From assembly GCF_016125575.1 (NCBI RefSeq), contig NZ_WGLM01000001.1, positions 62,001-126,000 of the forward strand: a stretch of DNA of 64,000 nucleotides, read 5' to 3'. The stretch comes from Limimaricola sp. Its GTDB lineage: Bacteria; Pseudomonadota; Alphaproteobacteria; Rhodobacterales; Rhodobacteraceae. Position numbers and translations under genes: made by a program. The notes beneath the pieces were generated by a model, which was given only the letters and a program-made list of their open reading frames with translations, made no database searches and was not told the origin of the DNA. This document shows, piece by piece, positions 1-64,000 of the stretch; position 1 is the stretch's first letter; each line of letters starts with the position of its first letter.

Positions 1-354
1 CATTTGCGCTGCCCGCAGCCAATGAAATTGGCTAGCGACCCTGAAATCCTGATTCGACTATTCCCGGTAGATCCGGCCCTTTGACGATATCAACCCGAAG
101 GCCGTGGCTCGTCCATTTGACGCGGCCCGTCGCAGAGTCCTACTCAGAGATTAACAAGTGATTAAACCTTTGGTAATCACGATGATGTTTTGACTTGAAC
201 AGGTTGCAGCCGCTGCGTTTCGTCCAAGATTTTCTTGGTCCAGAGCAAGGATGCTTTCCGCAGGCGCCGTTCCAGACCGGTATTTCGGTTTCAACGGGAA
301 TTGCGAGACGCAGAGTTTGAAGGCCGCACGTGGGTCAGACGCGGCCTGTCGTGC
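1..354. other. Intergenic region downstream of rfbA
   Basis: No convincing coding region is visible on either strand. The stretch holds an AT-rich patch around 141-195 with a CtrA-like box, a 7-bp inverted repeat (GTGATTA at 158-164 and TAATCAC at 174-180), and a small hairpin (CCAAGA at 224-229, TCTTGG at 233-238). It lies after the rfbA stop codon on the minus strand and probably also carries the promoter of a gene to the left of the window. Confidence 0.5.
151..165 (+). promoter_or_regulatory. Candidate CtrA binding box
   Basis: TTAA (151-154), seven bases, TTAA (162-165) matches the alphaproteobacterial CtrA consensus TTAA-N7-TTAA, and the left half is TTAAC. It overlaps the 158-180 inverted repeat. 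The gene it would control is outside the window or unknown, so this rests on motif and AT-rich context only. Confidence 0.35.
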
Positions 355-1227
355 TCAGGTTTTGGTCAGGTCGTCGAGGTAGCGACCATAGTCGTTCTTG
401 CGGAACAGGGCCGCGCGGGCCAGCAGGGCCCGCCTGTCAATGAACCCAAGCCGATAGGCGATCTCGTCGGGCGAGCCTACCTGCTGGCCCTGCCGTTCCG
501 ACAGCGTGCGCACGAAGTTTCCGGCGTCCAGCAGGCTGCCATGTGTGCCGGTGTCCAGCCATGCATAGCCACGCCCCATCGTTTCGACACGTAGGGTTCC
601 TTCGGCAAGGTAAAGTGCCAGAAGATCGGTAATTTCCAGCTCTCCGCGCGGCGATGGCGCCAATGAGGCGGCAAGGTCGGGCGCGCGGCCGTCGAGGAAA
701 TAGATCCCGGTCACGGCGTAGTTCGACGGCGGCTCTGACGGTTTCTCGACGATCTCGCTCACCGCGCCGTCGGGCCCGAAGCCCACGACGCCGTAACGCT
801 CAGGATCGGCCACGCGGTAGCCAAAGACCGTGCCGCCCTCCCGCCGGGCATCGGCGGTGGCAAGGATCTCTGGCAAGCCGTGGCCGAAGAAGATGTTGTC
901 GCCCAGCACCAGTGTCGAGGGCGCGCCGTTCAGGAAATCGCGGGCCAGCAAGTAGGCCTGCGCCAGCCCGTCGGGCGAGGGTTGGACGATCCACGTGAAT
1001 TGCAGGCCCCATTGGCTGCCATCACCCATCAGGCGCTGGAATTGCGCCTGATCCTCGGGCGTCGTGATGATCGCGATCTCCCGAATGCCCGCCAGCATCA
1101 GCACGCTGAGCGGGTAATAGATCATCGGCTTGTCGAAGATCGGTAAAAGCTGCTTGGAGACACCCATCGTGATCGGATAAAGCCGCGTGCCCGATCCGCC
1201 GGCCAGAATAATGCCTTTGCGTTTCAT
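355..1227 (-). CDS. rfbA: Glucose-1-phosphate thymidylyltransferase
   Basis: First enzyme of dTDP-L-rhamnose synthesis: joins dTTP and glucose-1-phosphate to give dTDP-glucose in the cytoplasm. The 290-aa protein has the nucleotidyltransferase motif GGSGTRLYPIT near the N-terminus, followed by SKQLLPIFDKPMIYYPLS and the downstream VLGDNIF and EKP blocks of RmlA. Length is normal. The ATG at 1227 puts the motif at residue 9; longer in-frame versions run into rfbD. Last gene of rfbCBDA; its ATG overlaps the rfbD stop by 4 nt, so translation is probably coupled. Confidence 0.95.
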   Translation of the reverse strand: MKRKGIILAGGSGTRLYPITMGVSKQLLPIFDKPMIYYPLSVLMLAGIREIAIITTPEDQAQFQRLMGDGSQWGLQFTWIVQPSPDGLAQAYLLARDFLNGAPSTLVLGDNIFFGHGLPEILATADARREGGTVFGYRVADPERYGVVGFGPDGAVSEIVEKPSEPPSNYAVTGIYFLDGRAPDLAASLAPSPRGELEITDLLALYLAEGTLRVETMGRGYAWLDTGTHGSLLDAGNFVRTLSERQGQQVGSPDEIAYRLGFIDRRALLARAALFRKNDYGRYLDDLTKT

Positions 1228-2078
1228 CGTGTCACTCCAAGCTCCGTCAAGACGTCGTCCAGCCCCGCGCGCCAATCGGGACGTGACAGGCCGAATGCGG
1301 CCTCGGTAAGGCTGCAATCCAGCCGTGAATTGGCGGGGCGGCGCGCCGGGGTGGGGTAGTCGGCCGTCGTGATGTCGGCAACGTCCACCTGTCGCCCGGC
1401 GCGCACGAAGATCGCGCGGGCGAAATCTGCCCAGCTGACATCGGGCGCGCCCGAGAAATGGTAGGTGCCGGATTTCTGCGGCTCGCGGACCAGATGATCG
1501 CCAATGGCCAAACAGGCCGCGGCGATTGCGGCGGCCGGCGTGGGCCCGCCCACCTGGTCGGCGACAATGCTCAGCCGGTCGCGGCTTTCCGACAGTCGCA
1601 GCATCGTCTTGACGAAATTCGCGCCATGCGCCGAAAACACCCAGGACGTGCGCAGGATCGCATGGACGCCCCCGGCCGCGCGCACCGCCTTTTCGCCGGC
1701 CAGCTTGCTGCGGCCATAGGCGCCAATGGGAGCGGTTGGCGCGTCGGGGGAGAAAGGCGCAGTGCCGGACCCATCAAAGACGTAATCGGTCGATATCTGG
1801 ATGAAGGCGGCACCAGTTTCTGCGGCGGCACGGGCCATCGCACCCGGGGCTTCGGCATTGATCCGATGCGCCGCGGCCTCGTCGGTTTCGGCCTTGTCGA
1901 CGGCAGTATAGGCGGCGGCATTGATGACAATTGTCGCGCCGCTTGCGCGCAGCGCCGCCGCGCAGGCCCCCGGGTTTGACAGGTCGGCCTCGTCCCGGTT
2001 GAGAAAGCGAGCCTGCGGCGCGCGGCGCGCAAGCTCTTGCGCGACCTGACCGGTCTTGCCGAAGATCAGCAGGCTCAT
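1224..2078 (-). CDS. rfbD: dTDP-4-dehydrorhamnose reductase
   Basis: Last step of dTDP-L-rhamnose synthesis: NAD(P)H reduction of dTDP-4-keto-L-rhamnose. The 284-aa short-chain dehydrogenase starts [16 protein letters not shown], a nucleotide-binding variant typical of RmlD, and carries the catalytic YGRSK (YxxxK) preceded by STDYVFDG. The start at 2078 overlaps the rfbB stop by 4 nt (ATGA), which favours it over a longer in-frame start. Third gene of the operon. Confidence 0.94.
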
Positions 2079-3115
2079 CCGCCGGTCCCCAGCCGCTGAC
2101 CCACGCCCTGACGCGCCAGAAGCGGCCGCCACCACGCCTCGTTGTCGAAATACCAGCGCACGGTGCGGGCCAGCCCTTCTTCTACCGTGACGGAGGGCCG
2201 CCAGCCCAGTTCAGTGCGGATGCGCGCCGGGTCGATGGCGTATCGCCTGTCATGGCCCGGCCGGTCGGCCACGAAGGTGATCAGGCGCGCGTGCGGTGCG
2301 CCATCAGGGCGCAGCCGGTCAAGCTCGGCACAGATGGTGCGCACAAGGTCGATGTTTTTCGCCTCGTTCTCGCCGCCGATGTTGTAGCTGCGGCCGGACG
2401 CGCCCTTTTCCAGCACAGTCAGCAATGCGTCGGCGTGATCCTCGACATAAAGCCAGTCGCGCACGTTGCCGCCGTCGCCGTAGACCGGAATCGGCTCGCC
2501 CGCGAGGGCGCGGATGATGACCACCGGGATCAGCTTCTCGGGAAAGTGGTAGGGCCCGTAATTGTTCGAGCAATTCGACAGGACCACCGGAAGGCCATAG
2601 GTTTCGTGCCAGGCCCTTACAAGGTGATCCGAGGCCGCCTTGGACGCCGAATAGGGGCTGCGCGGGTCATAGGGTGTGTCTTCGGTGAACTTGCCGGTCT
2701 CGCCAAGCGTGCCGAAAACCTCGTCGGTCGAGACGTGGTGAAAGCGGAAACCGGAAGGCTTGCCGGCTTGGGTCCAGAACGCGCGCGCGGCCTCCAGCAG
2801 GTTGAACGTGCCGGTGACGTTGGTCGCGATGAAGTCGCCCGGCCCGTCGATGGAGCGGTCGACATGGCTTTCGGCGGCCAGATGCATCACGGCGTCGGGC
2901 GCGTGATGGGCCATGATCCGGTCCAGTGCGGCACGGTCGCGAATGTCGGCCTGTTCAAAGGCGTAAAGCGGGCTGGCCTCCACGTCGGCCACGTTGGCAA
3001 GATTGGCGGCATAGGTCAGCGCATCAAGGTTGACCACCGCGTAGCCGCGCGCCACCGCAAGCCGCACCACGGCCGAGCCGATGAACCCCGCACCACCCGT
3101 CACAAGGATCTTCAC
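2075..3115 (-). CDS. rfbB: dTDP-glucose 4,6-dehydratase
   Basis: Second enzyme of the pathway: NAD+-dependent conversion of dTDP-glucose to dTDP-4-keto-6-deoxyglucose. The 346-aa protein begins with [17 protein letters not shown] (Rossmann GxxGxxG), then has HVSTDEVFG (catalytic Thr-Asp-Glu) and [10 protein letters not shown] (YxxxK). A GTG at 3115 is the only start that begins the Rossmann fold correctly, and it overlaps the rfbC stop by 4 nt. Length is standard for RmlB. Confidence 0.95.
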
Positions 3116-3669
3116 GCCGGGCCCTCCCACGTAAAGGGCGATTGCCAATCGGCAAAGGCGGGCGCGGCGGCATCCTTGGCCGAAAGCACCGGCGCGGCGC
3201 AGCCCCAATCGATGCCAAGACTGTCCCAGCGCACCGCGCCGTCGCAGTCGGGCGCGTAAACGTCGGTGACCTTGTACTGCACCTCGGTATCGGGCACGCG
3301 GGTGACAAAGCCATGAAGGAACCCGTGCGGCACCAGCAATTGCCGGCCGTTCTCGGCCGACAGTTCCACCGCCACCCAGCGCCCGTAACCGGGTGAGCCG
3401 CGCCGCACATCGACGGCCACGTCAAGGATCGCGCCGCGGGTGCAGCGTACCAACTTGTCCTGCGCATGCGGCGGGGCCTGGTAATGCAACCCGCGCAAAG
3501 TGCCGGCATCGGCCGAGAAGGAGTGGTTATCCTGCACGAAATCGAGGGCCAGCCCGGCCGCGGCCAGCCTGTCGCGATGCCACGTTTCGCTGAACCAGCC
3601 GCGGGCATCGCCGAACCGGCGCGGCGTCAGGATCAGGACGCCGGGCAGCGCGGTTTGCTCAAGCTCCAT
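3112..3669 (-). CDS. rfbC: dTDP-4-dehydrorhamnose 3,5-epimerase
   Basis: Third chemical step: double epimerisation at C3 and C5 of dTDP-4-keto-6-deoxyglucose. The 185-aa cupin-type protein has the RmlC signatures [26 protein letters not shown] and VPHGFLHGF, which carry the catalytic His region. First gene of the rfbCBDA operon in transcription order. The ATG at 3669 gives the standard [14 protein letters not shown] start. The product feeds rhamnose into LPS O-antigen or exopolysaccharide; no glycosyltransferase is in view. Confidence 0.94.
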
Positions 3670-3714
3670 CGTGCCGGCTCCTTTCAAACTCTGGCCCGGT
3701 GTGGCGGACGGCAA

Positions 3715-3730
3715 GGGGGCGTCTGCCCCC
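3715..3730. repeat. GC-rich hairpin between cytochrome c and rfbC
   Basis: GGGGGC (3715-3720), a 4-nt loop and GCCCCC (3725-3730) form a 6-bp stem in the 120-nt gap between two minus-strand genes. No T-run follows on either strand, so it may be a processing or pausing hairpin rather than a classic terminator. Confidence 0.4.
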
Positions 3731-3789
3731 CAAGCTATTTCAGCAATGCCGTCCGCAGGCAACGGGTCCGAAGGATGAGTGGGTCCGGA

Positions 3790-4200
3790 TTATTGCGCGA
3801 CTGACTGGAGATAGGCCACGACGTCCGCACCGTTGGCCAATTTGAAGGCCATGTTCGAGCGCAGGCTGTTGTCGCCGGTCTTGTCGCGGACGAAGGCAGT
3901 GGGATCGGCAAGGTAGGCGACGATCGAGTCCGCGTCCCAGACCAGCCCGGCATCTTTCAGCGCCAAAAGGCCGCTGCCATAGCGAAAGCCCTCTTCGCTG
4001 CCAGCGGTGCGGCCGACAACGCCGTAAAGGTTCGGGCCCACACGGCCGCCGCGCACGATGACCGTGCCGTCGGGCGCGGTGATCGAATGACATGCCTTGC
4101 AGCGGTTAAAGTCCCGCGCGCCGGCGGCGGCATCGCCCTCGGCAAATGCAGGAACAGCCACGGCAATGGCGGCGAGGGCGGCGATGAAAGTGGTCTTCAT
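3790..4200 (-). CDS. Class I c-type cytochrome (cytochrome c2/c550 type)
   Basis: Small periplasmic electron carrier of 136 aa. It has a cleavable signal peptide (MKTTFIAALAAIAVAVPAFA, cut after AFA), one haem site CKACH, the GPNLYGVVGRTAG block typical of cytochrome c2, and a C-terminal Met ligand in SNMAFKL. The pattern resembles Rhodobacter cytochrome c2. It probably carries electrons from bc1 complex to an oxidase or reaction centre, but which partner cannot be read here. The ATG at 4200 begins the signal peptide. Confidence 0.88.
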   Translation of the reverse strand: MKTTFIAALAAIAVAVPAFAEGDAAAGARDFNRCKACHSITAPDGTVIVRGGRVGPNLYGVVGRTAGSEEGFRYGSGLLALKDAGLVWDADSIVAYLADPTAFVRDKTGDNSLRSNMAFKLANGADVVAYLQSVAQ

Positions 4201-4310
4201 AGGATCGGTCCAATGCTGTCGTGAATGAATCATCACGGTGGCGACCATCACATGATCAAAATGTTTTCGCCACCCCTCCGAAACAGGGCGGGACAGCCTG
4301 CCGCACCCGC

Positions 4311-5429
4311 TCAGCGCTGGCCGCGGATCGCCGCAGAAGGGGGGATGCGGGTAACCCGCCAAGCGGGGTAAAGGGCCGAAAGCGGGCCCACAAGCAGCAC
4401 CCAGCCGACGGCCTGCGCCACGATCGCGGTCGTCAGGTAAGGTTCCAGCAGCCCTGCGAAAATCCGCATCCAAGAGACGACATACATTGCAAAAACGCCC
4501 AGGCCGATGCCGATGACGCTGCCCAGCACGCACATCATCACGCCCTCGGCCACCACCAGCATTCGCACGCGGGCGGGGGTCCATCCGATCGCGGCGAGGA
4601 TGCCGAATTCCTGACCACGTTCCGAAACCGACATCAGCAGCGTATTGGCCACGAGGATGGAGGAGGCGAGGATCATCAGCAGCGACACCACCTTCGCCAC
4701 CGCATCCATGGTCTTTTCGAACTGCATGTTGCCTGCGAATTCCTCGGAATTGCTGACATCTATCAGGGGCGAAACTGCGGCAAGCCCGGCGCGGATCTCT
4801 TCGGCCCGTTCAGGGGTGAAGGGGCGTTCCAGCCTTACCTGATAAAGCGACACGGCGCTGGGCCGGCCCAGCATGTCCTGCAGCACCGCCAGCCGCGTCA
4901 CGGCGATGTTCTGGTTGAAGACCGAGGTCGAGACGGCCAGCCCCGAGATGCGGAAATCCTCGTATTGCATCGAGATCGTATCGCCCACGCCCTTGCCAAG
5001 GGCGCGTGCAACGGACTGGCCCAGAACCACCTCGCGGTCGCCCTGCGGCGGGCGGCCCGATGCCAGCTTGAGCGACTGCCAAAGGAAACTGTCATCGGGC
5101 CAGCCGGTGACGAAGATATTGGCCTCGTTGTCGACTTCGGTGACCGACAGGACCACCCCGGAAACCGCCGCGACGCCCGGCACCGCGGCCAGCTTTGGGC
5201 CGATATCCTCGGACACCGAACTGCTGGTCAGGCTGTAGGTGTTGCGTTGGCTGACCACGTAATCGGCGCCGATGTCGCCCAGTCCGTGGTCAAACGAATA
5301 CTGCATGCCGCGGGTCAGACCCGTCAGCGCGATAAAGGCGCCCACGGCCACGGCGATGCCAAGCACCGTCAGCGTCGAGCGCACCTTTTGCGCCGCGATG
5401 TTGCGCCATGGCAGGGTCAGAAGGTTCAT
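4311..5429 (-). CDS. ABC transporter permease, FtsX/MacB type
   Basis: Inner-membrane permease of 372 aa. It has an N-terminal membrane helix after MNLLTLPWRNIAAQKVRSTL, a large periplasmic MacB-like domain (about residues 50-250), and three C-terminal helices with the FtsX pattern (VSERGQEFGILAAIGWTPARVRMLV). The ATG at 5429 overlaps the ATPase stop by 4 nt. It ends a three-gene operon MlaC-like protein - ATPase - permease. FtsX-type permeases move lipids, lipoproteins or peptides rather than import solutes; the substrate here is unknown. Confidence 0.88.
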   Translation of the reverse strand: MNLLTLPWRNIAAQKVRSTLTVLGIAVAVGAFIALTGLTRGMQYSFDHGLGDIGADYVVSQRNTYSLTSSSVSEDIGPKLAAVPGVAAVSGVVLSVTEVDNEANIFVTGWPDDSFLWQSLKLASGRPPQGDREVVLGQSVARALGKGVGDTISMQYEDFRISGLAVSTSVFNQNIAVTRLAVLQDMLGRPSAVSLYQVRLERPFTPERAEEIRAGLAAVSPLIDVSNSEEFAGNMQFEKTMDAVAKVVSLLMILASSILVANTLLMSVSERGQEFGILAAIGWTPARVRMLVVAEGVMMCVLGSVIGIGLGVFAMYVVSWMRIFAGLLEPYLTTAIVAQAVGWVLLVGPLSALYPAWRVTRIPPSAAIRGQR

Positions 5430-6133
5430 GTCTGCACACCTTGCCGCCGTTCGTCCGCGACGATGTGACCGTCCACCAGACTCACCTGCCGGTCGCATCG
5501 CGCGGCGATGTCGGGGTTGTGGGTGACGATCACGATGGTGATGTCGCTGGTGCGCTTGAGCTCTTCAAGAAGCGCGATGATCTCGACGCTGGTCTGGGTG
5601 TCGAGGCTGCCGGTGGGTTCGTCCGCCACGATCATCTCGGGCCGGTTGGCCAGCGCGCGGGCGATGGCCACGCGCTGCCGCTCACCGCCCGAAAGCTGCA
5701 TCGGGTATTGCCCGCGCCTGTCGCCGATCCCCAACTGATCAAGCAGGTCTGCCACCCGTGCCGCGCGTGCGGCCGGAGCCTTCGTCTGCCACAGCATGGC
5801 AAGTTCGACATTCTCGGCCACGGTCAGCGACGGGATCAGGTAGAAGGACTGAAAGACAAAACCGATGCGGGCCGCACGAATGCGGGCCCAGCTTGCCCGG
5901 CCGCGCACTCGCCGTCCGTCAAAAAACACTTCACCACCAGTGGGTTCTTCAAGTCCGCACATGATGTCGAGCAGGGTCGATTTGCCGCTGCCCGAGGGGC
6001 CGGTGACCGCCACGTATTCGCCGCGCCCGATCGTCAAAGAGGCATCGTTCAGCGCCACGATACGCCCCCGGTCAAAACTGCGAGAGCAATGCCGCAACTC
6101 GGCAAGGGCAGGTGTTTCGTTGGGCTCCGTCAA
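5426..6133 (-). CDS. ABC transporter ATP-binding protein (LolD/MacB type)
   Basis: Cytoplasmic ATPase of 235 aa that powers the adjacent FtsX-type permease. Walker A GPSGSGKST, Q-loop VFQSFYLIPSLTV, signature LSGGERQRVAIARAL, Walker B MIVADEPTGSLD and H-loop VTHNPD are all intact. The start is best placed at a TTG at 6133, which overlaps the stop of the MlaC-like gene by 4 nt; earlier in-frame ATG codons lie inside that gene. The 3' end overlaps the permease start by 4 nt. Confidence 0.9.
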   Translation of the reverse strand: MTEPNETPALAELRHCSRSFDRGRIVALNDASLTIGRGEYVAVTGPSGSGKSTLLDIMCGLEEPTGGEVFFDGRRVRGRASWARIRAARIGFVFQSFYLIPSLTVAENVELAMLWQTKAPAARAARVADLLDQLGIGDRRGQYPMQLSGGERQRVAIARALANRPEMIVADEPTGSLDTQTSVEIIALLEELKRTSDITIVIVTHNPDIAARCDRQVSLVDGHIVADERRQGVQT

Positions 6134-6747
6134 AGCTTTGCGCCAATCTCGGCCCGGATCGAGCGAACCAGCGCGGGGACCGAGCCGTTGAGTGCATCCA
6201 GCCGCAGGGCGTAGGCATTGCGCCGCGCCACGCTGAACGAGGCCCCATCGCCGATTAGGTCGAAGATGCACCAGCTGTCGCCGCAAGGGCGCATCTTCCA
6301 GTCCAGCCGCGTCACGCGGCCGTCGGCGCGGGTCAGCGTGCTGAGCACGACCACGTCGTCGTCGCGCAACGGCTTGATGGCGGTGATGGCAAAGGTCAGG
6401 TCGGGATGCAGGCGGCGGGCCAGTTCCACCGCGATCACGTCGCGCAGCGCGGCCTCGAAATCAGCGCGGTCGACCTGCGAGGCGCCGTCCCAGGCCGGGC
6501 CCAGCACCTGTGCCGACAGCCCGTCAAGGTCCACGACCTTGCCCACCATCTCGGCCAGCTTTTCCGGCATGTCGGCGTTGGCGAGGGTCTGGCCGTAGAT
6601 GCGGTTGACGGCCACTGCCGCGCCCTGCACGTCCGCGGCGAGCGCCGCGACTGGCGCCAATGCCAGAAGCGTGGCGAGGACCAGATGCCCGAAGCCTGCG
6701 CGCAAACGATCAAGGCAGCGCGACGCGGTATCATCGCGCGCGGCCAT
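6130..6747 (-). CDS. MlaC/Ttg2D-like periplasmic protein
   Basis: About 205 aa with an N-terminal signal segment (LVLATLLALAPVAALAAD) and the MlaC/Ttg2 fold pattern: an N-terminal helix-rich part, then FAITAIKPLRDDDVVVLSTL, RLDWKMRPCGDSWCIFDLIGDGASFS. MlaC proteins carry phospholipids across the periplasm, usually with MlaFEDB; here the partners are an FtsX-type permease and ATPase. Two Cys flank DSW. The ATG at 6747 was chosen; a GTG at 6765 is possible. First gene of the operon. Confidence 0.75.
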   Translation of the reverse strand: MAARDDTASRCLDRLRAGFGHLVLATLLALAPVAALAADVQGAAVAVNRIYGQTLANADMPEKLAEMVGKVVDLDGLSAQVLGPAWDGASQVDRADFEAALRDVIAVELARRLHPDLTFAITAIKPLRDDDVVVLSTLTRADGRVTRLDWKMRPCGDSWCIFDLIGDGASFSVARRNAYALRLDALNGSVPALVRSIRAEIGAKL

Positions 6748-6877
6748 TACTTCTGCGACGCTCACTCTTCCCTTGCTCCCCGGCTCTGCCCTGTCCTGCG
6801 GTTGACACCATAGGCGTGCGGGTTTTATGCCGCAATCCATATGCTTGCGATGGTGATCGCTTTGCCTGCGAGGCCCG

Positions 6878-7561
6878 GTGTCCAAGATGGACCTGAACGC
6901 CCCGATCCTCGGCGCTTATTGCGAGCGCACATCGCCGGCCTTCTGGGCCGAACCGCTGAATGCGGCCACCAGCCTGCTTGTGATCGTCGTTGGGGTCACC
7001 GGCTATGCCCTGCTTTACCGGCAGGGCCGGGCGACCCTGATGATGACAGTTCTGGTGGCGCTTGGCATCGCCATCGGGCTGGGATCGTTCCTGCTGCACA
7101 CCTACGGCACGCGCTGGGCGGAACTGGCCGACGTGATCCCGATCTGGGCCTTCGTCGCGGTTTTCGGGCTGGCCGTCCTGCTGCGGCTAAGGCCGGGACG
7201 GGCGGCACTGCCATTGCTGCTGGTGGCGGGCGGCGCGGCCTTTGCCGGTGGCACCGCGATGGCGATGGGCGACCAGATGGGGTTGATCGCGAATCTCAGC
7301 GGGTCGCTGCAATACATTCCTGCGGCGCTGATGATCGTGGTGGTGGTCTGGCAGCTATGGCGGCGCCATCACCCCGCGCTGCTTCCGATGGGGCTGGCCA
7401 GCCTGCTATTCTGCGCGGCGCTGACCTTTCGCAGTCTTGACCTGCCGCTCTGCGAGACATTTCCGTCGGGTACGCATTTTCTGTGGCACATCACCAACAA
7501 CGTGGTGATCTGCCTGCTGCTCTGGGCCTATGCGGCCGACGTGGTGCGGCGACCGGCATAG
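6878..7561 (+). CDS. Ceramidase-like (CREST superfamily) membrane protein
   Basis: Polytopic inner-membrane protein of 227 aa with about seven hydrophobic segments. It has the alkaline-ceramidase features: N-terminal CERTSPAFWAEPLNAATS, a SxxxH motif (GSFLLHTYGTRWAELAD, with downstream Asp) and a C-terminal HxxxH (GTHFLWHITNN), which form the metal site in CREST hydrolases. Substrate unknown. A GTG at 6878 follows a GAGG; an ATG three codons later is an alternative start. Confidence 0.8.
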   Translation: MSKMDLNAPILGAYCERTSPAFWAEPLNAATSLLVIVVGVTGYALLYRQGRATLMMTVLVALGIAIGLGSFLLHTYGTRWAELADVIPIWAFVAVFGLAVLLRLRPGRAALPLLLVAGGAAFAGGTAMAMGDQMGLIANLSGSLQYIPAALMIVVVVWQLWRRHHPALLPMGLASLLFCAALTFRSLDLPLCETFPSGTHFLWHITNNVVICLLLWAYAADVVRRPA

Positions 7562-7734
7562 CCCGCCCGGACATTGCCGCAATGCAGCGCAAGCGTCTCT
7601 TGGTGTTGAGCCTGCCCAGATTCGCACCGAAGAGCGCGCCGCGCAGCAGGAGCGGCGATCAACGCTTGGCACGCAACTTCGCCTCATGCAGCAACCGGGC
7701 GGTACTGCGCGATCGCAAGGTCGGGAGGGTGGGA

Positions 7735-7809
7735 TGGTGCTGTGAGAGAGGATTGAACTCTCGACCTCACCCTTACCAAGGGTGTGCTCTACCACTGAGC
7801 TACCACAGC
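7735..7809 (-). tRNA. tRNA-Thr (GGT)
   Basis: Cloverleaf on the minus strand: 5' GCTGTGG acceptor at 7809-7803 pairing with TCACAGC (one G-U), D arm GCTCAGTGGTAGAGC, anticodon stem CACCC/GGGTG with loop TTGGTAA (anticodon GGT), T arm GAGAGTTCAATCCTCTC, encoded CCA at 7737-7735. Confidence 0.95.
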
Positions 7810-7895
7810 GCCGTGGTCGGGGGGATTAGCGGCAATCCCCGGATCGTGCAAGCCCTCACTGGACGGTTTTTGCGGCAGTTGGTAACAGGTCGGCC

Positions 7896-8072
7896 ATGGA
7901 GCGCAGACCCGACACCGCACGCCCCGGTCAGGGGACGGCCCGGCCCGGCCGCAAGGCGCCGGAAACCCGCGAAGAACGGCTGAAAGCTGCGTTGAAGGCG
8001 AACCTCGCCCGACGCAAGGCGCAGGCCCGCGCGAGAACAGGCGCCGACAACGGCGCGGAAGAGAAAGAGTAG
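7896..8072 (+). CDS. Small basic protein upstream of murA
   Basis: 58-residue protein directly before murA (6-nt gap to its ATG). It is Arg/Ala-rich and highly charged, with a central helix-like core TREERLKAALKANLARRKAQA and a Glu-rich end. No domain is recognised. Short proteins of this look precede murA in other Rhodobacterales as far as I recall, which supports it as a real gene. Function unknown; a nucleic-acid or ribosome contact would fit the charge, as speculation. Confidence 0.6.
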   Translation: MERRPDTARPGQGTARPGRKAPETREERLKAALKANLARRKAQARARTGADNGAEEKE

Positions 8073-8078
8073 GCAGGC

Positions 8079-9347
8079 ATGGATTCGATCGTTGTGACGG
8101 GCGGCGCGCCGCTGGCGGGGCAGATCGCCATTGCCGGGGCCAAGAACGCGGCACTTGCGCTGATGCCGGCGACGCTGCTGTCGGACGAACCGCTGACGCT
8201 GACCAATGCGCCGCGGCTGTCGGACATCAAGACGATGACGCAGCTTCTGCAGTCCTTGGGTGCCGAGGTGGCGGTGCTGCAGGAGGGCAAGGTGCTGGCG
8301 CTGTCGTCGGACGCGCTGACCTCGACCCGCGCCGATTACGAGATCGTGCGCAAGATGCGCGCCTCCAACCTTGTTCTAGGCCCGCTGCTGGCACGGACGG
8401 GGCAGGCGGTGGTTTCGCTGCCCGGTGGCTGCGCGATCGGAGCGCGGCCGATGGATATCCACATTTCTGCGCTCGAGGCGCTGGGCGCCGAGATCGAGCT
8501 GAAGGACGGCTACCTGCACGCGGTCGCCCCTGGCGGGCTGAAAGGCGCGCGGGTGCCCTTGCGCTTTGCCAGCGTCGGGGCGACCGAGAACACGCTGATG
8601 GCGGCGACGCTTGCCAAGGGCACGACGGTGATCGAGAACGCCGCGCGCGAACCCGAGATCGTCGATCTGGCCGTCTGTCTGCGAAAGATGGGGGCCCGGA
8701 TCGAGGGCGAGGGCACGGCGACGATCACCATCGAGGGGGTGGACCGGCTGGGCGGGGCAACCCACGCGGTGGTGACCGACCGGATCGAGCTTGGCACCTA
8801 CATGCTGGCCCCGGTGATCGCCGGGGGCTGGGTCGAATGCCTTGGTGGGCGGATCGATCTGGTATTGGCCTTCGCCGAGAAACTCGACGCGGCCGGAGTT
8901 GCCATCGAAGAGACCGACAAGGGTCTGAAAGTATCGCTGAAAGGTGACCGACCGCGTGCGGTGGACGTGGTGACAGAGCCTTTTCCCGGCTTTCCCACCG
9001 ATTTGCAGGCGCAGATGATGGCGATGCTGGCCACCGCCGAAGGCACCAGCGTGCTGGAAGAGCGCATTTTCGAGAATCGTTTCATGCACGCGCCGGAATT
9101 GATGCGGATGGGTGCCCATATCGAGGTGCAGGGTGGCCATGCCACGGTTCACGGTGTGGACCGGCTGAAGGGCGCGCCGGTGATGGCAACCGATCTGCGC
9201 GCCAGCGTGTCGCTGATTCTTGCGGGCCTTGCCGCCGAGGGCGACACGATGGTCAACCGGGTCTATCATCTTGATCGCGGTTATGAGCATGTCGAGGACA
9301 AGCTGGGCGCGGTGGGCGCGCGGATAGAGCGGGTGAAGGCACAATGA
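8079..9347 (+). CDS. murA: UDP-N-acetylglucosamine 1-carboxyvinyltransferase
   Basis: First committed step of peptidoglycan synthesis: transfers enolpyruvate from PEP to UDP-GlcNAc. The 422-aa EPSP-synthase-fold protein has the N-terminal IAGAKNAAL (Lys-Asn pair binding substrate) and the active-site Cys in [14 protein letters not shown] (fosfomycin target Cys115 equivalent). [11 protein letters not shown] and [23 protein letters not shown] close the fold. Length is typical. The 3' end overlaps the DUF2948 gene by 4 nt, starting a long co-oriented housekeeping run. Confidence 0.97.
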
Positions 9348-9829
9348 ACGAGCACGAGGATGCCCGGTTCGAGGATGCCAGCGAAGCGCCGTTGCGGCTG
9401 CTCGCGCTGGATGCCGAGGACCTGTCAGTCATCTCGACGCTGGCGCAGGACGCGGTTCTGCCCGCTAGCGAGTTGCGCTGGGACCGCAAGACGCGCCGCT
9501 TTGCCCTGCTGCTGAACCGGTTCCGCTGGGAGGATGCCGAGAACGCCGCAGCCCGCCGTCGCGGCTTTGAGAGGGTGCAATCGGTGCTGGTCATCGAGGA
9601 CGTTCTGAAAGTGCAATCGCAAGGCGTCATGACCCATGACAAGGACATGGTTCTGTCGCTTTTGTCCATTTCATGGGAACCGGGCGAGGCGCCGGGCGGG
9701 CGCATCATGCTGACGCTGGCGGGCGACGGGGCCATCGCGGTGACGGTCGAGGCGCTGGAGGTTGTGCTGCGCGATGTGACGCGGCCCTATCTTGCGCCCT
9801 CGGGCAAGGCGCCGGACCACCCGGAATGA
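9344..9829 (+). CDS. DUF2948 family protein
   Basis: 161-aa cytoplasmic protein of the DUF2948 family, found almost only in alphaproteobacteria and typically beside murA and hisD. Characteristic stretches are [44 protein letters not shown] and [18 protein letters not shown]. No catalytic motif is evident; function unknown. The ATG overlaps the murA stop by 4 nt, and the stop overlaps the next gene by 4 nt, so the three are probably translated together. Confidence 0.88.
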
Positions 9830-10320
9830 TCGTCAGGCAGTTGACTCCTGCCGATGCGCTGGCATTCCGCCATGTCCGGCTGGAGGCGCTGCGGCTGCAT
9901 CCCGACGCCTTCGGCTCCACCCTCGCCGATTGGCAGGGTTTGCCTGAATCGGCTTATGTTCAGCGGATCGAGGGCAGCGTGATTTTCGGCCTGTTCACGG
10001 ATAAGGGTCTGGAAGGGATCCTTGCCTATGACCGCGAGCGCGGCGGCAACTGCCGCCATCGCGCCGGGCTGCATGCGATCTACGTGCGCAAGGGCCTGCG
10101 CGGCAAGGGCGGGGCCGACATGCTGATGCAGGCGGCCATTGCGCGGGCGCGGGCGGATGGCGTTGTGCAGCTGGAACTGTCGGTCAGCGAGACCAACGCG
10201 CGCGCCTACGATTTTTACTGGCGTCACGGCTTTGTCCGTTACGCGGTGTCGCCCCGCGCGTTGCTGGTCAAGGACCGCTATCTGGACGAGTTGAACCTTT
10301 GCAAGCGATTGGATGATTGA
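9826..10320 (+). CDS. GNAT family N-acetyltransferase
   Basis: 164-aa acetyltransferase. The start [22 protein letters not shown] gives the usual first strand and helix, the acetyl-CoA loop is IYVRKGLRGKGGADMLMQAAI (Q/RxxGxG/A type), and the C-terminal NARAYDFYWRHGFVRY is the common GNAT end. Substrate unknown. The ATG overlaps the DUF2948 stop by 4 nt. A hairpin directly follows the stop codon and separates it from hisD. Confidence 0.88.
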   Translation: MIVRQLTPADALAFRHVRLEALRLHPDAFGSTLADWQGLPESAYVQRIEGSVIFGLFTDKGLEGILAYDRERGGNCRHRAGLHAIYVRKGLRGKGGADMLMQAAIARARADGVVQLELSVSETNARAYDFYWRHGFVRYAVSPRALLVKDRYLDELNLCKRLDD

Positions 10321-10339
10321 GCCGCCCCGGTGGGGCGGC
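10321..10339. terminator. GC-rich hairpin after the GNAT stop codon
   Basis: GCCGCCCC (10321-10328), loop GGT, GGGGCGGC (10332-10339): a perfect 8-bp stem starting at the base after the stop codon. There is no strong T-run, only TATTTGG 13 nt later inside a dispersed repeat. It probably ends or slows transcription before hisD. Confidence 0.55.
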
Positions 10340-10342
10340 GTA

Positions 10343-10372
10343 TCCGGCGGCAGTATTTGGGGCAAGATGAAG
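10343..10372 (+). repeat. Dispersed intergenic repeat, copy 1
   Basis: A 30-nt stretch beginning TCCGGCGG and containing GTATTTGGGGCAAG. It matches 28 of 30 positions with 52920-52949. Both copies sit just after a GC-rich hairpin that follows a stop codon. Its role is unknown; it could be part of a terminator or mRNA 3'-end signal. Confidence 0.6.
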
Positions 10373-10437
10373 CGCGGTCCGCGGATTGCCGCGCCCGTGG
10401 TGGCCCGCTATGTGCAGGGCCGAAGGAGACCCAGCCG

Positions 10438-11742
10438 ATGCCGATGTTTCTGACCACACGCGATGCCGATTTCGAGGCGCGTTTCACCGCCCTGCTGGCG
10501 ATGAAGCGCGAGGATAGTCCAGACGTGGACGCTGTGGTGGCCGAGATTATCGCCCGGGTCCGCGCCGAGGGCGACGCCGCGCTGATCGACCTGACACGCC
10601 GGTTCGACCGGCTGGACCTTCGCCCAGAAATGCTGCGCTTTTCGCCCGATGAAATTGCTGCCGAATGTGCCAAGGTCGGCGCCGAGGATCGCGCGGCGCT
10701 GGAACTGGCCGCCGCGCGCATCCGCGCTTACCACGAACGCCAGATGCCGGAAGATGCGCGCTGGACCGACGCGACGGGGGCAGACCTTGGCTGGCGGTGG
10801 ACGGCCGTATCGGCGGCGGGGCTTTACGTGCCGGGCGGTATCGCCTCCTACCCGTCTTCGGTTCTGATGAACGCGATCCCGGCGCGGGTGGCAGGCGTCG
10901 ACCGGCTGGCCATCTGCGTGCCCACGCCTGATGGTGCGGTCAACCCGCTGGTGCTGATGGCCGCGCAGATTGCCGGGGTGGACGAGATTTACCGCATCGG
11001 CGGGGCACAGGCGATTGCCGCGCTGGCCTACGGGACCAAGACGATCGCGCCGGTCGACAAGATCACCGGGCCGGGCAATGCCTTTGTCGCGGCAGCCAAG
11101 CGGCGGGTCTTCGGCAAGGTCGGGATCGACATGATCGCCGGGCCGTCCGAGATCCTTGTCATCGCTGACGCTGACAACGACCCGGACTGGATCGCGCTGG
11201 ACCTGCTGAGCCAGGCCGAGCATGACGAAAGCGCGCAGGCGCTGCTGATCACCGATGACGCGGAGTTTGCCCAGGCAGTGGCCGCGGCGGTGGACGCGCG
11301 CCTTCAGACGCTGGAGCGCCGCGCGGTGGCCGGGGCCAGCTGGCGCGATTTCGGCGCGATCATCACGGTTTCGGACATGGACGAGGCGGTGCGGCTGGCC
11401 GACCGGATTGCGCCCGAGCATCTGGAAATCTGCACCGGCGATGCCGAGGCGCTGGCCGCCCGTATCCGCCATGCGGGCGCGATCTTTATCGGCGGCTGGA
11501 CGCCCGAGGCCATCGGCGATTACGTAGGCGGACCAAACCACGTTTTGCCCACCGCTCGCTCGGCCCGGTTTTCCAGCGGCCTCAGCGTGATGGATTTTCT
11601 CAAGCGCACCACGCTTTCGCGGATGAGCCCCGCGGCGTTGGCGGCCATCGGGCCAGCGGCTGCGCGACTGGCGCGATCGGAAAGCCTTCAGGCGCACGGG
11701 CTGAGCGTGCTGGCCCGGCTTGATCGGCTGAACGAGGGTTAG
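10438..11742 (+). CDS. hisD: Histidinol dehydrogenase
   Basis: Last two steps of histidine synthesis: NAD+-dependent oxidation of L-histidinol to L-histidine with Zn2+. The 434-aa length matches the family. Visible blocks are AGLYVPGGIASYPSSVLMNA, IAGPSEILVIAD, the Zn/catalytic region SQAEHDESAQ and APEHLEI, and the C-terminal GDYVGGPNHVLPT. The ATG at 10438 follows AAGGAG with a 9-nt spacer, which fixes the start. Confidence 0.97.
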   Translation: MPMFLTTRDADFEARFTALLAMKREDSPDVDAVVAEIIARVRAEGDAALIDLTRRFDRLDLRPEMLRFSPDEIAAECAKVGAEDRAALELAAARIRAYHERQMPEDARWTDATGADLGWRWTAVSAAGLYVPGGIASYPSSVLMNAIPARVAGVDRLAICVPTPDGAVNPLVLMAAQIAGVDEIYRIGGAQAIAALAYGTKTIAPVDKITGPGNAFVAAAKRRVFGKVGIDMIAGPSEILVIADADNDPDWIALDLLSQAEHDESAQALLITDDAEFAQAVAAAVDARLQTLERRAVAGASWRDFGAIITVSDMDEAVRLADRIAPEHLEICTGDAEALAARIRHAGAIFIGGWTPEAIGDYVGGPNHVLPTARSARFSSGLSVMDFLKRTTLSRMSPAALAAIGPAAARLARSESLQAHGLSVLARLDRLNEG

Positions 11743-11819
11743 GAGGGTGGGGCTGATCGGGTTCTTGATCCGCGACGGGCGTTGGGGCATCAACCCCTGA
11801 CACTCTGGACGGACGCGCC

Positions 11820-12299
11820 ATGACCCGCATTTCCCATATCGAGATCGACGACGCGGGCTTGCCCATGCCCACGCCCGAGATCGAGCAGGAGCGCAAGGTC
11901 GCCATTTTCGACCTGCTGGAAGACAACAGCTTTGTGATTCCCGGCCGTGAAGGGCGCGCCGCACCTGACGGCCCGTATCGCCTTGGCCTGTCGATCCGCG
12001 AGCGGCGGCTGGTCTTCGATATTGCCACCGAGGACGGCACGCCCGCAGCACAGTTTCACCTGTCGCTGGGGCCATTCCGGCAGGTGGTGAAGGATTACTT
12101 CCAGATCTGCGCGAGCTATTTCGATGCGGTCAAAACGCTGCCACCCAGCCAGATCGAAACCATCGACATGGCCCGCCGCGGGATTCACAACGAGGGGGCC
12201 CGCGTGTTGCAGGAACGCCTGCAGGGTAAGGCCGATGTGGACAACGACACTGCGCGCCGCTTGTTCACGCTGATCTGCGTGCTGCATTTCGGGGGCTAG
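11820..12299 (+). CDS. UPF0262 family protein
   Basis: 159-aa protein of family UPF0262, restricted mainly to alphaproteobacteria and usually placed after hisD. Recognised by the acidic N-terminus, KVAIFDLLEDNSF, the FHLSLGPFRQVVKDYFQICASY core and the final RRLFTLICVLHFGG. No known activity. It lies 77 nt after hisD and 4 nt before the phosphatase gene, in one co-oriented run. Confidence 0.88.
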   Translation: MTRISHIEIDDAGLPMPTPEIEQERKVAIFDLLEDNSFVIPGREGRAAPDGPYRLGLSIRERRLVFDIATEDGTPAAQFHLSLGPFRQVVKDYFQICASYFDAVKTLPPSQIETIDMARRGIHNEGARVLQERLQGKADVDNDTARRLFTLICVLHFGG

Positions 12300-12303
12300 G
12301 GGC

Positions 12304-12792
12304 TTGGACGATACCCCGCCGCCGAAACTCCCCGAGGCGCTGCCCCAGTCGGTGCTGTTCTGCTGCGATCACAATGCCGTCCGCTCGCCCATGGCTGAAG
12401 GCATCATGAAGAAGTTCTACGGCACCGCCTGCTATATCCAGTCGGCCGGCGTGCGATCGGACATGGAGATCGACGGTTTCGCCATTGCCGTCTGTGCCGA
12501 GATCGGGGTGGAACTGTCGCGCCACCGCTCGCGCAGTTTCGACGAGATGAAGGAGTGGGGCGACGATCTGTCCTCGTTCGATCTGGTCCTCGCGCTGTCG
12601 CCCGCCAGCCAGCGCCGCGCGCTGGACCTGACGCAGTATTTCCATATGGACGTGGAATACTGGCCGATCCTCGACCCAACGGGCCTTGGCGAAGGGCGCG
12701 AGGCGAAACTGGCCAGCTATCGCCAAACCCGCGACCAGATCATTGCCCGCCTGATAGCGCGTTGGGGGCCGCCGGTACCGGACGTGACGTGA
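12304..12792 (+). CDS. Low-molecular-weight phosphotyrosine phosphatase-like protein
   Basis: 162-aa member of the arsenate reductase / LMW-PTP superfamily. The phosphate-binding loop CX5R is CDHNAVR, followed by SPMAEG; the acid/base Asp is probably in ILDPTG near the C-terminus. It could act on phosphotyrosine or arsenate; the family member next to UPF0262 is not characterised. A TTG at 12304 is the likely start, 4 nt after the UPF0262 stop; no ATG is suitably placed. Confidence 0.85.
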   Translation: MDDTPPPKLPEALPQSVLFCCDHNAVRSPMAEGIMKKFYGTACYIQSAGVRSDMEIDGFAIAVCAEIGVELSRHRSRSFDEMKEWGDDLSSFDLVLALSPASQRRALDLTQYFHMDVEYWPILDPTGLGEGREAKLASYRQTRDQIIARLIARWGPPVPDVT

Positions 12793-12884
12793 TCGCGGGC
12801 GATTAGCCCTTGAAAATTCACGGCCAGAGGCGCAAGAGAACGCCGTCTGCGATTTCTGGCGGACAACGCAATATTGGAGACCCC

Positions 12885-13103
12885 ATGGCCAAGGAAGAAC
12901 TTCTCGAATTTCCGGGCGTCGTGAAGGAACTCCTGCCGAATGCGACGTTCAGGGTCGAGTTGGAAAACGGCCATGAGATCATCGCGCATACGGCAGGCAA
13001 GATGCGCAAGAACCGCATCCGCGTTCTGGCCGGCGACAAGGTGCAGGTCGAGATGACCCCCTACGATCTGACCAAGGGTCGGATCAACTACCGCTTCAAG
13101 TAA
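12885..13103 (+). CDS. infA: Translation initiation factor IF-1
   Basis: 72-aa OB-fold factor that binds the ribosomal A site during initiation. The sequence begins [20 protein letters not shown] and ends with the standard [15 protein letters not shown]; length is exact for the family. The ATG at 12885 is fixed by homology; an upstream in-frame ATG at 12810 would add 25 residues not present in IF-1. A 92-nt gap precedes it and may hold its own promoter. Confidence 0.97.
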
Positions 13104-13106
13104 GCC

Positions 13107-13703
13107 TTGACCGGCCGTGACGTGCCGCGCCTGATCCTTGGATCGGCCTCGCCCCGGCGGCTGGAATTGCTGGCGCAGATCGGCCTTGTGCCGGATGACG
13201 TGCGTCCTCCCGACATCGACGAGACCCCCCAGAAGGGTGAGTTGCCGCGCGACTATGTCCGGCGCATCGCCGCGGCCAAGGTGGCGGCGGTGCAGGCCGA
13301 ACCCGAGGACGTCGTGCTTTGCGCCGATACCACCGTGGCGCTGGGCCGGCGCATCATGGGCAAGCCCGCTGATGCCGCCGAGGCCGAGGCGTTCCTGCGC
13401 GCGCTGTCGGGGCGGCGACACCGGGTGATCACGGCGGTCGCGGTCAAGCGCGGCGACCGGCAGTGGCTGCGCGACGTGGTGACCACGGTCGCCGTCAAGC
13501 GGCTGGGCCCGCCCGAGATTGCTGCCTATCTGGCCAGCGGCGACTGGCAGGGCAAGGCAGGCGGCTATGCCATCCAGGGGCCGGCGGGCGCCTTCATCCC
13601 GTGGATCAACGGATCGTTCACCGCGGTCGTGGGCCTTCCCCTGGCCGAGGCGGCGGGGCTGCTGGTTGCGGCGGGCTATCCGGTTTACGGGGGTGGGGCA
13701 TGA
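13107..13703 (+). CDS. maf: Maf-like nucleoside triphosphate pyrophosphatase
   Basis: Housekeeping NTP pyrophosphatase (198 aa) that removes modified or excess nucleotides. It has the Maf signature [12 protein letters not shown], the substrate motif [20 protein letters not shown] with its Asp, [13 protein letters not shown], and the end [14 protein letters not shown]. The start is a TTG three nt after the infA stop. The stop overlaps the RNase gene start by 3 nt. Confidence 0.93.
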
Positions 13704-14725
13704 AGGGACGGACCATCGCGCTCGACCATGTGGAGGGGCAGGAGGCGGCGGCGCTGCTGGTTGACGGCCGGCTGGACGACCTGCTGATCGGCGACGAGGA
13801 CAGCCCGCGCCCCGGCGCGATATTCCGCGCGATCTGTGACCGCCCGGTGAAGGGGCAGGGCGGCATGTTCCTGCGCCTGCCCGACGGGATGGGCGGCTTT
13901 CTGCGCGCGGCCAAGGGGTTGCGGCCGGGCCAGCCGGTGCTGGTGCAGGTCACCGGCCATGCCGAGCCGGGCAAGGCGGTGCCGCTGACCGACAGGGTGT
14001 TGTTCAAGAGCCGCTATGCCATCGTGACCCCCGGCGCGCCGGGCCGCAACATCAGCCGCGCCATCACCGACGAGGAAGAGCGCGTGCGCCTTGCCGCCAT
14101 TGCCGAGGTAGAGATGACGGGGCCGCACGGTTTGATCCTGCGCTCTGCCGCTGCGGGCGCCCCCGAGGATGACATTGCCGAAGACATCGCCGCGATGCGC
14201 GATCTTGCCGATGCGGTTCTGGCCGATGCGACAGGCACCACGCCCGAGGCGCTGACAGAGGGTGACGGGCCGCATGCGCTGGCCTGGCGCGACTGGACCA
14301 TACCGGCCGAGGTGGTGACCGAGGCTGGCAGTTTCGCGACGCTTGGCGTGCTGGACCAGATCGCGGCGCTGGCCCGGCCCGAGGTGCAACTGGGCGAAGG
14401 CTCGATGTTTGTCGAGGCGACGCGTGCGCTAACGGCGATCGATGTCAATACTGGCGGCGATACCTCGCCCGCCGCGGCGCTGAAGGTGAACCTTGCCGCC
14501 GCCCGCGCAATACCCCGCGCGTTACGCCTGCGCGGCTGGGGCGGCCAGATCGTGATCGATTTCGCGCCGATGTCCAAGGCGCATCGGCGGCAAGTGGAAC
14601 AATCGCTGCGCGCCGCGTTCCGCGCGGATCCGATCGAGACCAGCCTTGTCGGATGGACGGCGATGGGCCTTTTCGAACTGAGCCGCAAGCGCGAGCGTCG
14701 GCCTCTGTTCTCGGGGCCAGCGTGA
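13700..14725 (+). CDS. rng: Short ribonuclease E/G family protein
   Basis: 341-aa endoribonuclease of the RNase E/G family, shorter than E. coli RNase G (489 aa). The DNase I-like catalytic part keeps both metal-binding Asp motifs, [16 protein letters not shown] and [11 protein letters not shown]. The N-terminal S1-like part is reduced and no CPxCxG zinc link is seen. This compact form between maf and yacG is common in Rhodobacterales. Probable role in rRNA or mRNA processing. Confidence 0.85.
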
Positions 14726-14901
14726 TGTCCTGTCCGATCTGCGCCCGCCCCACCGATCCGAAGTACAAACCCTTCTGCTCGCGCCGCTGCGCGGATATCG
14801 ACCTCGCCAAGTGGCTGACGGGCAGCTATGCCATTCCCGTGCCCGAAGAGGATGAGGACGAGCCGCCTCTGCCGCCCGACGACGACGGCCCGGCGCACTA
14901 G
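14725..14901 (+). CDS. yacG: DNA gyrase inhibitor YacG
   Basis: 58-aa zinc-binding protein. The four Cys are in CPIC and FCSRRC (CX2C-X15-CX3C), followed by ADIDLAKWLTGSYAIP, the family hallmark, and an acidic tail. YacG binds GyrB and blocks DNA binding in E. coli. The ATG at 14725 shares one base with the RNase G stop (TGATG). It ends the murA-to-yacG run. Confidence 0.93.
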   Translation: MSCPICARPTDPKYKPFCSRRCADIDLAKWLTGSYAIPVPEEDEDEPPLPPDDDGPAH

Positions 14902-14920
14902 CCTGACTAGTCTTTTTCTT
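14897..14920 (+). terminator. Weak Rho-independent terminator after yacG
   Basis: ACTAG (14897-14901), loop CCTGA, CTAGT (14907-14911), then TCTTTTTCTT. The stem is only 5 bp and overlaps the stop codon, but the T-rich tail at the end of a long operon supports a terminator. Confidence 0.4.
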
Positions 14921-14994
14921 GCCGCAGATCGGTAAGAGGGCCCGAAGAATTGAACCGCACTGGTCTTTTTCAGACCATCTGCTGGCCGCGACGC

Positions 14995-15648
14995 TTACTT
15001 AACAGCGAACACCGCATGGTAGGCGTCAGCCCGCGCGCGCAGGTCGTCTAGGCTGACGGGCCAGCTGGTGCGGTCGGCAATGTCGAAACCATCATCGACC
15101 ATCACCGCGTCTTCCAGCATCATGTACTTTGAAGACCCGGCGGCCGAAGTGCCGATCAGCGCGGCAAATCCGCCGCCGCTTGTTGCCGCGCCGCAGACGA
15201 CGATAAGCATCGGTGTATCTTGCCCGGCCAGCGGCGCGCGCTCCTCGGTATAGGTGTCCTCGCTGCCCCAGCAATAGCGCGGCGCATAATCGGATTCGTC
15301 CGTCGCGAAGGGTCCGCCATAGGCGCTGAGCCTGTAGGTCAGGGTGATGACGGGGCGCGAACGGTTCTCGCCCTCCTCTGAAGTGATCGGAGCGTAGATA
15401 TCCGTGCTTCCTTCATCGACATAGATGTTCTGCCAAGGCTCGGCGTCGGTATAGGGATGCGCATCGTACCCGTCCGGCGCCCAGGCCGGGCGCGGCAGGA
15501 CAAGATCGACCATCGCGGGCACATGCACGGCAATCGTCTTGTCCTGCGTGGTGATGGTGGGGTCGTCGTCTGCAGCCGCCAACACCGGCACGAGCATCAG
15601 GACGACGCCAAAGACAGCAGCGCGGGCCGCACGATGTTGCACGGGCAT
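14995..15648 (-). CDS. Exported protein of unknown family (paralogue of 29227-29868)
   Basis: 217-aa protein with a signal peptide (core VFGVVLMLVPVLAAADDD), so periplasmic or secreted. No family recognised. It shares blocks with the 29227-29868 product in the same order: LPRPxWAPDGYDAHP, a central PMLIVVCGAA with a Cys, FAALIGTSA, and the end SWPVSLDDLRARADAY. The shared order and spacing mark paralogues. The ATG at 15648 starts the signal peptide. Predicted mixed alpha/beta with several Trp. Confidence 0.7.
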   Translation of the reverse strand: MPVQHRAARAAVFGVVLMLVPVLAAADDDPTITTQDKTIAVHVPAMVDLVLPRPAWAPDGYDAHPYTDAEPWQNIYVDEGSTDIYAPITSEEGENRSRPVITLTYRLSAYGGPFATDESDYAPRYCWGSEDTYTEERAPLAGQDTPMLIVVCGAATSGGGFAALIGTSAAGSSKYMMLEDAVMVDDGFDIADRTSWPVSLDDLRARADAYHAVFAVK

Positions 15649-15749
15649 AGCGTGTTCCCACCCCTTTCGATGCCGGTCATCCACCCGGCATGGCAAGCAA
15701 TGTTGGAAAGTTTACTGCGCCCGGAGGGAGCGATCAACCAAAGGCCCAG

Positions 15750-16670
15750 TCAACTGCGCCAGATCGGGTTCGACCAGGCCCGCTTGCCCGAACGGTCGAT
15801 CAGCGTGACACGGATCCAGTCGGAATTGGCGAACCGGTCGAGCGACATCTCTGCCCCGGTCATCGACTGGCCATGCACCGCCTGCGCCGCCGTACCCTTG
15901 CCCTGCACGATCACCGAACTGACCGCCGAACAGTCGACATGGATCTTTTTCGGCCCGACGGTGATGCCGCGCAGCTCCGGTCCCTGGCTGGAATAGAAAT
16001 CGCCCGCCTTCAGCGCCGCGAGCAGCAGGTCGGGGTCGTTCGCCTCGGCCTTGACCATGACCCAGCCGCCGAAATGGTCCGGCTCGGAGAAATGCGCGTC
16101 ATCGGTGGCGATCATGCTCAGGCGCCGGCCCTCCGACAGCAACAGGTCGGCGATCTGAAACCCGTCGGGCCGGTCGCAGCCCATCGCGCAGCCGTGGTTG
16201 TAGATCTCTACAGCGTGGGCCGCCGCGATCCCCCGCGCATCGGCCAGCGTCAGCCCCGACCATTGCGGATGCGCAATGGCCACGAAGGCGCCCGCGGCCA
16301 CCGCCCGCGCGGCGATCTCGGGCCCGCTTTCCTGGTTGTCGACCGGCAGGAAATGCGGCGCGTTGGGCGGCGTGAAATCCGCCGGCAGGCCCACGGCCAG
16401 GATGTGCCACAACTCGCCATTTGCCATCGCGCCGGAATGCAGTTCCGCCCCGAGGATGGTGGTGAAGCTGTTGTCGCGGTAGGGCAGGGTATCGGCGATG
16501 GGATAGCCGTACATGCCGATGAAATGGTCGGTCAGCGCGATGAAATCATAGCCTTCCGCCTTGTAGCGGCGGCAGACTTCGGCCGGCGCCAGAACGCCGT
16601 CCGACAGGGTGGAATGGGTGTGCAGGTTGCCGCGCCAAAAACGGCCGGGCTTGGCGAAAAGTTCGGTCAT
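15750..16670 (-). CDS. PHP-domain (CehA/McbA-like) metallohydrolase
   Basis: 306-aa PHP-fold phosphoesterase. The four PHP motifs are visible: NLHTHSTLSDG, ALTDHF, IAHPQW and ATDDAH, giving the His/Asp metal ligands. The C-terminal 60-70 residues form a beta-rich domain. Such proteins hydrolyse phosphoesters or carbamates; the substrate is unknown. The ATG at 16670 (MTELFAKPGRFWRGNLHTHS) is preferred over one seven codons upstream because GGAAAG lies just before it. Confidence 0.85.
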   Translation of the reverse strand: MTELFAKPGRFWRGNLHTHSTLSDGVLAPAEVCRRYKAEGYDFIALTDHFIGMYGYPIADTLPYRDNSFTTILGAELHSGAMANGELWHILAVGLPADFTPPNAPHFLPVDNQESGPEIAARAVAAGAFVAIAHPQWSGLTLADARGIAAAHAVEIYNHGCAMGCDRPDGFQIADLLLSEGRRLSMIATDDAHFSEPDHFGGWVMVKAEANDPDLLLAALKAGDFYSSQGPELRGITVGPKKIHVDCSAVSSVIVQGKGTAAQAVHGQSMTGAEMSLDRFANSDWIRVTLIDRSGKRAWSNPIWRS

Positions 16671-16850
16671 GGGGCTTTCCGGGGAACTCAAGATAGCTCT
16701 GCCTAAGCCGGAGATTTGACAGGCAGATGACAGTGGACGCAGGGATCGGGCCCGCCCGCGTGCGCGGACCGCGAAAACCGCTGGACACCCTTCGCGCCCA
16801 CGTCTAGAACGCGCTCACCCCGCGTGTCAGGTGATCCTGCCGCGCCCCGT

Positions 16851-16925
16851 GCCTGGGTAGCTCAGGGGTAGAGCAGTGGATTGAAAATCCTCGTGTCGGT
16901 GGTTCGATTCCGCCCCCGGGCACCA
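16851..16925 (+). tRNA. tRNA-Phe (GAA), integration site of the island
   Basis: Complete cloverleaf: acceptor GCCTGGG/CCCGGGC, D arm GCTCAGGGGTAGAGC, anticodon loop with GAA in GATTGAAAATC, T arm GGTGGTTCGATTCCGCC, encoded CCA at 16923-16925. The last 16 bases recur at 27701-27716, so the 3' end is the attachment core and the gene is restored on insertion. Confidence 0.97.
16910..16925 (+). repeat. Attachment site at the tRNA-Phe end
   Basis: CCGCCCCCGGGCACCA forms the T-stem 3' side, acceptor 3' strand and CCA of tRNA-Phe. Identical to 27701-27716; flanking bases differ (T and C here, G and T there), which limits the core to 16 bp. Confidence 0.9.
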
Positions 16926-17149
16926 CAAAACATATAAAATTTCATTATATTCCAGATAATTAACGAGAGACCTAGATTTTGTGTCCACCCTAGTGCCCAC
17001 CTTTGACCCGGCGCTGTCGCCAGTTGGTGCCGTCTAGCAAGGGCTGCAAACGAGTCCTAATTCACGAGCACGGCCACCGACTAGCATCTGGATGTCGGGG
17101 AGGGTGTTCCTCAAGCAATCCATTGACACGTAATGGCTTTGCCGGCGGA

Positions 17150-17164
17150 CTATACAAAATATAG
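17150..17164. promoter_or_regulatory. Inverted repeat in the methyltransferase promoter region
   Basis: CTATA (17150-17154), spacer CAAAA, TATAG (17160-17164), 65 bases upstream of the methyltransferase start in an AT-rich stretch. It could be an operator for autoregulation of the restriction-modification genes or overlap a -10 box. No separate controller gene is present. Confidence 0.35.
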
Positions 17165-17228
17165 ATGACGCCTGGACCAGAGCAACAAGGCATGGTATTG
17201 AGTTGGAAGGGAATCATGGAATGAAAAT

Positions 17229-18653
17229 ATGATGCTTCAACATGCCATCGAGGAAGATCAGCAGCAGGCATCCGCAAAGCGAACTGAGACCGGGAAAGCA
17301 GAACTTTACACGATGGTCGATCTCTTCGCGGGCTGCGGCGGCCTTTCACTAGGCTTTGAAGAGGCCAAGTTCACACCTGTTTTCGTGAACGAGCTACACC
17401 AAGATGCGATGGAGACGTACCTTCAGAACCGTCACTACGAACTCGGCGGTATGCCGTTCGCGGAGAACGGAGCTCTTCACTGTAACGATGCGCAAGACCT
17501 GCAAGGCAAACGCCTCGACGCGCTCGTATCAGACCTAGCGAACATTCCGGAGGCGAATTTCATTCCCTCTGAAACAGGAAACCAAGGTGCAGGGGGCGGC
17601 AGCACTCTTGACGTGCTGACCGGTGGCCCGCCCTGCCAAGGTTATTCTGGGATTGGAATCCGGCGCTCCTACTCCGTTGATCGGAAGGACATCCCGTCAA
17701 ACCATCTTTTCGGGCGCATGGCCCAAGTCATACGCCGCTTGAGACCCCGGATCTTCTTGTTCGAAAACGTGCGCGGCCTGTTGAACGCCAAGTGGACCAA
17801 GACTGGCTGCGAGTTCATTTTCCCGGACGTGAAGGCAGAGTTTCGAAAAATCCCAGGCTACGAGGTCAGGTGGTCCTTGATCTACGCTAAGGATTACGGT
17901 GTGCCGCAGAACCGCCCGCGCGTCCTTCTCGTGGGCATCCGCAAGGATATCCTGGAGGCGTGCCCTTCGCTCGACCCGAGCGCCGATCCCGAGGACGCCA
18001 TCGCGTGCGGGTTCCTCCCGAAGGGCAAGATCGGCACCTTCCCGGACCTTGTCGATCTCTTGGGAGATCTGGTGGACCCGGCCGTGGCGGATATCCTGCG
18101 GTCCGATGATTTTGTGCCGGGTGCGTTCGAAACGAAGTCCTATCCGAAAGCAGCACGGACGGCGATCCAGAAGCACTTGCGCCGCCCCGCGCCCTGGAAT
18201 CCCGGCGGGCGGACTAGGCTGACCGAGCAGGAATACAGCAAGCACAAGCGCGAGGTGGTCGAGAAGTTCGACTACATGCTCGCCAACAACGGCGAAATCC
18301 CGGAGCACTTCCAGACCCGGAAGTTCTCCCAGAGGGTGCTCAAGGCACGGTGGGGCAACGGCGAGCCCAACATGACGGCAACTTCGCTTCCCGACGACTA
18401 CGTTCACTATTCGCAGCCCCGCATCTTAACTGTGCGGGAGTGGGCGAGGCTCCAGCTCTTCCCCGACTGGTACCAATTCGCTGGCAAGCGAACCACGGGC
18501 GGCCTGCGGCGCGCCGGGAACCCTCACGCAGGGCTCTTTGAACGGGAGGTGCCAAAATACACGCAGATAGGCAACGCGGTTCCCGTGGGATTGGCCGAGA
18601 AGGTCGGGGAGCACTTCCGGGGGCTCCTGGACGAGGCCCTAGGGAAGAGGTAG
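17229..18653 (+). CDS. DNA (cytosine-5-)-methyltransferase
   Basis: 474-aa C5 methyltransferase of a type II restriction-modification system. Motif I is VDLFAGCGGLSLGFE, motif IV has the catalytic Cys136 in GGPPCQGYSGIG, motif VI FENVRGLL, motif VIII QNRPRVLLVG, motif X YTQIGNAVPVGLAEKVG. The variable target-recognition region lies about residues 250-400. A 25-30-residue N-terminal extension is too short for the HTH regulator of SsoII-type enzymes. It is followed 4 nt later by the endonuclease gene, whose ribosome-binding site lies in its end. Confidence 0.95.
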   Translation: MMLQHAIEEDQQQASAKRTETGKAELYTMVDLFAGCGGLSLGFEEAKFTPVFVNELHQDAMETYLQNRHYELGGMPFAENGALHCNDAQDLQGKRLDALVSDLANIPEANFIPSETGNQGAGGGSTLDVLTGGPPCQGYSGIGIRRSYSVDRKDIPSNHLFGRMAQVIRRLRPRIFLFENVRGLLNAKWTKTGCEFIFPDVKAEFRKIPGYEVRWSLIYAKDYGVPQNRPRVLLVGIRKDILEACPSLDPSADPEDAIACGFLPKGKIGTFPDLVDLLGDLVDPAVADILRSDDFVPGAFETKSYPKAARTAIQKHLRRPAPWNPGGRTRLTEQEYSKHKREVVEKFDYMLANNGEIPEHFQTRKFSQRVLKARWGNGEPNMTATSLPDDYVHYSQPRILTVREWARLQLFPDWYQFAGKRTTGGLRRAGNPHAGLFEREVPKYTQIGNAVPVGLAEKVGEHFRGLLDEALGKR

Positions 18654-18657
18654 CCCG

Positions 18658-19869
18658 GTGCCGCTTCGCCAGCTCACGGATATTGAACGGGAGCGCATGA
18701 AGCGCCTAACGGGCGAGTCCGTGGACATTACCTTGCTACAGCCAACGCGGACGGGGCTTGGTAAGTCCATCATGGACGCTACCGCCCCATTGCGAAACTA
18801 CCTCAAGGAAACGGGGCTCCACGACTTTGACGAGCAGGGCAGGGGCGCGCGGGAAAACGGCGTCAAGCTCGATGCCTACCTGTTGAGCGAAACCGGCGCG
18901 GTGGAGACCAAGGCTTCGCTCTATAAGCCCGAAGCAAAACCCACGAAGGACGGCGATCCGCGCATTTGGATATATGGGCTTCCCGCCTACGCCGAGGCCG
19001 ACGACATGCTTGCTCTCACGGAGCACGAGGGGCGCATCGCGGTGATTAACCTCACCCAGGTGGACGTGGCCCATGTTCTCGATGTTCGGCAGAGTGGCCC
19101 GCTTTGGGACATCATGAAAGAAATCGGGGCCGAGGCGACATCCATTGCCGACGAGCTCTTGGGAAAACTGCGGCTTATCGCGGCCGGTGGCTACGTGCCG
19201 TCGGTCATGGAAACGCGCGCGGACACCGCTATCGGCCGGACACTCGAATCCGCCCTCGGAATCGAGATGAACGCGCGCCGGGAGCCCGATTACAAGGGGA
19301 TCGAGCTCAAGTCTTACCGCCGGAAAAAGAAATCCCAGGAGAACCGCAAACAGCTCTTCGCAAAGGTGCCCAATTGGGAAATCAGCAAGTTCAACAGCAT
19401 GACTGACGTGCTCGATGCGTTTGGCTATTACCGCGATGGCCGCGACCGGCTGAATTGCACCGTGAGCGCAGCCAATATCAACTCGCAGGGGCTAACCTTC
19501 GAGCTCGACGAAAAGGCAGGAATCCTGAACGAGGTTTCGAAGACGACTAACGACGGGGCCTTTGCGTCCTGGTACTTGTCCGAGCTGCGCGAAGCCTTGA
19601 AGGCCAAGCACGCCGAAACATTCTGGGTCGGCGCGAAAGTGCATCCCATCGACGGCCGGGAGCATTTCGAGTTCACGGACGTGATCCATACCCGCAAGCC
19701 TATCGGCAGCCAGTTTGACATCTTGGTCGAGCAAGGCGAGATCACTATGGACCACATGATGAAACGCCTTGATTCAGGGCGCGCCTACGAGCGCGGCCCA
19801 TCCTTCAAGATCGGGGCAGGGTCGCTCGACCTCTTGTTCCCGCCGAGCAAGACTTATGCCCTTGCCTGA
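18658..19869 (+). CDS. MvaI/BcnI-family type II restriction endonuclease
   Basis: 403-aa endonuclease. Around residue 211 the sequence PDYKGIELK places Asp211, Glu216 and Lys218 with the spacing of the MvaI catalytic triad (D-X4-E-X-K), preceded by the family block IGRTLESALGIE. MvaI and BcnI cut CCWGG and CCSGG; the target here is unknown. The first 180 residues are an extra domain (LTLLQPTRT-like, ETKASLYKPE, VINLTQVDV) resembling an EcoRII-type effector domain. GTG start at 18658, with GGGAAGAGG 7 nt upstream. Confidence 0.85.
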   Translation: MPLRQLTDIERERMKRLTGESVDITLLQPTRTGLGKSIMDATAPLRNYLKETGLHDFDEQGRGARENGVKLDAYLLSETGAVETKASLYKPEAKPTKDGDPRIWIYGLPAYAEADDMLALTEHEGRIAVINLTQVDVAHVLDVRQSGPLWDIMKEIGAEATSIADELLGKLRLIAAGGYVPSVMETRADTAIGRTLESALGIEMNARREPDYKGIELKSYRRKKKSQENRKQLFAKVPNWEISKFNSMTDVLDAFGYYRDGRDRLNCTVSAANINSQGLTFELDEKAGILNEVSKTTNDGAFASWYLSELREALKAKHAETFWVGAKVHPIDGREHFEFTDVIHTRKPIGSQFDILVEQGEITMDHMMKRLDSGRAYERGPSFKIGAGSLDLLFPPSKTYALA

Positions 19870-20539
19870 GCCTGATCCCCTCACCAGGGGGGAGAAGGCC
19901 AAGATCACGCGGTTTCGAAAAGACCTTCTCACCTGGTTCGCAGACAAGGGCCGCAACCTGCCTTGGCGCAGGCCGTGTGCGAGCGACTTTGAGCGGATAT
20001 GCGTGGAAGTCCTCCTGCAAAGGACGCGGGCCGAGACCGTTGCAAGGGCCTACCCGGTGTTTTTCGGGCGGTTCACGGGTTGGCCTGATCTCGCGGCCGC
20101 ATCCATCGAGGAGCTGGAAGAACACTTCAAGCCGATTGGCCTATGGAATCGGCGCGCCCGTTCCATGCGGGCGTTAGCAGAGTATGCGGCCGCACGGGGC
20201 GGGCAGTTTCCAAGCGATCCCGTGGAGCTCGCAAAGGCTCCTGCCGTTGGGCAATACGTCCAGAACGCGATCCTGTTGTTCCAGCATGGCGAGGCGAGGC
20301 CACTTCTCGACGTGAACATGGCGCGCGTGATCGAGCGGTTTGTCCGGCCGCGCCGGTTGGCCGACATCCGCCACGATCCATGGCTTCAAGCTGCGGCGCA
20401 TTGGCTCGTGAAGGGCGAGCAGGCCAGGGAGGTGAATTGGGCGGCACTGGACTTCGGTAGCGTGGTTTGTTCCGCGAGAGCACCAGCTTGTGCGAGCTGC
20501 CCGGTTTCTACCCGTTGTCAGTCGAAATCCCTGAACTAG
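19856..20539 (+). CDS. MutY-like HhH-GPD DNA glycosylase linked to the R-M system
   Basis: 227-aa base-excision glycosylase whose ATG lies 14 nt inside the endonuclease gene. Features are the EVLLQRTRAETV helix, the hairpin APAVGQYVQNAI with Tyr134, catalytic Asp152 in LLDVNMARV, and a complete [4Fe-4S] site at Cys205-X6-Cys212-X2-Cys215-X5-Cys221. It lacks the MutY C-terminal 8-oxoG domain. Glycosylases next to C5 methyltransferases (Mig.MthI) remove T from T:G mismatches made by 5-methylcytosine deamination; Tyr instead of Ser in the hairpin fits that role. Confidence 0.85.
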   Translation: MPLPEPDPLTRGEKAKITRFRKDLLTWFADKGRNLPWRRPCASDFERICVEVLLQRTRAETVARAYPVFFGRFTGWPDLAAASIEELEEHFKPIGLWNRRARSMRALAEYAAARGGQFPSDPVELAKAPAVGQYVQNAILLFQHGEARPLLDVNMARVIERFVRPRRLADIRHDPWLQAAAHWLVKGEQAREVNWAALDFGSVVCSARAPACASCPVSTRCQSKSLN

Positions 20540-20733
20540 GGCCAGAACACGCACGATCCGCGCGCCCCAGGCCAGAGCATCGCAGGGTTCTTTTCGTGCA
20601 CGAAGTTGAAAGGCATGCTGCTCGTGGCCCTGCAAAGGGCGAGCGCTTCATCGGCTGAAGTGGCGAGAGCGTAGCCCCACCGGCAGCCAATTCGGTCTTC
20701 GTCTTGGCAGGCTTCGAGTTTCCAAACGCGCAT
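20536..20733 (-). CDS. Small hypothetical protein
   Basis: Possible 65-residue protein, tail to tail with the glycosylase gene and overlapping it by 4 nt at the stop codons. It has three Cys and several Trp (start MRVWKLEACQDEDRIGCRWG, end GARGSCVFWP) and balanced composition, unlike an antisense artefact. No family is recognised and no strong ribosome-binding site is visible. Confidence 0.35.
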   Translation of the reverse strand: MRVWKLEACQDEDRIGCRWGYALATSADEALALCRATSSMPFNFVHEKNPAMLWPGARGSCVFWP

Positions 20734-20780
20734 ACCGAGGCTATGCGGGGAATCTGGTTAAGGAACCGTAAACGCTCATA

Positions 20781-21062
20781 TTAGACGGCCGGTGCCTGCG
20801 GCAATGCCCGCACATCTTCTGGAACCGGCGGTTGTAGGCGCGGTCGCGGCCGACGAAGATCGTGTCGACCGCGGTCTTCATGTTGTCGTAGATGCCCCGC
20901 GTGCAGGTGCCCCCGAAGAAGGCGAAGGCCTTGTCATGCGCGTCGAAGACCATCTCCTGCGTCTCGCGGGGATACCCGCAGCTCACGACAGATCTGCTTG
21001 ATCGACTTCTTGTCCTGAAAATACGCCCGCCGGATCTTCGCTATCGTCTCCACAACCAACAT
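20781..21062 (-). pseudogene. istA transposase fragment
   Basis: The ATG at 21062 begins MLVVETIAKIRRAYF and QDKKSIKQICRELRVSPR, the HTH start of IS21 IstA. Reading frame and sequence then jump to MVFDAHDKAFAFFGG, YDNMKTAVDTIFVGRDRAYN and RRFQKMCGHC, a piece of the DDE catalytic region. The middle is deleted, and homology ends near 20800. Non-functional. Confidence 0.75.
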
Positions 21063-21174
21063 CCCACACTGCGCTCCCCGATGACCTCGGGAGCAACATG
21101 ACTATCAGTGTAAGGGGGTCATTTTTGGGCGCCGATTACCCCGCTACGGGGTCAATTTTGCATGCCGGTTCACA
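20781..21174 (-). mobile_element. IS21-family insertion sequence remnant
   Basis: The left end is recognisable at 21174 (TGTGAACCGGCATGC, then CAAAATTGACCCC and AAAAATGACCCCC, the repeated transposase-binding boxes of IS21 ends). It is followed by the 5' part of istA and a piece of its DDE domain. The right part and istB are gone. Confidence 0.75.
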
Positions 21175-21329
21175 ATTGGACGCTTCCCGCCAGACAACGT
21201 ACGGGCCGAGCTGGCGGGTTTACCGTTGCTTGATCAACTCGCACCGATGCTGTTGATTGCCTCGGGTGCAAATTGGACAACGCGCGGCGGGGCAAAAAAT
21301 GACCTTGGGTTCTTGTTAAAGCAGAGTCT

Positions 21330-21827
21330 TTAGCACTGCGGACCAGAGCTGACGTCGTCATTTCCTGACAGAACCCGACTGCGGATTTCGGCCAGTTTCG
21401 GTGCCAACGCGCGAGCAAAATGCTCTCGGTACTTGCGCCCCTCAGGGCTCTCGCGCCAATATTTGAGGAGTTCTTCATGGCTGTGCCCTCGTGCGCTGGG
21501 CAGACGATGCTCATCGGGGTTTTCGGCGAGGTACGCTGCGATCAACGCATCGTCCCGCCGGATTTGTTCCACCGTATCGAAAACTGCGGGATCAGGCTCC
21601 TCTACTGATCGAGGGTCCGGCAACGGCTCCGGGTCCTTTCCTTCTGATACCAGTATCTGGTTTTTTAGCTTCCTCAGCTTCAGTAAAAGGTCCGCCGATG
21701 AGCGCGGATCTGTTCTAAACGCCCACGTCCGATGTTCTTGTCGTTTCACAGCCTCCAAGTATAAATCTCTTTGGACCGCGACCCGTTTCTTCATCTTTGC
21801 AAGACGAGCCCTCGGGGTTTCAGGCAC
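21330..21827 (-). CDS. Hypothetical charged protein
   Basis: About 165 aa, highly charged, predicted helical. It begins VPETPRARLAKMKKRVAVQ and has a central LRKLKNQILVSEGKDPEPLP, an EEPDPAVFDTVEQIRRDDAL block and RGHSHEELLKYW. No family recognised. The GTG at 21827 lies 7 nt after GGAG in the end of the DUF5681 gene and overlaps it by 8 nt, so the two form a unit. Such pairs occur near phage packaging genes. Confidence 0.55.
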   Translation of the reverse strand: MPETPRARLAKMKKRVAVQRDLYLEAVKRQEHRTWAFRTDPRSSADLLLKLRKLKNQILVSEGKDPEPLPDPRSVEEPDPAVFDTVEQIRRDDALIAAYLAENPDEHRLPSARGHSHEELLKYWRESPEGRKYREHFARALAPKLAEIRSRVLSGNDDVSSGPQC

Positions 21828-22281
21828 CAATCATCTCCATTCTCTTTTGAAGTTCATCGAGTTCTAGGTGAACCTCCTCGGTCTCCATGGCTTTCCTCGC
21901 TGCTTCGACAGTCCGCAGAAGCGCATCCGCCTCGTCCGTTGTGATACGACCTGAGGAAACGAAAATCAGGATCGCATTGACCGCCTTGAGGATGTCCTCT
22001 GGCCCATTGATCTTTGGGATGGTGACCCTCATCGGACGGGATTTGCGGGGCGGCAAGATACGCTCCATGCAAAGCCGGATTGCGGTCAAGTCGCCGGCTT
22101 TCGCGAGTTCGATGGCTTTCTTGGTAATCGCGCCAGCGTCGCCGTCCATAAGCGTCTCGGCCGCCAGTGTCGCCTTACCACGCGCGCCCTTGGGGCGGCC
22201 CTTGGGGTTGCCGCTAGAGCCCTTGGCGAACTGACCCTTCTGGGCCTGTTTCTGGCCAGTTTTTTCAGTCGCCTCAACCAT
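21820..22281 (-). CDS. DUF5681 domain protein
   Basis: 153-aa protein with the DUF5681 signature near the N-terminus (KGQFAKGSSGNPKGRPKGARG), a Lys/Gly/Arg-rich segment often found in phage and island proteins beside terminase-like genes. The rest is helical (TKKAIELAKAGDLTAIRLCMERI) and ends in an acidic helix. Role unknown; DNA binding is likely from the basic segment. It overlaps the 21330-21827 gene. Confidence 0.75.
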   Translation of the reverse strand: MVEATEKTGQKQAQKGQFAKGSSGNPKGRPKGARGKATLAAETLMDGDAGAITKKAIELAKAGDLTAIRLCMERILPPRKSRPMRVTIPKINGPEDILKAVNAILIFVSSGRITTDEADALLRTVEAARKAMETEEVHLELDELQKRMEMIGA

Positions 22282-22474
22282 ATTAGCACCCGACGATAAA
22301 AGGTCACGGGAGCTTACCTAGATCTCTCAAAATGTACAGCATGTTTGCCGGAAGGTAGTGTCTCAATTTGAATTTTCCGCCTGACGTTTTTTGTAGGGGC
22401 CGCGCTTCTTCTGACCTGCCACGGGATTTTTCCTCCACCGTCGATTAGAGTCCGGCCCAACCTGAGGACGGACA

Positions 22475-22741
22475 ATGAAGCGAACGAGATTCACGGACGA
22501 GCAGATCATCGGCATCCTGGCCGAGCACGAGGCGGGCGCAAAGTGTGCGGACCTGTGCCGCAAGCACGGCATGTCGGAAGGCACCTTCTACAACTGGAAG
22601 GCCAGGTTCTGCGGCATGACGGTGTCGGAGGCGAAGCGGCTGAAGGCGCTCGAGGATGAGAACGCGAAGCTGAAGAAGCTGCTGGCCGAGCAGATGCTGG
22701 ATCTCGCCGCGATGAAGGAGCTGGTTTCAAAAAAGTGGTGA
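22475..22741 (+). CDS. IS3-family transposase OrfA
   Basis: 88-aa OrfA with an HTH_8-type helix-turn-helix (RFTDEQIIGILAEHEAGAKC, ADLCRKHGMSEGTFYNWKARF) and a leucine-zipper-like coiled coil (LKALEDENAKLKKLLAEQML). The end carries the A6G slippery run (22729-22735) used for -1 frameshifting to OrfB in this family, and the OrfB frame is indeed -1. OrfB is broken, so the element is defective. Confidence 0.85.
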   Translation: MKRTRFTDEQIIGILAEHEAGAKCADLCRKHGMSEGTFYNWKARFCGMTVSEAKRLKALEDENAKLKKLLAEQMLDLAAMKELVSKKW

Positions 22742-23310
22742 CGCCTGCCGTGAAGCGCGAGGCGGTCGCGCATCTGAAGGCCCTGTTCGGGCTCTCGGAA
22801 CGGCGGGCGTGCAGGATTGCCGGGGCGGATCGCAAGATGGTCCGCTACCAGGCGCAGCGTGCGCCGGACACGGTGCTGCGCGGGCGGTTGCGGGAACTGG
22901 CCAACGAGCGCCGACGGTTCGGCTATCGGCGGCTCTTCGTGCTGCTGCGCCGCGACGGCGAGGCGAACCGCTTTGTGCTGCACATCATGGCCGCAGTCGC
23001 GGAACAAGAGGGCCGCGCAATCTCAGAGCGCACCAAGGCGGCGCTGGCGGCGGCGAAAGCACGTGGAGTTAAGTTGGGCTGGTCTATCCCTGAGCGGGCT
23101 TCTGAGCAGCGTCAGGCGGCTCGGAAGGGCGCAGCGGTGAACAGGGCGCGGGCGCTAGCCCATGCAGAGAACGTCTTGCCAGTGATCGAGCAGATCAGGG
23201 CAGGGGCCGCATCCCTTCGCCAGATCGCGGCGGAGCTGAACACACGGGGGATCAAAACCGCACGGGGTGGTAAATGGCATGCGACCACCGTTCGGAATGT
23301 CCTAGCTTGA
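22735..23310 (+). pseudogene. Chimera of IS3 OrfB start and resolvase C-terminus
   Basis: Open frame of 191 codons from a GTG at 22735. Residues 1 to about 77 are the OrfB N-terminus (LFGLSERRACRIAGADRKMV, RRRFGYRRLFVLLRRDGE). From about 22966 it continues as the C-terminal part of a serine resolvase/invertase (LHIMAAVAEQEGRAISERTK, GVKLG, and a final HTH ITKARGGKWHAT-like segment). The DDE domain of OrfB and the catalytic Ser of the resolvase are both absent, so neither activity is expected. Confidence 0.8.
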
Positions 23311-23348
23311 ATGAAGCCCGCCCAGAGTGGCCACGGGCGGGCTTCTGC

Positions 23349-23430
23349 ATACGGTGTGGGATTCGAACCCACGGAACCCTAAGGTCCTACCGAGTATCAA
23401 TCGGCTGCATTACCACTCTGCCAACCGTCC
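23349..23430 (-). tRNA. Class II tRNA-like gene with GAT anticodon
   Basis: Minus-strand fold: acceptor GGACGGT with ACCGTAT (5 pairs, one G-U, one G-A mismatch), D arm GCAGAGTGGTAATGC, anticodon stem GCCGA/TCGGT with loop TTGATAC (anticodon GAT, Ile), a long variable arm about GGACCTTAGGGTTCC, and T arm GTGGGTTCGAATCCCAC. CCA is not encoded, unlike the chromosomal tRNAs here. A long variable arm belongs to Leu, Ser or Tyr tRNAs, so GAT is unexpected. Could be non-canonical or decaying. Confidence 0.65.
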
Positions 23431-23502
23431 AATGTGCCGTTGCCGACACGGGTATTAGTTCAAATGGGGCAAAAGGTTCCACTTTGCAACCTACTGCCAG
23501 CT

Positions 23503-23611
23503 TGGGCACGGCGGCGGGCCTTGAACCCGCGTCCTCCCTGCCGGTATATGCAAGTGTCACCAAGCACACACGTCGAAAGCAGGGCGCTCTATCCATCTGA
23601 GCTACGCCGCG
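23503..23611 (-). tRNA. tRNA-like gene with enlarged anticodon loop (Arg-type body)
   Basis: Minus-strand fold of 109 nt: acceptor CGCGGCG/CGCCGTG (7 pairs, one G-U), D arm GCTCAGATGGATAGAGC, anticodon stem CCCTG/CAGGG, T arm GCGGGTTCAAGGCCCGC, discriminator C and encoded CCA (23505-23503). The loop between the anticodon strands is 39 nt (23541-23579) instead of 7. It starts CTTTCGA, so the anticodon would be TTC or TCG. All stems are intact. The extra 32 nt are too short for a group I intron. Confidence 0.6.
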
Positions 23612-23617
23612 AAACTC

Positions 23618-24095
23618 CTACTTGTTGTCTACCACCAGTTTGGGCTTCTTGCTCTTGATCCGCGCCTTTTCGGCGGCCTGAGTTTCTGCCTTCTTGGTCA
23701 GTTTCTCTTCTGCAAATGGAGCCACTGCTTTGATAAGGCCGTTGAAGCTGTAAAGGTTTGTCACACTGCCAAACTTTGTTTGTCGCCGTTCTTCGCGCTC
23801 CATAAGCCCCAGTTCCTCCATCGCCTTGATCCGTCTCCGGATCGTGCGAGGGGTCACGCCTCGCCTCGGCAATCGTAGCAACAGAGGGATGAGGCATATT
23901 GTCGGCAAACCACCAGTACTGCACGAGGTGGAGGATAATGTTCATGTCGAGGGGATCGAGGCCAATGGCCGCCTGTTTCTCGATTATGATGTTAGGCAAG
24001 ACGCTCCACCCAGATTCCATGAGCGGTTTCGTCCACTTCTTCTCATTGACGCGAAGCTGCTCCACGTTCTGTTTCTGAGTTGTTAGCTTCGCCAT
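23618..24095 (-). pseudogene. Frameshifted winged-helix protein
   Basis: The ATG at 24095 starts MAKLTTQKQNVEQLRVNEK and reads into a winged-helix domain (LDPLDMNIILHLVQYWW, SVATIAEA). At about 23861 the frame breaks: GCG-A-GGC stands where a full codon is expected, as if two bases were lost. The other frame continues GVTPRTIRRRIKAMEELGL, SVTNLYSFNGLIKAVAPFAE and a Lys-rich tail. Probably an island replication or transcription factor now inactive, unless a sequencing error. Confidence 0.7.
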
Positions 24096-24317
24096 AACCG
24101 TTCGTCCTTGCGCGTCTGTGCACTCGATGTGGCAGGGCAAATAAGCGAAAAAAATACTCTCAGGGGTGTCCCAAGAGACGGTAGCCCCTGTCTAGAAATT
24201 CAGAGGTCGGGCGAACCAAGGGACTGAGGCCGCACGAACGAAGGTTCACCTACCCTTCTGGCAGCTGATAGGCTCCTTCCTTGGACTGCTCGGCCTTCAG
24301 GTAACTATCGGAATTCG

Positions 24318-24366
24318 GTGGGAGGGGAGAGGGGGGCTGGGGGGAGTGGGGTGGGTCAGGGAGGGG
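24318..24366 (+). repeat. G-rich tract with G-quadruplex potential
   Basis: About 49 nt of the plus strand hold at least seven runs of three or more G separated by 1-4 nt (for example GGGAGGGGAGAGGGGGG then CTGGGGGGAGTGGGGTGGG). This meets the G3+N1-7 quadruplex pattern more than once. It sits in a gene-free segment, and the C-rich strand is the template strand for rightward transcription. Confidence 0.7.
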
Positions 24367-24378
24367 CTTGCCCCTCCC
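24359..24378. terminator. Strong GC hairpin next to the G-rich tract
   Basis: GGGAGGGGC (24359-24367), loop TT, GCCCCTCCC (24370-24378): a perfect 9-bp stem, followed on the plus strand by CCTTACTTTTCC. It looks like a terminator for rightward transcription, though no plus-strand gene ends here, so its job is unclear. Confidence 0.45.
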
Positions 24379-24565
24379 CCTTACTTTTCCTGAAAGACTC
24401 GGGCCCAATACCCGCCGCCTCTTCAGGGGCGGACGGGAGTATTTATGTTTCCTTTATTTTTCAGGGATAGACTTTCCTCTATTATGGGGCGTTTTGTCCA
24501 GTTTCCGGGGGCAGAATAGGTGCAGACTACGGGCAAGTCGTCCTATAACCGGGGGCAATATGCCC

Positions 24566-24967
24566 CTAGCTGCTAGTCAACCTCATCACTTCTATTGCAG
24601 CGATAATGCTCTTTTCGTCAGGAGTTGGGATCGGCTCCATGCCGTCATGAAGGACCCGTATGGCCTTCTTATGCCGGCCGCCCCGCCTGTAGGGAGCTGA
24701 TTGCAGGGCGCCGAGCTTCTCCAACCGTTTTACATGCCGTTCGATGGTCTTACGGTCCACACCGAATTCATCAGCCATGCGGCTGATTTGAAGTACCGAC
24801 CAGCGGTGGCCGTCAATGTAGAGCTTGGAATTGCGCCACCAGCGGTCCAAGTTCATGAATACCATTCCTCCGGCAAGGCCCCCGGCTGCCCGGCAATAAT
24901 AGTTTGAGGGGTAGGACTTGCCCTCTGGGTCTTTCGGCTTGTTTTGAGTGAGGTATTTAGATACCAT
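24566..24967 (-). CDS. Winged-helix DNA-binding protein
   Basis: 133-aa cytoplasmic protein. The centre is a helix-turn-helix/winged helix: HRWSVLQISRMADEFGVDRK, TIERHVKRLEKLGAL. The N-terminal part (YYCRAAGGLAGGMVFMNLDRWW) is not recognised. The ATG at 24967 is preceded by GGAGAACTCA, a good ribosome-binding site. It resembles helix-turn-helix proteins of plasmid and island replication regions; a direct role is inference. Confidence 0.65.
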   Translation of the reverse strand: MVSKYLTQNKPKDPEGKSYPSNYYCRAAGGLAGGMVFMNLDRWWRNSKLYIDGHRWSVLQISRMADEFGVDRKTIERHVKRLEKLGALQSAPYRRGGRHKKAIRVLHDGMEPIPTPDEKSIIAAIEVMRLTSS

Positions 24968-25060
24968 TGAGTTCTCCTAGGTATCTTGGTTAGGTGCTGG
25001 GAATTCATGAATGATTGACCCTCGAGAACAGCCTCTCGGGGGCCTTTCGTTTCAGTGCGG

Positions 25061-25345
25061 TCAGATTGACTTGAGCTTTTTGACCTTTTCGACATGTACG
25101 TTGATGAATTCCCATGCCGCTATGTAGTCGATGACGCGGTAATACGCTTGAGCTGGGCCGACCAATTGGACCAGGTAGCCCTCGAGGAGGCCCCGGGTCC
25201 TAAGCCATGTGAGGTGCTGCTGGACGGTGCCTTCTGCCATGCCCATTGCAAGCGCCATGGCCTTGATCCCGGGGATTTTCCAGTCGTAGTTCCCGATTCC
25301 CGCCTTGACTGTATCGGACACATCAGCGGAGGGAAAAGTGAACAT
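25061..25345 (-). CDS. Small HTH protein, start uncertain
   Basis: At least 94 aa from the ATG at 25345. The core GIKAMALAMGMAEGTVQQHL, TWLRTRGLLEGYLVQ is a winged helix, followed by AYYRVIDYIAAWEFINVHV. In-frame sequence continues upstream (KRKLEPSPNPFGRRALIVEY) and looks coding, but no good start is found there; a Lys-rich MEKKTTKKQKK start lies in another frame near 25458, so an old frameshift is possible. Confidence 0.55.
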   Translation of the reverse strand: MFTFPSADVSDTVKAGIGNYDWKIPGIKAMALAMGMAEGTVQQHLTWLRTRGLLEGYLVQLVGPAQAYYRVIDYIAAWEFINVHVEKVKKLKSI

Positions 25346-25460
25346 GTACTCCACGATCAAGGCCCGACGCCCGAACGGGTTCGGGCTAGGCTCCAGCTTT
25401 CGCTTCGTAGCGGGAGCGCTGTACTGGGCTTCTTTTGCTTCTTGGTGGTTTTCTTTTCCA

Positions 25461-25670
25461 TCAGTGCAGACCGCCCTCGCGACTGTCCTTGTTGAGGTCT
25501 GCGCAGCGATGGTCTTCAACCGCCGCGCGCACCTCATCATCCCGCCAATAGAGGCGCGAACCGATCTTAATCGGACGCGGAAGCCGACCCTTTTCCCAAT
25601 CCCGGTAGATCGAACTCCGGCTCCGCCCGCCAAGCATGTTGCGGAGTTGCGTGAAAGACAAAAGACGCAT
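25461..25670 (-). CDS. AlpA-family (MerR-like) excisionase/regulator
   Basis: 69-aa phage-type DNA-binding protein: MRLLSFTQLRNMLGGRSRSS, IYRDWEKGRLPRPIKIGSR, LYWRDDEVRAAVED is the AlpA/excisionase winged-helix pattern. The ATG at 25668-25670 has GGAG 7 nt upstream. AlpA proteins activate integrase or act as directionality factors for P4-like islands, so this is the best candidate to control excision of the element. Confidence 0.8.
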   Translation of the reverse strand: MRLLSFTQLRNMLGGRSRSSIYRDWEKGRLPRPIKIGSRLYWRDDEVRAAVEDHRCADLNKDSREGGLH

Positions 25671-25712
25671 TGTGATGCTCCATGGTTGTTCATGGAACTG
25701 CTTCTGCGCTGG

Positions 25713-26363
25713 TTAGAAGATTCTTAGGAGACTCTCAAAATCAGGCTTTTCTTCTCTTGACAGCCGTTCCTTCAAGAAATCAGCCATTTCTGCGGATAGC
25801 CTGCGCAATACGCGCCCTGGGGGATCCAGAAATCCCAGAGCTACCGCGCTGCCCCAATCAGGAATGTGTTCGTCCGCCAAACTCTTGTCCTTGTATGCCT
25901 TCTTCATCCTGCTCGGAGACCCTTGGGCTTTGGTCCCGGCCAGACAGAGCTGAGCGATTTCATAGGCGTCCTCGATGGTCGCCCCATACCGGTCGAGCTT
26001 TCCCTCTTGCCACAGGGTGAGCCCTTTCTCCGGCATCAAAGTCCATAAGTGGCGGTTCACCTGCCAAGCTCTTATTCCAATGACCGTGTTCCTACGGATG
26101 ATGTCTTGCGCCCGCTGCTCAGTTGAACCTAGCGGTTTATTTCCTCGTCCACTTTTGCCGCGGATTTCACCATTGATTAGGCTCTTGAAGGCATTGATAG
26201 CTGCCTCAGAAAGCCAGTCTGGCAATGGCTTTCGGAACTTTTGGCAGATTGATATGCCCTTGATGACGGCATGCAGGTCACCGTTGAGATACTGAGCCTC
26301 ACAGTCCTCAATCTGACTTCGCCAGATTGCCTTGCCTGGTTGATCCTCTCCTATCTCAGTCAT
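25713..26363 (-). CDS. Integrase-coupled protein of unknown function
   Basis: 216-aa protein whose ATG overlaps the integrase stop by 4 nt (ATGA), so it is probably translated together with it. No recognised domain. It has Trp-rich helical segments (RAWQVNRHLWTLMPEKGLTLW) and a basic loop KSGRGNKPLGSTEQRAQDII. Its position suggests a role in integration or excision, but this is only context. Confidence 0.6.
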   Translation of the reverse strand: MTEIGEDQPGKAIWRSQIEDCEAQYLNGDLHAVIKGISICQKFRKPLPDWLSEAAINAFKSLINGEIRGKSGRGNKPLGSTEQRAQDIIRRNTVIGIRAWQVNRHLWTLMPEKGLTLWQEGKLDRYGATIEDAYEIAQLCLAGTKAQGSPSRMKKAYKDKSLADEHIPDWGSAVALGFLDPPGRVLRRLSAEMADFLKERLSREEKPDFESLLRIF

Positions 26364-27559
26364 GATATATCCACTACGTTGGCCGATTTGGAAATTGATC
26401 CGCCCTGAACGTGGGCGGCCCACCGTTCCATCACCTCACTGCGTTGGTTCAGGTAGTCAGTGCGCCGGTAAGACCGCTCAATAGAGCTGCCAACGACATG
26501 TCCCAAGCATGTCTCGGCAACTTCGTAGGGTACCTGCTGCGTCTCAGCCAACCAGTCGCGGAAAGAGGATCGAAACCCGTGTGGTCTATAGGACAAATGG
26601 CGACTTTCCATCAGGCGAGACATTGTTGCATCCGAGATGACGCCCTTCTTAACACTCGGAAAGACGAAGCCATCTCGTTCGAAGGGTTTGGCTTGATCCA
26701 AGATGTCCAGAGCAAATCGCGAGAGCGGTACCTTGAAATCCGAAGTTGCATCCCGCCGCCCCTTCATCATTTCAGCTGGGATGGTCCAGACATCGTCGCA
26801 AACCTGATCGTACCTCATGAAGCGCAAAGGCCGCGAGCGAACGGCGGTAAGAATTAGCATCCGCAAGGCAAGATGCGTTGTTGTGCCATCATCCAGCGAA
26901 CCGAAAAATGCTGGGACCTCATCCCATGGCATAGCGGGGACATGCTCAACGGCGTGCTTCTGTTTTCCGAGCAAGGCCTTTGCCTTCTCAACCGCCTGGA
27001 GGTCGACGTTCAAACCAAGAGCAGCGGCGTGCTTCATGCAGATGTTCAGGCGGTTCATGGCCTTTCGTGCTGTATCCGCCTTGGCGTGCCAGATCGGAAG
27101 CAGTGTGTCGCGGATGTCTAGCTGGTCAATTTCCGCAACCGGAACTCTGCCCAATTTCGGCAACACATGAAGTTCAAGCGGACTGAACCACCGCCCCGCC
27201 TTGCCTTCGCCCTTCAATTCGGCCTTGCGGCTCTCGAAGGCGTCGAGGGCAATATCCTGCAAACAATGCAGATTGCGAGCAGCCTCACGATTTTGCCGCT
27301 GACGTTCCTTCACCGGGTCCTTCCCTTGGCGAGCTATACCCCGCCAGTGCTCGGCGGTTTGACGGGCCTCCTTCAGAGAGACACTGATCGTCGACCCCAG
27401 ACCCATCTCTCTGCGCCGCCCGTGCACGGTTACGCGGAGAAACCACTGGCCGCCCCCGTCGTGGCGTTTGTGTAACCAGAGCCCTCCGCCATCCGAATAT
27501 TTTCCGGGAGACAAGGTCTTGAGCTGTGCAGCGCTTAAGCGATTGAGGCTTCGGGCCAT
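26360..27559 (-). CDS. P4-type tyrosine recombinase (island integrase)
   Basis: 399-aa site-specific recombinase that inserts the island into tRNA-Phe. N-terminal arm-binding DUF4102 domain (LSPGKYSDGGGLWLHKR), central core-binding domain about residues 100-195, C-terminal catalytic domain with Arg in LTAVRSRPLRFM, the HGFR box (HGFRSSFRDWLAE), LGH and the nucleophile Tyr in SYRRTDYL. The ATG at 27559 begins MARSLNRLSAAQLKTLSPGK. It lies 142 nt from the distal attachment site. Confidence 0.93.
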   Translation of the reverse strand: MARSLNRLSAAQLKTLSPGKYSDGGGLWLHKRHDGGGQWFLRVTVHGRRREMGLGSTISVSLKEARQTAEHWRGIARQGKDPVKERQRQNREAARNLHCLQDIALDAFESRKAELKGEGKAGRWFSPLELHVLPKLGRVPVAEIDQLDIRDTLLPIWHAKADTARKAMNRLNICMKHAAALGLNVDLQAVEKAKALLGKQKHAVEHVPAMPWDEVPAFFGSLDDGTTTHLALRMLILTAVRSRPLRFMRYDQVCDDVWTIPAEMMKGRRDATSDFKVPLSRFALDILDQAKPFERDGFVFPSVKKGVISDATMSRLMESRHLSYRPHGFRSSFRDWLAETQQVPYEVAETCLGHVVGSSIERSYRRTDYLNQRSEVMERWAAHVQGGSISKSANVVDIS

Positions 27560-28030
27560 TAACCACCTATCTATCCACCCAATACAAAACTTATAGCATG
27601 AAACATGGCGGGCTACCATGACACAACTTTTGCATTTGCGTTCATTGACTTAGTGGATCGTCTGGTTTGCCGTGGAGCATAGCGGAACGATAATACAATG
27701 CCGCCCCCGGGCACCATTTTCCCCAGATTGAAACCTGCTGACCGTTGAAATGTACCGTGGTGCGTTCACATGCTGGGCCCATCTTGCAACCCTGTGGCGG
27801 TGTTACCGGTCGTGGCGCCGTTAACGGGTCCGGGGCAACGGTGATCGGCCGGGTTTCTTCGGTTTCAATTCTCGCAAGACAACCCGGCCAGGAGCGGGCA
27901 GAAGCAATCGGGGTCGCACGCATTTGCTTTCAGCGACATCCGGGCTAATCTACGGATATTAGTATAGTTACATGGTTGGTCTTGGTATTCCGAAAACGGG
28001 TTGAGTAGGGCTAGAGGTTTGTAAGTAAAA
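27560..28030. other. Island right end and attachment site flank
   Basis: No supported gene. 27560-27700 is the end of the island with the integrase promoter region. The 16-bp repeat is at 27701-27716. 27717-28030 is the old chromosomal sequence downstream of tRNA-Phe; it becomes AT-rich near 27950-27990 (AATCTACGGATATTAGTATAG), where the promoter of the LuxR-type gene probably lies. Confidence 0.5.
27701..27716 (+). repeat. Distal attachment site
   Basis: Exact copy of the last 16 bases of tRNA-Phe, CCGCCCCCGGGCACCA, not part of any tRNA here. It marks the right end of the island. Confidence 0.9.
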
Positions 28031-29179
28031 GTGAATCTGGAAGCCGACGATATTGCCGTTCTGACGACATTGATCTTTGCGGCTGCGATGGATCAAAGCC
28101 GCTGGCCAGAGTTTCTTGAACAGCTTCACATTCGATCCGGCGGTGTGCGGACCCATTTGTTTGGTCGCGACAACCTATCCCAGAAACTCTTTGCATTCAT
28201 GGGCCATGGCTATGATCCGGTCCATATGAAAGACTACAACTCGCATTACCGGCACCTCAATGCCTGGGTGCCGGGGTTCCAGGGATCCGCCAGCGGAACG
28301 CTGATGTCCCCGGACGAGATGATGCCCTACGAAAAGCTGAAGAAGACGGAGTTCTACGACGGGTGGGTCTTGCCACAGGGCGACATTTCGGCCGGGGTCG
28401 GCGGAATGGTCTTCAATCAGGGCGATCGCTTTATCGCGTTCGGCGGCCATATCCGGCGCAGTGATCAGGACCGACTGGAAAAGCCGTTTCATCAGATGAT
28501 GCAGCTTCTGCTGCCCCACGTGCAGCAGGCCTTCGAGATTTCGCGCGCGATGGTGGCGCGGGCGGTGGATTTTCACCTGGCGCAAATGGATTCAGGGCCG
28601 GGGTCAGCGGCCATTCTGGTGGATCAGGATCGCAAGGTTGTTCACCTCAGCATGACGGCCGCCCTGCTTCTGGAACAGGGCAACACGATCCGGTTGGACA
28701 GATCGGGCAGGATCGAATTCGTCGATCGCGGCGCGGCCTTGGAATTCGACAGGGCAATTCACGGCCTCGCCACCGCCGACCCGAACTATTCATCGAGTTT
28801 TCCGTTGCGGTCTGCAACACCCGGCCTTGGCTACATTTGCCGGACTGGCCGGATCGTTCCCGGCACTCTGGGTGAATCGCCCTTCGGGGCGCTCTTCACT
28901 GGCGATACGCCCGCACTACTGCTGGCGATTCAGCCAAGGGCCTGGCACTCAACGACATTGCATGAACGGTTGCGCGAACATGGCCTGACGCAGCGTGAAA
29001 CGCAGGTGGCCCTTCGTGTTGCCGACGGCCGGTCCCTGTCGGATATCGCCGACGCCGATCAGTTGAGTATTCACACCATCCGAAATCAGCTGAAATCGGC
29101 CATGTCCAAGCTGGGCGTGAACCGGCAGGCGCAACTGGCAAAGCTGCTCGCCTCGTGGCAGCAGTTCAACCGCGGCTGA
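28031..29179 (+). CDS. LuxR-type transcriptional regulator
   Basis: 382-aa regulator. The C-terminal LuxR HTH is clear (LTQRETQVALRVADGRSLSD, IADADQLSIHTIRNQLKSAM, SKLGVNRQAQLAKLL). The N-terminal 300 residues hold a PAS-like sensory part with no recognised ligand motif; it is not an autoinducer-binding domain. GTG start at 28031 after TAAGTAAAA. Targets are unknown; the adjacent minus-strand genes are convergent. Confidence 0.82.
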   Translation: MNLEADDIAVLTTLIFAAAMDQSRWPEFLEQLHIRSGGVRTHLFGRDNLSQKLFAFMGHGYDPVHMKDYNSHYRHLNAWVPGFQGSASGTLMSPDEMMPYEKLKKTEFYDGWVLPQGDISAGVGGMVFNQGDRFIAFGGHIRRSDQDRLEKPFHQMMQLLLPHVQQAFEISRAMVARAVDFHLAQMDSGPGSAAILVDQDRKVVHLSMTAALLLEQGNTIRLDRSGRIEFVDRGAALEFDRAIHGLATADPNYSSSFPLRSATPGLGYICRTGRIVPGTLGESPFGALFTGDTPALLLAIQPRAWHSTTLHERLREHGLTQRETQVALRVADGRSLSDIADADQLSIHTIRNQLKSAMSKLGVNRQAQLAKLLASWQQFNRG

Positions 29180-29226
29180 ACGACGGCGATGTGCGGACCC
29201 GTCAAATCCTGCCGCGGGACAGCCCC

Positions 29227-29868
29227 TTACATCCTGTTGATTTCCCGCACCTCGAACCGGCTGGCATAGGCGTCGGCGCGGGCGCGGAGTGTGTCGAGGC
29301 TGACGGGCCAGCTGCTGCGGTCGGTCACGTCGAAAGGATCGGCCGGGATCACGTCCTCGACAAGGAAGCGAAGGGAGGACTGGTCGGGCGCGGCGGTGCC
29401 GATGATCGCGACGAAGGCGCGGAAATTGTCATCGCCGCAGACCACGATCGACATCTTGCCGGCCTGCCCGGCCATCGGCGGACGGTCTTCCTGGTAAAGC
29501 GCGCCCTGGGCGCAGATGTCGGCGGAATAGTCGGCGTCATCGACGGTGTAGCCGGATGGCGGCGTCCCGGGTTCATGCCAGATCTGGATGTAGGGGCGGG
29601 CATAGACATCTTCGCCCTTGGCTGTCTGCGGCGTGAAGAGAACCGTGTGTTCACTGTCATGCAGCGTGTTGGTCCAGCTCTCCTGCAGGGTAGAGGGATG
29701 CGCGTCATAGCCGTCGGGTGCCCAGTAGGGGCGGGGAAGGATCATTTCCCAGTCTTGCGGGACGAGGACGGTGATGGTTGTCGCGTCCGTCGTGACCTGC
29801 GCGTCTGCTGCCAGCGCGGGAAACGGCAGGGCGACAAGGGCCGCCATCAGCAGCATACGGGCGGACAT
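29227..29868 (-). CDS. Exported protein of unknown family (paralogue of 14995-15648)
   Basis: 213-aa protein with a signal peptide (MSARMLLMAALVALPFPALA, cut after ALA). It shares with 14995-15648 the block LPRPYWAPDGYDAHP, MSIVVCGDDNFRAFVAIIGT and the end SSWPVSLDTLRARADAY. One Cys in each VVCG is conserved. No family recognised. It directly follows the lipoprotein gene (start one base after its stop codon), so both are probably cotranscribed. Confidence 0.7.
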   Translation of the reverse strand: MSARMLLMAALVALPFPALAADAQVTTDATTITVLVPQDWEMILPRPYWAPDGYDAHPSTLQESWTNTLHDSEHTVLFTPQTAKGEDVYARPYIQIWHEPGTPPSGYTVDDADYSADICAQGALYQEDRPPMAGQAGKMSIVVCGDDNFRAFVAIIGTAAPDQSSLRFLVEDVIPADPFDVTDRSSWPVSLDTLRARADAYASRFEVREINRM

Positions 29869-30219
29869 CTATTGCACTCCCAACGTGTAGGTGCCGCCAG
29901 CGGGCACGTGGATGTCGGTGAAGGTCGCGTCGGCATAGCCAGTGACATAGCCATAGCCGGCCTTCACATCGTAGCATCCGGCCGCGACCGAAAAGTCATG
30001 GCTGTAATTGGGCGGAATATCCGCCCCTTGCGGCATTCGATTGAAGCCATAGCTCATCGCGTCGCAGCGCGAGATCAGGACAGAGGTAATTGTGGCGTTC
30101 GAGATGTTGGCGATGCGAATACGAGCATTTGCGGTGCCGCCCGGTGTCAGATCGCCTCCGTCGATTCCGCAGCCCGCCAAAAGGGTCAATCCCATGATGG
30201 GTGCAACAATGCGTATCAT
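29869..30219 (-). CDS. Small lipoprotein
   Basis: 116-aa secreted lipoprotein with a short signal and lipobox LLAGC (MIRIVAPIMGLTLLAGCGID), so it is anchored through Cys17. The mature part is beta-rich (ARIRIANISNATITSVLIS, YDVKAGYGYVTGYADATFT) and may bind calcium-free extracellular ligands, but no family is recognised. It lies upstream of the exported paralogue in a two-gene unit. Confidence 0.7.
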   Translation of the reverse strand: MIRIVAPIMGLTLLAGCGIDGGDLTPGGTANARIRIANISNATITSVLISRCDAMSYGFNRMPQGADIPPNYSHDFSVAAGCYDVKAGYGYVTGYADATFTDIHVPAGGTYTLGVQ

Positions 30220-30350
30220 GTCCGTGCCTTTCAATTCCCCGCTTGGATCAATGGATTTACGCAATTCAGCGCGTTTATGGCCGATCAAGATACCGGCTTG
30301 GCGTCCTCGATCAACCCTGGCGGCGTGGATTTGGGCAGGCTCGCGGCGGG

Positions 30351-31418
30351 TCAGCCTTGCGCGGGCGAGGCGCCCAGGCGCGTGATCTGGCCCGTCAGCC
30401 GCAGGGCGGTGTCGGTGGCGCATCCGGCCGTCATGGTCAGTTGCGGCAGCAGCATCCATTCCAGCGTCCATGCGCTGCCCGAGCGGTCCTGTTCGTGCAG
30501 CAGGGCCTGCCCGAAGGTGCCGTTCAGCCCGGCGGCGAAGCGGGCAAGCGTGACCAGCAGTTCCGCCTGCACCGGGTTGTGCTTGTGCGGCATGGCCGAG
30601 GAGGAGCCGCCGCCGGTCAGCTGCACCTCGTCGATGCCCTGCAGCGCCATCAGCGCCACGTCCTGCCCGATCTTGCCCAGGCTGGCGCAGAGCATGGCCA
30701 GCCAGTTCGCCACATGGCCCAGCCCCGTGCGGTCGGTCTGCCAACTGGCCAGGGGCGCGGGCAGCTCCAGCGCGGCGGCGACGAGGGCCGCCATTGCGGG
30801 CGCGTCATCGCCAAGGGCGGCATCGTCGCCCACCGCGCCGCCCACCTGCAGGCGCAGGGCGCGGCTGCGCAGTCCCGGCAGGTCGTCGCGCAGGGCGGCC
30901 AGCGGGCCGCGCCAGCCCGCGACGCGGTGCGCCACGGTGACGGGCAGCGCCGCCTGCATCCGGGTGCGGCCCATCAGCGGGTTGGTTCCATCGCGCCGCT
31001 CCAGCCGTTGCAGGCTGTCGATCAGGGCATCGAGATCATCCGCCAGCACGCCAAGCACGGCGCGCAGCGTCAGGACCAGCGCGGTGTCAACCACGTCCTG
31101 CGACGTGGCCCCGCCATGCACCGCCCCCGGCGCGGCAAGCCCCGTCCGCAACTGGCGCACCAGTGCGGGCACGATGACGCCATCGGTCGCGGTGCCGCGC
31201 CGTAGCTCGGCTATGTCCGGGGTAAAGGTGGCGATGCGGCTGCGCGCAGCTGCGGCATCCTTGGCCCCGATGCGCCCGGTCGCCTCCAGTGCGTCAGTCC
31301 AGGCCGCCTCGTAGGCCAGCAGATGCGCCATCTGCGCCTCGGCTGACCACAGTGGCGCGATCCGGGGTGCGGCAAACAGCGCCGAGAGCCATGGATGGTC
31401 GAAGACACTGGCGCTCAT
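30351..31418 (-). CDS. pcaB: 3-carboxy-cis,cis-muconate cycloisomerase
   Basis: Second step of protocatechuate ortho cleavage: lactonises 3-carboxymuconate to 4-carboxymuconolactone. The 355-aa fumarase/aspartase superfamily protein has GAVHGGATSQDVVDTA, TRTGLGHV-like QTDRTGLGHVANWL and the signature GGSSSAMPHKHNPVQAE. Last gene of the eleven-gene operon. The ATG at 31418 overlaps the pcaD stop by 4 nt. Length is shorter than the usual 400-450 but complete for this type. Confidence 0.93.
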   Translation of the reverse strand: MSASVFDHPWLSALFAAPRIAPLWSAEAQMAHLLAYEAAWTDALEATGRIGAKDAAAARSRIATFTPDIAELRRGTATDGVIVPALVRQLRTGLAAPGAVHGGATSQDVVDTALVLTLRAVLGVLADDLDALIDSLQRLERRDGTNPLMGRTRMQAALPVTVAHRVAGWRGPLAALRDDLPGLRSRALRLQVGGAVGDDAALGDDAPAMAALVAAALELPAPLASWQTDRTGLGHVANWLAMLCASLGKIGQDVALMALQGIDEVQLTGGGSSSAMPHKHNPVQAELLVTLARFAAGLNGTFGQALLHEQDRSGSAWTLEWMLLPQLTMTAGCATDTALRLTGQITRLGASPAQG

Positions 31419-32194
31419 CCTGCCTCCAGACTGTCTAAAATGGCGGTGATGACGGCCCCCGGCGCCTCGATGCATGGCAGATGGCCGCAACCGTCGATCA
31501 GCCGCAGGGTGGCGAAGGGCAGGGCGCGGGCAAGTGCGCCCACGACTTCGGGCGTGGTCGAGGCGTCTTCGGTTCCGGCAAGGCAAATGGTGGGCTGCGC
31601 GATGGTGGCGGCCTGCGCGGTCAGATCGCAATCGCGTATCGCGGCGCAGACGGCGCAATATCCCTCGGCCTCTGTCCGGGCCAGCATCGCGCGGTAGCCG
31701 GCGACAAGGGCGGGGCGCGCCGCCATGAAGCCGGGTGAGAACCAGCGTGCGATGATGGTGTCGGCGATCGTGCTCATCCCGCCCGTGGCAATGGCGGCGA
31801 TGCGGGCGTTCCAACCCGCGGCATCTCCGATCGTCAGCCCGGTATTGGACAGCACCATCCGCGCGGCCAGATCGGGCCGGACGGCGGCAAGCACCTGCGC
31901 GACCATCCCGCCGACCGAAACGCCACAGACAACCGCGCCCGAGAGGCCCAGCAAATCCATCAGCCCCGCCATGTCGTCGGCCAGTGTCGCGATGCTGACA
32001 TCACCGCCTTCGCTGAGGCCGTGACCGCGCTTGTCCAGACGCAACAGCGGCACGGAGTTGGGCAGGCCCGCCACCACGTCGTCCCAAATACGAAAATCGG
32101 TGCCCAGAGAATTTGCGAAAACGACGGGCCTGCCGGTGCCGGGCCGATAGGCATAATGCAGGACGCGGCCGCCGATCTGGGCAAACCGCGGCAT
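31415..32194 (-). CDS. pcaD: 3-oxoadipate enol-lactonase
   Basis: Hydrolyses 3-oxoadipate enol-lactone to 3-oxoadipate. 259-aa alpha/beta hydrolase: oxyanion region FANSLGTDFRIWDDV, nucleophile in CGVSVGGMVAQ, acid near CLAGTEDASTTPE and His in DGCGHLPCIEAP. The ATG at 32194 shares one base with the stop of the BKACE gene and the 3' end overlaps pcaB by 4 nt. The order pcaD-pcaB is in line with the ortho pathway. Confidence 0.92.
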   Translation of the reverse strand: MPRFAQIGGRVLHYAYRPGTGRPVVFANSLGTDFRIWDDVVAGLPNSVPLLRLDKRGHGLSEGGDVSIATLADDMAGLMDLLGLSGAVVCGVSVGGMVAQVLAAVRPDLAARMVLSNTGLTIGDAAGWNARIAAIATGGMSTIADTIIARWFSPGFMAARPALVAGYRAMLARTEAEGYCAVCAAIRDCDLTAQAATIAQPTICLAGTEDASTTPEVVGALARALPFATLRLIDGCGHLPCIEAPGAVITAILDSLEAG

Positions 32195-33030
32195 CAGGCG
32201 GCCACCGGGCGCAGACCGAGGATCGCGCGGGCTTGTGCGGGCGTGGCGACGGGGCGGTCGTATTTCGCGCAGAGATCGGCGGCGCGGCGGATCAGCGCCG
32301 CGTTCGAGGGCGCAAGGCGGTCGCGATCGAGCCTCACGTTGTCCTCCAGCCCGGTGCGGGTATGCCCGCCCGCCGCAATGGCCCATTCGTTGACGATCAG
32401 TTGGTTTGGCCCGATGCCCGCGGCGCACCAGGCCGCCTCCGGCGCGCGCGTCTTCATCGTGTGAACATAGAAATCGAAAACTTCCTTGTCGGCGGGCATC
32501 GCGTTTTTCACGCCCATCACGAACTGCACGTAAAGCTTGCCGTAAAGCCGGCCCTCGGCGTGCAGCCGGATGGCCAGCAGGATGTGGGAGAGGTCGAAGG
32601 CCTCGACCTCGGGCGTTACTTCGTAGCTCCGCATCTCGCTCGCCAGCCAGTCGACGAGGTCGGGTGGGTTTTCATAGACGCGGGTGGGAAAGTTGTTCGA
32701 CCCGACCGAGAGCGAGGCCATGTCGGGGCGCAGCGGCAGCATGCCGCCACGCGCCTTGCCCGCGCCCGACCGGCCCCCGGTCGAGAACTGGATGATCATG
32801 CCGGGGCAGTGCTTTTCCACGCCCTCCTTCAGCCGCGCGAATTTCTCGGGATCGGACGAGGGGGTCTGGTCGTCGTTGCGGACATGGGCATGCACGATCG
32901 CGGCGCCGGCCTCGAAGGCCTCTTGCGTCGATTCCACCTGTTCAGCCACGCTGATCGGCACCGCCGGGTTGTTCGCCTTGGTCGGCAGGCTGCCGGTGAT
33001 GGCCACGCAAAGGATGCAGGGGTCTGCCAT
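32194..33030 (-). CDS. BKACE (beta-keto acid cleavage) family enzyme
   Basis: 278-aa TIM-barrel enzyme of the former DUF849 family. Zn ligands are the two His in VHAHVRND and a late Glu in TGLEDNVRL; FSTGGRSG is the usual loop. These enzymes react a beta-keto acid with acetyl-CoA to give acetoacetate and a new acyl-CoA. Inside a pca operon lacking pcaIJ and pcaF, the likely reaction is 3-oxoadipate plus acetyl-CoA to succinyl-CoA and acetoacetate. The substrate is inferred from context. Confidence 0.82.
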   Translation of the reverse strand: MADPCILCVAITGSLPTKANNPAVPISVAEQVESTQEAFEAGAAIVHAHVRNDDQTPSSDPEKFARLKEGVEKHCPGMIIQFSTGGRSGAGKARGGMLPLRPDMASLSVGSNNFPTRVYENPPDLVDWLASEMRSYEVTPEVEAFDLSHILLAIRLHAEGRLYGKLYVQFVMGVKNAMPADKEVFDFYVHTMKTRAPEAAWCAAGIGPNQLIVNEWAIAAGGHTRTGLEDNVRLDRDRLAPSNAALIRRAADLCAKYDRPVATPAQARAILGLRPVAA

Positions 33031-33088
33031 TCACTTGTCCTTTTCTGCGTGCGCGGGCCGCCTCGTCGGTCCCGCACCGCCGCATTTG

Positions 33089-33709
33089 TCAGATATCGAA
33101 GAACACGGTTTCGTCCTCGCCCTGAAGGCGAATGTCGAAACGATAGACCGGCAAGGCGCCGCTGTCATCGCGGCGCGCAATCAGCGTGGCGCGGCGGCGT
33201 TCCCATTCGATCAGGTTCAGCACCGGGTCGGCGGCGTTCGCGGCCTCTTCGTCGCTGAAATACATCCGCGTGTTCAGCCCGATGTTGATGCCCCGCGACA
33301 CGATCCAGAGGTTCAGGTGCGGCGCCATCATCCGCCCGTTGCGGCCCATGACCGCGCCGGGCTTGACCGTGTCGAACCCCCAGGCGCCGGTGGTGAAATC
33401 GGTGATCACCCGGCCCCAGCCGCGAAAGCCCGCCTCGACCTCGCCGGGATGTTCGGGATGGGCATAGATGCCCGCCGCATTGGCCTGCCAGACCTCGATC
33501 AGCGCGTCCTTGACCGGGCTGAGCATCCCGTCGATGACCATGCCCTCGACGCGGATGCGCTCGCCCCCGGCATTCGGCCCGGCAATGTCCCAGCCCAGTT
33601 CCCGGTCGTAGATCTTGAACCCTGCCGCCCCCGGTGCCAGCCCGATATGAACATAGGGCCCGGCCGTCTGCGACGGCGTTTCCTTCAGGTAATCCAGCTT
33701 CTGCGCCAT
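33089..33709 (-). CDS. pcaG: Protocatechuate 3,4-dioxygenase alpha subunit
   Basis: Non-catalytic-iron subunit of the intradiol dioxygenase that opens protocatechuate to 3-carboxy-cis,cis-muconate. 206 aa with TPSQTAGPYVHIGL near the N-terminus, LIEVWQANAAGIYAHPEHPG and PHLNLWIVSRGINIGLNTRM. It lacks the four iron ligands of PcaH, as expected. It starts 1 nt before the pcaH stop region and was placed at the ATG at 33709. Confidence 0.94.
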   Translation of the reverse strand: MAQKLDYLKETPSQTAGPYVHIGLAPGAAGFKIYDRELGWDIAGPNAGGERIRVEGMVIDGMLSPVKDALIEVWQANAAGIYAHPEHPGEVEAGFRGWGRVITDFTTGAWGFDTVKPGAVMGRNGRMMAPHLNLWIVSRGINIGLNTRMYFSDEEAANAADPVLNLIEWERRRATLIARRDDSGALPVYRFDIRLQGEDETVFFDI

Positions 33710-33710
33710 T

Positions 33711-34439
33711 TCAGTTCCCCTCCAGCCGGTTTTCGAACAGGGTGGACCGGCGCCCACGCAGCACGATGTCGAAGCGGTAGGCGATGGTGTCGAGCGGGAT
33801 CGTGGCGTTCAGGTCGAGCCGCGCGATCAGCTGCTCCACCGCGTCGGGGTCGGGAATGGTCTGCACGATGGGGCAATGCGGGATCAGCGGATCGCCCTCG
33901 AAATAGCATTGTGTGACAAGGCGCTGCACGAAGGCGCTGCCGAAGATCGAAAGGTGGATATGCGCCGGGCGCCAGCTGTTAACGTAGTTGCGCCACGGAT
34001 AGGCGCCGGGTTTGACCGTGCGGAAGTAGTAATACCCGTTCTCGTCGGTCAGCGCCCGGCCGCAGCCGCCGAAATTGGGGTCGATCGGGGCGAAGTAGGT
34101 GTCCTTGGGGTGGCGATAGCGGCCGCCCGCATTGGCCTGCCAGATCTCAACCAGCGTATTGGGCACGGGGCGCGCGTTTTCGTCCAGCACCCGGCCGTGC
34201 AGGATGATGCGCTCGCCGATCGGGCCCTGCCCCGGCTGGGCATAGTTTGTCAGCAAGTCACGGTCGCCCGGATCGACATCGGCATGGCCGAAGACCGGCC
34301 CGGTGATCTCGCTTGCCGAGTTCTGCAGGCTGATCATCGCGAAGCGGGGCGAGCGGGCGACGGTCGTCTTGTAGCCCGGCGTCAGCGCCGGTGGCTGGCG
34401 GGTGCGGTCGCGCTGGTAGAATTCTCCCGGTGTCGGCAT
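33711..34439 (-). CDS. pcaH: Protocatechuate 3,4-dioxygenase beta subunit
   Basis: Iron-binding catalytic subunit, 242 aa. The Fe3+ ligands are visible: Tyr in [11 protein letters not shown], Tyr in [12 protein letters not shown], and the two His of [10 protein letters not shown]. The N-terminal region ([11 protein letters not shown]-like [17 protein letters not shown]) is typical. Length is standard. It lies 30 nt after pcaC and 1 nt before pcaG, so a PcaHG heteromer is made from one message. Confidence 0.95.
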
Positions 34440-34469
34440 GGTTGGCCCTCCTCCCTCTTTCCCTGCGCC

Positions 34470-34847
34470 TCAGGACGCGTCCATCTCGGCGAAGACCTCC
34501 TTGGCGATCTTCAGTGCGCGGTTGGCGCGCGGCACACCGGCGTAGATCGCGACGTGCTGGAACGCCTCGATCACGTCGCGGCGGCTGGCGCCGGTGCGGG
34601 CCGTGGCGCGGATATGCATCGCGATCTCCTCGAAATTGCCGGTCGCCGCCAGCAGCGCCAGCGTCAGCATCGAGCGGTCGCGCAGCGAGATGCCGTCCGA
34701 GGCCCAGACGGTGCCCCAGGCGGCCTCGGTGATCAACTCCTGGAACGGGGCGTCAAGCGGCGTCTTGGCGGCCTCGGCGCGGTCGACATGGGCATCGCCC
34801 AGCACCCTGCGCCTGATCGCCATGCCGGTGGTGTAACGGTCAGTCAT
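34470..34847 (-). CDS. pcaC: 4-carboxymuconolactone decarboxylase
   Basis: Decarboxylates 4-carboxymuconolactone to 3-oxoadipate enol-lactone. 125 aa of the CMD/AhpD-like fold: MTDRYTTGMAIRRRVLGDAH, EAAWGTVWASDGISLRDRSM and ARTGASRRDVIEAFQHVAIY with the active His. Length and start are typical. It sits between galD and pcaH, marking the switch from gal to pca genes in the operon. Confidence 0.94.
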   Translation of the reverse strand: MTDRYTTGMAIRRRVLGDAHVDRAEAAKTPLDAPFQELITEAAWGTVWASDGISLRDRSMLTLALLAATGNFEEIAMHIRATARTGASRRDVIEAFQHVAIYAGVPRANRALKIAKEVFAEMDAS

Positions 34848-34878
34848 CCTGTCCTCCCCTTGTGGCCCCTCCATCCCC

Positions 34879-35997
34879 TTAGTGGGCCATCGTCGCGTCC
34901 GCGGCCATCCCCTGCGATGCGGTTGTTGCGCTGCCGGGCCGCGGTCCCGGAAAGACCCGCCCGTCGAAAAGCTTGCGCGCGGTGCGGATGTTGCCTGCGC
35001 CGCGCACCGTGCCATCGGGGGCGATGTCCAGGAACACCTCCAGCGCGCCGGTGGGGTGTTCGACGCGGAACCGTCCGTCCGGGGGCAGGGTGGCCAGGGC
35101 CGCGGCAGGACTGTCTGGCAGCAGGCAGGCAGTGGCGACGCTGACCGCTGCAAAGACCCCCACCGAGGCATGGACGCGATGCGGGATCCAGCTGCGCGTG
35201 GCAATCGCCCCGCCCGCCGCGGGCGGCGCAACAAGGATCATCTTGGGCACGCTGGCCGCGGCGACATCGCCAAGCTGCATCAGCGGCCCGGCCTGCAGGC
35301 GGATCGCCTCGATCCGGGCCTTCAGCGCGCCATCGGCCTCCAGCGTTTCGCGGTCCTCGCGGCCGGTGATGCCGAGATTGGCCGCGGCCATGACCACCAC
35401 GGGCATCCCGTTGTCGATCAGCGTACAGGCGACCCCGTCGATCACGTCCACCGCGCGGCCCGAGGGCAGCGCCCCGCACATCGACCCGGCGATATTCTGG
35501 AACATCAGGCGGACGGGGGCGTGGTGGCCCGGCACGCCGTCGATGGCGGCGTCGCCCTCGTAGCTGACCGCGCCGCCGGGCGTCGCGACCTCGGCCAAAG
35601 CAACTTCGCCGGTATTGACCATGTGGATGCGCACCGGCGTGATGCCGTCGCGCGCCGGGACCAGCCCGCGCTCGATCGCGGCGGGGCCGACGCCGGCCAG
35701 GATATTGCCGCAGCCCTGCGCGTCCGAGACCAGCGGCTGATCGACGAAGACCTGCAGGAACAGGTAATCGACATCCGCATCGGGCCGGGTGGGCGGCCCC
35801 AGCACCGCGACCTTCGAGGTCAGCGGATCGGCCCCGCCGATACCGTCGATCTGGCGCGGATCGGGGCTGCCCATGATCCGCAGCAGCAGCGCATCGCGCG
35901 CGGCCGGATCGGCGGGCAGGTCGCGGGCCAGGAAATAGGCGCCCTTCGACGTGCCGCCGCGCATCCACAGGCAGGGGATGCCGGCCCCCTCAGACAT
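34879..35997 (-). CDS. galD: 4-oxalomesaconate tautomerase
   Basis: Converts the keto form of 4-oxalomesaconate to the enol form in gallate breakdown. 372-aa PrpF-fold protein: [60 protein letters not shown], and [15 protein letters not shown]. The pattern follows Pseudomonas putida GalD closely. It overlaps the galC 3' end by 8 nt. With galC and galB it completes the lower pathway to pyruvate and oxaloacetate. Confidence 0.88.
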
Positions 35998-36661
35998 ATT
36001 TCAGGCCCTTCTCGGCCAGCCGCCCGCGCATGCCGTAGATATCGAGGCCCAGTTCCCCGGCGGCCAGCCGCGCGCGCTTCGCCTCTTCCGCCGCCAGACG
36101 CTTGTTGGCGGCGGCCAGCACCGTGGCGGCCTCGTCCCGCGCGACGACGCAGACGCCGTCATCATCGGCCACGATGATGTCGCCGGGGTTCACCACCTGC
36201 CCGGCGCAGACGATGGGCAGGTTCACGTCGCCAAGCGTCTCCTTCACGGTGCCTTGTGCGCTGACGGCCTTCGACCAGACCGGAAAGCCCATCTTCGTCA
36301 GGTCCCGGATGTCGCGCACGCCAGCTTCGATCACCAGACCCCGGCAGCCACGCGCCATGGCCGAGGTCGCCAGCAGGTCGCCGAAATAGCCGTTGTTGCA
36401 GGGCGAGGTGGGGGCGAGGACAAGGATGTCGCCCGCGCGCAGCTGTTCGATGGCGACATGCAGCATCCAGTTGTCGCCGGGCGGCGCGCTGATCGTGATT
36501 GCCGAGCCGGCCACCTGCGCACCCGCCCAGATCGGGCGCATGTGGCTGGCCATGCAGCCCTTGCGCCCCTGCGCCTCGTGCACGGTGGCGACCCCGGCGG
36601 CGGCCAGACCTTCGATGACGGCCGGATCGGCACGCGCGATGTTCTGGACGACGACGGGCAT
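35990..36661 (-). CDS. galC: 4-carboxy-4-hydroxy-2-oxoadipate aldolase/oxaloacetate decarboxylase
   Basis: Class II aldolase of the RraA-like fold, 223 aa, splitting 4-carboxy-4-hydroxy-2-oxoadipate into pyruvate and oxaloacetate. The active-site segments are [43 protein letters not shown] and the metal-binding end [15 protein letters not shown]. Homologous to LigK/ProA and GalC. It lies 3 nt after the hydrolase gene and overlaps galD by 8 nt. Confidence 0.9.
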
Positions 36662-36664
36662 GGT

Positions 36665-37474
36665 TCAGGCTCCGAACGATTGATGGAGGAAGTTCACGAC
36701 ACGGTCGATCGCGGCGGGCTGTTCGAAATCGCCGCCGCCATGGGTGCCGCCGGGCAGGATTTCCAGCGCCAGCCGGGGCGCGTTGCCAAAGGCGGCCAGC
36801 CCTGCCAGCAGCCGGTGCGACTGGCGCGGCGCGATCAGCGGATCAAGCGCGCCGTGCATGATGAGGAAGGGCGGCAGCAGTGCGTCCGCGGGCAGCGCAT
36901 CGAGGTACCGCAGCGGGTTGGCTGCGCGCGCGCCCTCGGGTTCTTCGCCCACGGTCACGCCGGTCAGCTGGCTTTCGGGGCTGTCGGGGCGGCCGTTGGG
37001 CCCTGCGGCAGGCGTGACGCCGCTGGCCGCCATGTCGGCATCCATGGTGGGGAAATCGACGGGCGGAAACCACGACACCGCCGCCGCCAGCCGCGTGGCC
37101 GGATCGGCGGCATGCGCGATGGCGCAGACCGCCGTCAGGTGCCCCCCGGCCGAAGGCCCGAAGGCGGCGATGCGGGTGCCGTCAAAGCCGTGGCGCGCGG
37201 CATTGGCGCGCAGCCAGGCCAGCGCCTCGGTCAGATCCTCCAGCTGCGCGGGCCAGATCGCCTGCGAGGCATAGCGGTAATTCGCGGCGGCCACGGCGAA
37301 CCCGGCGGCAAGAAAGGCATCCTTGCCCAATGGCGCGTCTTTGCTGCCCATCAGGAAGGCCCCGCCATGGATGAAGAACACCAGGGGTGGGCGTGCGACG
37401 CCGTCGGGCAGGTAAAGGTCCAGCCGGTTGCGGTCGGACCTGTCGGCATAGGCGATGTCACGCAGGACGGTCAT
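36665..37474 (-). CDS. Alpha/beta hydrolase (BD-FAE/carboxylesterase type)
   Basis: 269-aa serine hydrolase: oxyanion HGGAFLMGS, nucleophile GPSAGGHLTAV (GxSxG), acid in MHGALDPLIAP and His in GGTHGGGDFEQ. Esterase-like rather than the meta-cleavage-product hydrolase type. Placed between the extradiol dioxygenase and galC, 3 nt from each, it could hydrolyse a ring-cleavage product or a methyl or depside ester of the substrate. The substrate is inference. Confidence 0.8.
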   Translation of the reverse strand: MTVLRDIAYADRSDRNRLDLYLPDGVARPPLVFFIHGGAFLMGSKDAPLGKDAFLAAGFAVAAANYRYASQAIWPAQLEDLTEALAWLRANAARHGFDGTRIAAFGPSAGGHLTAVCAIAHAADPATRLAAAVSWFPPVDFPTMDADMAASGVTPAAGPNGRPDSPESQLTGVTVGEEPEGARAANPLRYLDALPADALLPPFLIMHGALDPLIAPRQSHRLLAGLAAFGNAPRLALEILPGGTHGGGDFEQPAAIDRVVNFLHQSFGA

Positions 37475-37477
37475 CGC

Positions 37478-38443
37478 CTATTCGGTCCGCACGGGCGGGG
37501 TGCCGTGGGTGTGGAAGGTCTCGATCGTCTTTAGGCCCCAGGCCTGGCCCTTCTTGCGCTCGGCCTCGGTCCACTTCACCGGTTGCCAGTCGGGCGCAAG
37601 GATCAGCCGCGCGCCGGCATTGGCCAGTTCCACGCGGTTGCCCGCAGGCTCCCACACGTAAAGGAAGAACGAGCCCTGGATCGCGTGCTTGTGCGGCCCG
37701 GTCTCGATATGCACGCCCGCCTGCAGGAAAAGGTCCGCCGCGCGCAGGATGTCCTCGCGCTGGTCGGTGGCGTAGGTGACATGGTGCAGGCGGCCGTGAC
37801 CGCGCCCGCGCTCTTCGGTGCACACGGTGTCATAGGTCTTGTTGTTGCAAGAAAACCAGACGCCGCCGATCCGCCCGTTATCAAGCTGGATGTATTCCGT
37901 CACCCGGCTGCCAAGGCAGACCTCCATGAACTGCCGGAAGGCGGCCACATCCTCGCCCAAAAGGTTCACATGGTCGATCCGGCGCGGCGCGGCCCCGGTG
38001 AAGGCGCTGGCGGTGTTTTTCAGCGCGGCGCGCTCGGCCTCGTCCTGCGGCTCATACCAGCGGGTGTCGTAATAAATCTCGAACACATGGCCGAACGGGT
38101 CTTCGAAGCGGAAGGACCGGCCATGGCCCATGTCGCCCTCGGTCCAGCCGAGCACGGTATAGCCCGATGCCTCGATCGCGGCGACGCGACGCGCCAGCGC
38201 CTCGGGGCTGGCGCAGCGATAGCCGATATGGCCCACGCCGGTGCTGCCCGCGCGGGTCAGCTTGAGGCTGTTAAACTCGTAGTCGTCCCAGGCGCGCAGG
38301 TAGGCCGAGGTTTCGTCCTGCCCCGACAGCTTCAGGCCATAGACGCGGGTGAAGAAATCGAGGCTGTCCTCGAACCGGTCGGTCAGCATCTCGACATGGC
38401 CCAGGTGGGCGATGTCGAAGGCCGGGTTGGTGGGCGTGGTCAT
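37478..38443 (-). CDS. VOC-type extradiol aromatic ring dioxygenase
   Basis: 321-aa type I (two-domain VOC) extradiol dioxygenase related to catechol 2,3-dioxygenase. The C-terminal module keeps the metal ligands: His in RIDHVNLLG, His in GRLHHVTYAT and Glu in YVWEPAGNRVELAN. It sits next to galB, galC and galD in place of the LigAB-type gallate dioxygenase GalA, so gallate or a methoxylated gallate is the likely substrate, cleaved to an oxalomesaconate-type product. The exact substrate is unknown. Confidence 0.85.
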   Translation of the reverse strand: MTTPTNPAFDIAHLGHVEMLTDRFEDSLDFFTRVYGLKLSGQDETSAYLRAWDDYEFNSLKLTRAGSTGVGHIGYRCASPEALARRVAAIEASGYTVLGWTEGDMGHGRSFRFEDPFGHVFEIYYDTRWYEPQDEAERAALKNTASAFTGAAPRRIDHVNLLGEDVAAFRQFMEVCLGSRVTEYIQLDNGRIGGVWFSCNNKTYDTVCTEERGRGHGRLHHVTYATDQREDILRAADLFLQAGVHIETGPHKHAIQGSFFLYVWEPAGNRVELANAGARLILAPDWQPVKWTEAERKKGQAWGLKTIETFHTHGTPPVRTE

Positions 38444-38464
38444 CGGCGATCCTTTGCCTGCGCG

Positions 38465-39199
38465 CTACAACTCGTCCACGGTGCGCGGAAAGACCGACTG
38501 GAAGCCTTCGGCATACTTGCAGTCACGTCCGCCCGATTGGCCGCCCGAGTTGCGCTTGAAATGGTTGGCGCGGTTCTGCGCCACGCGGGTGTAATAGTCC
38601 CACAGATGCTCTTGCCCTTCCATGCATTCGATTGCGGCGCGCTTTTTCGCCCAGACCGGGGTGATGTCGAGGAAGGTGTCGGGCTTCCAGCCCATCTGCT
38701 CGGTCTGGTGCGGCTCGAAGAGGTAAAGCTGCGGCGCGCCCAGCACCTTCTCGCCGGGCCGGTGGCCCCAGGCCTGCGCGATCATCCGGCATTCCAGCGC
38801 CACCTGCGTGGCATAGCTGTGGTCGGTGTTGTAAGGATCGTAATGCGAATGGCTGAGCATGAAGCGCGGCTGGACCCGCCGGATCACGTCCACCACGGCC
38901 TCCTTGTCGGTGCGGGTCAGTTCCAGCGGATAGTCGCCAAGGTCCATCGAAACGAGGTCATGCACACCCAGCGCCTTGGCCGCGCGTTCGGCCTCGGCGC
39001 GACGCGCGGCCTTGACGGCGTCAAGCGTCATGCCGGGCTGTTTCCAGAGTTTCGCGCTTTCGCCGCGTTCGCCGAAGGACAGGCAAAGCACCGTTACCTG
39101 ATAGCCCATCTCGGCATGCAGGGCGATCGCGCCGCCGCAGCGCCAGACAAAATCGGCGGCATGGGCGCTGATGACGAGGGCGGTCTTGGTGGCGGACAC
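38465..39199 (-). CDS. galB: 4-oxalomesaconate hydratase, PIG-L family
   Basis: 244-aa PIG-L-fold zinc protein, first gene of the operon. It hydrates 4-oxalomesaconate to 4-carboxy-4-hydroxy-2-oxoadipate. SAHAADFVWRCGGAIALHAE replaces the usual AHPDDE motif exactly as in GalB; SFGERGESAKLW, LSHSHYDPYNTDH and the end KYAEGFQSVFPRT also follow GalB. This pattern separates it from ordinary LmbE deacetylases. It is divergent from the dehydrogenase gene at 39366; the gap probably holds both promoters. Confidence 0.9.
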   Translation of the reverse strand: MSATKTALVISAHAADFVWRCGGAIALHAEMGYQVTVLCLSFGERGESAKLWKQPGMTLDAVKAARRAEAERAAKALGVHDLVSMDLGDYPLELTRTDKEAVVDVIRRVQPRFMLSHSHYDPYNTDHSYATQVALECRMIAQAWGHRPGEKVLGAPQLYLFEPHQTEQMGWKPDTFLDITPVWAKKRAAIECMEGQEHLWDYYTRVAQNRANHFKRNSGGQSGGRDCKYAEGFQSVFPRTVDEL

Positions 39200-39365
39200 G
39201 GGGGAGCAGCTCCTGCAACGGGAATTGGTAGCGGTATGTCAGCCGGGCATAGTGCGCGGCAAATCAGAACGCTTCGCGCCGGTATAAGTTCCGGCTATGG
39301 TCGCTGGCGAAGCCGGGCCGATGCGGGCCATCATGGTGGCATTGTTTCGGCGGCGGAGGACAGAC

Positions 39366-40244
39366 ATGACGGCGAAAAGAACCGCGATGGCGCTTGTGGG
39401 TTTCGGCGAGGCGGCGATGGCGTTTCGTGCTGGCTGGGGTGCGGCCGCACCGCCCGGTCTGCGCGCCTTTGACATCAAGACGGAGGTGCCCGCGACCGCA
39501 GGCCCGATGCGCGCGCGGTTTGATGCAGCCGGTGTTCAGGGAGCGGCAACACTGGCAGAGGCGCTGGCGGGGGCCGATGTGGTCTTCTGCCTTGTCACCG
39601 CCGATCAGGCGCTGGTGGCGGCACAACAGGCGAAAGGCGTTCTGTCGGCCGGCACACTTTGGCTCGACTGCAATTCCTGCGCGCCCGAGACGAAACGCGC
39701 CGCAGCGGCTGTCATCGAGGGCGCGGGCGGGCGTTACGTGGACGTGGCAGTGATGGCGCCGGTTCATCCGAAAGGGCACCACGTGCCGCTGCTGGTCTCG
39801 GGGCCGCACGCCGACACAGCGGCCGAAGTGCTCCGCGGCCTCGACATGCGGCCGGAGGTGGTGGCCGGCGGGGTTGGAGGGGCCTCGGCGGTCAAGATGT
39901 TCCGCTCTGTCATGATCAAGGGGTTGGAGGCGCTGACGGCAGAGTGTTTCCTCGCCGCGCGCAAGGCCGGTGTGGAAGACGCGGTGATCGCCTCGCTACA
40001 GGCGTCGGACCCCGGCATCGACTGGCGCCAGCGCGGCGCCTACAACCTTGAGCGGATGATGGTGCATGGTCCCCGCCGCGCGGCTGAGATGGCCGAGGTT
40101 GCTGCCTCGGTCGAGGCGCTGGGTCTGCCGGCGATCATGGCGCGCGCGACGATGGCATGGCAGGCGGCGATCGGCGCCCTTGGCCTTTCGGCGGACGACG
40201 ATGAGCTTGCCGCGCGGGCCGACACGGTGCTGGCGCGCCTATGA
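39366..40244 (+). CDS. 6-phosphogluconate dehydrogenase-like (DUF1932) oxidoreductase
   Basis: 292-aa NAD(P)-dependent beta-hydroxyacid dehydrogenase-like protein. N-terminal Rossmann domain begins ALVGFGEAAMAFRAGW, with FCLVTADQA and LDCNSCAPETKR; the C-terminal helical domain is DUF1932 (SAVKMFRSVMIKGLEALTAE). ATG at 39366 after GGAGG. Divergent from galB and overlapping the LysR gene by 4 nt, it is probably part of aromatic breakdown, but its substrate is unknown. Confidence 0.82.
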   Translation: MTAKRTAMALVGFGEAAMAFRAGWGAAAPPGLRAFDIKTEVPATAGPMRARFDAAGVQGAATLAEALAGADVVFCLVTADQALVAAQQAKGVLSAGTLWLDCNSCAPETKRAAAAVIEGAGGRYVDVAVMAPVHPKGHHVPLLVSGPHADTAAEVLRGLDMRPEVVAGGVGGASAVKMFRSVMIKGLEALTAECFLAARKAGVEDAVIASLQASDPGIDWRQRGAYNLERMMVHGPRRAAEMAEVAASVEALGLPAIMARATMAWQAAIGALGLSADDDELAARADTVLARL

Positions 40245-41413
40245 TCTCGCGCAACCTGCGGCACTTCCGGCTGGTCCTTGCCGTGGCCGACCTTGGTTCG
40301 GTGACCGAGGCCTCGGCCGTGGCGCATGTGACCCAGCCTGCCGTGACGCAAGCAATTGCCAAGATCGAGCGCGAGGCGGGAGGGCTGATCTTTGACCGGG
40401 GGCGCGGCGGCCTGTTCCTGACGCCGCGGGGCGAGGTGCTGACCGCGCGGCTGCGCCGGGCGTTTGCGCTGCTTGACCCGGCGCTGGAGGATGTCGCGCC
40501 GCGTCTGAAGCTGACCGTCACGTCGGCGCAGTTGAAGGCGCTGATCGCAGTGCGCGAGGCCGAGAACTTTACCCTCGCCGCGCAGCGGATGGGCATGTCG
40601 CAGCCTACGGTGCATCGCGCGGTAACGCAGATCGAGGCCGAGGCGGGCCGGCGTCTGTTTGAACGGACGGCGCAGGGCGTCGTCGCCACGCGGCCCTGCG
40701 CGGCCCTGGCCCAGGCGGGACGGCTGGCCTTCTACGAACTGGACCAGGCCGAGGCCGATCTGGCCGAGTTCGAGGGCCGCGAGGTGGGCCGGATTGTCAT
40801 CGGGTCGATGCCGCTGTCGCGCTCGGTCCTGCTGCCGAAGGCGCTGGCAGGCTTTCGTGCGGAACGGCCGCGCCTGCCGGTGAGAGTGCTGGACGGGCCA
40901 TATGACTTGCTGCTGGCCGGGCTCTTGCGGGGCGAGATCGACTTTCTCGTCGGTGCGCTCCGCGATCCCGCGCCGCTGGGCGAGGTGATGCAGCGTCCGC
41001 TGTTCGACGACCAACTGGCGCTGATCGCGGGGCTGGATCATCCACTGGCAGGGCGGCACGACCTGACGCTGGACGATCTGGCCCGGTACCCGTGGATCGT
41101 GCCGCGCGCGGGCACTCCCACGCGCGTCCAGTTTGACGCACTTTTCGCCGAGGGCGGCATTGTGCCGCCGGCCAGTATCCTTGAATGCGGATCAATCCTG
41201 CTGATGCGCGAGATGCTGGGGATGAGCGACCATCTTGGCTGTATCTCGCGCCAGCAGGCCAATGCCGAAATCGGCAAAGGGCTGGTCCGGGCGTTGGACT
41301 TTGCCACCCGCCTGCCTGCGCGGCCCATCGGCCTGACGTTGCGCACCAACTGGGAACCGACCGCGGCACAGCGATTGCTGCTGGATCTGTTGCAGGCCGC
41401 GGTGCCGGGCTAG
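40241..41413 (+). CDS. LysR-type regulator with two N-terminal HTH domains
   Basis: 390 aa, about 90 more than a normal LysR protein. Residues 5-64 form one winged helix (TEASAVAHVTQPAVTQAIAK) and residues 93-150 another (LAAQRMGMSQPTVHRAVTQI, EAEAGRRLFERT); an effector-binding domain follows from about 180 (GRIVIGSMPLSRSVLLPKAL). The ATG overlaps the dehydrogenase stop by 4 nt. It most likely controls the divergent gal/pca operon in response to an aromatic acid. Its stop codon shares the CTAG with the stop of the convergent permease gene. Confidence 0.88.
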   Translation: MISRNLRHFRLVLAVADLGSVTEASAVAHVTQPAVTQAIAKIEREAGGLIFDRGRGGLFLTPRGEVLTARLRRAFALLDPALEDVAPRLKLTVTSAQLKALIAVREAENFTLAAQRMGMSQPTVHRAVTQIEAEAGRRLFERTAQGVVATRPCAALAQAGRLAFYELDQAEADLAEFEGREVGRIVIGSMPLSRSVLLPKALAGFRAERPRLPVRVLDGPYDLLLAGLLRGEIDFLVGALRDPAPLGEVMQRPLFDDQLALIAGLDHPLAGRHDLTLDDLARYPWIVPRAGTPTRVQFDALFAEGGIVPPASILECGSILLMREMLGMSDHLGCISRQQANAEIGKGLVRALDFATRLPARPIGLTLRTNWEPTAAQRLLLDLLQAAVPG

Positions 41414-42156
41414 GCCCCTGCCAGACCGACCCAGAGAAGCCGCAGCGCAACCACTGCCAATAGTGCCATGATCAGCCGGTCGAAGGTTTCGCGCGAGACG
41501 TGGCGCGCCGCCCACGCGCCCAACGGCATGCCGCCGAAGAGCGGCACCATTGCCAGCAGGCTGAAACCAAATGCAGGGCCGTCCAGCAGCCCCGTGGCCC
41601 AAAGCGTTGGCACCTGCACCGCAGAGATCGCCATGAAGAAGGCCGAGATCGTGCCGATGAAGGCGCGCCGCTCCAGCCGCAGTGCGTTGAGGAAAGTAAC
41701 CGACGCCGGGGCCGACAGCCCGGACGCGCCTTGAAGCAGGCCGCCAAGTGCGCCGGCGGCGATGGCCCAACGATCAGCCGTTGCCTGTCCGATATGCCAG
41801 CCCGGCCGTGCCACGCGGAAGCCGAGATAGAGGATCAGGACAAGGGCCACGATGATTGTCAGCGGCCTGTCGGGCAGAAAGGCCAGCACGAAAGTGCCCA
41901 GGATGGCGCCTGCCGCCCCGCTGAGCGTGAAGGCTAGCACGAAGCGGCGATGCAGCAGGTGTTGGCGGTTCTCCCAGCCTTGCCAGACGTTCGACATCAG
42001 GTTCGGCAAGCTCATCACCGCGACGGCGAAGGGCACGTTGAACAGGATCGACAGCACCGGGATGGCCACCACGGGCGCGCCGACGCCCACTGCCCCCTTC
42101 ATGAACCCGCCAGCCATCAAGGCCGCGACCGCAAGCACAAGTTCCGCTGCCGTCAT
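41410..42156 (-). CDS. TauE/SafE-type permease
   Basis: 248-aa inner-membrane protein with about eight helices and the family's inverted GxxxGxxGxGxP pattern (LMAGGFMKGAVGVGAPVVAI and GALGGLLQGASGLSAPASVT). It probably moves an organic anion, such as a sulfonate or aromatic carboxylate. The ATG at 42156 follows AAGGGGG; an ATG five codons earlier is possible. Convergent with the LysR gene, and divergent from the GntR gene over an operator-bearing gap. Confidence 0.85.
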   Translation of the reverse strand: MTAAELVLAVAALMAGGFMKGAVGVGAPVVAIPVLSILFNVPFAVAVMSLPNLMSNVWQGWENRQHLLHRRFVLAFTLSGAAGAILGTFVLAFLPDRPLTIIVALVLILYLGFRVARPGWHIGQATADRWAIAAGALGGLLQGASGLSAPASVTFLNALRLERRAFIGTISAFFMAISAVQVPTLWATGLLDGPAFGFSLLAMVPLFGGMPLGAWAARHVSRETFDRLIMALLAVVALRLLWVGLAGA

Positions 42157-42254
42157 CACCGCCCCCTTCATGCGCCGCAGGATCGATTCGGCATGCCGTG
42201 TCGTAGCCGCGGGTGTTTCCTTTGCCGAGAGGTAACCTGCTTCTTGTAATTTTG

Positions 42255-42322
42255 GTATACAGAATGTGCAGATATGCTGCATTGACCGGCATAATATCTG
42301 GGATTGACAGAAAATTGTATAC
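42255..42322. promoter_or_regulatory. Pair of GTATAC palindromes in the permease-GntR intergenic gap
   Basis: TTGGTATACAG (42253-42263) and TTGTATACAG (42315-42324) share GTATACAG and are 62 bp apart, about six helical turns. Palindromes of the TTGTATACAA type are typical GntR (FCD/VanR group) operators. TTGACA at 42304-42309 lies just before the second one, so binding could block a promoter toward the GntR gene. Confidence 0.6.
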
Positions 42323-42382
42323 AGGACAACCTGCCCGCCACTTGCGCCGGAGAGGAGCCGCGCGGGTGGTGGGAGGTCGGCG

Positions 42383-43117
42383 ATGGAACCAAGGGGGCGG
42401 TCGTCCCAGTTCGAGAAGGCGTTGCTGGAACTGCGCGCCCTGATCCTTGCTGGCACCTTCGAGATCAACATGCGCTTGCCGGAAACCGCGCTGGCCGAAC
42501 GCCTTGCCTTGTCACGCACGCCGTTGCGGCAGGCGATGGACCGGCTGGTCGAAGAAGGGCTGCTGGAAAAGATCCCCACCGGTGGCTGCCGCGTCGCCCG
42601 GTTGAGCGAGCGCGACATCATTGATGCCATCGAGGTACGCGGCGTGATCGAGGGCACCGCGGCGCGGCTGGCCGCCGAGCGTGGTGCCGACCCGCGGCAG
42701 ATGGCCTTGGCGGAAACCACGCTGGACGCGATCGACGTCGCGCTGGCCCGGCCCGGCGGTATCGATTTTGCGGCCTATGTCCATCACAATGCCGCCTTTC
42801 ACCAAATCCTTGCGCGGCTTGCCGGCAGTGCCGTGATCGAGCGTGAGGTCGACCGGGTGACGCGGCTGCCGCTGGCCTCTCCCTCGGCCTTCCTGCATGG
42901 GCAGGAATTGATCCCCGATTTCCAGCAATCGCTGACCCGTGCGCAACGTCAGCATCGCGAGATCCTGTCAGCCATCTCTGCGCGCGAAGGTGCCCGCGCG
43001 GAGGCGCTTGCGCGCGAACATGCCCGGCTTGCGCGCGAGAACCTTGCCCACGTCCTGCGGGGCGGTCCGCGCCTTGCCGAACGCGTTCCGGGCCTTGCGC
43101 TTGTCACCCCGTCCTGA
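42383..43117 (+). CDS. GntR-family (FCD) transcriptional regulator
   Basis: 244-aa regulator. Winged helix in residues 10-75 (LPETALAERLALSRTPLRQA, MDRLVEEGLLEKIPTGGCRV); C-terminal FCD helical domain with Asp/His metal-site motifs (IEGTAARLAAERG, HHNAAFHQILARLAG, HREILSAISARE). It lies 30 nt before the O-demethylase gene and downstream of two GTATAC palindromes, so it probably autoregulates and represses the O-demethylase, TRAP and permease genes until an aromatic ligand binds. Confidence 0.9.
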   Translation: MEPRGRSSQFEKALLELRALILAGTFEINMRLPETALAERLALSRTPLRQAMDRLVEEGLLEKIPTGGCRVARLSERDIIDAIEVRGVIEGTAARLAAERGADPRQMALAETTLDAIDVALARPGGIDFAAYVHHNAAFHQILARLAGSAVIEREVDRVTRLPLASPSAFLHGQELIPDFQQSLTRAQRQHREILSAISAREGARAEALAREHARLARENLAHVLRGGPRLAERVPGLALVTPS

Positions 43118-43147
43118 TCCCACAACGACCCTCAACAGGAGAAAGAA

Positions 43148-44554
43148 ATGCCCAGTCTGTCCGACAAGATGGCCACCTTCGCCAACCCGGTAGAGATGCT
43201 ACGCAACTCGCAAATCGGAATGTATGTCTATCCCGTCGTCGCGCCCGAATACACGAACTGGCGGGACGAACAGCGCGCCTGGCGCGACACTGCGGTGCTG
43301 TTCGACCAGTCGCACCACATGGACGAGTTGATCGTCGAGGGCCCCGATGCCGAGGCGTTCCTTTCGCATGTCGGGATCAACAGTTTTGCCAATTTCGATC
43401 TCAACCGCGCCAAGCATTTCGTGCCGGTCACGCCAGCGGGCCACGTCATCGGCGACATGATCATTTTCCGCGAACGGACCGACAAGTTCGTGCTTGTGGG
43501 CCGCGCGCCGACTGCCAACTGGGTGAAGTTCCAGGCCGCCGTGGGGACATGGAAAGTGCGGCTGCACCACGACCCACGCTCGGATTCGCGGCCTGATGGC
43601 AAGGCGATCTACCGCACCCATTATCGCTTCCAGATCCAGGGGCCCGACGCCGACAAGATCTTTACCGCGATCAATGGCGGTCCGGTGCCGGATATCAAGT
43701 TCTTCCATGTCGACTGGATCAATGTCGGCTCGCGCAAGGTGCAGGCGCTGCGTCACGGCATGGCCGGCGCGCCGGGGCTGGAAATCTGGGGGCCCTATGC
43801 CGACAAGGATTACATCCAGTCCACCATCCTGCAGGCCGCACGCGATATCGGCGTCGATCTGCGGCAGGTCGGCAGCCGCGCCTATTCCACCAACACGCTG
43901 GAGTCGGGCTGGATTCCCTCGCCGCTGCCGGGGATCTACACTGGCGAAGGCATGCTGCAGGACTACCGCGACTGGCTGGGGGCCGATGCCTACGAGGCGA
44001 TGGGCGCGATCGGTGGCAGCATGGTCAGCGACAATATCGAGGACTACTACGTCAACCCGTTCGAGTTGGGCTATGATTTCTACGTTGGTTGGAAGAAGCC
44101 CGATTTCATCGGCAAGGCCGCGCTGGAGAAGCTGCGCGGCGCGAACAACCGCAAGAAGGTGACGTTCGAGTGGAATGCCGATGACGTGGTCAACGTGATC
44201 GCCTCGGGTTTCCGCCCCGGCGAGGTTCCTTACAAGTGGATCGACTTCCCGCAGCCCAACTACGCCTCGTCCAGCGCCGATCTGATCCTGCGCGACGGCA
44301 AACAGGTGGGGATGTCGATGTTCAACGGTTATTCGTTCAACGAACGCTGCATGCTGTCGTTGGGTGTCGTCTCGTCCGACGTCAAGGAGGGCGACGTGCT
44401 GACGCTGGTCTGGGGCGAGCCGACGCCGACGCGCAAGACCTCGACCGAGGCGCATCGGCAGGCCGAGATCCGGGTGCGCGTATCGCCTACGCCTTATGCC
44501 CGAGAAGCGCGCGAAAACTATGCCGAAAGCTGGCGTACGAAGTCGAAGGTATAG
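43148..44554 (+). CDS. ligM: LigM/DesA-like THF-dependent aromatic O-demethylase
   Basis: 468-aa GcvT-fold aminomethyltransferase homologue, the length of Sphingobium LigM (471). Close family blocks are MLRNSQIGMYVYPVVAPEY, LFDQSHHMDEL, RHGMAGAPGLEIWGPY and NTLESGWIPSPLP. LigM and DesA move the methyl of vanillate, 3-O-methylgallate or syringate to tetrahydrofolate, giving protocatechuate or gallate. That fits the gal and pca genes next door. A glycine-cleavage or DmdA-like role is less likely. Ribosome-binding site GGAGAAAG before ATG. Confidence 0.82.
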   Translation: MPSLSDKMATFANPVEMLRNSQIGMYVYPVVAPEYTNWRDEQRAWRDTAVLFDQSHHMDELIVEGPDAEAFLSHVGINSFANFDLNRAKHFVPVTPAGHVIGDMIIFRERTDKFVLVGRAPTANWVKFQAAVGTWKVRLHHDPRSDSRPDGKAIYRTHYRFQIQGPDADKIFTAINGGPVPDIKFFHVDWINVGSRKVQALRHGMAGAPGLEIWGPYADKDYIQSTILQAARDIGVDLRQVGSRAYSTNTLESGWIPSPLPGIYTGEGMLQDYRDWLGADAYEAMGAIGGSMVSDNIEDYYVNPFELGYDFYVGWKKPDFIGKAALEKLRGANNRKKVTFEWNADDVVNVIASGFRPGEVPYKWIDFPQPNYASSSADLILRDGKQVGMSMFNGYSFNERCMLSLGVVSSDVKEGDVLTLVWGEPTPTRKTSTEAHRQAEIRVRVSPTPYAREARENYAESWRTKSKV

Positions 44555-44592
44555 CTCGTGCTTATGCCCAAGACGAAATAAATGATTAGGGT

Positions 44593-44651
44593 GCGGGACG
44601 GTGGCTGGCTATCGTCCCGCAAGATTGGCCCCGCTTCGGGAGGGCGGGGCC
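44593..44651. repeat. Two hairpins between the O-demethylase and TRAP genes
   Basis: Hairpin 1: GCGGGACG (44593-44600) with CGTCCCGC (44613-44620). Hairpin 2: GGCCCCGC (44627-44634) with GCGGGGCC (44644-44651). Both have 8-bp stems and no T-run. They may set relative levels of the O-demethylase and the abundant TRAP binding protein, as intercistronic hairpins often do. Confidence 0.65.
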
Positions 44652-44670
44652 TGCCACAGGGAGGATTGTC

Positions 44671-45648
44671 ATGACGATGCGTTTCACATTTGCCGCAGCG
44701 GCGCTTGTCGCCGCGCTTGGCACCGCGGGTGCCGCGGAGGAGTTGAAGTTCGCCAACTTCACGCCGCCCTTTCACACGATTAACGCCTCTGTGATCGAGG
44801 TGTTGGGCGACAAGGTTTCTGCCGAGACCGATGGCGGGCTGACGGTACGCGGCTATCACGGCGGTGAGCTGGGCGCGGGCCCGGTCGAGCAATACGTCCG
44901 CGTCGTGCAGGGGGTGGCCGATATCGCCTGGGGCCTGCCGGGCTATACCTCGTCGCAATTCGGCAAGACGATGATCGCCGAGCTGCCCGGTGCGATCCCG
45001 GTCGACAAGCCGGGATACGAGGCGCTCTGGGCTGCCTTCGACGAGATCAAGGGCGAGTTCCCGGCGACCAAGGTGCTGGCGCTGTGGACCTCGGAACCCA
45101 ACATCATGATCATGCGCAACAAGGTGATCCGCACCCCCGATGACCTGAAGGGTCTGAAGATCCGCGTCGCGGGCGCGACTGCCGCGCAGGTGGCGGTGGC
45201 GCTGGGTGCGACCCCGGTGCAGATGCCCATCAACGAGGTCTACAACGCGATGCAGACCGGCCTGATCGACGGCGTCTTTACCGGGGCCTCGACGCTGTCG
45301 GACTTCAAGCTGTCAGAGGTGGCCAGCTCTTACACGCTGGGCGCGCCGTTGGGCCGGCTGACCTTCTACACCGTGATGAACGAGGCCAAGTACGAAAGCC
45401 TGTCACCGGCTTTCCGCAAGGCCATCGACGACGCGAGCGGCATGGCCCTGTCCAAGAGCGCCGAGGATGCGTGGCTCAAGACCGCGAACGCGGCGATGGA
45501 TGCAGCGCGGGCCGATGCCAAGAACACCGTGGTCGACCTGACACCTGAAGAGGTCGATGCCTTCTCCAAGGCCGTGGCCGGCGTCGTGGACGACTACGTC
45601 AAAAGCGTGAACGGCGAGGCCACCATCGCCGCGATGCGGGGCAACTAG
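44671..45648 (+). CDS. dctP: TRAP transporter solute-binding protein (DctP type)
   Basis: 325-aa periplasmic binding protein with signal peptide (FAAAALVAALGTAGAAEELK). DctP-fold blocks are LKGLKIRVAGATAAQVAVAL with the ligand-binding Arg, and VYNAMQTGLIDGVFTGASTL. Organic acids bind that Arg. First gene of dctPQM. The adjacent O-demethylase suggests an aromatic carboxylate ligand, as inference. ATG at 44671 follows GGGAGG. Confidence 0.9.
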   Translation: MTMRFTFAAAALVAALGTAGAAEELKFANFTPPFHTINASVIEVLGDKVSAETDGGLTVRGYHGGELGAGPVEQYVRVVQGVADIAWGLPGYTSSQFGKTMIAELPGAIPVDKPGYEALWAAFDEIKGEFPATKVLALWTSEPNIMIMRNKVIRTPDDLKGLKIRVAGATAAQVAVALGATPVQMPINEVYNAMQTGLIDGVFTGASTLSDFKLSEVASSYTLGAPLGRLTFYTVMNEAKYESLSPAFRKAIDDASGMALSKSAEDAWLKTANAAMDAARADAKNTVVDLTPEEVDAFSKAVAGVVDDYVKSVNGEATIAAMRGN

Positions 45649-45651
45649 GCC

Positions 45652-46158
45652 TTGCTTCACCACGTTCGGACATGGGCGGACAGGCTGATTAGCCTGTCCG
45701 CCACGTTCGGGGCCTTGGGCCTTCTGGTTGAGGTGGGGACGATCCTTTACGACGTCACGGGACGGGCGCTGGGCCATCCCCTCTACGGCTCGCAGGACGT
45801 GGTGACGATGACGATGGTGATCCTCGTCTTCGGCGGTATGGCGATCTGTGACAGGCGCGGTGGCCATATTGCCGTCGACCTTCTGGAACGGCATTTCCCC
45901 GCATGGTGGAACCGTATGGTCGATATCGCGGCGGCGTTGCTGGGCATGGTCATCTTCGTCGCCATTGCATGGGCCGTGAACGAAAGCGCGAAACTGTCGG
46001 TCATGCTTAATCTGTCGACCAACCTGCTGCTGCTGCCCAAGGCGTGGTTCCAGTACCTGCTTTCGACACTGGCGCTGGTGACGGCGGCGGGCATGGCGCT
46101 GCGTGCGGTGGAACTGGCCCTGACGGGCCGCGACATCCGGAAAGAAACCGAAATATGA
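45652..46158 (+). CDS. dctQ: TRAP transporter small permease (DctQ)
   Basis: 168-aa membrane protein with four hydrophobic helices and the DctQ block GSQDVVTMTMVILVFGGMAI, DRRGGHIAVDLLERHFPAWW. It pairs with DctM. TTG start at 45652, three nt after dctP; the stop overlaps dctM by 4 nt. Confidence 0.88.
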   Translation: MLHHVRTWADRLISLSATFGALGLLVEVGTILYDVTGRALGHPLYGSQDVVTMTMVILVFGGMAICDRRGGHIAVDLLERHFPAWWNRMVDIAAALLGMVIFVAIAWAVNESAKLSVMLNLSTNLLLLPKAWFQYLLSTLALVTAAGMALRAVELALTGRDIRKETEI

Positions 46159-47459
46159 CCGCATCGACGGTGGGGTTCGTTGGAATCCTCGCGCTTTTCG
46201 TGCTGCTTTTGCTGCGCATCCCGGTGGCGTTCGCCATGTTCCTTGTGGGGTTCATCGGGTATTCGGTTCTTGACAGTCCCAATGCCGCCTTCAGCCAGCT
46301 GGCCTCGCAGACCTTCACGCTGGCCTCCTCGCCCGAACTGGTCGTCGTCCCGCTTTTCATCCTGATGGGCAACGTCGCCTCGATCACGGGGATGAGCCGT
46401 CGACTTTACGATGCAGCCTACGCGGTGATCGGTCAGTTCCGCGGCGGGCTGGCCTCGGCCACGGTGATCGGCTGCGGCGGGTTCGCGGCGCTCTCCGGCT
46501 CGTCCGTGGCCTCGGCGTTGACGATGGGCAAGGTCGCCCTGGCCGAGATGGACCGCTTCGATTACGACCACCGCCTCTCGACGGGGGTCGTCGCCGCAGG
46601 TGGCACGCTGGGCATCCTGATCCCGCCCTCGACCGGATTTGTGATCTACGCAATCCTGACCCAGCAATCCATCGGGCGGCTGTTTCTTGCGGGCGTTCTG
46701 CCGGGCCTGCTGATGCTGATGTTATTTGTCGGCGCCGTGATCGTGATCTGTACGCTGCGCCCCGGCTTCGGCCCGGCGGGGCCGGCGACGACGCTGCGCC
46801 AGAAGCTGGGCGCGATCACCGGCGCACTGCCGATCATCGGGGTGATCCTGGTTACGATCGGCGGCATCTACGGCGGCATCTTCTCGCCCGTCGAGGCCTC
46901 GGCCGTCGGCGCGGGGCTGATCGTGCTGATCGGGGCGCTGACACGTGCGCTAAGCCTGCGCCAGTTCTGGGCGGCGACGAAGGATTCGATCACCACCACC
47001 GCCACCGTGATGCTGATCCTGATGGCGGCCTACCTGCTGAACCCCTTCCTGGCGCTCAGCCATATCCCCGACGCGGTGGGCAATATCCTGATCGGCCTGA
47101 ACTTGGGCGTGACCGGCACGCTGATACTGATCCTTGCGATCTATCTGGTGCTGGGCTGCTTTCTGGAAGGTTTCGCTATGCTGGTGCTGACGCTGCCGAT
47201 CTTCTTCCCGATCATCACCAACCTTGGCGTCGACCCGATCTGGTTCGGCGTGCTGGTGGTGATCGCGCTGGAGATGGGGCTGATCTCGCCGCCGGTGGGC
47301 ATCAACGTCTTCATCGTAAAGTCTGTGGCGCCGAAAGTGCCGCTTGCCGACATCTTCGTCGGCGTCATCCCGTTCTGGCTGATGATGATCCTGACCGTCG
47401 GGATCCTGATCGCCTTTCCGCAGATCTCGCTTTTCCTGCCGAACTCCATGTTCAACTAG
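46155..47459 (+). CDS. dctM: TRAP transporter large permease (DctM)
   Basis: 434-aa polytopic membrane protein, the ion-coupled channel subunit. Typical DctM blocks are ALSGSSVASALTMGKVALAE, GGTLGILIPPSTGFVIYAIL and GLISPPVGINVFIVKSV. Length is standard. With DctP and DctQ it forms a complete Na+- or H+-driven importer. It ends the O-demethylase/TRAP unit. Confidence 0.93.
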   Translation: MTASTVGFVGILALFVLLLLRIPVAFAMFLVGFIGYSVLDSPNAAFSQLASQTFTLASSPELVVVPLFILMGNVASITGMSRRLYDAAYAVIGQFRGGLASATVIGCGGFAALSGSSVASALTMGKVALAEMDRFDYDHRLSTGVVAAGGTLGILIPPSTGFVIYAILTQQSIGRLFLAGVLPGLLMLMLFVGAVIVICTLRPGFGPAGPATTLRQKLGAITGALPIIGVILVTIGGIYGGIFSPVEASAVGAGLIVLIGALTRALSLRQFWAATKDSITTTATVMLILMAAYLLNPFLALSHIPDAVGNILIGLNLGVTGTLILILAIYLVLGCFLEGFAMLVLTLPIFFPIITNLGVDPIWFGVLVVIALEMGLISPPVGINVFIVKSVAPKVPLADIFVGVIPFWLMMILTVGILIAFPQISLFLPNSMFN

Positions 47460-47559
47460 GGCGTTGAGGGGCCTTTGCGAAAGCCGCGCACGGCCCTCAC
47501 TTTTCGGTCTGTCAGGGCTTGAACCGCCCAGACCTTCCAAGTATCAACCGCGTCGCTGC

Positions 47560-47634
47560 TGGGGCGTGGCCAAGTGGTAAGGCATCGGTTTTTGGTACCG
47601 TGTACCGTAGGTTCGAATCCTACCGCCCCAGCCA
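47560..47634 (+). tRNA. tRNA-Gln (TTG)
   Basis: Acceptor TGGGGCG/CGCCCCA, D arm GCCAAGTGGTAAGGC, anticodon region CGGTTTTTGGTACCG (anticodon TTG), T arm GTAGGTTCGAATCCTAC, discriminator G and encoded CCA at 47632-47634. The pattern is the bacterial Gln type. Confidence 0.95.
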
Positions 47635-47825
47635 GCAAGATCGTGTGAGACGTCATCGCCGATCTGCCCACTCCTGCCATACACCGGTGTCGGCCTGATC
47701 ATAATGGATCGTCAGGCGTCCAGAATGGACAAATGAGGATTTGCCGTCTTCTTGCGGCGGCCCTATCGCCAGTTGAAAGTCGGCCCGGGGAGGCGCTCGA
47801 CAGCAGGCATGACAGGGGGGGTCTG

Positions 47826-48692
47826 ATGCGGATCGGTTTCGCTGGTCTGGGACGGATGGGTGCGCCCATGGCGGGCAACCTTGCCCGTGCGGGCCACGAT
47901 CTGACCTTGTGGAATCGCTCGGCCAGCAAGGCCGTTGCTTTGGCCGATGCGCTTGGATGCGCGGTTGCTGACAGTCCTCGTGCGCTTTCTGACGCGGCTG
48001 ACGTCGTCATCACCATGCTGGCCGATGACCCGTCCTCCAAGGCCGTCCATGGCGGTCCGGATGGCCTGTTTGCCGGCACGGCGCGGATCTATATCGAGAT
48101 GGGCACGATGAGCCCCGATCATATCGGCTGGCTGGCCGACGAGGCCCCGGCGGATGCAACAGTCATAGACGCACCGGTTTCCGGCGCGACGCAGGCCGCG
48201 GCCGATGCGCAACTGCTAATCATGGCGGGCTGCACGGCGGACGAGGCGGCGCCGCTTGCGCCGGTCTTCGATGCGCTGGGCAAGCGGACGATTTGCCTTG
48301 GCGCGCGCGGTTCCGGGGCGGTGATGAAGCTGGCTGTCAATTCCCTGATCCACGGCCTGAACCAGACCCTGGCCGAGGCGATGGCCCTTGTCGGGGCGGC
48401 GGGGATCGACAGCGCCGATGCCTTCGACGTGATCGAGGCCAGCGCCGCCGCCGCGCCGATGCTGCACTACCGCCGCCCGCTCTACCTTGACGAAGCGCGG
48501 CATGACGTGACCTTTACAGTGGCGCTGGCCCGCAAGGACATGGAGATCACCGCCGCGCTCGCCCGCAGCCTTGGCACCGCCATGCCGCAGGGCCTTGTGA
48601 CGCTGGAAAAACTGAAACAGGCCGAGGCGGCGGGATATGCCGCGCGCGACATGGCCTCGATCGTGCAGTTCATGCGAAAGGACAGATCATGA
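47826..48692 (+). CDS. 3-hydroxyisobutyrate dehydrogenase-like oxidoreductase
   Basis: 288-aa NAD(P)-dependent beta-hydroxyacid dehydrogenase. GLGRMGAPMAGNLARAGHDL is the family signature, DAPVSGATQAAADAQL the substrate-binding loop, and Lys in GAVMKLAVNSLIHG the catalytic residue. Could act on 3-hydroxyisobutyrate, tartronate semialdehyde or a related acid. ATG at 47826 after a G-rich ribosome-binding site. The stop overlaps the ThuA gene by 4 nt. Confidence 0.88.
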   Translation: MRIGFAGLGRMGAPMAGNLARAGHDLTLWNRSASKAVALADALGCAVADSPRALSDAADVVITMLADDPSSKAVHGGPDGLFAGTARIYIEMGTMSPDHIGWLADEAPADATVIDAPVSGATQAAADAQLLIMAGCTADEAAPLAPVFDALGKRTICLGARGSGAVMKLAVNSLIHGLNQTLAEAMALVGAAGIDSADAFDVIEASAAAAPMLHYRRPLYLDEARHDVTFTVALARKDMEITAALARSLGTAMPQGLVTLEKLKQAEAAGYAARDMASIVQFMRKDRS

Positions 48693-49405
48693 AAGCAGCC
48701 CTGTTCGTCGGCGGCTGGGAAGGCCACGCCCCCACCGCCTTTGCCGACTGGTATCGCGACCTGCTGGAGGCGAACGGCTTTACGGTCGACGTGCATCACA
48801 CACTGGAACCGCTGGAGCGGCCCGAGGACCTTGCCGATCTGGACCTGATCACGCCGATCTGGTCCTCGGCCCGTTCGGGCCACCGTGAGGAATTCGGTAA
48901 CATGACGAAGCGGCAGGAAGACGGGCTGCTGAAACTGGTGGGTGAGGGGTGCGGCATTGCCGGCTGGCACGGCCACATGGGCGACGCGTTCCGCGACCGG
49001 CCGACCTATCACTTCCTGATCGGTGGCCAGTTCGTGGCGCACCCGCCCGGCTGGCCCGACAACCTGCAGCCGCGCGAAGACTACATCGACTACGATGTCA
49101 CGATCTGCCGCCCCGACGACCCGATCGTGCAGGGCATCCGCAGCTTTCGCCTGACGTCCGAGCAATATTACATGCTAGTCGATCCCTCCAACGAGGTGCT
49201 GGCGACCACGACGTTCTCGGGCGATCACCTGTGGTGGATCGAGGGCAGCGTGATCCCCGTGGTCTGGAAGCGGCGCTGGGACAAGGGCCGGGTGTTCTAT
49301 TGCTCGATCGGGCACGAGTTGGACGATCTGAAGGTGCCGCAGGTGACCGAGATCATCCGCCGCGGCGCGCTCTGGGCCGCGCAAGGCAAACGGGCGGCAG
49401 GCTAA
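48689..49405 (+). CDS. ThuA-domain protein
   Basis: 238-aa protein of the ThuA (trehalose utilisation) fold, related to class I glutamine amidotransferases. N-terminal ALFVGGWEGHAPTAFADWY, then GIAGWHGHMGDAFRDRPTYH and VVWKRRWDKGRVFYCSIGHE. ThuA-type proteins are found with sugar or keto-acid dehydrogenases; the reaction here is unknown. It overlaps the preceding dehydrogenase gene by 4 nt and is probably cotranscribed. Confidence 0.85.
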   Translation: MKAALFVGGWEGHAPTAFADWYRDLLEANGFTVDVHHTLEPLERPEDLADLDLITPIWSSARSGHREEFGNMTKRQEDGLLKLVGEGCGIAGWHGHMGDAFRDRPTYHFLIGGQFVAHPPGWPDNLQPREDYIDYDVTICRPDDPIVQGIRSFRLTSEQYYMLVDPSNEVLATTTFSGDHLWWIEGSVIPVVWKRRWDKGRVFYCSIGHELDDLKVPQVTEIIRRGALWAAQGKRAAG

Positions 49406-49412
49406 GAGGCCC

Positions 49413-50177
49413 TCAGCCGGCCTCGGCCATGTCGAGAAAGGCGCGCACCGCGGCCTCGAACTCGCGCGGCTTCTCGGCATGCAGCCAGTGGCCCGCGCCG
49501 GGGATCTTGGCGAAGCGCGCCCTGGGGAACAATGCGCGGATCCTGTCGCGGGATTCGGCGCGCACATAGTCCGAGGCGGCCCCGGTCAGGAACAGCGTGG
49601 GCCCTGTGAATTGTCCCGCGACATCGGGAAAATCAAGAATCGGCCCCATGTTCGCTTCGAGCGCGTCGAGGTTCAGCCGCCACCGCCGTTCCTTCATGTC
49701 GAGGCTTTGCAGAAAGAAGGCGGCCAACCCCGGCTCCAGCGGGCCAAGCTGCGCCTCCGCTGTCGCACGGTCGGGCACATGGGCAAGGTCCACCTGCCGC
49801 ATCGCGGCGATCTTGTCAGCCTGGGTATGGCTATAGGCCACCGGCGCGATGTCGGCGACGATCAGGCGCGAGACCGCCTCGGGCTGGGTGAGGGCCAGCA
49901 CCATCGCCGCCTTGCCGCCCATCGAATGGCCCAGCACGTCGGCCCGGCCGCCATGCGCGGCAATCACCTCGGCCAGATCGGCGGCCATGTCGGGATAGGT
50001 ATGGCTGTCTGACCAGGGGCTGGCGCCGTGGTTGCGCATGTCCACCGCGATGACCTGCCGGCTGTCGGACAGGCGCTTGGCGATGACGCCCCAGTTGCGG
50101 CCCGAGCCGAAAAGGCCGTGCGCGATCAAGAGGGGCGGGCGGTCGGTCGGGGTGCCGTGAAGGATGGTCTGCAACAT
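49413..50177 (-). CDS. Alpha/beta hydrolase (YbfF-like esterase)
   Basis: 254-aa serine esterase: HGLFGSGRNWGVIAKRL, DMRNHGASPWS, nucleophile GHSMGGKAAMV, acid in FLTGAASDYV and His in GAGHWLHAEKP. This pattern is that of YbfF-type acyl esterases. The ATG at 50177 gives the standard start. Alone on the minus strand between two plus-strand genes. Confidence 0.85.
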   Translation of the reverse strand: MLQTILHGTPTDRPPLLIAHGLFGSGRNWGVIAKRLSDSRQVIAVDMRNHGASPWSDSHTYPDMAADLAEVIAAHGGRADVLGHSMGGKAAMVLALTQPEAVSRLIVADIAPVAYSHTQADKIAAMRQVDLAHVPDRATAEAQLGPLEPGLAAFFLQSLDMKERRWRLNLDALEANMGPILDFPDVAGQFTGPTLFLTGAASDYVRAESRDRIRALFPRARFAKIPGAGHWLHAEKPREFEAAVRAFLDMAEAG

Positions 50178-50255
50178 GGCCGCCAACTTAACGTTCCTAG
50201 CGCCGGGTTCCAGCACCATTGATCGGGCAGGGGCGGCCCGGTTAGGTTCATCGCC

Positions 50256-50627
50256 ATGGACGCACCGGAACTGCAAAGCCTGATCGACGAGATCCGCCGC
50301 CTGATCGCCAAGAAGCTGGGCGTTCGCGGCCGCAGCTTGGCTCAGCAGTTGCGGCGGGCCGGACGGCGGTTGCCGCGCAACCTGCGGCGCGGCGGCGAAT
50401 ACCTGGTGCAGGCCAAGGTGCTGGTGAACAATCCGCGGTTGGCACGGCAGCTTGACCATGCCCGTGCCCAGCGGGCCGCACGCGACCTGATTGCGCACCT
50501 GCGGCAGATCGACCCGAAGGCGCGCCGCGCCGCGCGCCTTTACGGCATCGCGACGGGCGTTGTGTTCAACCTGATGCTACTGGGCGCGGGTGTGCTGGCG
50601 CTGCTTTACTGGCGCCAGCTGATCTGA
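50256..50627 (+). CDS. Small basic membrane-anchored protein
   Basis: 123-aa protein, Arg/Leu-rich with a helical N-terminal 90 residues and one C-terminal membrane helix (GVVFNLMLLGAGVLALLYW). No family recognised. The stop is tail-to-tail with glyA (4 nt gap). Its base composition and frame-wide codon bias match the neighbours, so it is a probable real gene. Confidence 0.6.
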   Translation: MDAPELQSLIDEIRRLIAKKLGVRGRSLAQQLRRAGRRLPRNLRRGGEYLVQAKVLVNNPRLARQLDHARAQRAARDLIAHLRQIDPKARRAARLYGIATGVVFNLMLLGAGVLALLYWRQLI

Positions 50628-50631
50628 CGCC

Positions 50632-51927
50632 TCAAAGCCCCGGATAGATCGGAAAGCGGGCGCAAAGCGCCTCGACCTTGGCTTTCACCGCGGCCTCGAC
50701 CTCGGCATTGCCATCCTCGCCATTGGCGGCAAGGCCATCGACCACCTCGACGATCCAGTCGCCGATCTGGCGGAACTCGGCCTCGCCGAAGCCGCGCGTC
50801 GTCCCGGCGGGGGTGCCAAGGCGCACGCCTGAGGTAATCGTTGGTTTTTCGGTGTCGAAGGGGATGCCGTTCTTGTTGCAGGTGATATGCGCACGGCCGA
50901 GTGCCTTTTCGGTCGCGTTGCCCTTCACGCCCTTGGGCCGCAGGTCCACCAGCATCAGGTGGCAGTCGGTGCCACCGGTGACAATGTCGAGCCCGCCCTT
51001 CATCAACTGGTCGGCCAGCGCCTGGGCATTCCTGATCACCTGCGCCTGGTAGGTCTTGAATTCGGGCCGCAGCGCCTCGCCGAAAGCCACGGCCTTGGCG
51101 GCGATGACATGCATCAGCGGGCCGCCCTGGATGCCGGGGAAGATGGCCGAGTTCACCTTCTTGGCGATCTCTTCGTCATTGGTCAGGATCATGCCGCCGC
51201 GGGGGCCGCGCAGCGTCTTGTGCGTGGTGGTGGTGGCGACATGGGCGTGCGGGAAGGGCGAGGGGTAGAGGCCCGCCGCAACCAGCCCGGCAAAGTGAGC
51301 GATATCGGCGACCAGGTAGGCGCCGACGCTGTCGGCAATCTCGCGCATCGTCGCAAAGTCGATCACCCGCGGAATGGCCGAGCCGCCTGCAATGATCATT
51401 TTCGGCTGATGCTCGGCTGTCAGAGCGGCGATCTGGTCATAGTCGATCTGGCTGTCCTGCTGGCGCACGCCATACTGGATGGCGTTGAACCATTTGCCCG
51501 ACTGGTTGGGCTTGGCGCCGTGGGTCAGGTGGCCGCCGGCATCAAGGCTCATCCCCAGGATCGTGTCGCCGGGCTGCAAGAGCGCAGTATAGACGCCCTG
51601 GTTGGCCTGGCTCCCCGAGTTCGGCTGCACGTTGGCGAAGCCACAGCCGAACAGCGCCTTGGCACGCTCGATGGCGAGGTTTTCGGCCACGTCGACAAAT
51701 TGGCAGCCGCCGTAATAGCGCCGTCCCGGGTAACCCTCGGCGTACTTGTTGGTCATCACGCTGCCCTGCGCCTGCATGACCGCGGCCGAGACGATGTTCT
51801 CGGAGGCGATCAACTCGATCTCGTGGCGCTGACGGCCCAGCTCAGAGCCGATGGCGGCGGCAATCTCTGGGTCGCGGGTGGCGAGGGCTTCGGTGAAAAA
51901 TCCGGAGTCGCGGGCAGCGTCGGTCAT
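50632..51927 (-). CDS. glyA: Serine hydroxymethyltransferase
   Basis: PLP enzyme interconverting serine and glycine and supplying methylene-tetrahydrofolate. 431 aa: [38 protein letters not shown], the PLP Lys in [13 protein letters not shown]. Length is normal. The ATG at 51927 follows AGAGGACA. It would also serve the methyl-THF cycle used by the LigM-like enzyme, but they are not in one operon. Confidence 0.97.
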
Positions 51928-52129
51928 GAAATGTCCTCTTGCGCGGAGAAAGTGGAGGGACGTGATCGCCAAGCTACATAGAGCGACGCAGGCCGACGGG
52001 AAACCCCTCAATGCGACCGGCCCGCGTCGTTTGGCGGCAAGTCCGGCAGGGGTGCAGTTGGCTTGCGTTTCCGGTCCGGGCAGGCCAACACTCGGCCGCG
52101 GGAGACCGGGCCCAAGGGAGGCGGATGAC

Positions 52130-52891
52130 GTGACGCGCAAGATCGCCTTCGTGGCCAGCGACGCACCGATCGCGCAGGAGGCGCTTGGCCGTCTGGCGCA
52201 GCTTTACGGGCAAGCACCGCTGTCCGAGGCCGAGATCATCGTGGCGCTGGGCGGTGACGGTTTCATGCTGCAGACGTTGCATGCCACCCAAGGTCTGCCC
52301 GCGCCGGTTTATGGAATGAACCGCGGAACCGTGGGCTTCCTGATGAACGACTACCACGAGGATGATCTGCCCCAGCGGCTGGCCGCGGCGGAAGAAGCGG
52401 TGATCAACCCGCTGACCGCGACAACGGTCTGCGTCGACGGATCTGTGCACCATGCGCTGGCCATCAACGAGGTCAGCCTGCTGCGCGCGGGTCCGCAAGC
52501 GGCCAAGTTGCGGATTTCGGTCGATGGCAAGCTGCGGCTGGAAGAGCTGGTCTGCGACGGGGTGATGGTGTCCACCCCGGCAGGTTCCACCGCCTACAAC
52601 TATTCCGCCCACGGGCCGATCCTGCCAATCGGTGCCGAGGTGCTGGCACTGACGGCGGTGGCCGCCTTCCGGCCGCGGCGCTGGCGTGGTGCGCTGCTGC
52701 CGAAAACCGCGGTGGTACGTTTCGATGTGATCGAGGCCGAGCGCCGCCCGGTGATGTCGGATGCCGACGGCAAGTCGGTGCGCAACGTGGCCAGCGTCGA
52801 GATCCGGTCGGAACCGGCGGTGACCCATGCCATCCTTTTCGATCCCGGCCATGGGCTGGAAGAGAGGCTGATTCAGGAGCAGTTCTCCTGA
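52130..52891 (+). CDS. nadK: NAD kinase
   Basis: Phosphorylates NAD+ to NADP+. 253 aa with the GGDG box ([13 protein letters not shown]), [13 protein letters not shown], the [12 protein letters not shown] (NE/D motif) and [21 protein letters not shown] at 52130 with GGGAGG 8 nt upstream gives the standard [12 protein letters not shown] start; longer in-frame readings run into the glyA promoter region. Divergent from glyA. Confidence 0.94.
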
Positions 52892-52919
52892 TCGGCCGCG
52901 CGGACGCGCGACCAATGCC

Positions 52920-52949
52920 TCCGGCGGGAGTATTTGGGGCAAGTTGAAG
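52920..52949 (+). repeat. Dispersed intergenic repeat, copy 2
   Basis: Same 30-nt element as 10343-10372 with two substitutions, again 30 nt after a stop codon (nadK) and behind a GC-rich hairpin near 52897-52910. A small stem CTCC/GGAG lies within its start. Confidence 0.6.
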
Positions 52950-52963
52950 GGGGAGAGGCCCCT

Positions 52964-54856
52964 TCAGTCCTTGGCGTAGCCCATCGGCTTGAGCGCCGTG
53001 CGAATCTCGTCAAGGATCGCCGGGTCGTCGATTGTCGCGGGCATCTTGAACGGCTCGCCATTGGCGATCTTGACCATGGTGCCACGCAAGATCTTGCCTG
53101 AGCGGGTTTTCGGCAGCCGGTCGACCACGCAGGCCAGCTTGAACGCCGCAACGGGGCCGATCTGGTTGCGCACGCGGGCAACTTCCTCGCGCACGATTTC
53201 CTCGTGCGGGCGATTGCATCCCTTGTTCAGACAAAGGAAACCCAGCGGCAACTGGCCCTTCAACTCGTCCGCGACGCCGATCACCGCGCATTCGGCCACG
53301 TCTTCGTGGCCGGCCAGCACCTCTTCCATCGCGCCGGTCGACAGGCGGTGGCCGGCCACGTTGATGACGTCGTCGGTGCGGGCCATGATGTAGAGGTAAC
53401 CGTCCTCGTCGATCATGCCGGCATCGCCCGTCTCGTAATAGCCGGGGAAGGTGGTGAGGTAGCTTTTCTTGAACCGCTCTTCCGCGTTCCACAGCGTCGA
53501 AAGCGTTCCGGGCGCAAGCGGCAGACGGATCGCCACGGCGCCCAGCGTGTCGGGCGGCAGTTTGTGACCGGCCTCGTCGAGGATGTCGATCTCGAAGCCC
53601 GGCAGCGCCACGGAAGGTGAGCCGATCTTGACCGGCAGTTCCTCGATCCCGAGCGGGTTGGCAACCATCGGAAAGCCGCTTTCGGTCTGCCACCAGTGGT
53701 CGATCACGGGCACCTTCAGCGCGTTCTGGGCCCATATGATGGTGTCGGGGTCGGCCCGTTCTCCGGCGAGGTAAAGCGCGCGCAGGCAGGAGATGTCATA
53801 GTTCTTGATCAGCTCCGCCTTGGGATCGTCGCGCTTGATCGCGCGGAAGGCGGTGGGCGCGGTGAAGAAGCTGCGCACCTTGTGCTCTGATATGACGCGC
53901 CAGAAGGTACCCGCGTCGGGCGTGCCCACCGGCTTGCCCTCGAAGACGATGGTGGTGTTGCCGTGGATCAGCGGGCCATAGGCGATATAGCTGTGGCCAA
54001 CGACCCAGCCCACGTCGGAGGCGGCCCAGAACACCTCGCCGGGGTTGACGTTGTAGACGTTTTTCATCGTCCAGTGCAGCGCCACGAGGTGCCCGCCCGT
54101 GGGCCGCACCACGCCCTTGGGCGCGCCGGTGGTGCCGGACGTATAAAGCACGTAGGCGGGGTGATTGCCTTCGACCGGTACGCAGTCCGCCGGTTCAACG
54201 CCATACTGGAATTCGTGCCAGTCAAGGTCGCGGCCCGGGGTCAGCTTGGCCACTTCCTGTTCACGCTGAAGGATCACGCAGAAGTCGGGCTTGTGTTTTG
54301 CCTGCGCCATCGCGCCGTCGAGCAGCGGTTTGTAATGTACGACCCGGCCGGGCTCTAACCCGCAGGAGGCCGCAAGGATTGCCTTTGGCTGGGCATCGTC
54401 GATGCGCACGGCCAGTTCATGCGCGGCAAATCCGCCGAAGACGACCGAATGGATCGCCCCCAGCCGCGCACAGGCCAGCATCGCCTCGATCGCCTCCGGC
54501 ACCATCGGCATATAGATGATGACGCGGTCGCCCTTGCCCACGCCGCGCGCCTTCAGCGCGCCCGCCAGTTGCGCCACGCGCACCAGCATTTCGGCATAGG
54601 TGATCTTGTGCACCGTGCCGGTCAGCGGGCTGTCATGGATAATCGCCACCTGGTTGCCGCGCCCGGCGCCGACATGCCGGTCAAGCGCGTTCCAGCAGGT
54701 GTTGACCATGCCGTCGGTGAACCATTCGTAGAAGGGCGCGCGGCTGTCGTTCAGCGCACGCGAGGGAAACACGTCCCAGTCGATGGCCTTGGCGGCCTCC
54801 ATCCAGAAGCCTTCCGGATCGGCCTTCCAGCCCTCGTAAACCTCGCGGTAGCCCAT
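52964..54856 (-). CDS. prpE: Propionyl-CoA synthetase
   Basis: AMP-forming acyl-CoA ligase of 630 aa, the PrpE length. P-loop YTSGTTGAPKGVVRP, DVGWVVGHSYIAYGPLIHG, the adenine-binding WWQTESGFP, YETGDAGMIDEDGYLYIMAR and the catalytic Lys near the C-terminus in PKTRSGKILRG. The ACS/PrpE subgroup fits the N-terminal WKADPEGFWMEAAKAIDW. Activates propionate; acetate may also be used. No prpBCD genes nearby. Confidence 0.92.
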   Translation of the reverse strand: MGYREVYEGWKADPEGFWMEAAKAIDWDVFPSRALNDSRAPFYEWFTDGMVNTCWNALDRHVGAGRGNQVAIIHDSPLTGTVHKITYAEMLVRVAQLAGALKARGVGKGDRVIIYMPMVPEAIEAMLACARLGAIHSVVFGGFAAHELAVRIDDAQPKAILAASCGLEPGRVVHYKPLLDGAMAQAKHKPDFCVILQREQEVAKLTPGRDLDWHEFQYGVEPADCVPVEGNHPAYVLYTSGTTGAPKGVVRPTGGHLVALHWTMKNVYNVNPGEVFWAASDVGWVVGHSYIAYGPLIHGNTTIVFEGKPVGTPDAGTFWRVISEHKVRSFFTAPTAFRAIKRDDPKAELIKNYDISCLRALYLAGERADPDTIIWAQNALKVPVIDHWWQTESGFPMVANPLGIEELPVKIGSPSVALPGFEIDILDEAGHKLPPDTLGAVAIRLPLAPGTLSTLWNAEERFKKSYLTTFPGYYETGDAGMIDEDGYLYIMARTDDVINVAGHRLSTGAMEEVLAGHEDVAECAVIGVADELKGQLPLGFLCLNKGCNRPHEEIVREEVARVRNQIGPVAAFKLACVVDRLPKTRSGKILRGTMVKIANGEPFKMPATIDDPAILDEIRTALKPMGYAKD

Positions 54857-54928
54857 CGCATTTCCTCCCTTTGCGACATGGTGTTACGCGCGGGCGTGGC
54901 GATGGGCAAGAATGTTAGCGCCTGACTG

Positions 54929-57220
54929 TCAGCCGTAATGTGCAACCGGCGTGCCGGCCAGTGCTGACATGTTCAGAAGGCCACGCGCCGTGATTGAGGG
55001 GGTGACGATATGGGCACGGTTGCCCATGCCCATCAGGATTGGCCCCACCTCAAGGCCGCCGCCCTTCATCTTGAGGATGTTGCGCACGCCAGAGGCGGCA
55101 TCGGAATTGGCGAAGATCAGCGCGTTGGCGGTCCCTTCCAGCCGCGAGTCGGGGAAGATGCGGCTGCGCAGTTCGGCATCAAGCGCGCTGTCGGCATGCA
55201 TCTCGCCCTCGTAGATGAAATCACGCGGGGCCGCGTCGAGGATGGCAAGCGCGGCGCGCATCCTGCGCCCGGTATCGCAATCAAGATTTCCAAACTGGCT
55301 GTGCGAGCACAGCGCGATCTTGGGCTGCAGGCCAAAACGGCGGACATGGCGCGCCGTCGCGATGACGGTTTCGGCAATCTGTTCCGGCGTGGGTTCGGGA
55401 TGAACCTGCGTATCGGCGATGAAGAGCGGCCCGTCTTCAAGGATCATCAGGCTGAGTGCACCGACGGGGTGCAACCCGCTGCGTCCAAGGATCTGGCCTA
55501 CGTAATTGAGGTGCCATAGGTATTGCCCGAAGGTGCCGCAGATCAGGCTGTCGGCCTCGTCACGATGCACCATGACAGCGCCGATGGCGGTTGTGTTGGT
55601 GCGCATGATCGCCTTGGCGATGTCCGGGGTCACACCGTGGCGCGCCATCAACTCATGATAAGTGCCCCAGTAATCGCGGTACCTCGGGTCGTCCTCTGGG
55701 TCGACGATCTGGAAATCGGTCAGCGGCCGGATCTTCAGGCCCGCGCGTTCGCAACGCGCCGCGATGACGCCGGGGCGGCCAATCAGGATTGGCGTTTCGG
55801 TGGTCTCTTCCATGATCGCCTGTGCGGCGCGCAGCACCCGTTCATCCTCGCCCTCGGCAAAGACGATGCGGCGGGTAGCGCTGCGGGCGGCTTCGAAGAC
55901 GGGCCGCATGATCAGGGCGGATTTGAAGACCGACCCGTCGAGTTTCGCCTTGTAGGCCACCATGTCAGGGATCGGGCGGGTGGCGACGCCGCTGTCCATC
56001 GCGGCCTTGGCCACGGCGCAGGCGACGACGCCCATCAGCCGCGGATCGAAGGGTTTGGGGATCAGGTAATCGGCCCCGAAGGTCAGCTGTTCGCCGCGAT
56101 AGGCCGCGGCCGCCTCGGCGCTGGTCGTGGCGCGGGCGAGGGCCGCGATCCCCTCGATGCAGGCGATCTTCATCTCGTCGTTGATCGTGGTCGCGCCGAC
56201 GTCGAGTGCGCCGCGAAAGATGAAGGGAAAGCAGAGAACGTTGTTGACCTGGTTGGGATAGTCGCTGCGCCCGGTGGCAATGATCGCGTCGGAGGCGGCC
56301 GCGCGCGCATCCTCGGGCGTGATCTCGGGCGTGGGATTGGCCAGCGCGAAGATGATCGGGCGTTTGGCCATCTTCGCGACCATCGCGCCGGTCAGCACGC
56401 CGGGGCCCGAAAGGCCAAGGAAGAGGTCGGCGCCCTCGATCACCTCTTCGAGGGTGGCCGGCGTGGTGCCTTGCGCGTAGTCCGCCTTTTGCGGGGTCAT
56501 GTCGGCCTCGCGCCCGGCGTGGACAAGCCCCTGCAGGTCGCAGAGAAAGACGTTTTCGCGCTTCACGCCAAGCTTCAGCAGCATGTTGAGGCAGGCGATG
56601 CCCGCCGCGCCGCCGCCTGTGCTGACGACCTTGATGTCCTCGAACTGCTTGCCTGCCACGCGCAGCGCGTTGGTGGCCGCGGCGCCGACCACGATGGCGG
56701 TGCCGTGCTGGTCGTCGTGGAAAACAGGGATCTTCATCCGCTGGCGGCACAATTCCTCGACGATGAAGCAGTCGGGCGCCTTGATATCCTCGAGGTTGAT
56801 CGCGCCGAAGGTGGGTTCCAGCGCACAGACGATCTCGGCCAGTTTCACCGGGTCAGGTTCGTTCAGCTCGATGTCGAAACAGTCGATATTGGCGAATTTC
56901 TTGAAGAGAACCGCCTTGCCCTCCATCACCGGCTTGGAGGCGAGCGCGCCGATGTTACCAAGGCCCAGTACAGCAGTGCCGTTGGTGACGACGCCCACCA
57001 TGTTGCCGCGCGCGGTATAGTCGCGGGCCGTGTCGGGCTCGCGCTTGATCTCAAGGCAGGCTTCGGCCACGCCGGGCGAATAGGCGCGGCTGAGATCGCG
57101 GCCGTTGGCCAGTGGCTTGGTGGCGCGGATCTCCAGTTTGCCGGGCTTGGGAAAGCGGTGATAGTCCAGCGCCGCCTGCCGCAGGCTTTCGCGGTTGCTG
57201 TCCTTGGTCGGTTCGGTCAC
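54929..57220 (-). CDS. maeB: NADP-dependent malic enzyme with phosphotransacetylase-like domain
   Basis: 763-aa two-domain protein. Residues 1-430 are the malic enzyme (YSPGVAEACLEIKREPD, IPVFHDDQHGTAIVVGAAAT, FLGLSGPGVLTGAMV) converting malate to pyruvate and CO2 with NADP+. Residues 430-763 are a Pta-like domain (RIVFAEGEDERVLRAAQAIM, AIGAVMVHRDEADSLICGTF) that is usually regulatory, not catalytic. It supplies NADPH and links TCA acids to pyruvate. An 18-bp palindrome lies just upstream. Confidence 0.95.
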   Translation of the reverse strand: MTEPTKDSNRESLRQAALDYHRFPKPGKLEIRATKPLANGRDLSRAYSPGVAEACLEIKREPDTARDYTARGNMVGVVTNGTAVLGLGNIGALASKPVMEGKAVLFKKFANIDCFDIELNEPDPVKLAEIVCALEPTFGAINLEDIKAPDCFIVEELCRQRMKIPVFHDDQHGTAIVVGAAATNALRVAGKQFEDIKVVSTGGGAAGIACLNMLLKLGVKRENVFLCDLQGLVHAGREADMTPQKADYAQGTTPATLEEVIEGADLFLGLSGPGVLTGAMVAKMAKRPIIFALANPTPEITPEDARAAASDAIIATGRSDYPNQVNNVLCFPFIFRGALDVGATTINDEMKIACIEGIAALARATTSAEAAAAYRGEQLTFGADYLIPKPFDPRLMGVVACAVAKAAMDSGVATRPIPDMVAYKAKLDGSVFKSALIMRPVFEAARSATRRIVFAEGEDERVLRAAQAIMEETTETPILIGRPGVIAARCERAGLKIRPLTDFQIVDPEDDPRYRDYWGTYHELMARHGVTPDIAKAIMRTNTTAIGAVMVHRDEADSLICGTFGQYLWHLNYVGQILGRSGLHPVGALSLMILEDGPLFIADTQVHPEPTPEQIAETVIATARHVRRFGLQPKIALCSHSQFGNLDCDTGRRMRAALAILDAAPRDFIYEGEMHADSALDAELRSRIFPDSRLEGTANALIFANSDAASGVRNILKMKGGGLEVGPILMGMGNRAHIVTPSITARGLLNMSALAGTPVAHYG

Positions 57221-57239
57221 ACACAGCCCTCCCGGCAGA

Positions 57240-57257
57240 TGGTTTAACGTTAAACCA
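57240..57257. promoter_or_regulatory. 18-bp palindromic operator upstream of maeB
   Basis: TGGTTTAACGTTAAACCA is perfectly symmetric with a central CG, the style of LacI-family operators. It lies 20 nt before the maeB start and 91 nt before the divergent bicupin gene, so it could repress either or both. No regulator gene is nearby. Confidence 0.65.
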
Positions 57258-57347
57258 ATTCATGCTTCGCGCGGAAGCAGTCGTTGCGATTAAGCACTTT
57301 CGCAGCAGGCTTGCAAATCCTGCAGGCGCGTGGCCAACATCGCCGCC

Positions 57348-58445
57348 ATGAACAAGACTGCCGATATCCGCGCCGAAGTGCGCCTGCCCACCACCGACCT
57401 GCGCGCCGATCTGCCGTTCTTCGGCAAGGTGCTGGGGATGCGGATGGACATGATCTATCCGGCCGACAACCCCTCGGTTGCGGTCTGGTCGGGCCACGGG
57501 CTGCGTGTGCGGTTGGAACAGAATGAGGACGCGCCGGGGCATCTCAACATTCTGACGGATGATGCCGATTTCGCCGGGGGTCAGTCGGAACTGACCGCGC
57601 CGGGTGGCACGAAGGTCAGCGTGCTGCCGCTGAACCCGCCACTGGTGCTGCCGCCGACCGAACATGCCTTTGTCGTACGGCGGCTGGCCGATCAGGCGCC
57701 ATGGGTGATCGGGCGGGCCGGAATGCATTACCGCGACCTGGTGCCAAGCCGGCTGGGCGGCGCGATCATTGCCAGTCACATCCGCATTCCCGACGGCGGG
57801 CCGGTGCCCGACATGGTGCATTTCCACAAGGTGGGCTTCCAGCTGATCTTCTGCGTCGCGGGCTGGGTCGACGTTGTTTACGAAGACCAGGGCCTGCCGA
57901 TCCGTCTGACGGCGGGCGACTGTTTTATCCAGCCGCCCGAGATCCGCCACCGCGTGCTGGAGGCCAGCGACGGTATCGAGGTGATCGAGATCGGCGTGCC
58001 GGCCGAGCATGTGACCGAGATCGACCACGTGATGACGCTGCCCACGCCGCACCTGCGGCCCGACCGGGAATGGCAGGGCCAGCGTTTCGTGCATAACGTG
58101 GCCAAGGGGGCGGCCTTTGCGCCGGCGCGCCTGCCGGGCTTTGTCGTGCGCGATACCACGATCGCCGCCAATACCCGTGACGTGGCCGGGGTGATGGTGA
58201 TGAAGCGCGGGCCGGGCGCGCCGGTCTGGACGCGGCACGAGGCGGACATCCTGTTCACCTTTGTGATGGCGGGTACGATGCGGCTGGAGGGCGAGGGGAA
58301 GGACCCGTTCGACCTGACCGCGGGCGATGCCTTCGTCATCCCGCCGGGGATGCGGACACGCTATGCCGCCCCCTCCGACGATATCGAACTGCTGGAAGTC
58401 AGCTTGCCGGGGCGCTTCGCGACAGAGGTCGCAGACGCACCCTGA
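57348..58445 (+). CDS. VOC-bicupin fusion protein
   Basis: 365 aa with three modules: residues 1-75 resemble half of a glyoxalase/VOC domain (VRLPTTDLRADLPFFGKVLG), residues 140-220 a first cupin (MVHFHKVGFQLIFCVAGWVD) and residues 280-360 a second (HEADILFTFVMAGTMRLEGE, DLTAGDAFVIPPGMR). Each cupin has some of the metal His/Glu. The first cupin may be degenerate. The ATG at 57348 was chosen; a GTG at 57330 is possible. Function unknown; a dioxygenase or sugar-acid isomerase-like role would fit. Confidence 0.7.
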   Translation: MNKTADIRAEVRLPTTDLRADLPFFGKVLGMRMDMIYPADNPSVAVWSGHGLRVRLEQNEDAPGHLNILTDDADFAGGQSELTAPGGTKVSVLPLNPPLVLPPTEHAFVVRRLADQAPWVIGRAGMHYRDLVPSRLGGAIIASHIRIPDGGPVPDMVHFHKVGFQLIFCVAGWVDVVYEDQGLPIRLTAGDCFIQPPEIRHRVLEASDGIEVIEIGVPAEHVTEIDHVMTLPTPHLRPDREWQGQRFVHNVAKGAAFAPARLPGFVVRDTTIAANTRDVAGVMVMKRGPGAPVWTRHEADILFTFVMAGTMRLEGEGKDPFDLTAGDAFVIPPGMRTRYAAPSDDIELLEVSLPGRFATEVADAP

Positions 58446-58631
58446 ACCGGTGTCCCCATCGGGAAGCTCTATAAGTAACTGGCTTTGTTATTAAAGTTTC
58501 TTAAGGGTGATTGACCGGGCTCGGAGTGTTGCGGCAACTTCAGGCCGGACAGCGGCATCCCGCTGCACCACGCTTGCCTTCCCCGCACACTGCCCTTTAG
58601 ATTTCACCAAATGGTCAAAACCGGAGATGTC

Positions 58632-59024
58632 ATGACCCTTCTCGATACCGCGCGCGGCGTGCGCGAGAGGGCCTATGTGCCCTATTCCCGCTTCAAGGTT
58701 GGCGCCGCGATCCGGACCGCATCTGGCACCATCTATGCCGGCTGCAATGTCGAGAACGTGGCTTATCCCGAAGGCACCTGCGCCGAAGCGGGGGCCATCG
58801 CCGCGATGGTGGCGGGGGGCGATCTGGAGATCGTCGAGGTGGCCGTGATCGCCGACAGCCCCAGCCCGGTCAGCCCCTGCGGCGGTTGTCGCCAGAAACT
58901 GGCCGAGTTCGGCAAAGCCGACGTGAAAGTGACGCTGGCCACCACGGACGGCGCGACGCTGGAAACCACCATCGGGGCGCTGCTGCCCGGGGTCTTTTCA
59001 AACGACCACATGTCGCGGACCTGA
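58632..59024 (+). CDS. cdd: Cytidine deaminase
   Basis: Zinc enzyme converting cytidine and deoxycytidine to uridine and deoxyuridine. 130 aa: YVPYSRFKVGAAIRT, GCNVENVAYPEGTCAEAGAI with the CAE zinc/catalytic site, and PCGGCRQKLAEF with the other two Cys ligands. ATG at 58632 after GGAG; an in-frame ATG at 58611 is less likely. First gene of a salvage operon cdd-deoA-deoB-add-upp. Confidence 0.95.
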   Translation: MTLLDTARGVRERAYVPYSRFKVGAAIRTASGTIYAGCNVENVAYPEGTCAEAGAIAAMVAGGDLEIVEVAVIADSPSPVSPCGGCRQKLAEFGKADVKVTLATTDGATLETTIGALLPGVFSNDHMSRT

Positions 59025-59027
59025 GCG

Positions 59028-60329
59028 ATGGATGCCCGCGCCATCATCGCAAAGTTGCGTGACAAGCGGGCGCCCGAGGCGGCCGAGTTGCGCTGGTTCG
59101 CTGCCGGTCTTGCTGATGGCACGGTCAGCGACGCACAGGCGGGCGCCTTTGCGATGGCGGTTCTGCTCAACGGGCTGGAAACCGGGGCGCGTGTGGACCT
59201 GACTTTGGCGATGCGCGATTCGGGCGATGTGCTGCGCTGGGACCTGCCGGGCCCGGTGATGGACAAGCATTCGACCGGCGGCGTGGGCGATTGCGTGTCG
59301 CTGCTCTTGGCCCCGGCGCTGGCGGCCTGCGGGGTCTTCGTGCCGATGATCTCGGGCCGCGGGCTGGGTCATACCGGCGGCACGCTGGACAAGATGGAGG
59401 CGATCCCCGGCGTCGTGGCGCAGATCCCCGAGGATCAGTTGCGCCGCGTGGTGGCCGAGGTCGGCTGCGCCGTGGTGGGCGCGACTGCACGCATCGCCCC
59501 CGCCGACCGCCGGCTTTACGCCGTGCGCGATGTCACGGCGACGGTGGAAAGCATCGATCTGATCACCGCCTCCATCCTGTCGAAGAAGCTGGCGGCGGGG
59601 TTGCAGGGGCTGGTGCTGGACGTGAAGGCGGGCAGCGGCGCGTTCATGAAGACGGACGAAGATGCGACGGCGCTGGCCCGCTCGCTGGTCGAGGCGGCCA
59701 ATGGCGCTGGCTGCCCCACCGCCGCGCTGATCACCGACATGGACGAACCGCTGGCGCCCGCGCTGGGCAACGCGGTGGAGGTCGCGCTGTGCATGGAGGT
59801 GCTGGCGGGCGACCGCGCCGCCGCCCCGCGCCTTTACGACCTGACAGTGGCGCTGGGCGGGCGCCTTCTGGCGCTGGCGGGCGAGGAGGAGGCCGCGGGC
59901 GCGGCGCGGATCGCCGCGACCCTTGACGATGGCCGCGCGATGGAGCGTTTCGCGCGCATGGTCGCGGCCCTTGGCGGCCCGCCCGACATGGAGGCCGACT
60001 GGCGCACGCACCTGCCCAAGGCCCCGGTCGTGGTGCCGGTGCCGGCGCCCGGCGCTGGCCATGTCGCCGCGATTGACGGCGAGGCGCTGGGGCTGGCCGT
60101 CGTCGCCCTTGGCGGTGGCCGGCGGATCGAGACCGACCGGATCGACCCGGCGGTCGGGGTGACCGAGGTCCTGCCGATCGGTACTTCAGTGGTGACCGGC
60201 GATGCGCTGGCGTTGGTCCATGCCCGCGACGCAGGACAGGCCGCCGCGGCGGTGAAGGCAGTGCAGGCGGCAGTGCGGTTGGGTGAGGCACCCGCCAATC
60301 AGCCGCTGGTCCGCGAAAGGATCGGCTGA
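59028..60329 (+). CDS. deoA: Thymidine phosphorylase
   Basis: Splits thymidine or deoxyuridine with phosphate into base and deoxyribose-1-phosphate. 433 aa of the glycosyltransferase family 3 fold: MDKHSTGGVGDCVSLLLAPA, GRGLGHTGGTLDKMEAIPGV, VKAGSGAFMKTDEDATALAR. Length typical. It starts 3 nt after cdd and shares one base with deoB. Confidence 0.95.
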   Translation: MDARAIIAKLRDKRAPEAAELRWFAAGLADGTVSDAQAGAFAMAVLLNGLETGARVDLTLAMRDSGDVLRWDLPGPVMDKHSTGGVGDCVSLLLAPALAACGVFVPMISGRGLGHTGGTLDKMEAIPGVVAQIPEDQLRRVVAEVGCAVVGATARIAPADRRLYAVRDVTATVESIDLITASILSKKLAAGLQGLVLDVKAGSGAFMKTDEDATALARSLVEAANGAGCPTAALITDMDEPLAPALGNAVEVALCMEVLAGDRAAAPRLYDLTVALGGRLLALAGEEEAAGAARIAATLDDGRAMERFARMVAALGGPPDMEADWRTHLPKAPVVVPVPAPGAGHVAAIDGEALGLAVVALGGGRRIETDRIDPAVGVTEVLPIGTSVVTGDALALVHARDAGQAAAAVKAVQAAVRLGEAPANQPLVRERIG

Positions 60330-61540
60330 TGGCGCGTGCTTTTCTCGTTGTGATCGATTCAGTCGGCATCGGTGGTGCGCCCGATGCCGCACAGTATTTC
60401 AATGGCACCCGGCCCGATACCGGGGCCAACACGGTCGGCCATATCGCGGCGGAATGTGCCGCGGGCCGGGCCGGGACGGGGCGCAGCGGCCCGTTGCACC
60501 TGCCCACGCTGGATGCGCTGGGCCTGGGCGCGGCGCTGCGGCTGGCCTCGGGGATGGATGCCCCCGGCCTTGGGGCCGCGCCCACCGGCGCTTGGGGTGC
60601 GGCGACGGAGGTGTCGCGCGGCAAGGACACGCCCTCGGGCCACTGGGAACTGGCCGGCGTCCCGGTGCCCTGGGACTGGGCAACTTTCCCAGACACGCAG
60701 CCCTGCTTTCCGCCCGATCTGGTGGCCGAGGTCTGCCGTCTGGCCGGGACGGACGGGATCCTGGGCAACCGCCACGCGTCGGGCACCGTCATCCTGGCCG
60801 AGGAGGGCGCGCGGCACGTCGAAACCGGCTGGCCCATCTGCTACACCTCTGCCGACAGCGTGTTCCAGATCGCCGCGCATGAAGAAGCGTTCGGGTTGGA
60901 GCGGCTGCTGACGCTCTGCACGGCCATCGCGCCACGGCTGCACGCGATGAAGATCGGCCGGGTGATCGCGCGGCCCTTCCTGGGTTCGGCCGAAGCGGGG
61001 TTCACCCGCACCGCCAACCGCCACGACTATGCCATCGCGCCGCCTGCGCCGACGCTGTGCGACTGGGTGCAGGGCGCGGGGCGCAAGGTGCAGGCGATCG
61101 GCAAGATCGGCGACATCTTCTCGATGCGGGGCATCGACGAGGTGCGCAAGGGGCGCGATGCGGCGCTGATGGGGCATCTGGGCGACCTGGTGGCGGAGGC
61201 GCCCGACGGCTCGCTGACCTTCGCCAATTTCGTCGAGTTCGACAGCGAATACGGCCACCGGCGCGATGTCGCGGGCTATGCGCGTCATCTGGAATGGTTC
61301 GACGCGGAACTGGCCGCACTGCTGCGGCGCCTGCGCGCCGATGACCTGCTGGTCGTCACCGCCGATCACGGCAACGATCCCACGTGGACCGGCACCGACC
61401 ACACGCGCGAGCGGGTGCCGGTGCTGGTTCACGGGATCGGCCCCCGCACGCTGGGCCAGCTGGCCTTCACCGATGTCGCGGCCTCCGTCGCCGCCCACCT
61501 TGGGGTGCCGTCCGAGGGCCCCGGAAAGAGCTTCCTTTGA
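60329..61540 (+). CDS. deoB: Phosphopentomutase
   Basis: Interconverts (deoxy)ribose-1-phosphate and 5-phosphate. 403 aa, alkaline-phosphatase-fold: VVIDSVGIGGAPDA and RPDTGANTVGHIA with metal-binding Asp and catalytic Thr, GKDTPSGHWELAG, and TADHGNDPTWTGTDHTRE. Links base release by DeoA and adenosine breakdown to the pentose-phosphate pool. Overlaps deoA by 1 nt and the next gene by 4 nt. Confidence 0.96.
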   Translation: MARAFLVVIDSVGIGGAPDAAQYFNGTRPDTGANTVGHIAAECAAGRAGTGRSGPLHLPTLDALGLGAALRLASGMDAPGLGAAPTGAWGAATEVSRGKDTPSGHWELAGVPVPWDWATFPDTQPCFPPDLVAEVCRLAGTDGILGNRHASGTVILAEEGARHVETGWPICYTSADSVFQIAAHEEAFGLERLLTLCTAIAPRLHAMKIGRVIARPFLGSAEAGFTRTANRHDYAIAPPAPTLCDWVQGAGRKVQAIGKIGDIFSMRGIDEVRKGRDAALMGHLGDLVAEAPDGSLTFANFVEFDSEYGHRRDVAGYARHLEWFDAELAALLRRLRADDLLVVTADHGNDPTWTGTDHTRERVPVLVHGIGPRTLGQLAFTDVAASVAAHLGVPSEGPGKSFL

Positions 61541-62526
61541 CCTACCGTTCCCTGCCGAAAATCGAACTGCACCTGCACCTTGAAGGCGGCGCGCCGCCGG
61601 CCTTCATCCGCGGGCTGGCGCGCGAGAAAAAGATCGACATCGCCGGCATCTTCACGCCCGAGGGCGGCTATGCCTACCGCGATTTCGACCATTTCCTGCA
61701 GGTCTACGAGGCCGCCTGCACCACCCTGCAGGGCCCCGAGGATTTCCGCCGCCTGACGCTGGCGGTGCTGGAGGAAAGTGCCGCCAATGGCGTGGTCTAT
61801 TCCGAAACCTTCCTGTCGCCCGATTTCTGCGGCGGGGGCGACGTGTTTGCCTGGCGCGACTACCTGGCCGCGATCGAGGATGCCGCCGACGAGGCCGAGC
61901 GCAAGTTGGGTATCACCCTGCGCGGGATCGTCACCTGCATCCGTCACAACGGCCCCGAACAGGCGAAATCCGCCGCGCGTTGTGCGGCCGAGACCAAGGG
62001 GCGGTTCCTGACCGGGTTCGGCATGGCGGGGGCCGAGCTGATGGGCCGTCCGGGCGACTTCGCCTACAGCTTTGACATGGCGCGCGAGGCGGGTCTGCGG
62101 ATCACCTGCCACGCGGGCGAATGGGGTGGGCCGGACATGGTGGCCGACACCCTGCGCGACCTGCGGCCCGAGCGGATCGGCCACGGCATCAACGCCGCGA
62201 AGGACCCCGCGCTGGTCGCGCGTCTCGCCGAAGAGGGCGTGGTGCTGGAGGTATGCCCGGGGTCGAACGTGTTTCTGGGCGCTGTGGCCGCGTGGAAGGC
62301 GCACCCCATTGCGCGGCTGCGCGACGCGGGCGTGAAGGTGACCGTCTCGACCGATGATCCGCCATTTTTCGGCACCACCATGACGAGCGAGTTCGACATG
62401 CTGGCCGAAACCTTCGGCTGGGAAGAGGAGGAATTGCGCGCGCTGAACCGCACGGCCCTTGACGCGGCCTTCTGCGACGCCGAAACGAAAGAGCGTATCG
62501 CCAAGAAACTGGAGCCCGCCGCATGA
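61537..62526 (+). CDS. add: Adenosine deaminase
   Basis: Zinc enzyme converting adenosine to inosine (some members use adenine). 329 aa: zinc-binding [49 protein letters not shown] and the final [22 protein letters not shown] start at 61537 overlaps the deoB stop by 4 nt (TTGA) and gives the usual N-terminus; the stop overlaps upp by 4 nt. Confidence 0.93.
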
Positions 62527-63155
62527 CCGAGATGGTAACCGTCGTCGACCACCCGCTGGTGCAGCACAAGCTGACGCTGATGCGCGAGAAGGATACCTCG
62601 ACCGCCTCGTTCCGCCGGCTTCTGCGCGAGATCAGCCTGCTTCTGGCCTACGAGGTGACGCGCAACCTGCCGATGACGTCGACCCGGATCGAAACACCCC
62701 TGTGCGAAATGGACGCGCCGATGATCGAGGGCAAGAAGCTGGCGCTGATCTCGATCCTGCGGGCGGGCAACGGTCTGCTGGACGGGATCCTTGAATTGGT
62801 GCCGGCCGCCCGGGTGGGCTTTGTCGGCCTTTATCGCGACCCCGAGACGCTGCGGCCGGTGCAATATTACTTCAAGGTGCCCTCCCAGCTGGAGGACCGC
62901 ATGACCATCGTGGTGGACCCGATGCTGGCCACTGGCAATTCCTCGGTCGCCGCGATCGACCTGCTGAAGGAGGCAGGCGCCACCAACCTGCGATTCCTGT
63001 GCCTGCTCGCCGCGCCCGAGGGCGTTGCCCGGATGCAGGAGGCCCATCCCGACGTGCCAATCGTGACGGCTGCGATCGACAGCCATCTCAATGATCATGG
63101 CTATATTGTACCGGGCCTAGGGGATGCGGGCGACCGGATGTACGGCACCAGATAG
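62523..63155 (+). CDS. upp: Uracil phosphoribosyltransferase
   Basis: Makes UMP from uracil and PRPP. 210 aa: [40 protein letters not shown], the PRPP motif [20 protein letters not shown], and the C-terminal uracil-binding [13 protein letters not shown]. Last gene of the salvage operon, converting uracil released by DeoA to nucleotide. Confidence 0.97.
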
Positions 63156-63218
63156 GCTAAGTATTCCTTTACATTGAGAAGTGTGTCCTCCATCCTTTCC
63201 ACAATATCTGTGGGGGAT

Positions 63219-64000
63219 ATGATGACACGCTTCGGGCTGGCCGTGACGGCCACTTTTCTTGTCGCCGCCTCGGGTCAGGTGGCCTTGGCGCAATCTTCGG
63301 GGCCGGCCGAGGTGCCGCCGAACAGTTACGCCGCAAACCAGTATGTCGACAGCACCGGCTGTGCCTATATCCGTGCCGGCATCGGTGGGAACACCAACTG
63401 GGTTCCGCGACTGAAGGCGGATCGCAGCCAGATGTGCGGGCTGATGCCCTCTTTGGCGCCGCGCCCGGCCGCGCCCACCGCCGTGGCCAGTGCGGCACCG
63501 CAACAACAAACGCAGACCGGCGTCGCCGCTTCGCCGACGACCGTCATCACCCAGTCGGGCGCGACAGTTGGCGGCAGCACCGCGATGTCCGGCGCAACGC
63601 TGCCGGGAACCGAACCGGCCCGCACGATGACGGGCGGTACGATGACGGCGGTAGCCCCTTCGGCGCCGATGGCGCCGGGCGCTGCCGCGATGTCCCCCGC
63701 AGCGCCGGCCCCGGCCGGTGTCGCCTCGGCGCCCGCACAGGCGCCGGTGCCGTTGGGCCCGGCCAAGCCGACCTATGGCGCGCCCATGGGCCTTGAGGCG
63801 CCGGGCGTCGTTCTGGCTCCGACGGGGCGGGTGGTGACCTATGGCGCCTCTGGCCAGACAGTTCAGGTAAGGTCCGCTGGCGGCACGCGCCGCGTGGCCG
63901 CCGAAGTCTGTGCCGCGATCGCTGCAGGCCATGTCTTTGTCTATGCCGACACGCATGAGTGGGTGGTCTGCCCGGGACAGCGGCAGGCCAGCGCCGCGCC
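63219..64000 (+). CDS. Secreted Pro/Ala-rich protein, truncated by the window end
   Basis: Open frame of 260 codons with no stop before the window end. Signal peptide MTRFGLAVTATFLVAASGQVALAQ, then a small Cys-containing block (YVDSTGCAYIRAGIGGNTNW), a long Pro/Ala/Thr-rich linker (about residues 75-180), and a C-terminal part with GASGQTVQVRSAGGTRRVAA and two more Cys. In Rhodobacterales such proteins often end with a SPOR (peptidoglycan-binding) domain, which would lie beyond the window. ATG at 63219 or 63222. Confidence 0.72.
   Translation, partial: MMTRFGLAVTATFLVAASGQVALAQSSGPAEVPPNSYAANQYVDSTGCAYIRAGIGGNTNWVPRLKADRSQMCGLMPSLAPRPAAPTAVASAAPQQQTQTGVAASPTTVITQSGATVGGSTAMSGATLPGTEPARTMTGGTMTAVAPSAPMAPGAAAMSPAAPAPAGVASAPAQAPVPLGPAKPTYGAPMGLEAPGVVLAPTGRVVTYGASGQTVQVRSAGGTRRVAAEVCAAIAAGHVFVYADTHEWVVCPGQRQASAA

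Follow-up and report, generated by a model that had tools for sequence, protein, structure and literature searches.

A tRNA-Arg-like RNA with an extended anticodon arm, linked to a winged-helix gene on proteobacterial plasmids and islands

The locus described here raises the question of what two neighbouring, non-canonical tRNA-like genes are doing on a mobile island of Limimaricola sp. An earlier note on this DNA had proposed either a pair of unusual tRNAs, with mischarging, tRNA mimicry or a decoy function in mind, or two tRNAs in decay. Our analysis of the window, by which we mean the whole 64,000-nucleotide stretch in which the genes lie, divides this proposal between the two genes: the first, of class II, fits decay, and the second, an arginine-type RNA, fits mimicry and not decay. 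There was no sign that they belong together as a pair, as the second RNA has relatives of its own and none were found through the class II gene.

The island and its class II tRNA gene

Positions 16907-27716 of the window are likely a 10.8-kb element integrated in tRNA-Phe, bounded by 19-nt direct repeats that are 95% identical and carrying an integrase. The probable left attachment repeat (16907-16925, plus strand) is the 3' end of tRNA-Phe, and the probable right repeat (27698-27716, plus strand) adjoins the tyrosine integrase gene at 26360-27619 on the minus strand, which matches the Pfam domains Phage_integrase and Arm-DNA-bind_3. The cargo includes a cytosine methylase and an MvaI/BcnI-type restriction gene. 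A frame at 22735-23310 on the plus strand holds part of a serine recombinase, with the Resolvase end (PF00239) and the Recombinase domain (PF07508); by eye, 22480-23310 reads as a transposase-like start running into this partial recombinase, beside both tRNA-like genes, and recombinase genes also lie near the extended-arm RNA on several plasmids.

One of the four tRNAs that ARAGORN reported in the window is tRNA-Ile (gat) at 23347-23430 on the minus strand, and the Rfam tRNA match (50.6 bits, one non-standard acceptor pair) shows a long variable-arm insertion, so that the class II fold with a GAT anticodon described earlier is confirmed. Plasmid matches of this gene are short pieces only. Among the best 20 of 47 phage records its matches are mostly annotated as tRNA-Ser, the best-scoring listed relatives being tRNA-Ser(GCT) genes. 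Three phage genes compared closely, from Aeromonas phage 4_L372X, Curtobacterium phage Yappy and Brevundimonas phage Kikimora, share the class II body; the first two carry GCT and the third CGA, with none of the three carrying the GAT of the window, and in the alignment the anticodon region reads TTGATA in the window against TTGCTA in the two best-scoring phage genes. Relative to these genes the window copy has a weakened outer acceptor stem, both outer pairs being open in its fold, and has lost its CCA, ending in ATGCA where the phage genes have a tRNA-like 3' end. Its fold is also weaker against shuffled sequences (z -0.6, compared with -2.3 to -3.0 for the three phage genes). The gene thus keeps the class II arm and G73 of a tRNA-Ser and lacks a serine anticodon, a closed acceptor and CCA. 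Decay of a phage tRNA-Ser(GCT) gene is its most likely origin. A serine-type body with GAT, if still made, could mistranslate; the evidence favours decay. An ordinary tRNA-Ile(gat) is already present in the host. As a separate observation, tRNA-Tyr was absent among the host tRNA types recovered from 44 matches, and one narrow pattern search for it was also empty; it was probably overlooked or lies in an assembly gap.

Structure and relatives of the extended-arm RNA

The second gene occupies 23503-23612 on the minus strand. ARAGORN made no call for it in the window, and Rfam matched it as tRNA at 23506-23611 (minus strand, 43.5 bits against a gathering score of 29) with no non-standard pair and about 35 nt in the anticodon loop. 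The fold and this match bear out the arginine-type body with four pairing stems and an encoded CCA that had been noticed before: the acceptor stem pairs 23611-23605 with 23513-23507, the D arm spans 23602-23586, the anticodon stem pairs 23584-23578 with 23542-23536, the T arm spans 23530-23514, and the 3' end consists of C73 at 23506 followed by CCA at 23505-23503, all on the minus strand. The unusual part had been described as an anticodon loop of 39 nt. Its extra length holds, and its character as a loop does not, as it is mostly helix: a 5-nt bulge, UUCGA (23573-23577), which contains the arginine-type triplet UCG followed by A, adjoins an inserted hairpin (23544-23571) whose 8-bp stem pairs GUGUGUGC (23571-23564) with GCAUAUAC (23551-23544) around its own apical loop. 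The folding energy of this RNA taken alone is unremarkable (z -1.72, with 11 of 200 shuffles as good), and it is because relatives with the same layout occur on plasmids and in genomes that the structure is not attributable to chance.

The earlier note had counted a lack of homologues sharing these features against an unusual RNA, and the search for them gave 23 further copies with the extended arm, bringing the family to 24 copies in 23 loci, window included, in Alpha-, Beta- and Gammaproteobacteria. At one locus (L033:4474-4739) two copies stand in tandem behind a single winged-helix gene. A blastn search of the gene pair against plasmids matched Acidisoma, Xanthobacter and Caulobacter plasmids across the insert at 79-80% identity, together with one Enterococcus record in which a 39-base match lies inside a tRNA cluster. 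This Enterococcus faecalis record (NZ_CP143580), a 747-kb "plasmid" with a tRNA cluster and typed MPF_T, is odd for its species and may be mislabelled. A 22-base gapped pattern run over 84,980 species genomes gave eight stretches, whose titles all name Proteobacteria or a subgroup. Further members came from a family covariance model, R1, searched over 385 genomes of the class (L043, L044 and L049, among the matches listed); from the pattern, found in three of 398 genomes of the phylum (L087 and L088, the third being the genome of L049); from 15 plasmid stretches retrieved by way of the partner gene, four of which held the RNA (L073, L074, L075 and L079); and from a further search (L253) and hits in three of 390 genomes of the order, which include the window's own and that of L088 (L255). 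The RNA is rare; a frequency of about one in 100 sampled genomes is a lower bound, as the searches were strict and counts are among the matches listed.

The window copy scores 111.7 bits with R1, of which it is one of the 12 building sequences. The R1 score alone does not part weak members from ordinary tRNAs, which reach at least 69.9 bits, and match length was therefore also used. Phages and viral contigs yielded no convincing family member among the matches listed, the best viral R1 score in the 81 sources scanned being 60.5 bits; the viral contigs (at least 120 stretches) were left out of the counts, as was the viral L041 (57.1 bits), in which the winged-helix gene was not found. Among the viral matches listed, L104, L141, L156, L162 and others carry tRNA-like sequences with 54-84 nt between the D arm and the T arm, and in several of these, by eye, the anticodon loop gives way to a long hairpin; L115, L130, L133, L136 and L146 share, again by eye, a related insert ahead of the T arm, made up of TTATAC within the anticodon arm and then a second small arm. 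These viral sequences form a zoo of phage tRNA-like RNAs.

Rfam release 15 holds no family for the extended-arm RNA beyond tRNA: only RF00005 reached its gathering score in the copies scanned with Rfam, and L074 and L079 matched nothing. No description of an extended-arm tRNA-Arg-like RNA was found among titles and abstract openings, a body of text in which few subscription journals are covered. PLSDB omits RNA genes; in seven of eight plasmids with the RNA, L075 being the exception, the locus tags skip exactly one number at its position, suggesting an RNA gene in the RefSeq annotation.

Conservation of the structure was assessed on 20 sequences, with L074 (52 bits) and L079 (39.5 bits) excluded for low score but kept in the tally of 24, and with L253 and L255 also outside. 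In this set 96.9% of paired cells are occupied by pairs, against 40-54% when the partners are slid by one to three columns, and 20 of 29 pairs show changes on both sides. Both-side changes mark every one of the six pairs scored in the inserted hairpin (87% paired), six of seven acceptor pairs and five of seven pairs of the anticodon stem. Hand drawing of the inserted stem on 12 of the 20 sequences favours its pairing percentage; the slid controls and the compensatory changes serve as the safeguard, and hand-drawing explains compensatory changes less easily than it explains the percentage. RNAalifold on the first alignment did not find the inserted stem. Folds of single sequences form the hairpin in most copies, with L040, L044 and L087 folding differently. 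The window copy has the second-best score of the 20. We consider it very probable that the family is real and functional.

The winged-helix partner and the genes around the RNA

Directly upstream of the RNA in the window lies a small winged-helix gene resembling DnaD-N and HTH_36 (23618-24095, minus strand), which stops 5 nt short of it. An interruption near 23860 puts the two parts of the gene in different frames, one matching profile positions 4-80 and the other 82-160. The winged-helix gene is tightly linked to the RNA in 18 of 23 loci: 16 loci have a gap of 3-19 nt between its stop and the RNA, L253 has one of about 6 nt, and in L049 the gene and the RNA share 3 nt. The profile was built from six proteins, which come from six of the 16 loci. 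The remaining five loci lack the gene or cannot show it: in L037 only 54 nt of contig precede the RNA; the profile found no match in L043, where just a tail looks similar by eye; at L029 a different small protein stands 7 nt ahead of the RNA; and neither L088 nor L255 carries a winged-helix gene.

The protein of L031 passes the Pfam cut-offs for PF13730 (HTH_36) and PF21984 (DnaD_N) with 40.5 and 33.5 bits, and the winged-helix protein matches DnaD in the PDB (2vn2, E 5e-10) as well as phage replication initiators. DnaD takes Foldseek ranks 1-3 (E 8e-6 to 1.4e-4) for a model from five sequences whose pLDDT of 69 gives modest confidence. Relatives of the protein on plasmids number 337 records at E 1e-6, and the gene-RNA pair is carried by a plasmid of 12.7 kb. 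By R1 the RNA is absent from 11 of the 15 plasmid stretches fetched (L072, L076-L078 and L080-L086), where the next gene varies.

On its other side the RNA is followed at 16-56 nt by a gene on the same strand in eight of 23 loci (L029, L031, L033, L039, L043, L074, L088 and L255), counting annotated genes or open reading frames of at least 100 amino acids, with mechanical ORF starts in L033, L039 and L043; in the other 15 loci no such same-strand gene was seen close behind. In two genera of the window's family a ribonucleotide reductase gene follows the RNA (L088:1494-1600 and L255:1501-1606), with its start codon 18 and 28 nt away. A general role in the leaders of such genes was rejected: the gene was found in 106 of 120 genomes and 30 loci were fetched, in which R1 scores reach at most 19.9 bits, and none of the 28 usable leaders holds the RNA by eye, L263 and L281 having been dropped because a short flank put them out of register. 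L088 and L255 are therefore exceptions. Upstream of position 1501 in L267 there is a possible relic of a tRNA-like RNA in the same reductase leader.

The neighbourhood also holds defence genes. Ten proteins picked from seven RNA loci were compared with PADLOC-DB, and six matched defence families while four did not: GajA and AbiTii in L031, PD-Lambda-1 in L036, AbiEi and AbiEii in L038, and PDC-S06 in L039. These ten are a non-random choice, some of them having looked defence-like beforehand, the count comes without a background rate, and mobile elements are rich in such genes. No nuclease of tRNA-Arg was seen among the neighbour proteins scanned, a chosen part of them.

Arginine-type features, proposed function and rival readings

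Recognition of tRNA-Arg depends on A20, on C35 with G or U at 36, and on A73 or G73. In the family, which has the cloverleaf with its four stems, A20 follows G18 G19 in all 24 copies, as GGAUA in 19 of them, and among 33 class I host tRNAs a GGATA D loop occurs only in four tRNAs for arginine. The bulge carries the motif NNCK followed by A or G in 21 of 24 copies, the triplets being UCG in 10, UCU in seven, GCG in two, ACG in one and GCU in one, with three copies lacking the motif at the scored place; it is absent in L074 and L079. In 20 of the 24 copies the triplet is an arginine anticodon, yet it stands one position off, and the strict positions 34-36 mostly read UUC. The serine anticodon GCU appears in two copies, L088 and, one place further along, L049. 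CCA directly follows the discriminator in 12 of 24 copies and comes one base later in five. C73 is present in 10 of the 12 with direct CCA, window included, and the other copies are mixed, so that the A73 or G73 of tRNA-Arg is not kept; host tRNA-Arg genes have G73 or A73, and a CCCA ending occurs in none of 30 host class I tRNA types. Instead of a 7-nt anticodon loop with an unpaired U33 the RNA has the bulge and hairpin (at alignment column 36 a U is paired with G in 17 of 20 sequences, otherwise paired in two and unpaired in one).

The canonical bacterial tRNA-Arg (RF00005) thus shares with the family the cloverleaf, the G18 G19 A20 D loop, the T arm, often CCA and an arginine-type triplet, while the family differs in its hairpin in the anticodon loop, its mostly G-paired U33, its frequent C73 and its location in mRNA tails or leaders. 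Because C73 is frequent and U33 mostly paired, decoding by the extended-arm RNA appears unlikely. The host genome matches include tRNA-Arg with CCG, TCT, ACG and CCT, so the RNA fills no obvious gap. Derivation from one host tRNA gave no clear parent, the best combined match of D arm and T arm being Met for eight, Thr for seven, Arg for four, Ile for three and Asp for two of the 24 copies, and general similarity of these arms does not single out arginine. ARAGORN reported no tmRNA in the sources scanned, and the RNA at 23503-23612 has a complete D arm.

Our leading reading, held tentatively and on sequence evidence, is that the RNA at 23503-23612 is a conserved, unspliced and non-decoding mimic of tRNA-Arg that would act as a decoy or sensor for a protein that binds tRNA-Arg. 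Transcription, processing, binding partner and function are what we infer here. The RNA would be transcribed as the tail of the winged-helix message or, at some loci, as a leader for the gene behind it, and RNase P, which cuts the 5' end of tRNA bodies, may trim it free. A20 and the N-C-G/U-A strand would be retained as the parts by which proteins know tRNA-Arg, while the added hairpin, which puts a bulge and an adjoining long helix where the anticodon loop would be, and the frequent C73 could leave an RNA that is bindable and hardly charged or read; it is from these properties that a decoy or sensor for a protein recognising tRNA-Arg is proposed. The target may be arginyl-tRNA synthetase or a nuclease attacking tRNA-Arg, and the mobile element might use the RNA to protect itself or to tie the expression of neighbouring genes to the state of tRNA-Arg.

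Some known RNAs are partly similar. The tRNA-like module of YrlA and bacterial Y RNA is likewise a non-coding tRNA mimic; the acceptor and 3' end of our family, in contrast, are those of a tRNA. The E. coli thrS operator is an mRNA anticodon mimic bound by an aminoacyl-tRNA synthetase. Anticodon mimics in yeast mRNAs are reported to be bound by aminoacyl-tRNA synthetases (PMC6542539). With these mimics the family shares a tRNA-like stretch in an mRNA that a synthetase could bind, and it differs in having a whole cloverleaf, a linked gene that is not a synthetase, and binding that is putative.

The next reading, which we regard as doubtful, is that the shape serves only as a "tRNA punctuation" mark for cuts by RNase P and a 3' nuclease, giving the winged-helix mRNA its 3' end and the next gene its 5' end. 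The RNA starts at most 19 nt from the upstream stop in 18 of 23 loci, and the same-strand genes close behind it in eight loci, with the two reductase genes among them, fit such a mark; a processing site would need no covarying hairpin, conserved NNCK(A) bulge or A20, and the 15 loci where no gene was seen close behind on the same strand speak against it. Less probable again, and unlikely in our view, is an addiction pair in which the RNA would be the toxin, tying up arginyl-tRNA synthetase or the ribosome, or else the antidote, with the winged-helix protein as counterpart. Carriage of the pair on so small a plasmid would suit this, and among the 11 RNA-less winged-helix relatives fetched, a PemK-family gene (L072) and a RelE/ParE-family gene (L085) lie directly behind; the other nine have other, unknown or no near genes there, the RNA of L029 follows a different protein, and L088 and L255 are without the winged-helix gene.

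Ranked below this, and improbable, is an antisense regulator acting in cis or trans on the winged-helix gene or on plasmid copy number, which the tight linkage and the resemblance of the partner to DnaD and phage replication initiators would suit. Antisense pairing between the insert and the region where the winged-helix gene starts was rejected, as it was no better than chance at 5% in any of 12 loci (100 plain shuffles each), 19 of 100 shuffles being as good in the best case, and the Xanthobacter and Methylocaldum plasmids carry a separate RepA.

That the RNA is a tRNA precursor from which some unknown bacterial enzyme cuts a short intron is very unlikely. To our knowledge, bacterial tRNA introns are large self-splicing ones. 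The hairpin does sit in the anticodon loop, the site of protein-spliced introns, and the tRNA body is intact, with CCA encoded at the regular place in half of the copies. Protein-spliced tRNA introns of archaea and eukaryotes are likewise short anticodon-loop inserts with an extended helix; in contrast to these, no bulge-helix-bulge was seen in the folds of the family, and RtcB (PF01139) and the tRNA-splicing endonuclease tRNA_int_endo (PF01974) were each found in none of six carrier genomes, host included, of which five are at least 90% complete and one 86%, with positive controls at nine of 14 for RtcB and four of 14 for the endonuclease. Splicing by these known enzymes is therefore not supported, and known protein splicing is an unlikely way to remove the insert. 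Group I introns of bacterial tRNA genes also lie in the anticodon loop; at about 32 nt, the insert of the family falls well short of the length that self-splicing needs, and no group I intron was matched by Rfam in the copies scanned. A short conserved insert together with known splicing proteins that were not found points to use of the intact, extended form. Least probable of all is decay of both genes, which would fit the class II gene and the interrupted winged-helix gene of the window and is largely contradicted for the second RNA by its 24 copies, its compensatory changes and the high rank of the window copy.

Taken as a whole, the extended-arm RNA may represent an unnamed family, a view we put forward tentatively. 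Its members would be complete mimics of tRNA-Arg in which a bulge next to an internal hairpin now holds the anticodon. With the DnaD-like winged-helix gene as partner, the RNA would form a protein-plus-RNA module of plasmids and islands that controls or protects the element and its defence genes by imitating a tRNA. The module would also have established itself in a chromosomal ribonucleotide reductase leader. An insert that is short and structurally conserved within a tRNA-like RNA is thereby described across three classes of Proteobacteria, with a testable two-part module on mobile elements and a covariance model for finding more, and tRNAs annotated on plasmids with an "intron" may in fact belong to a separate RNA family.
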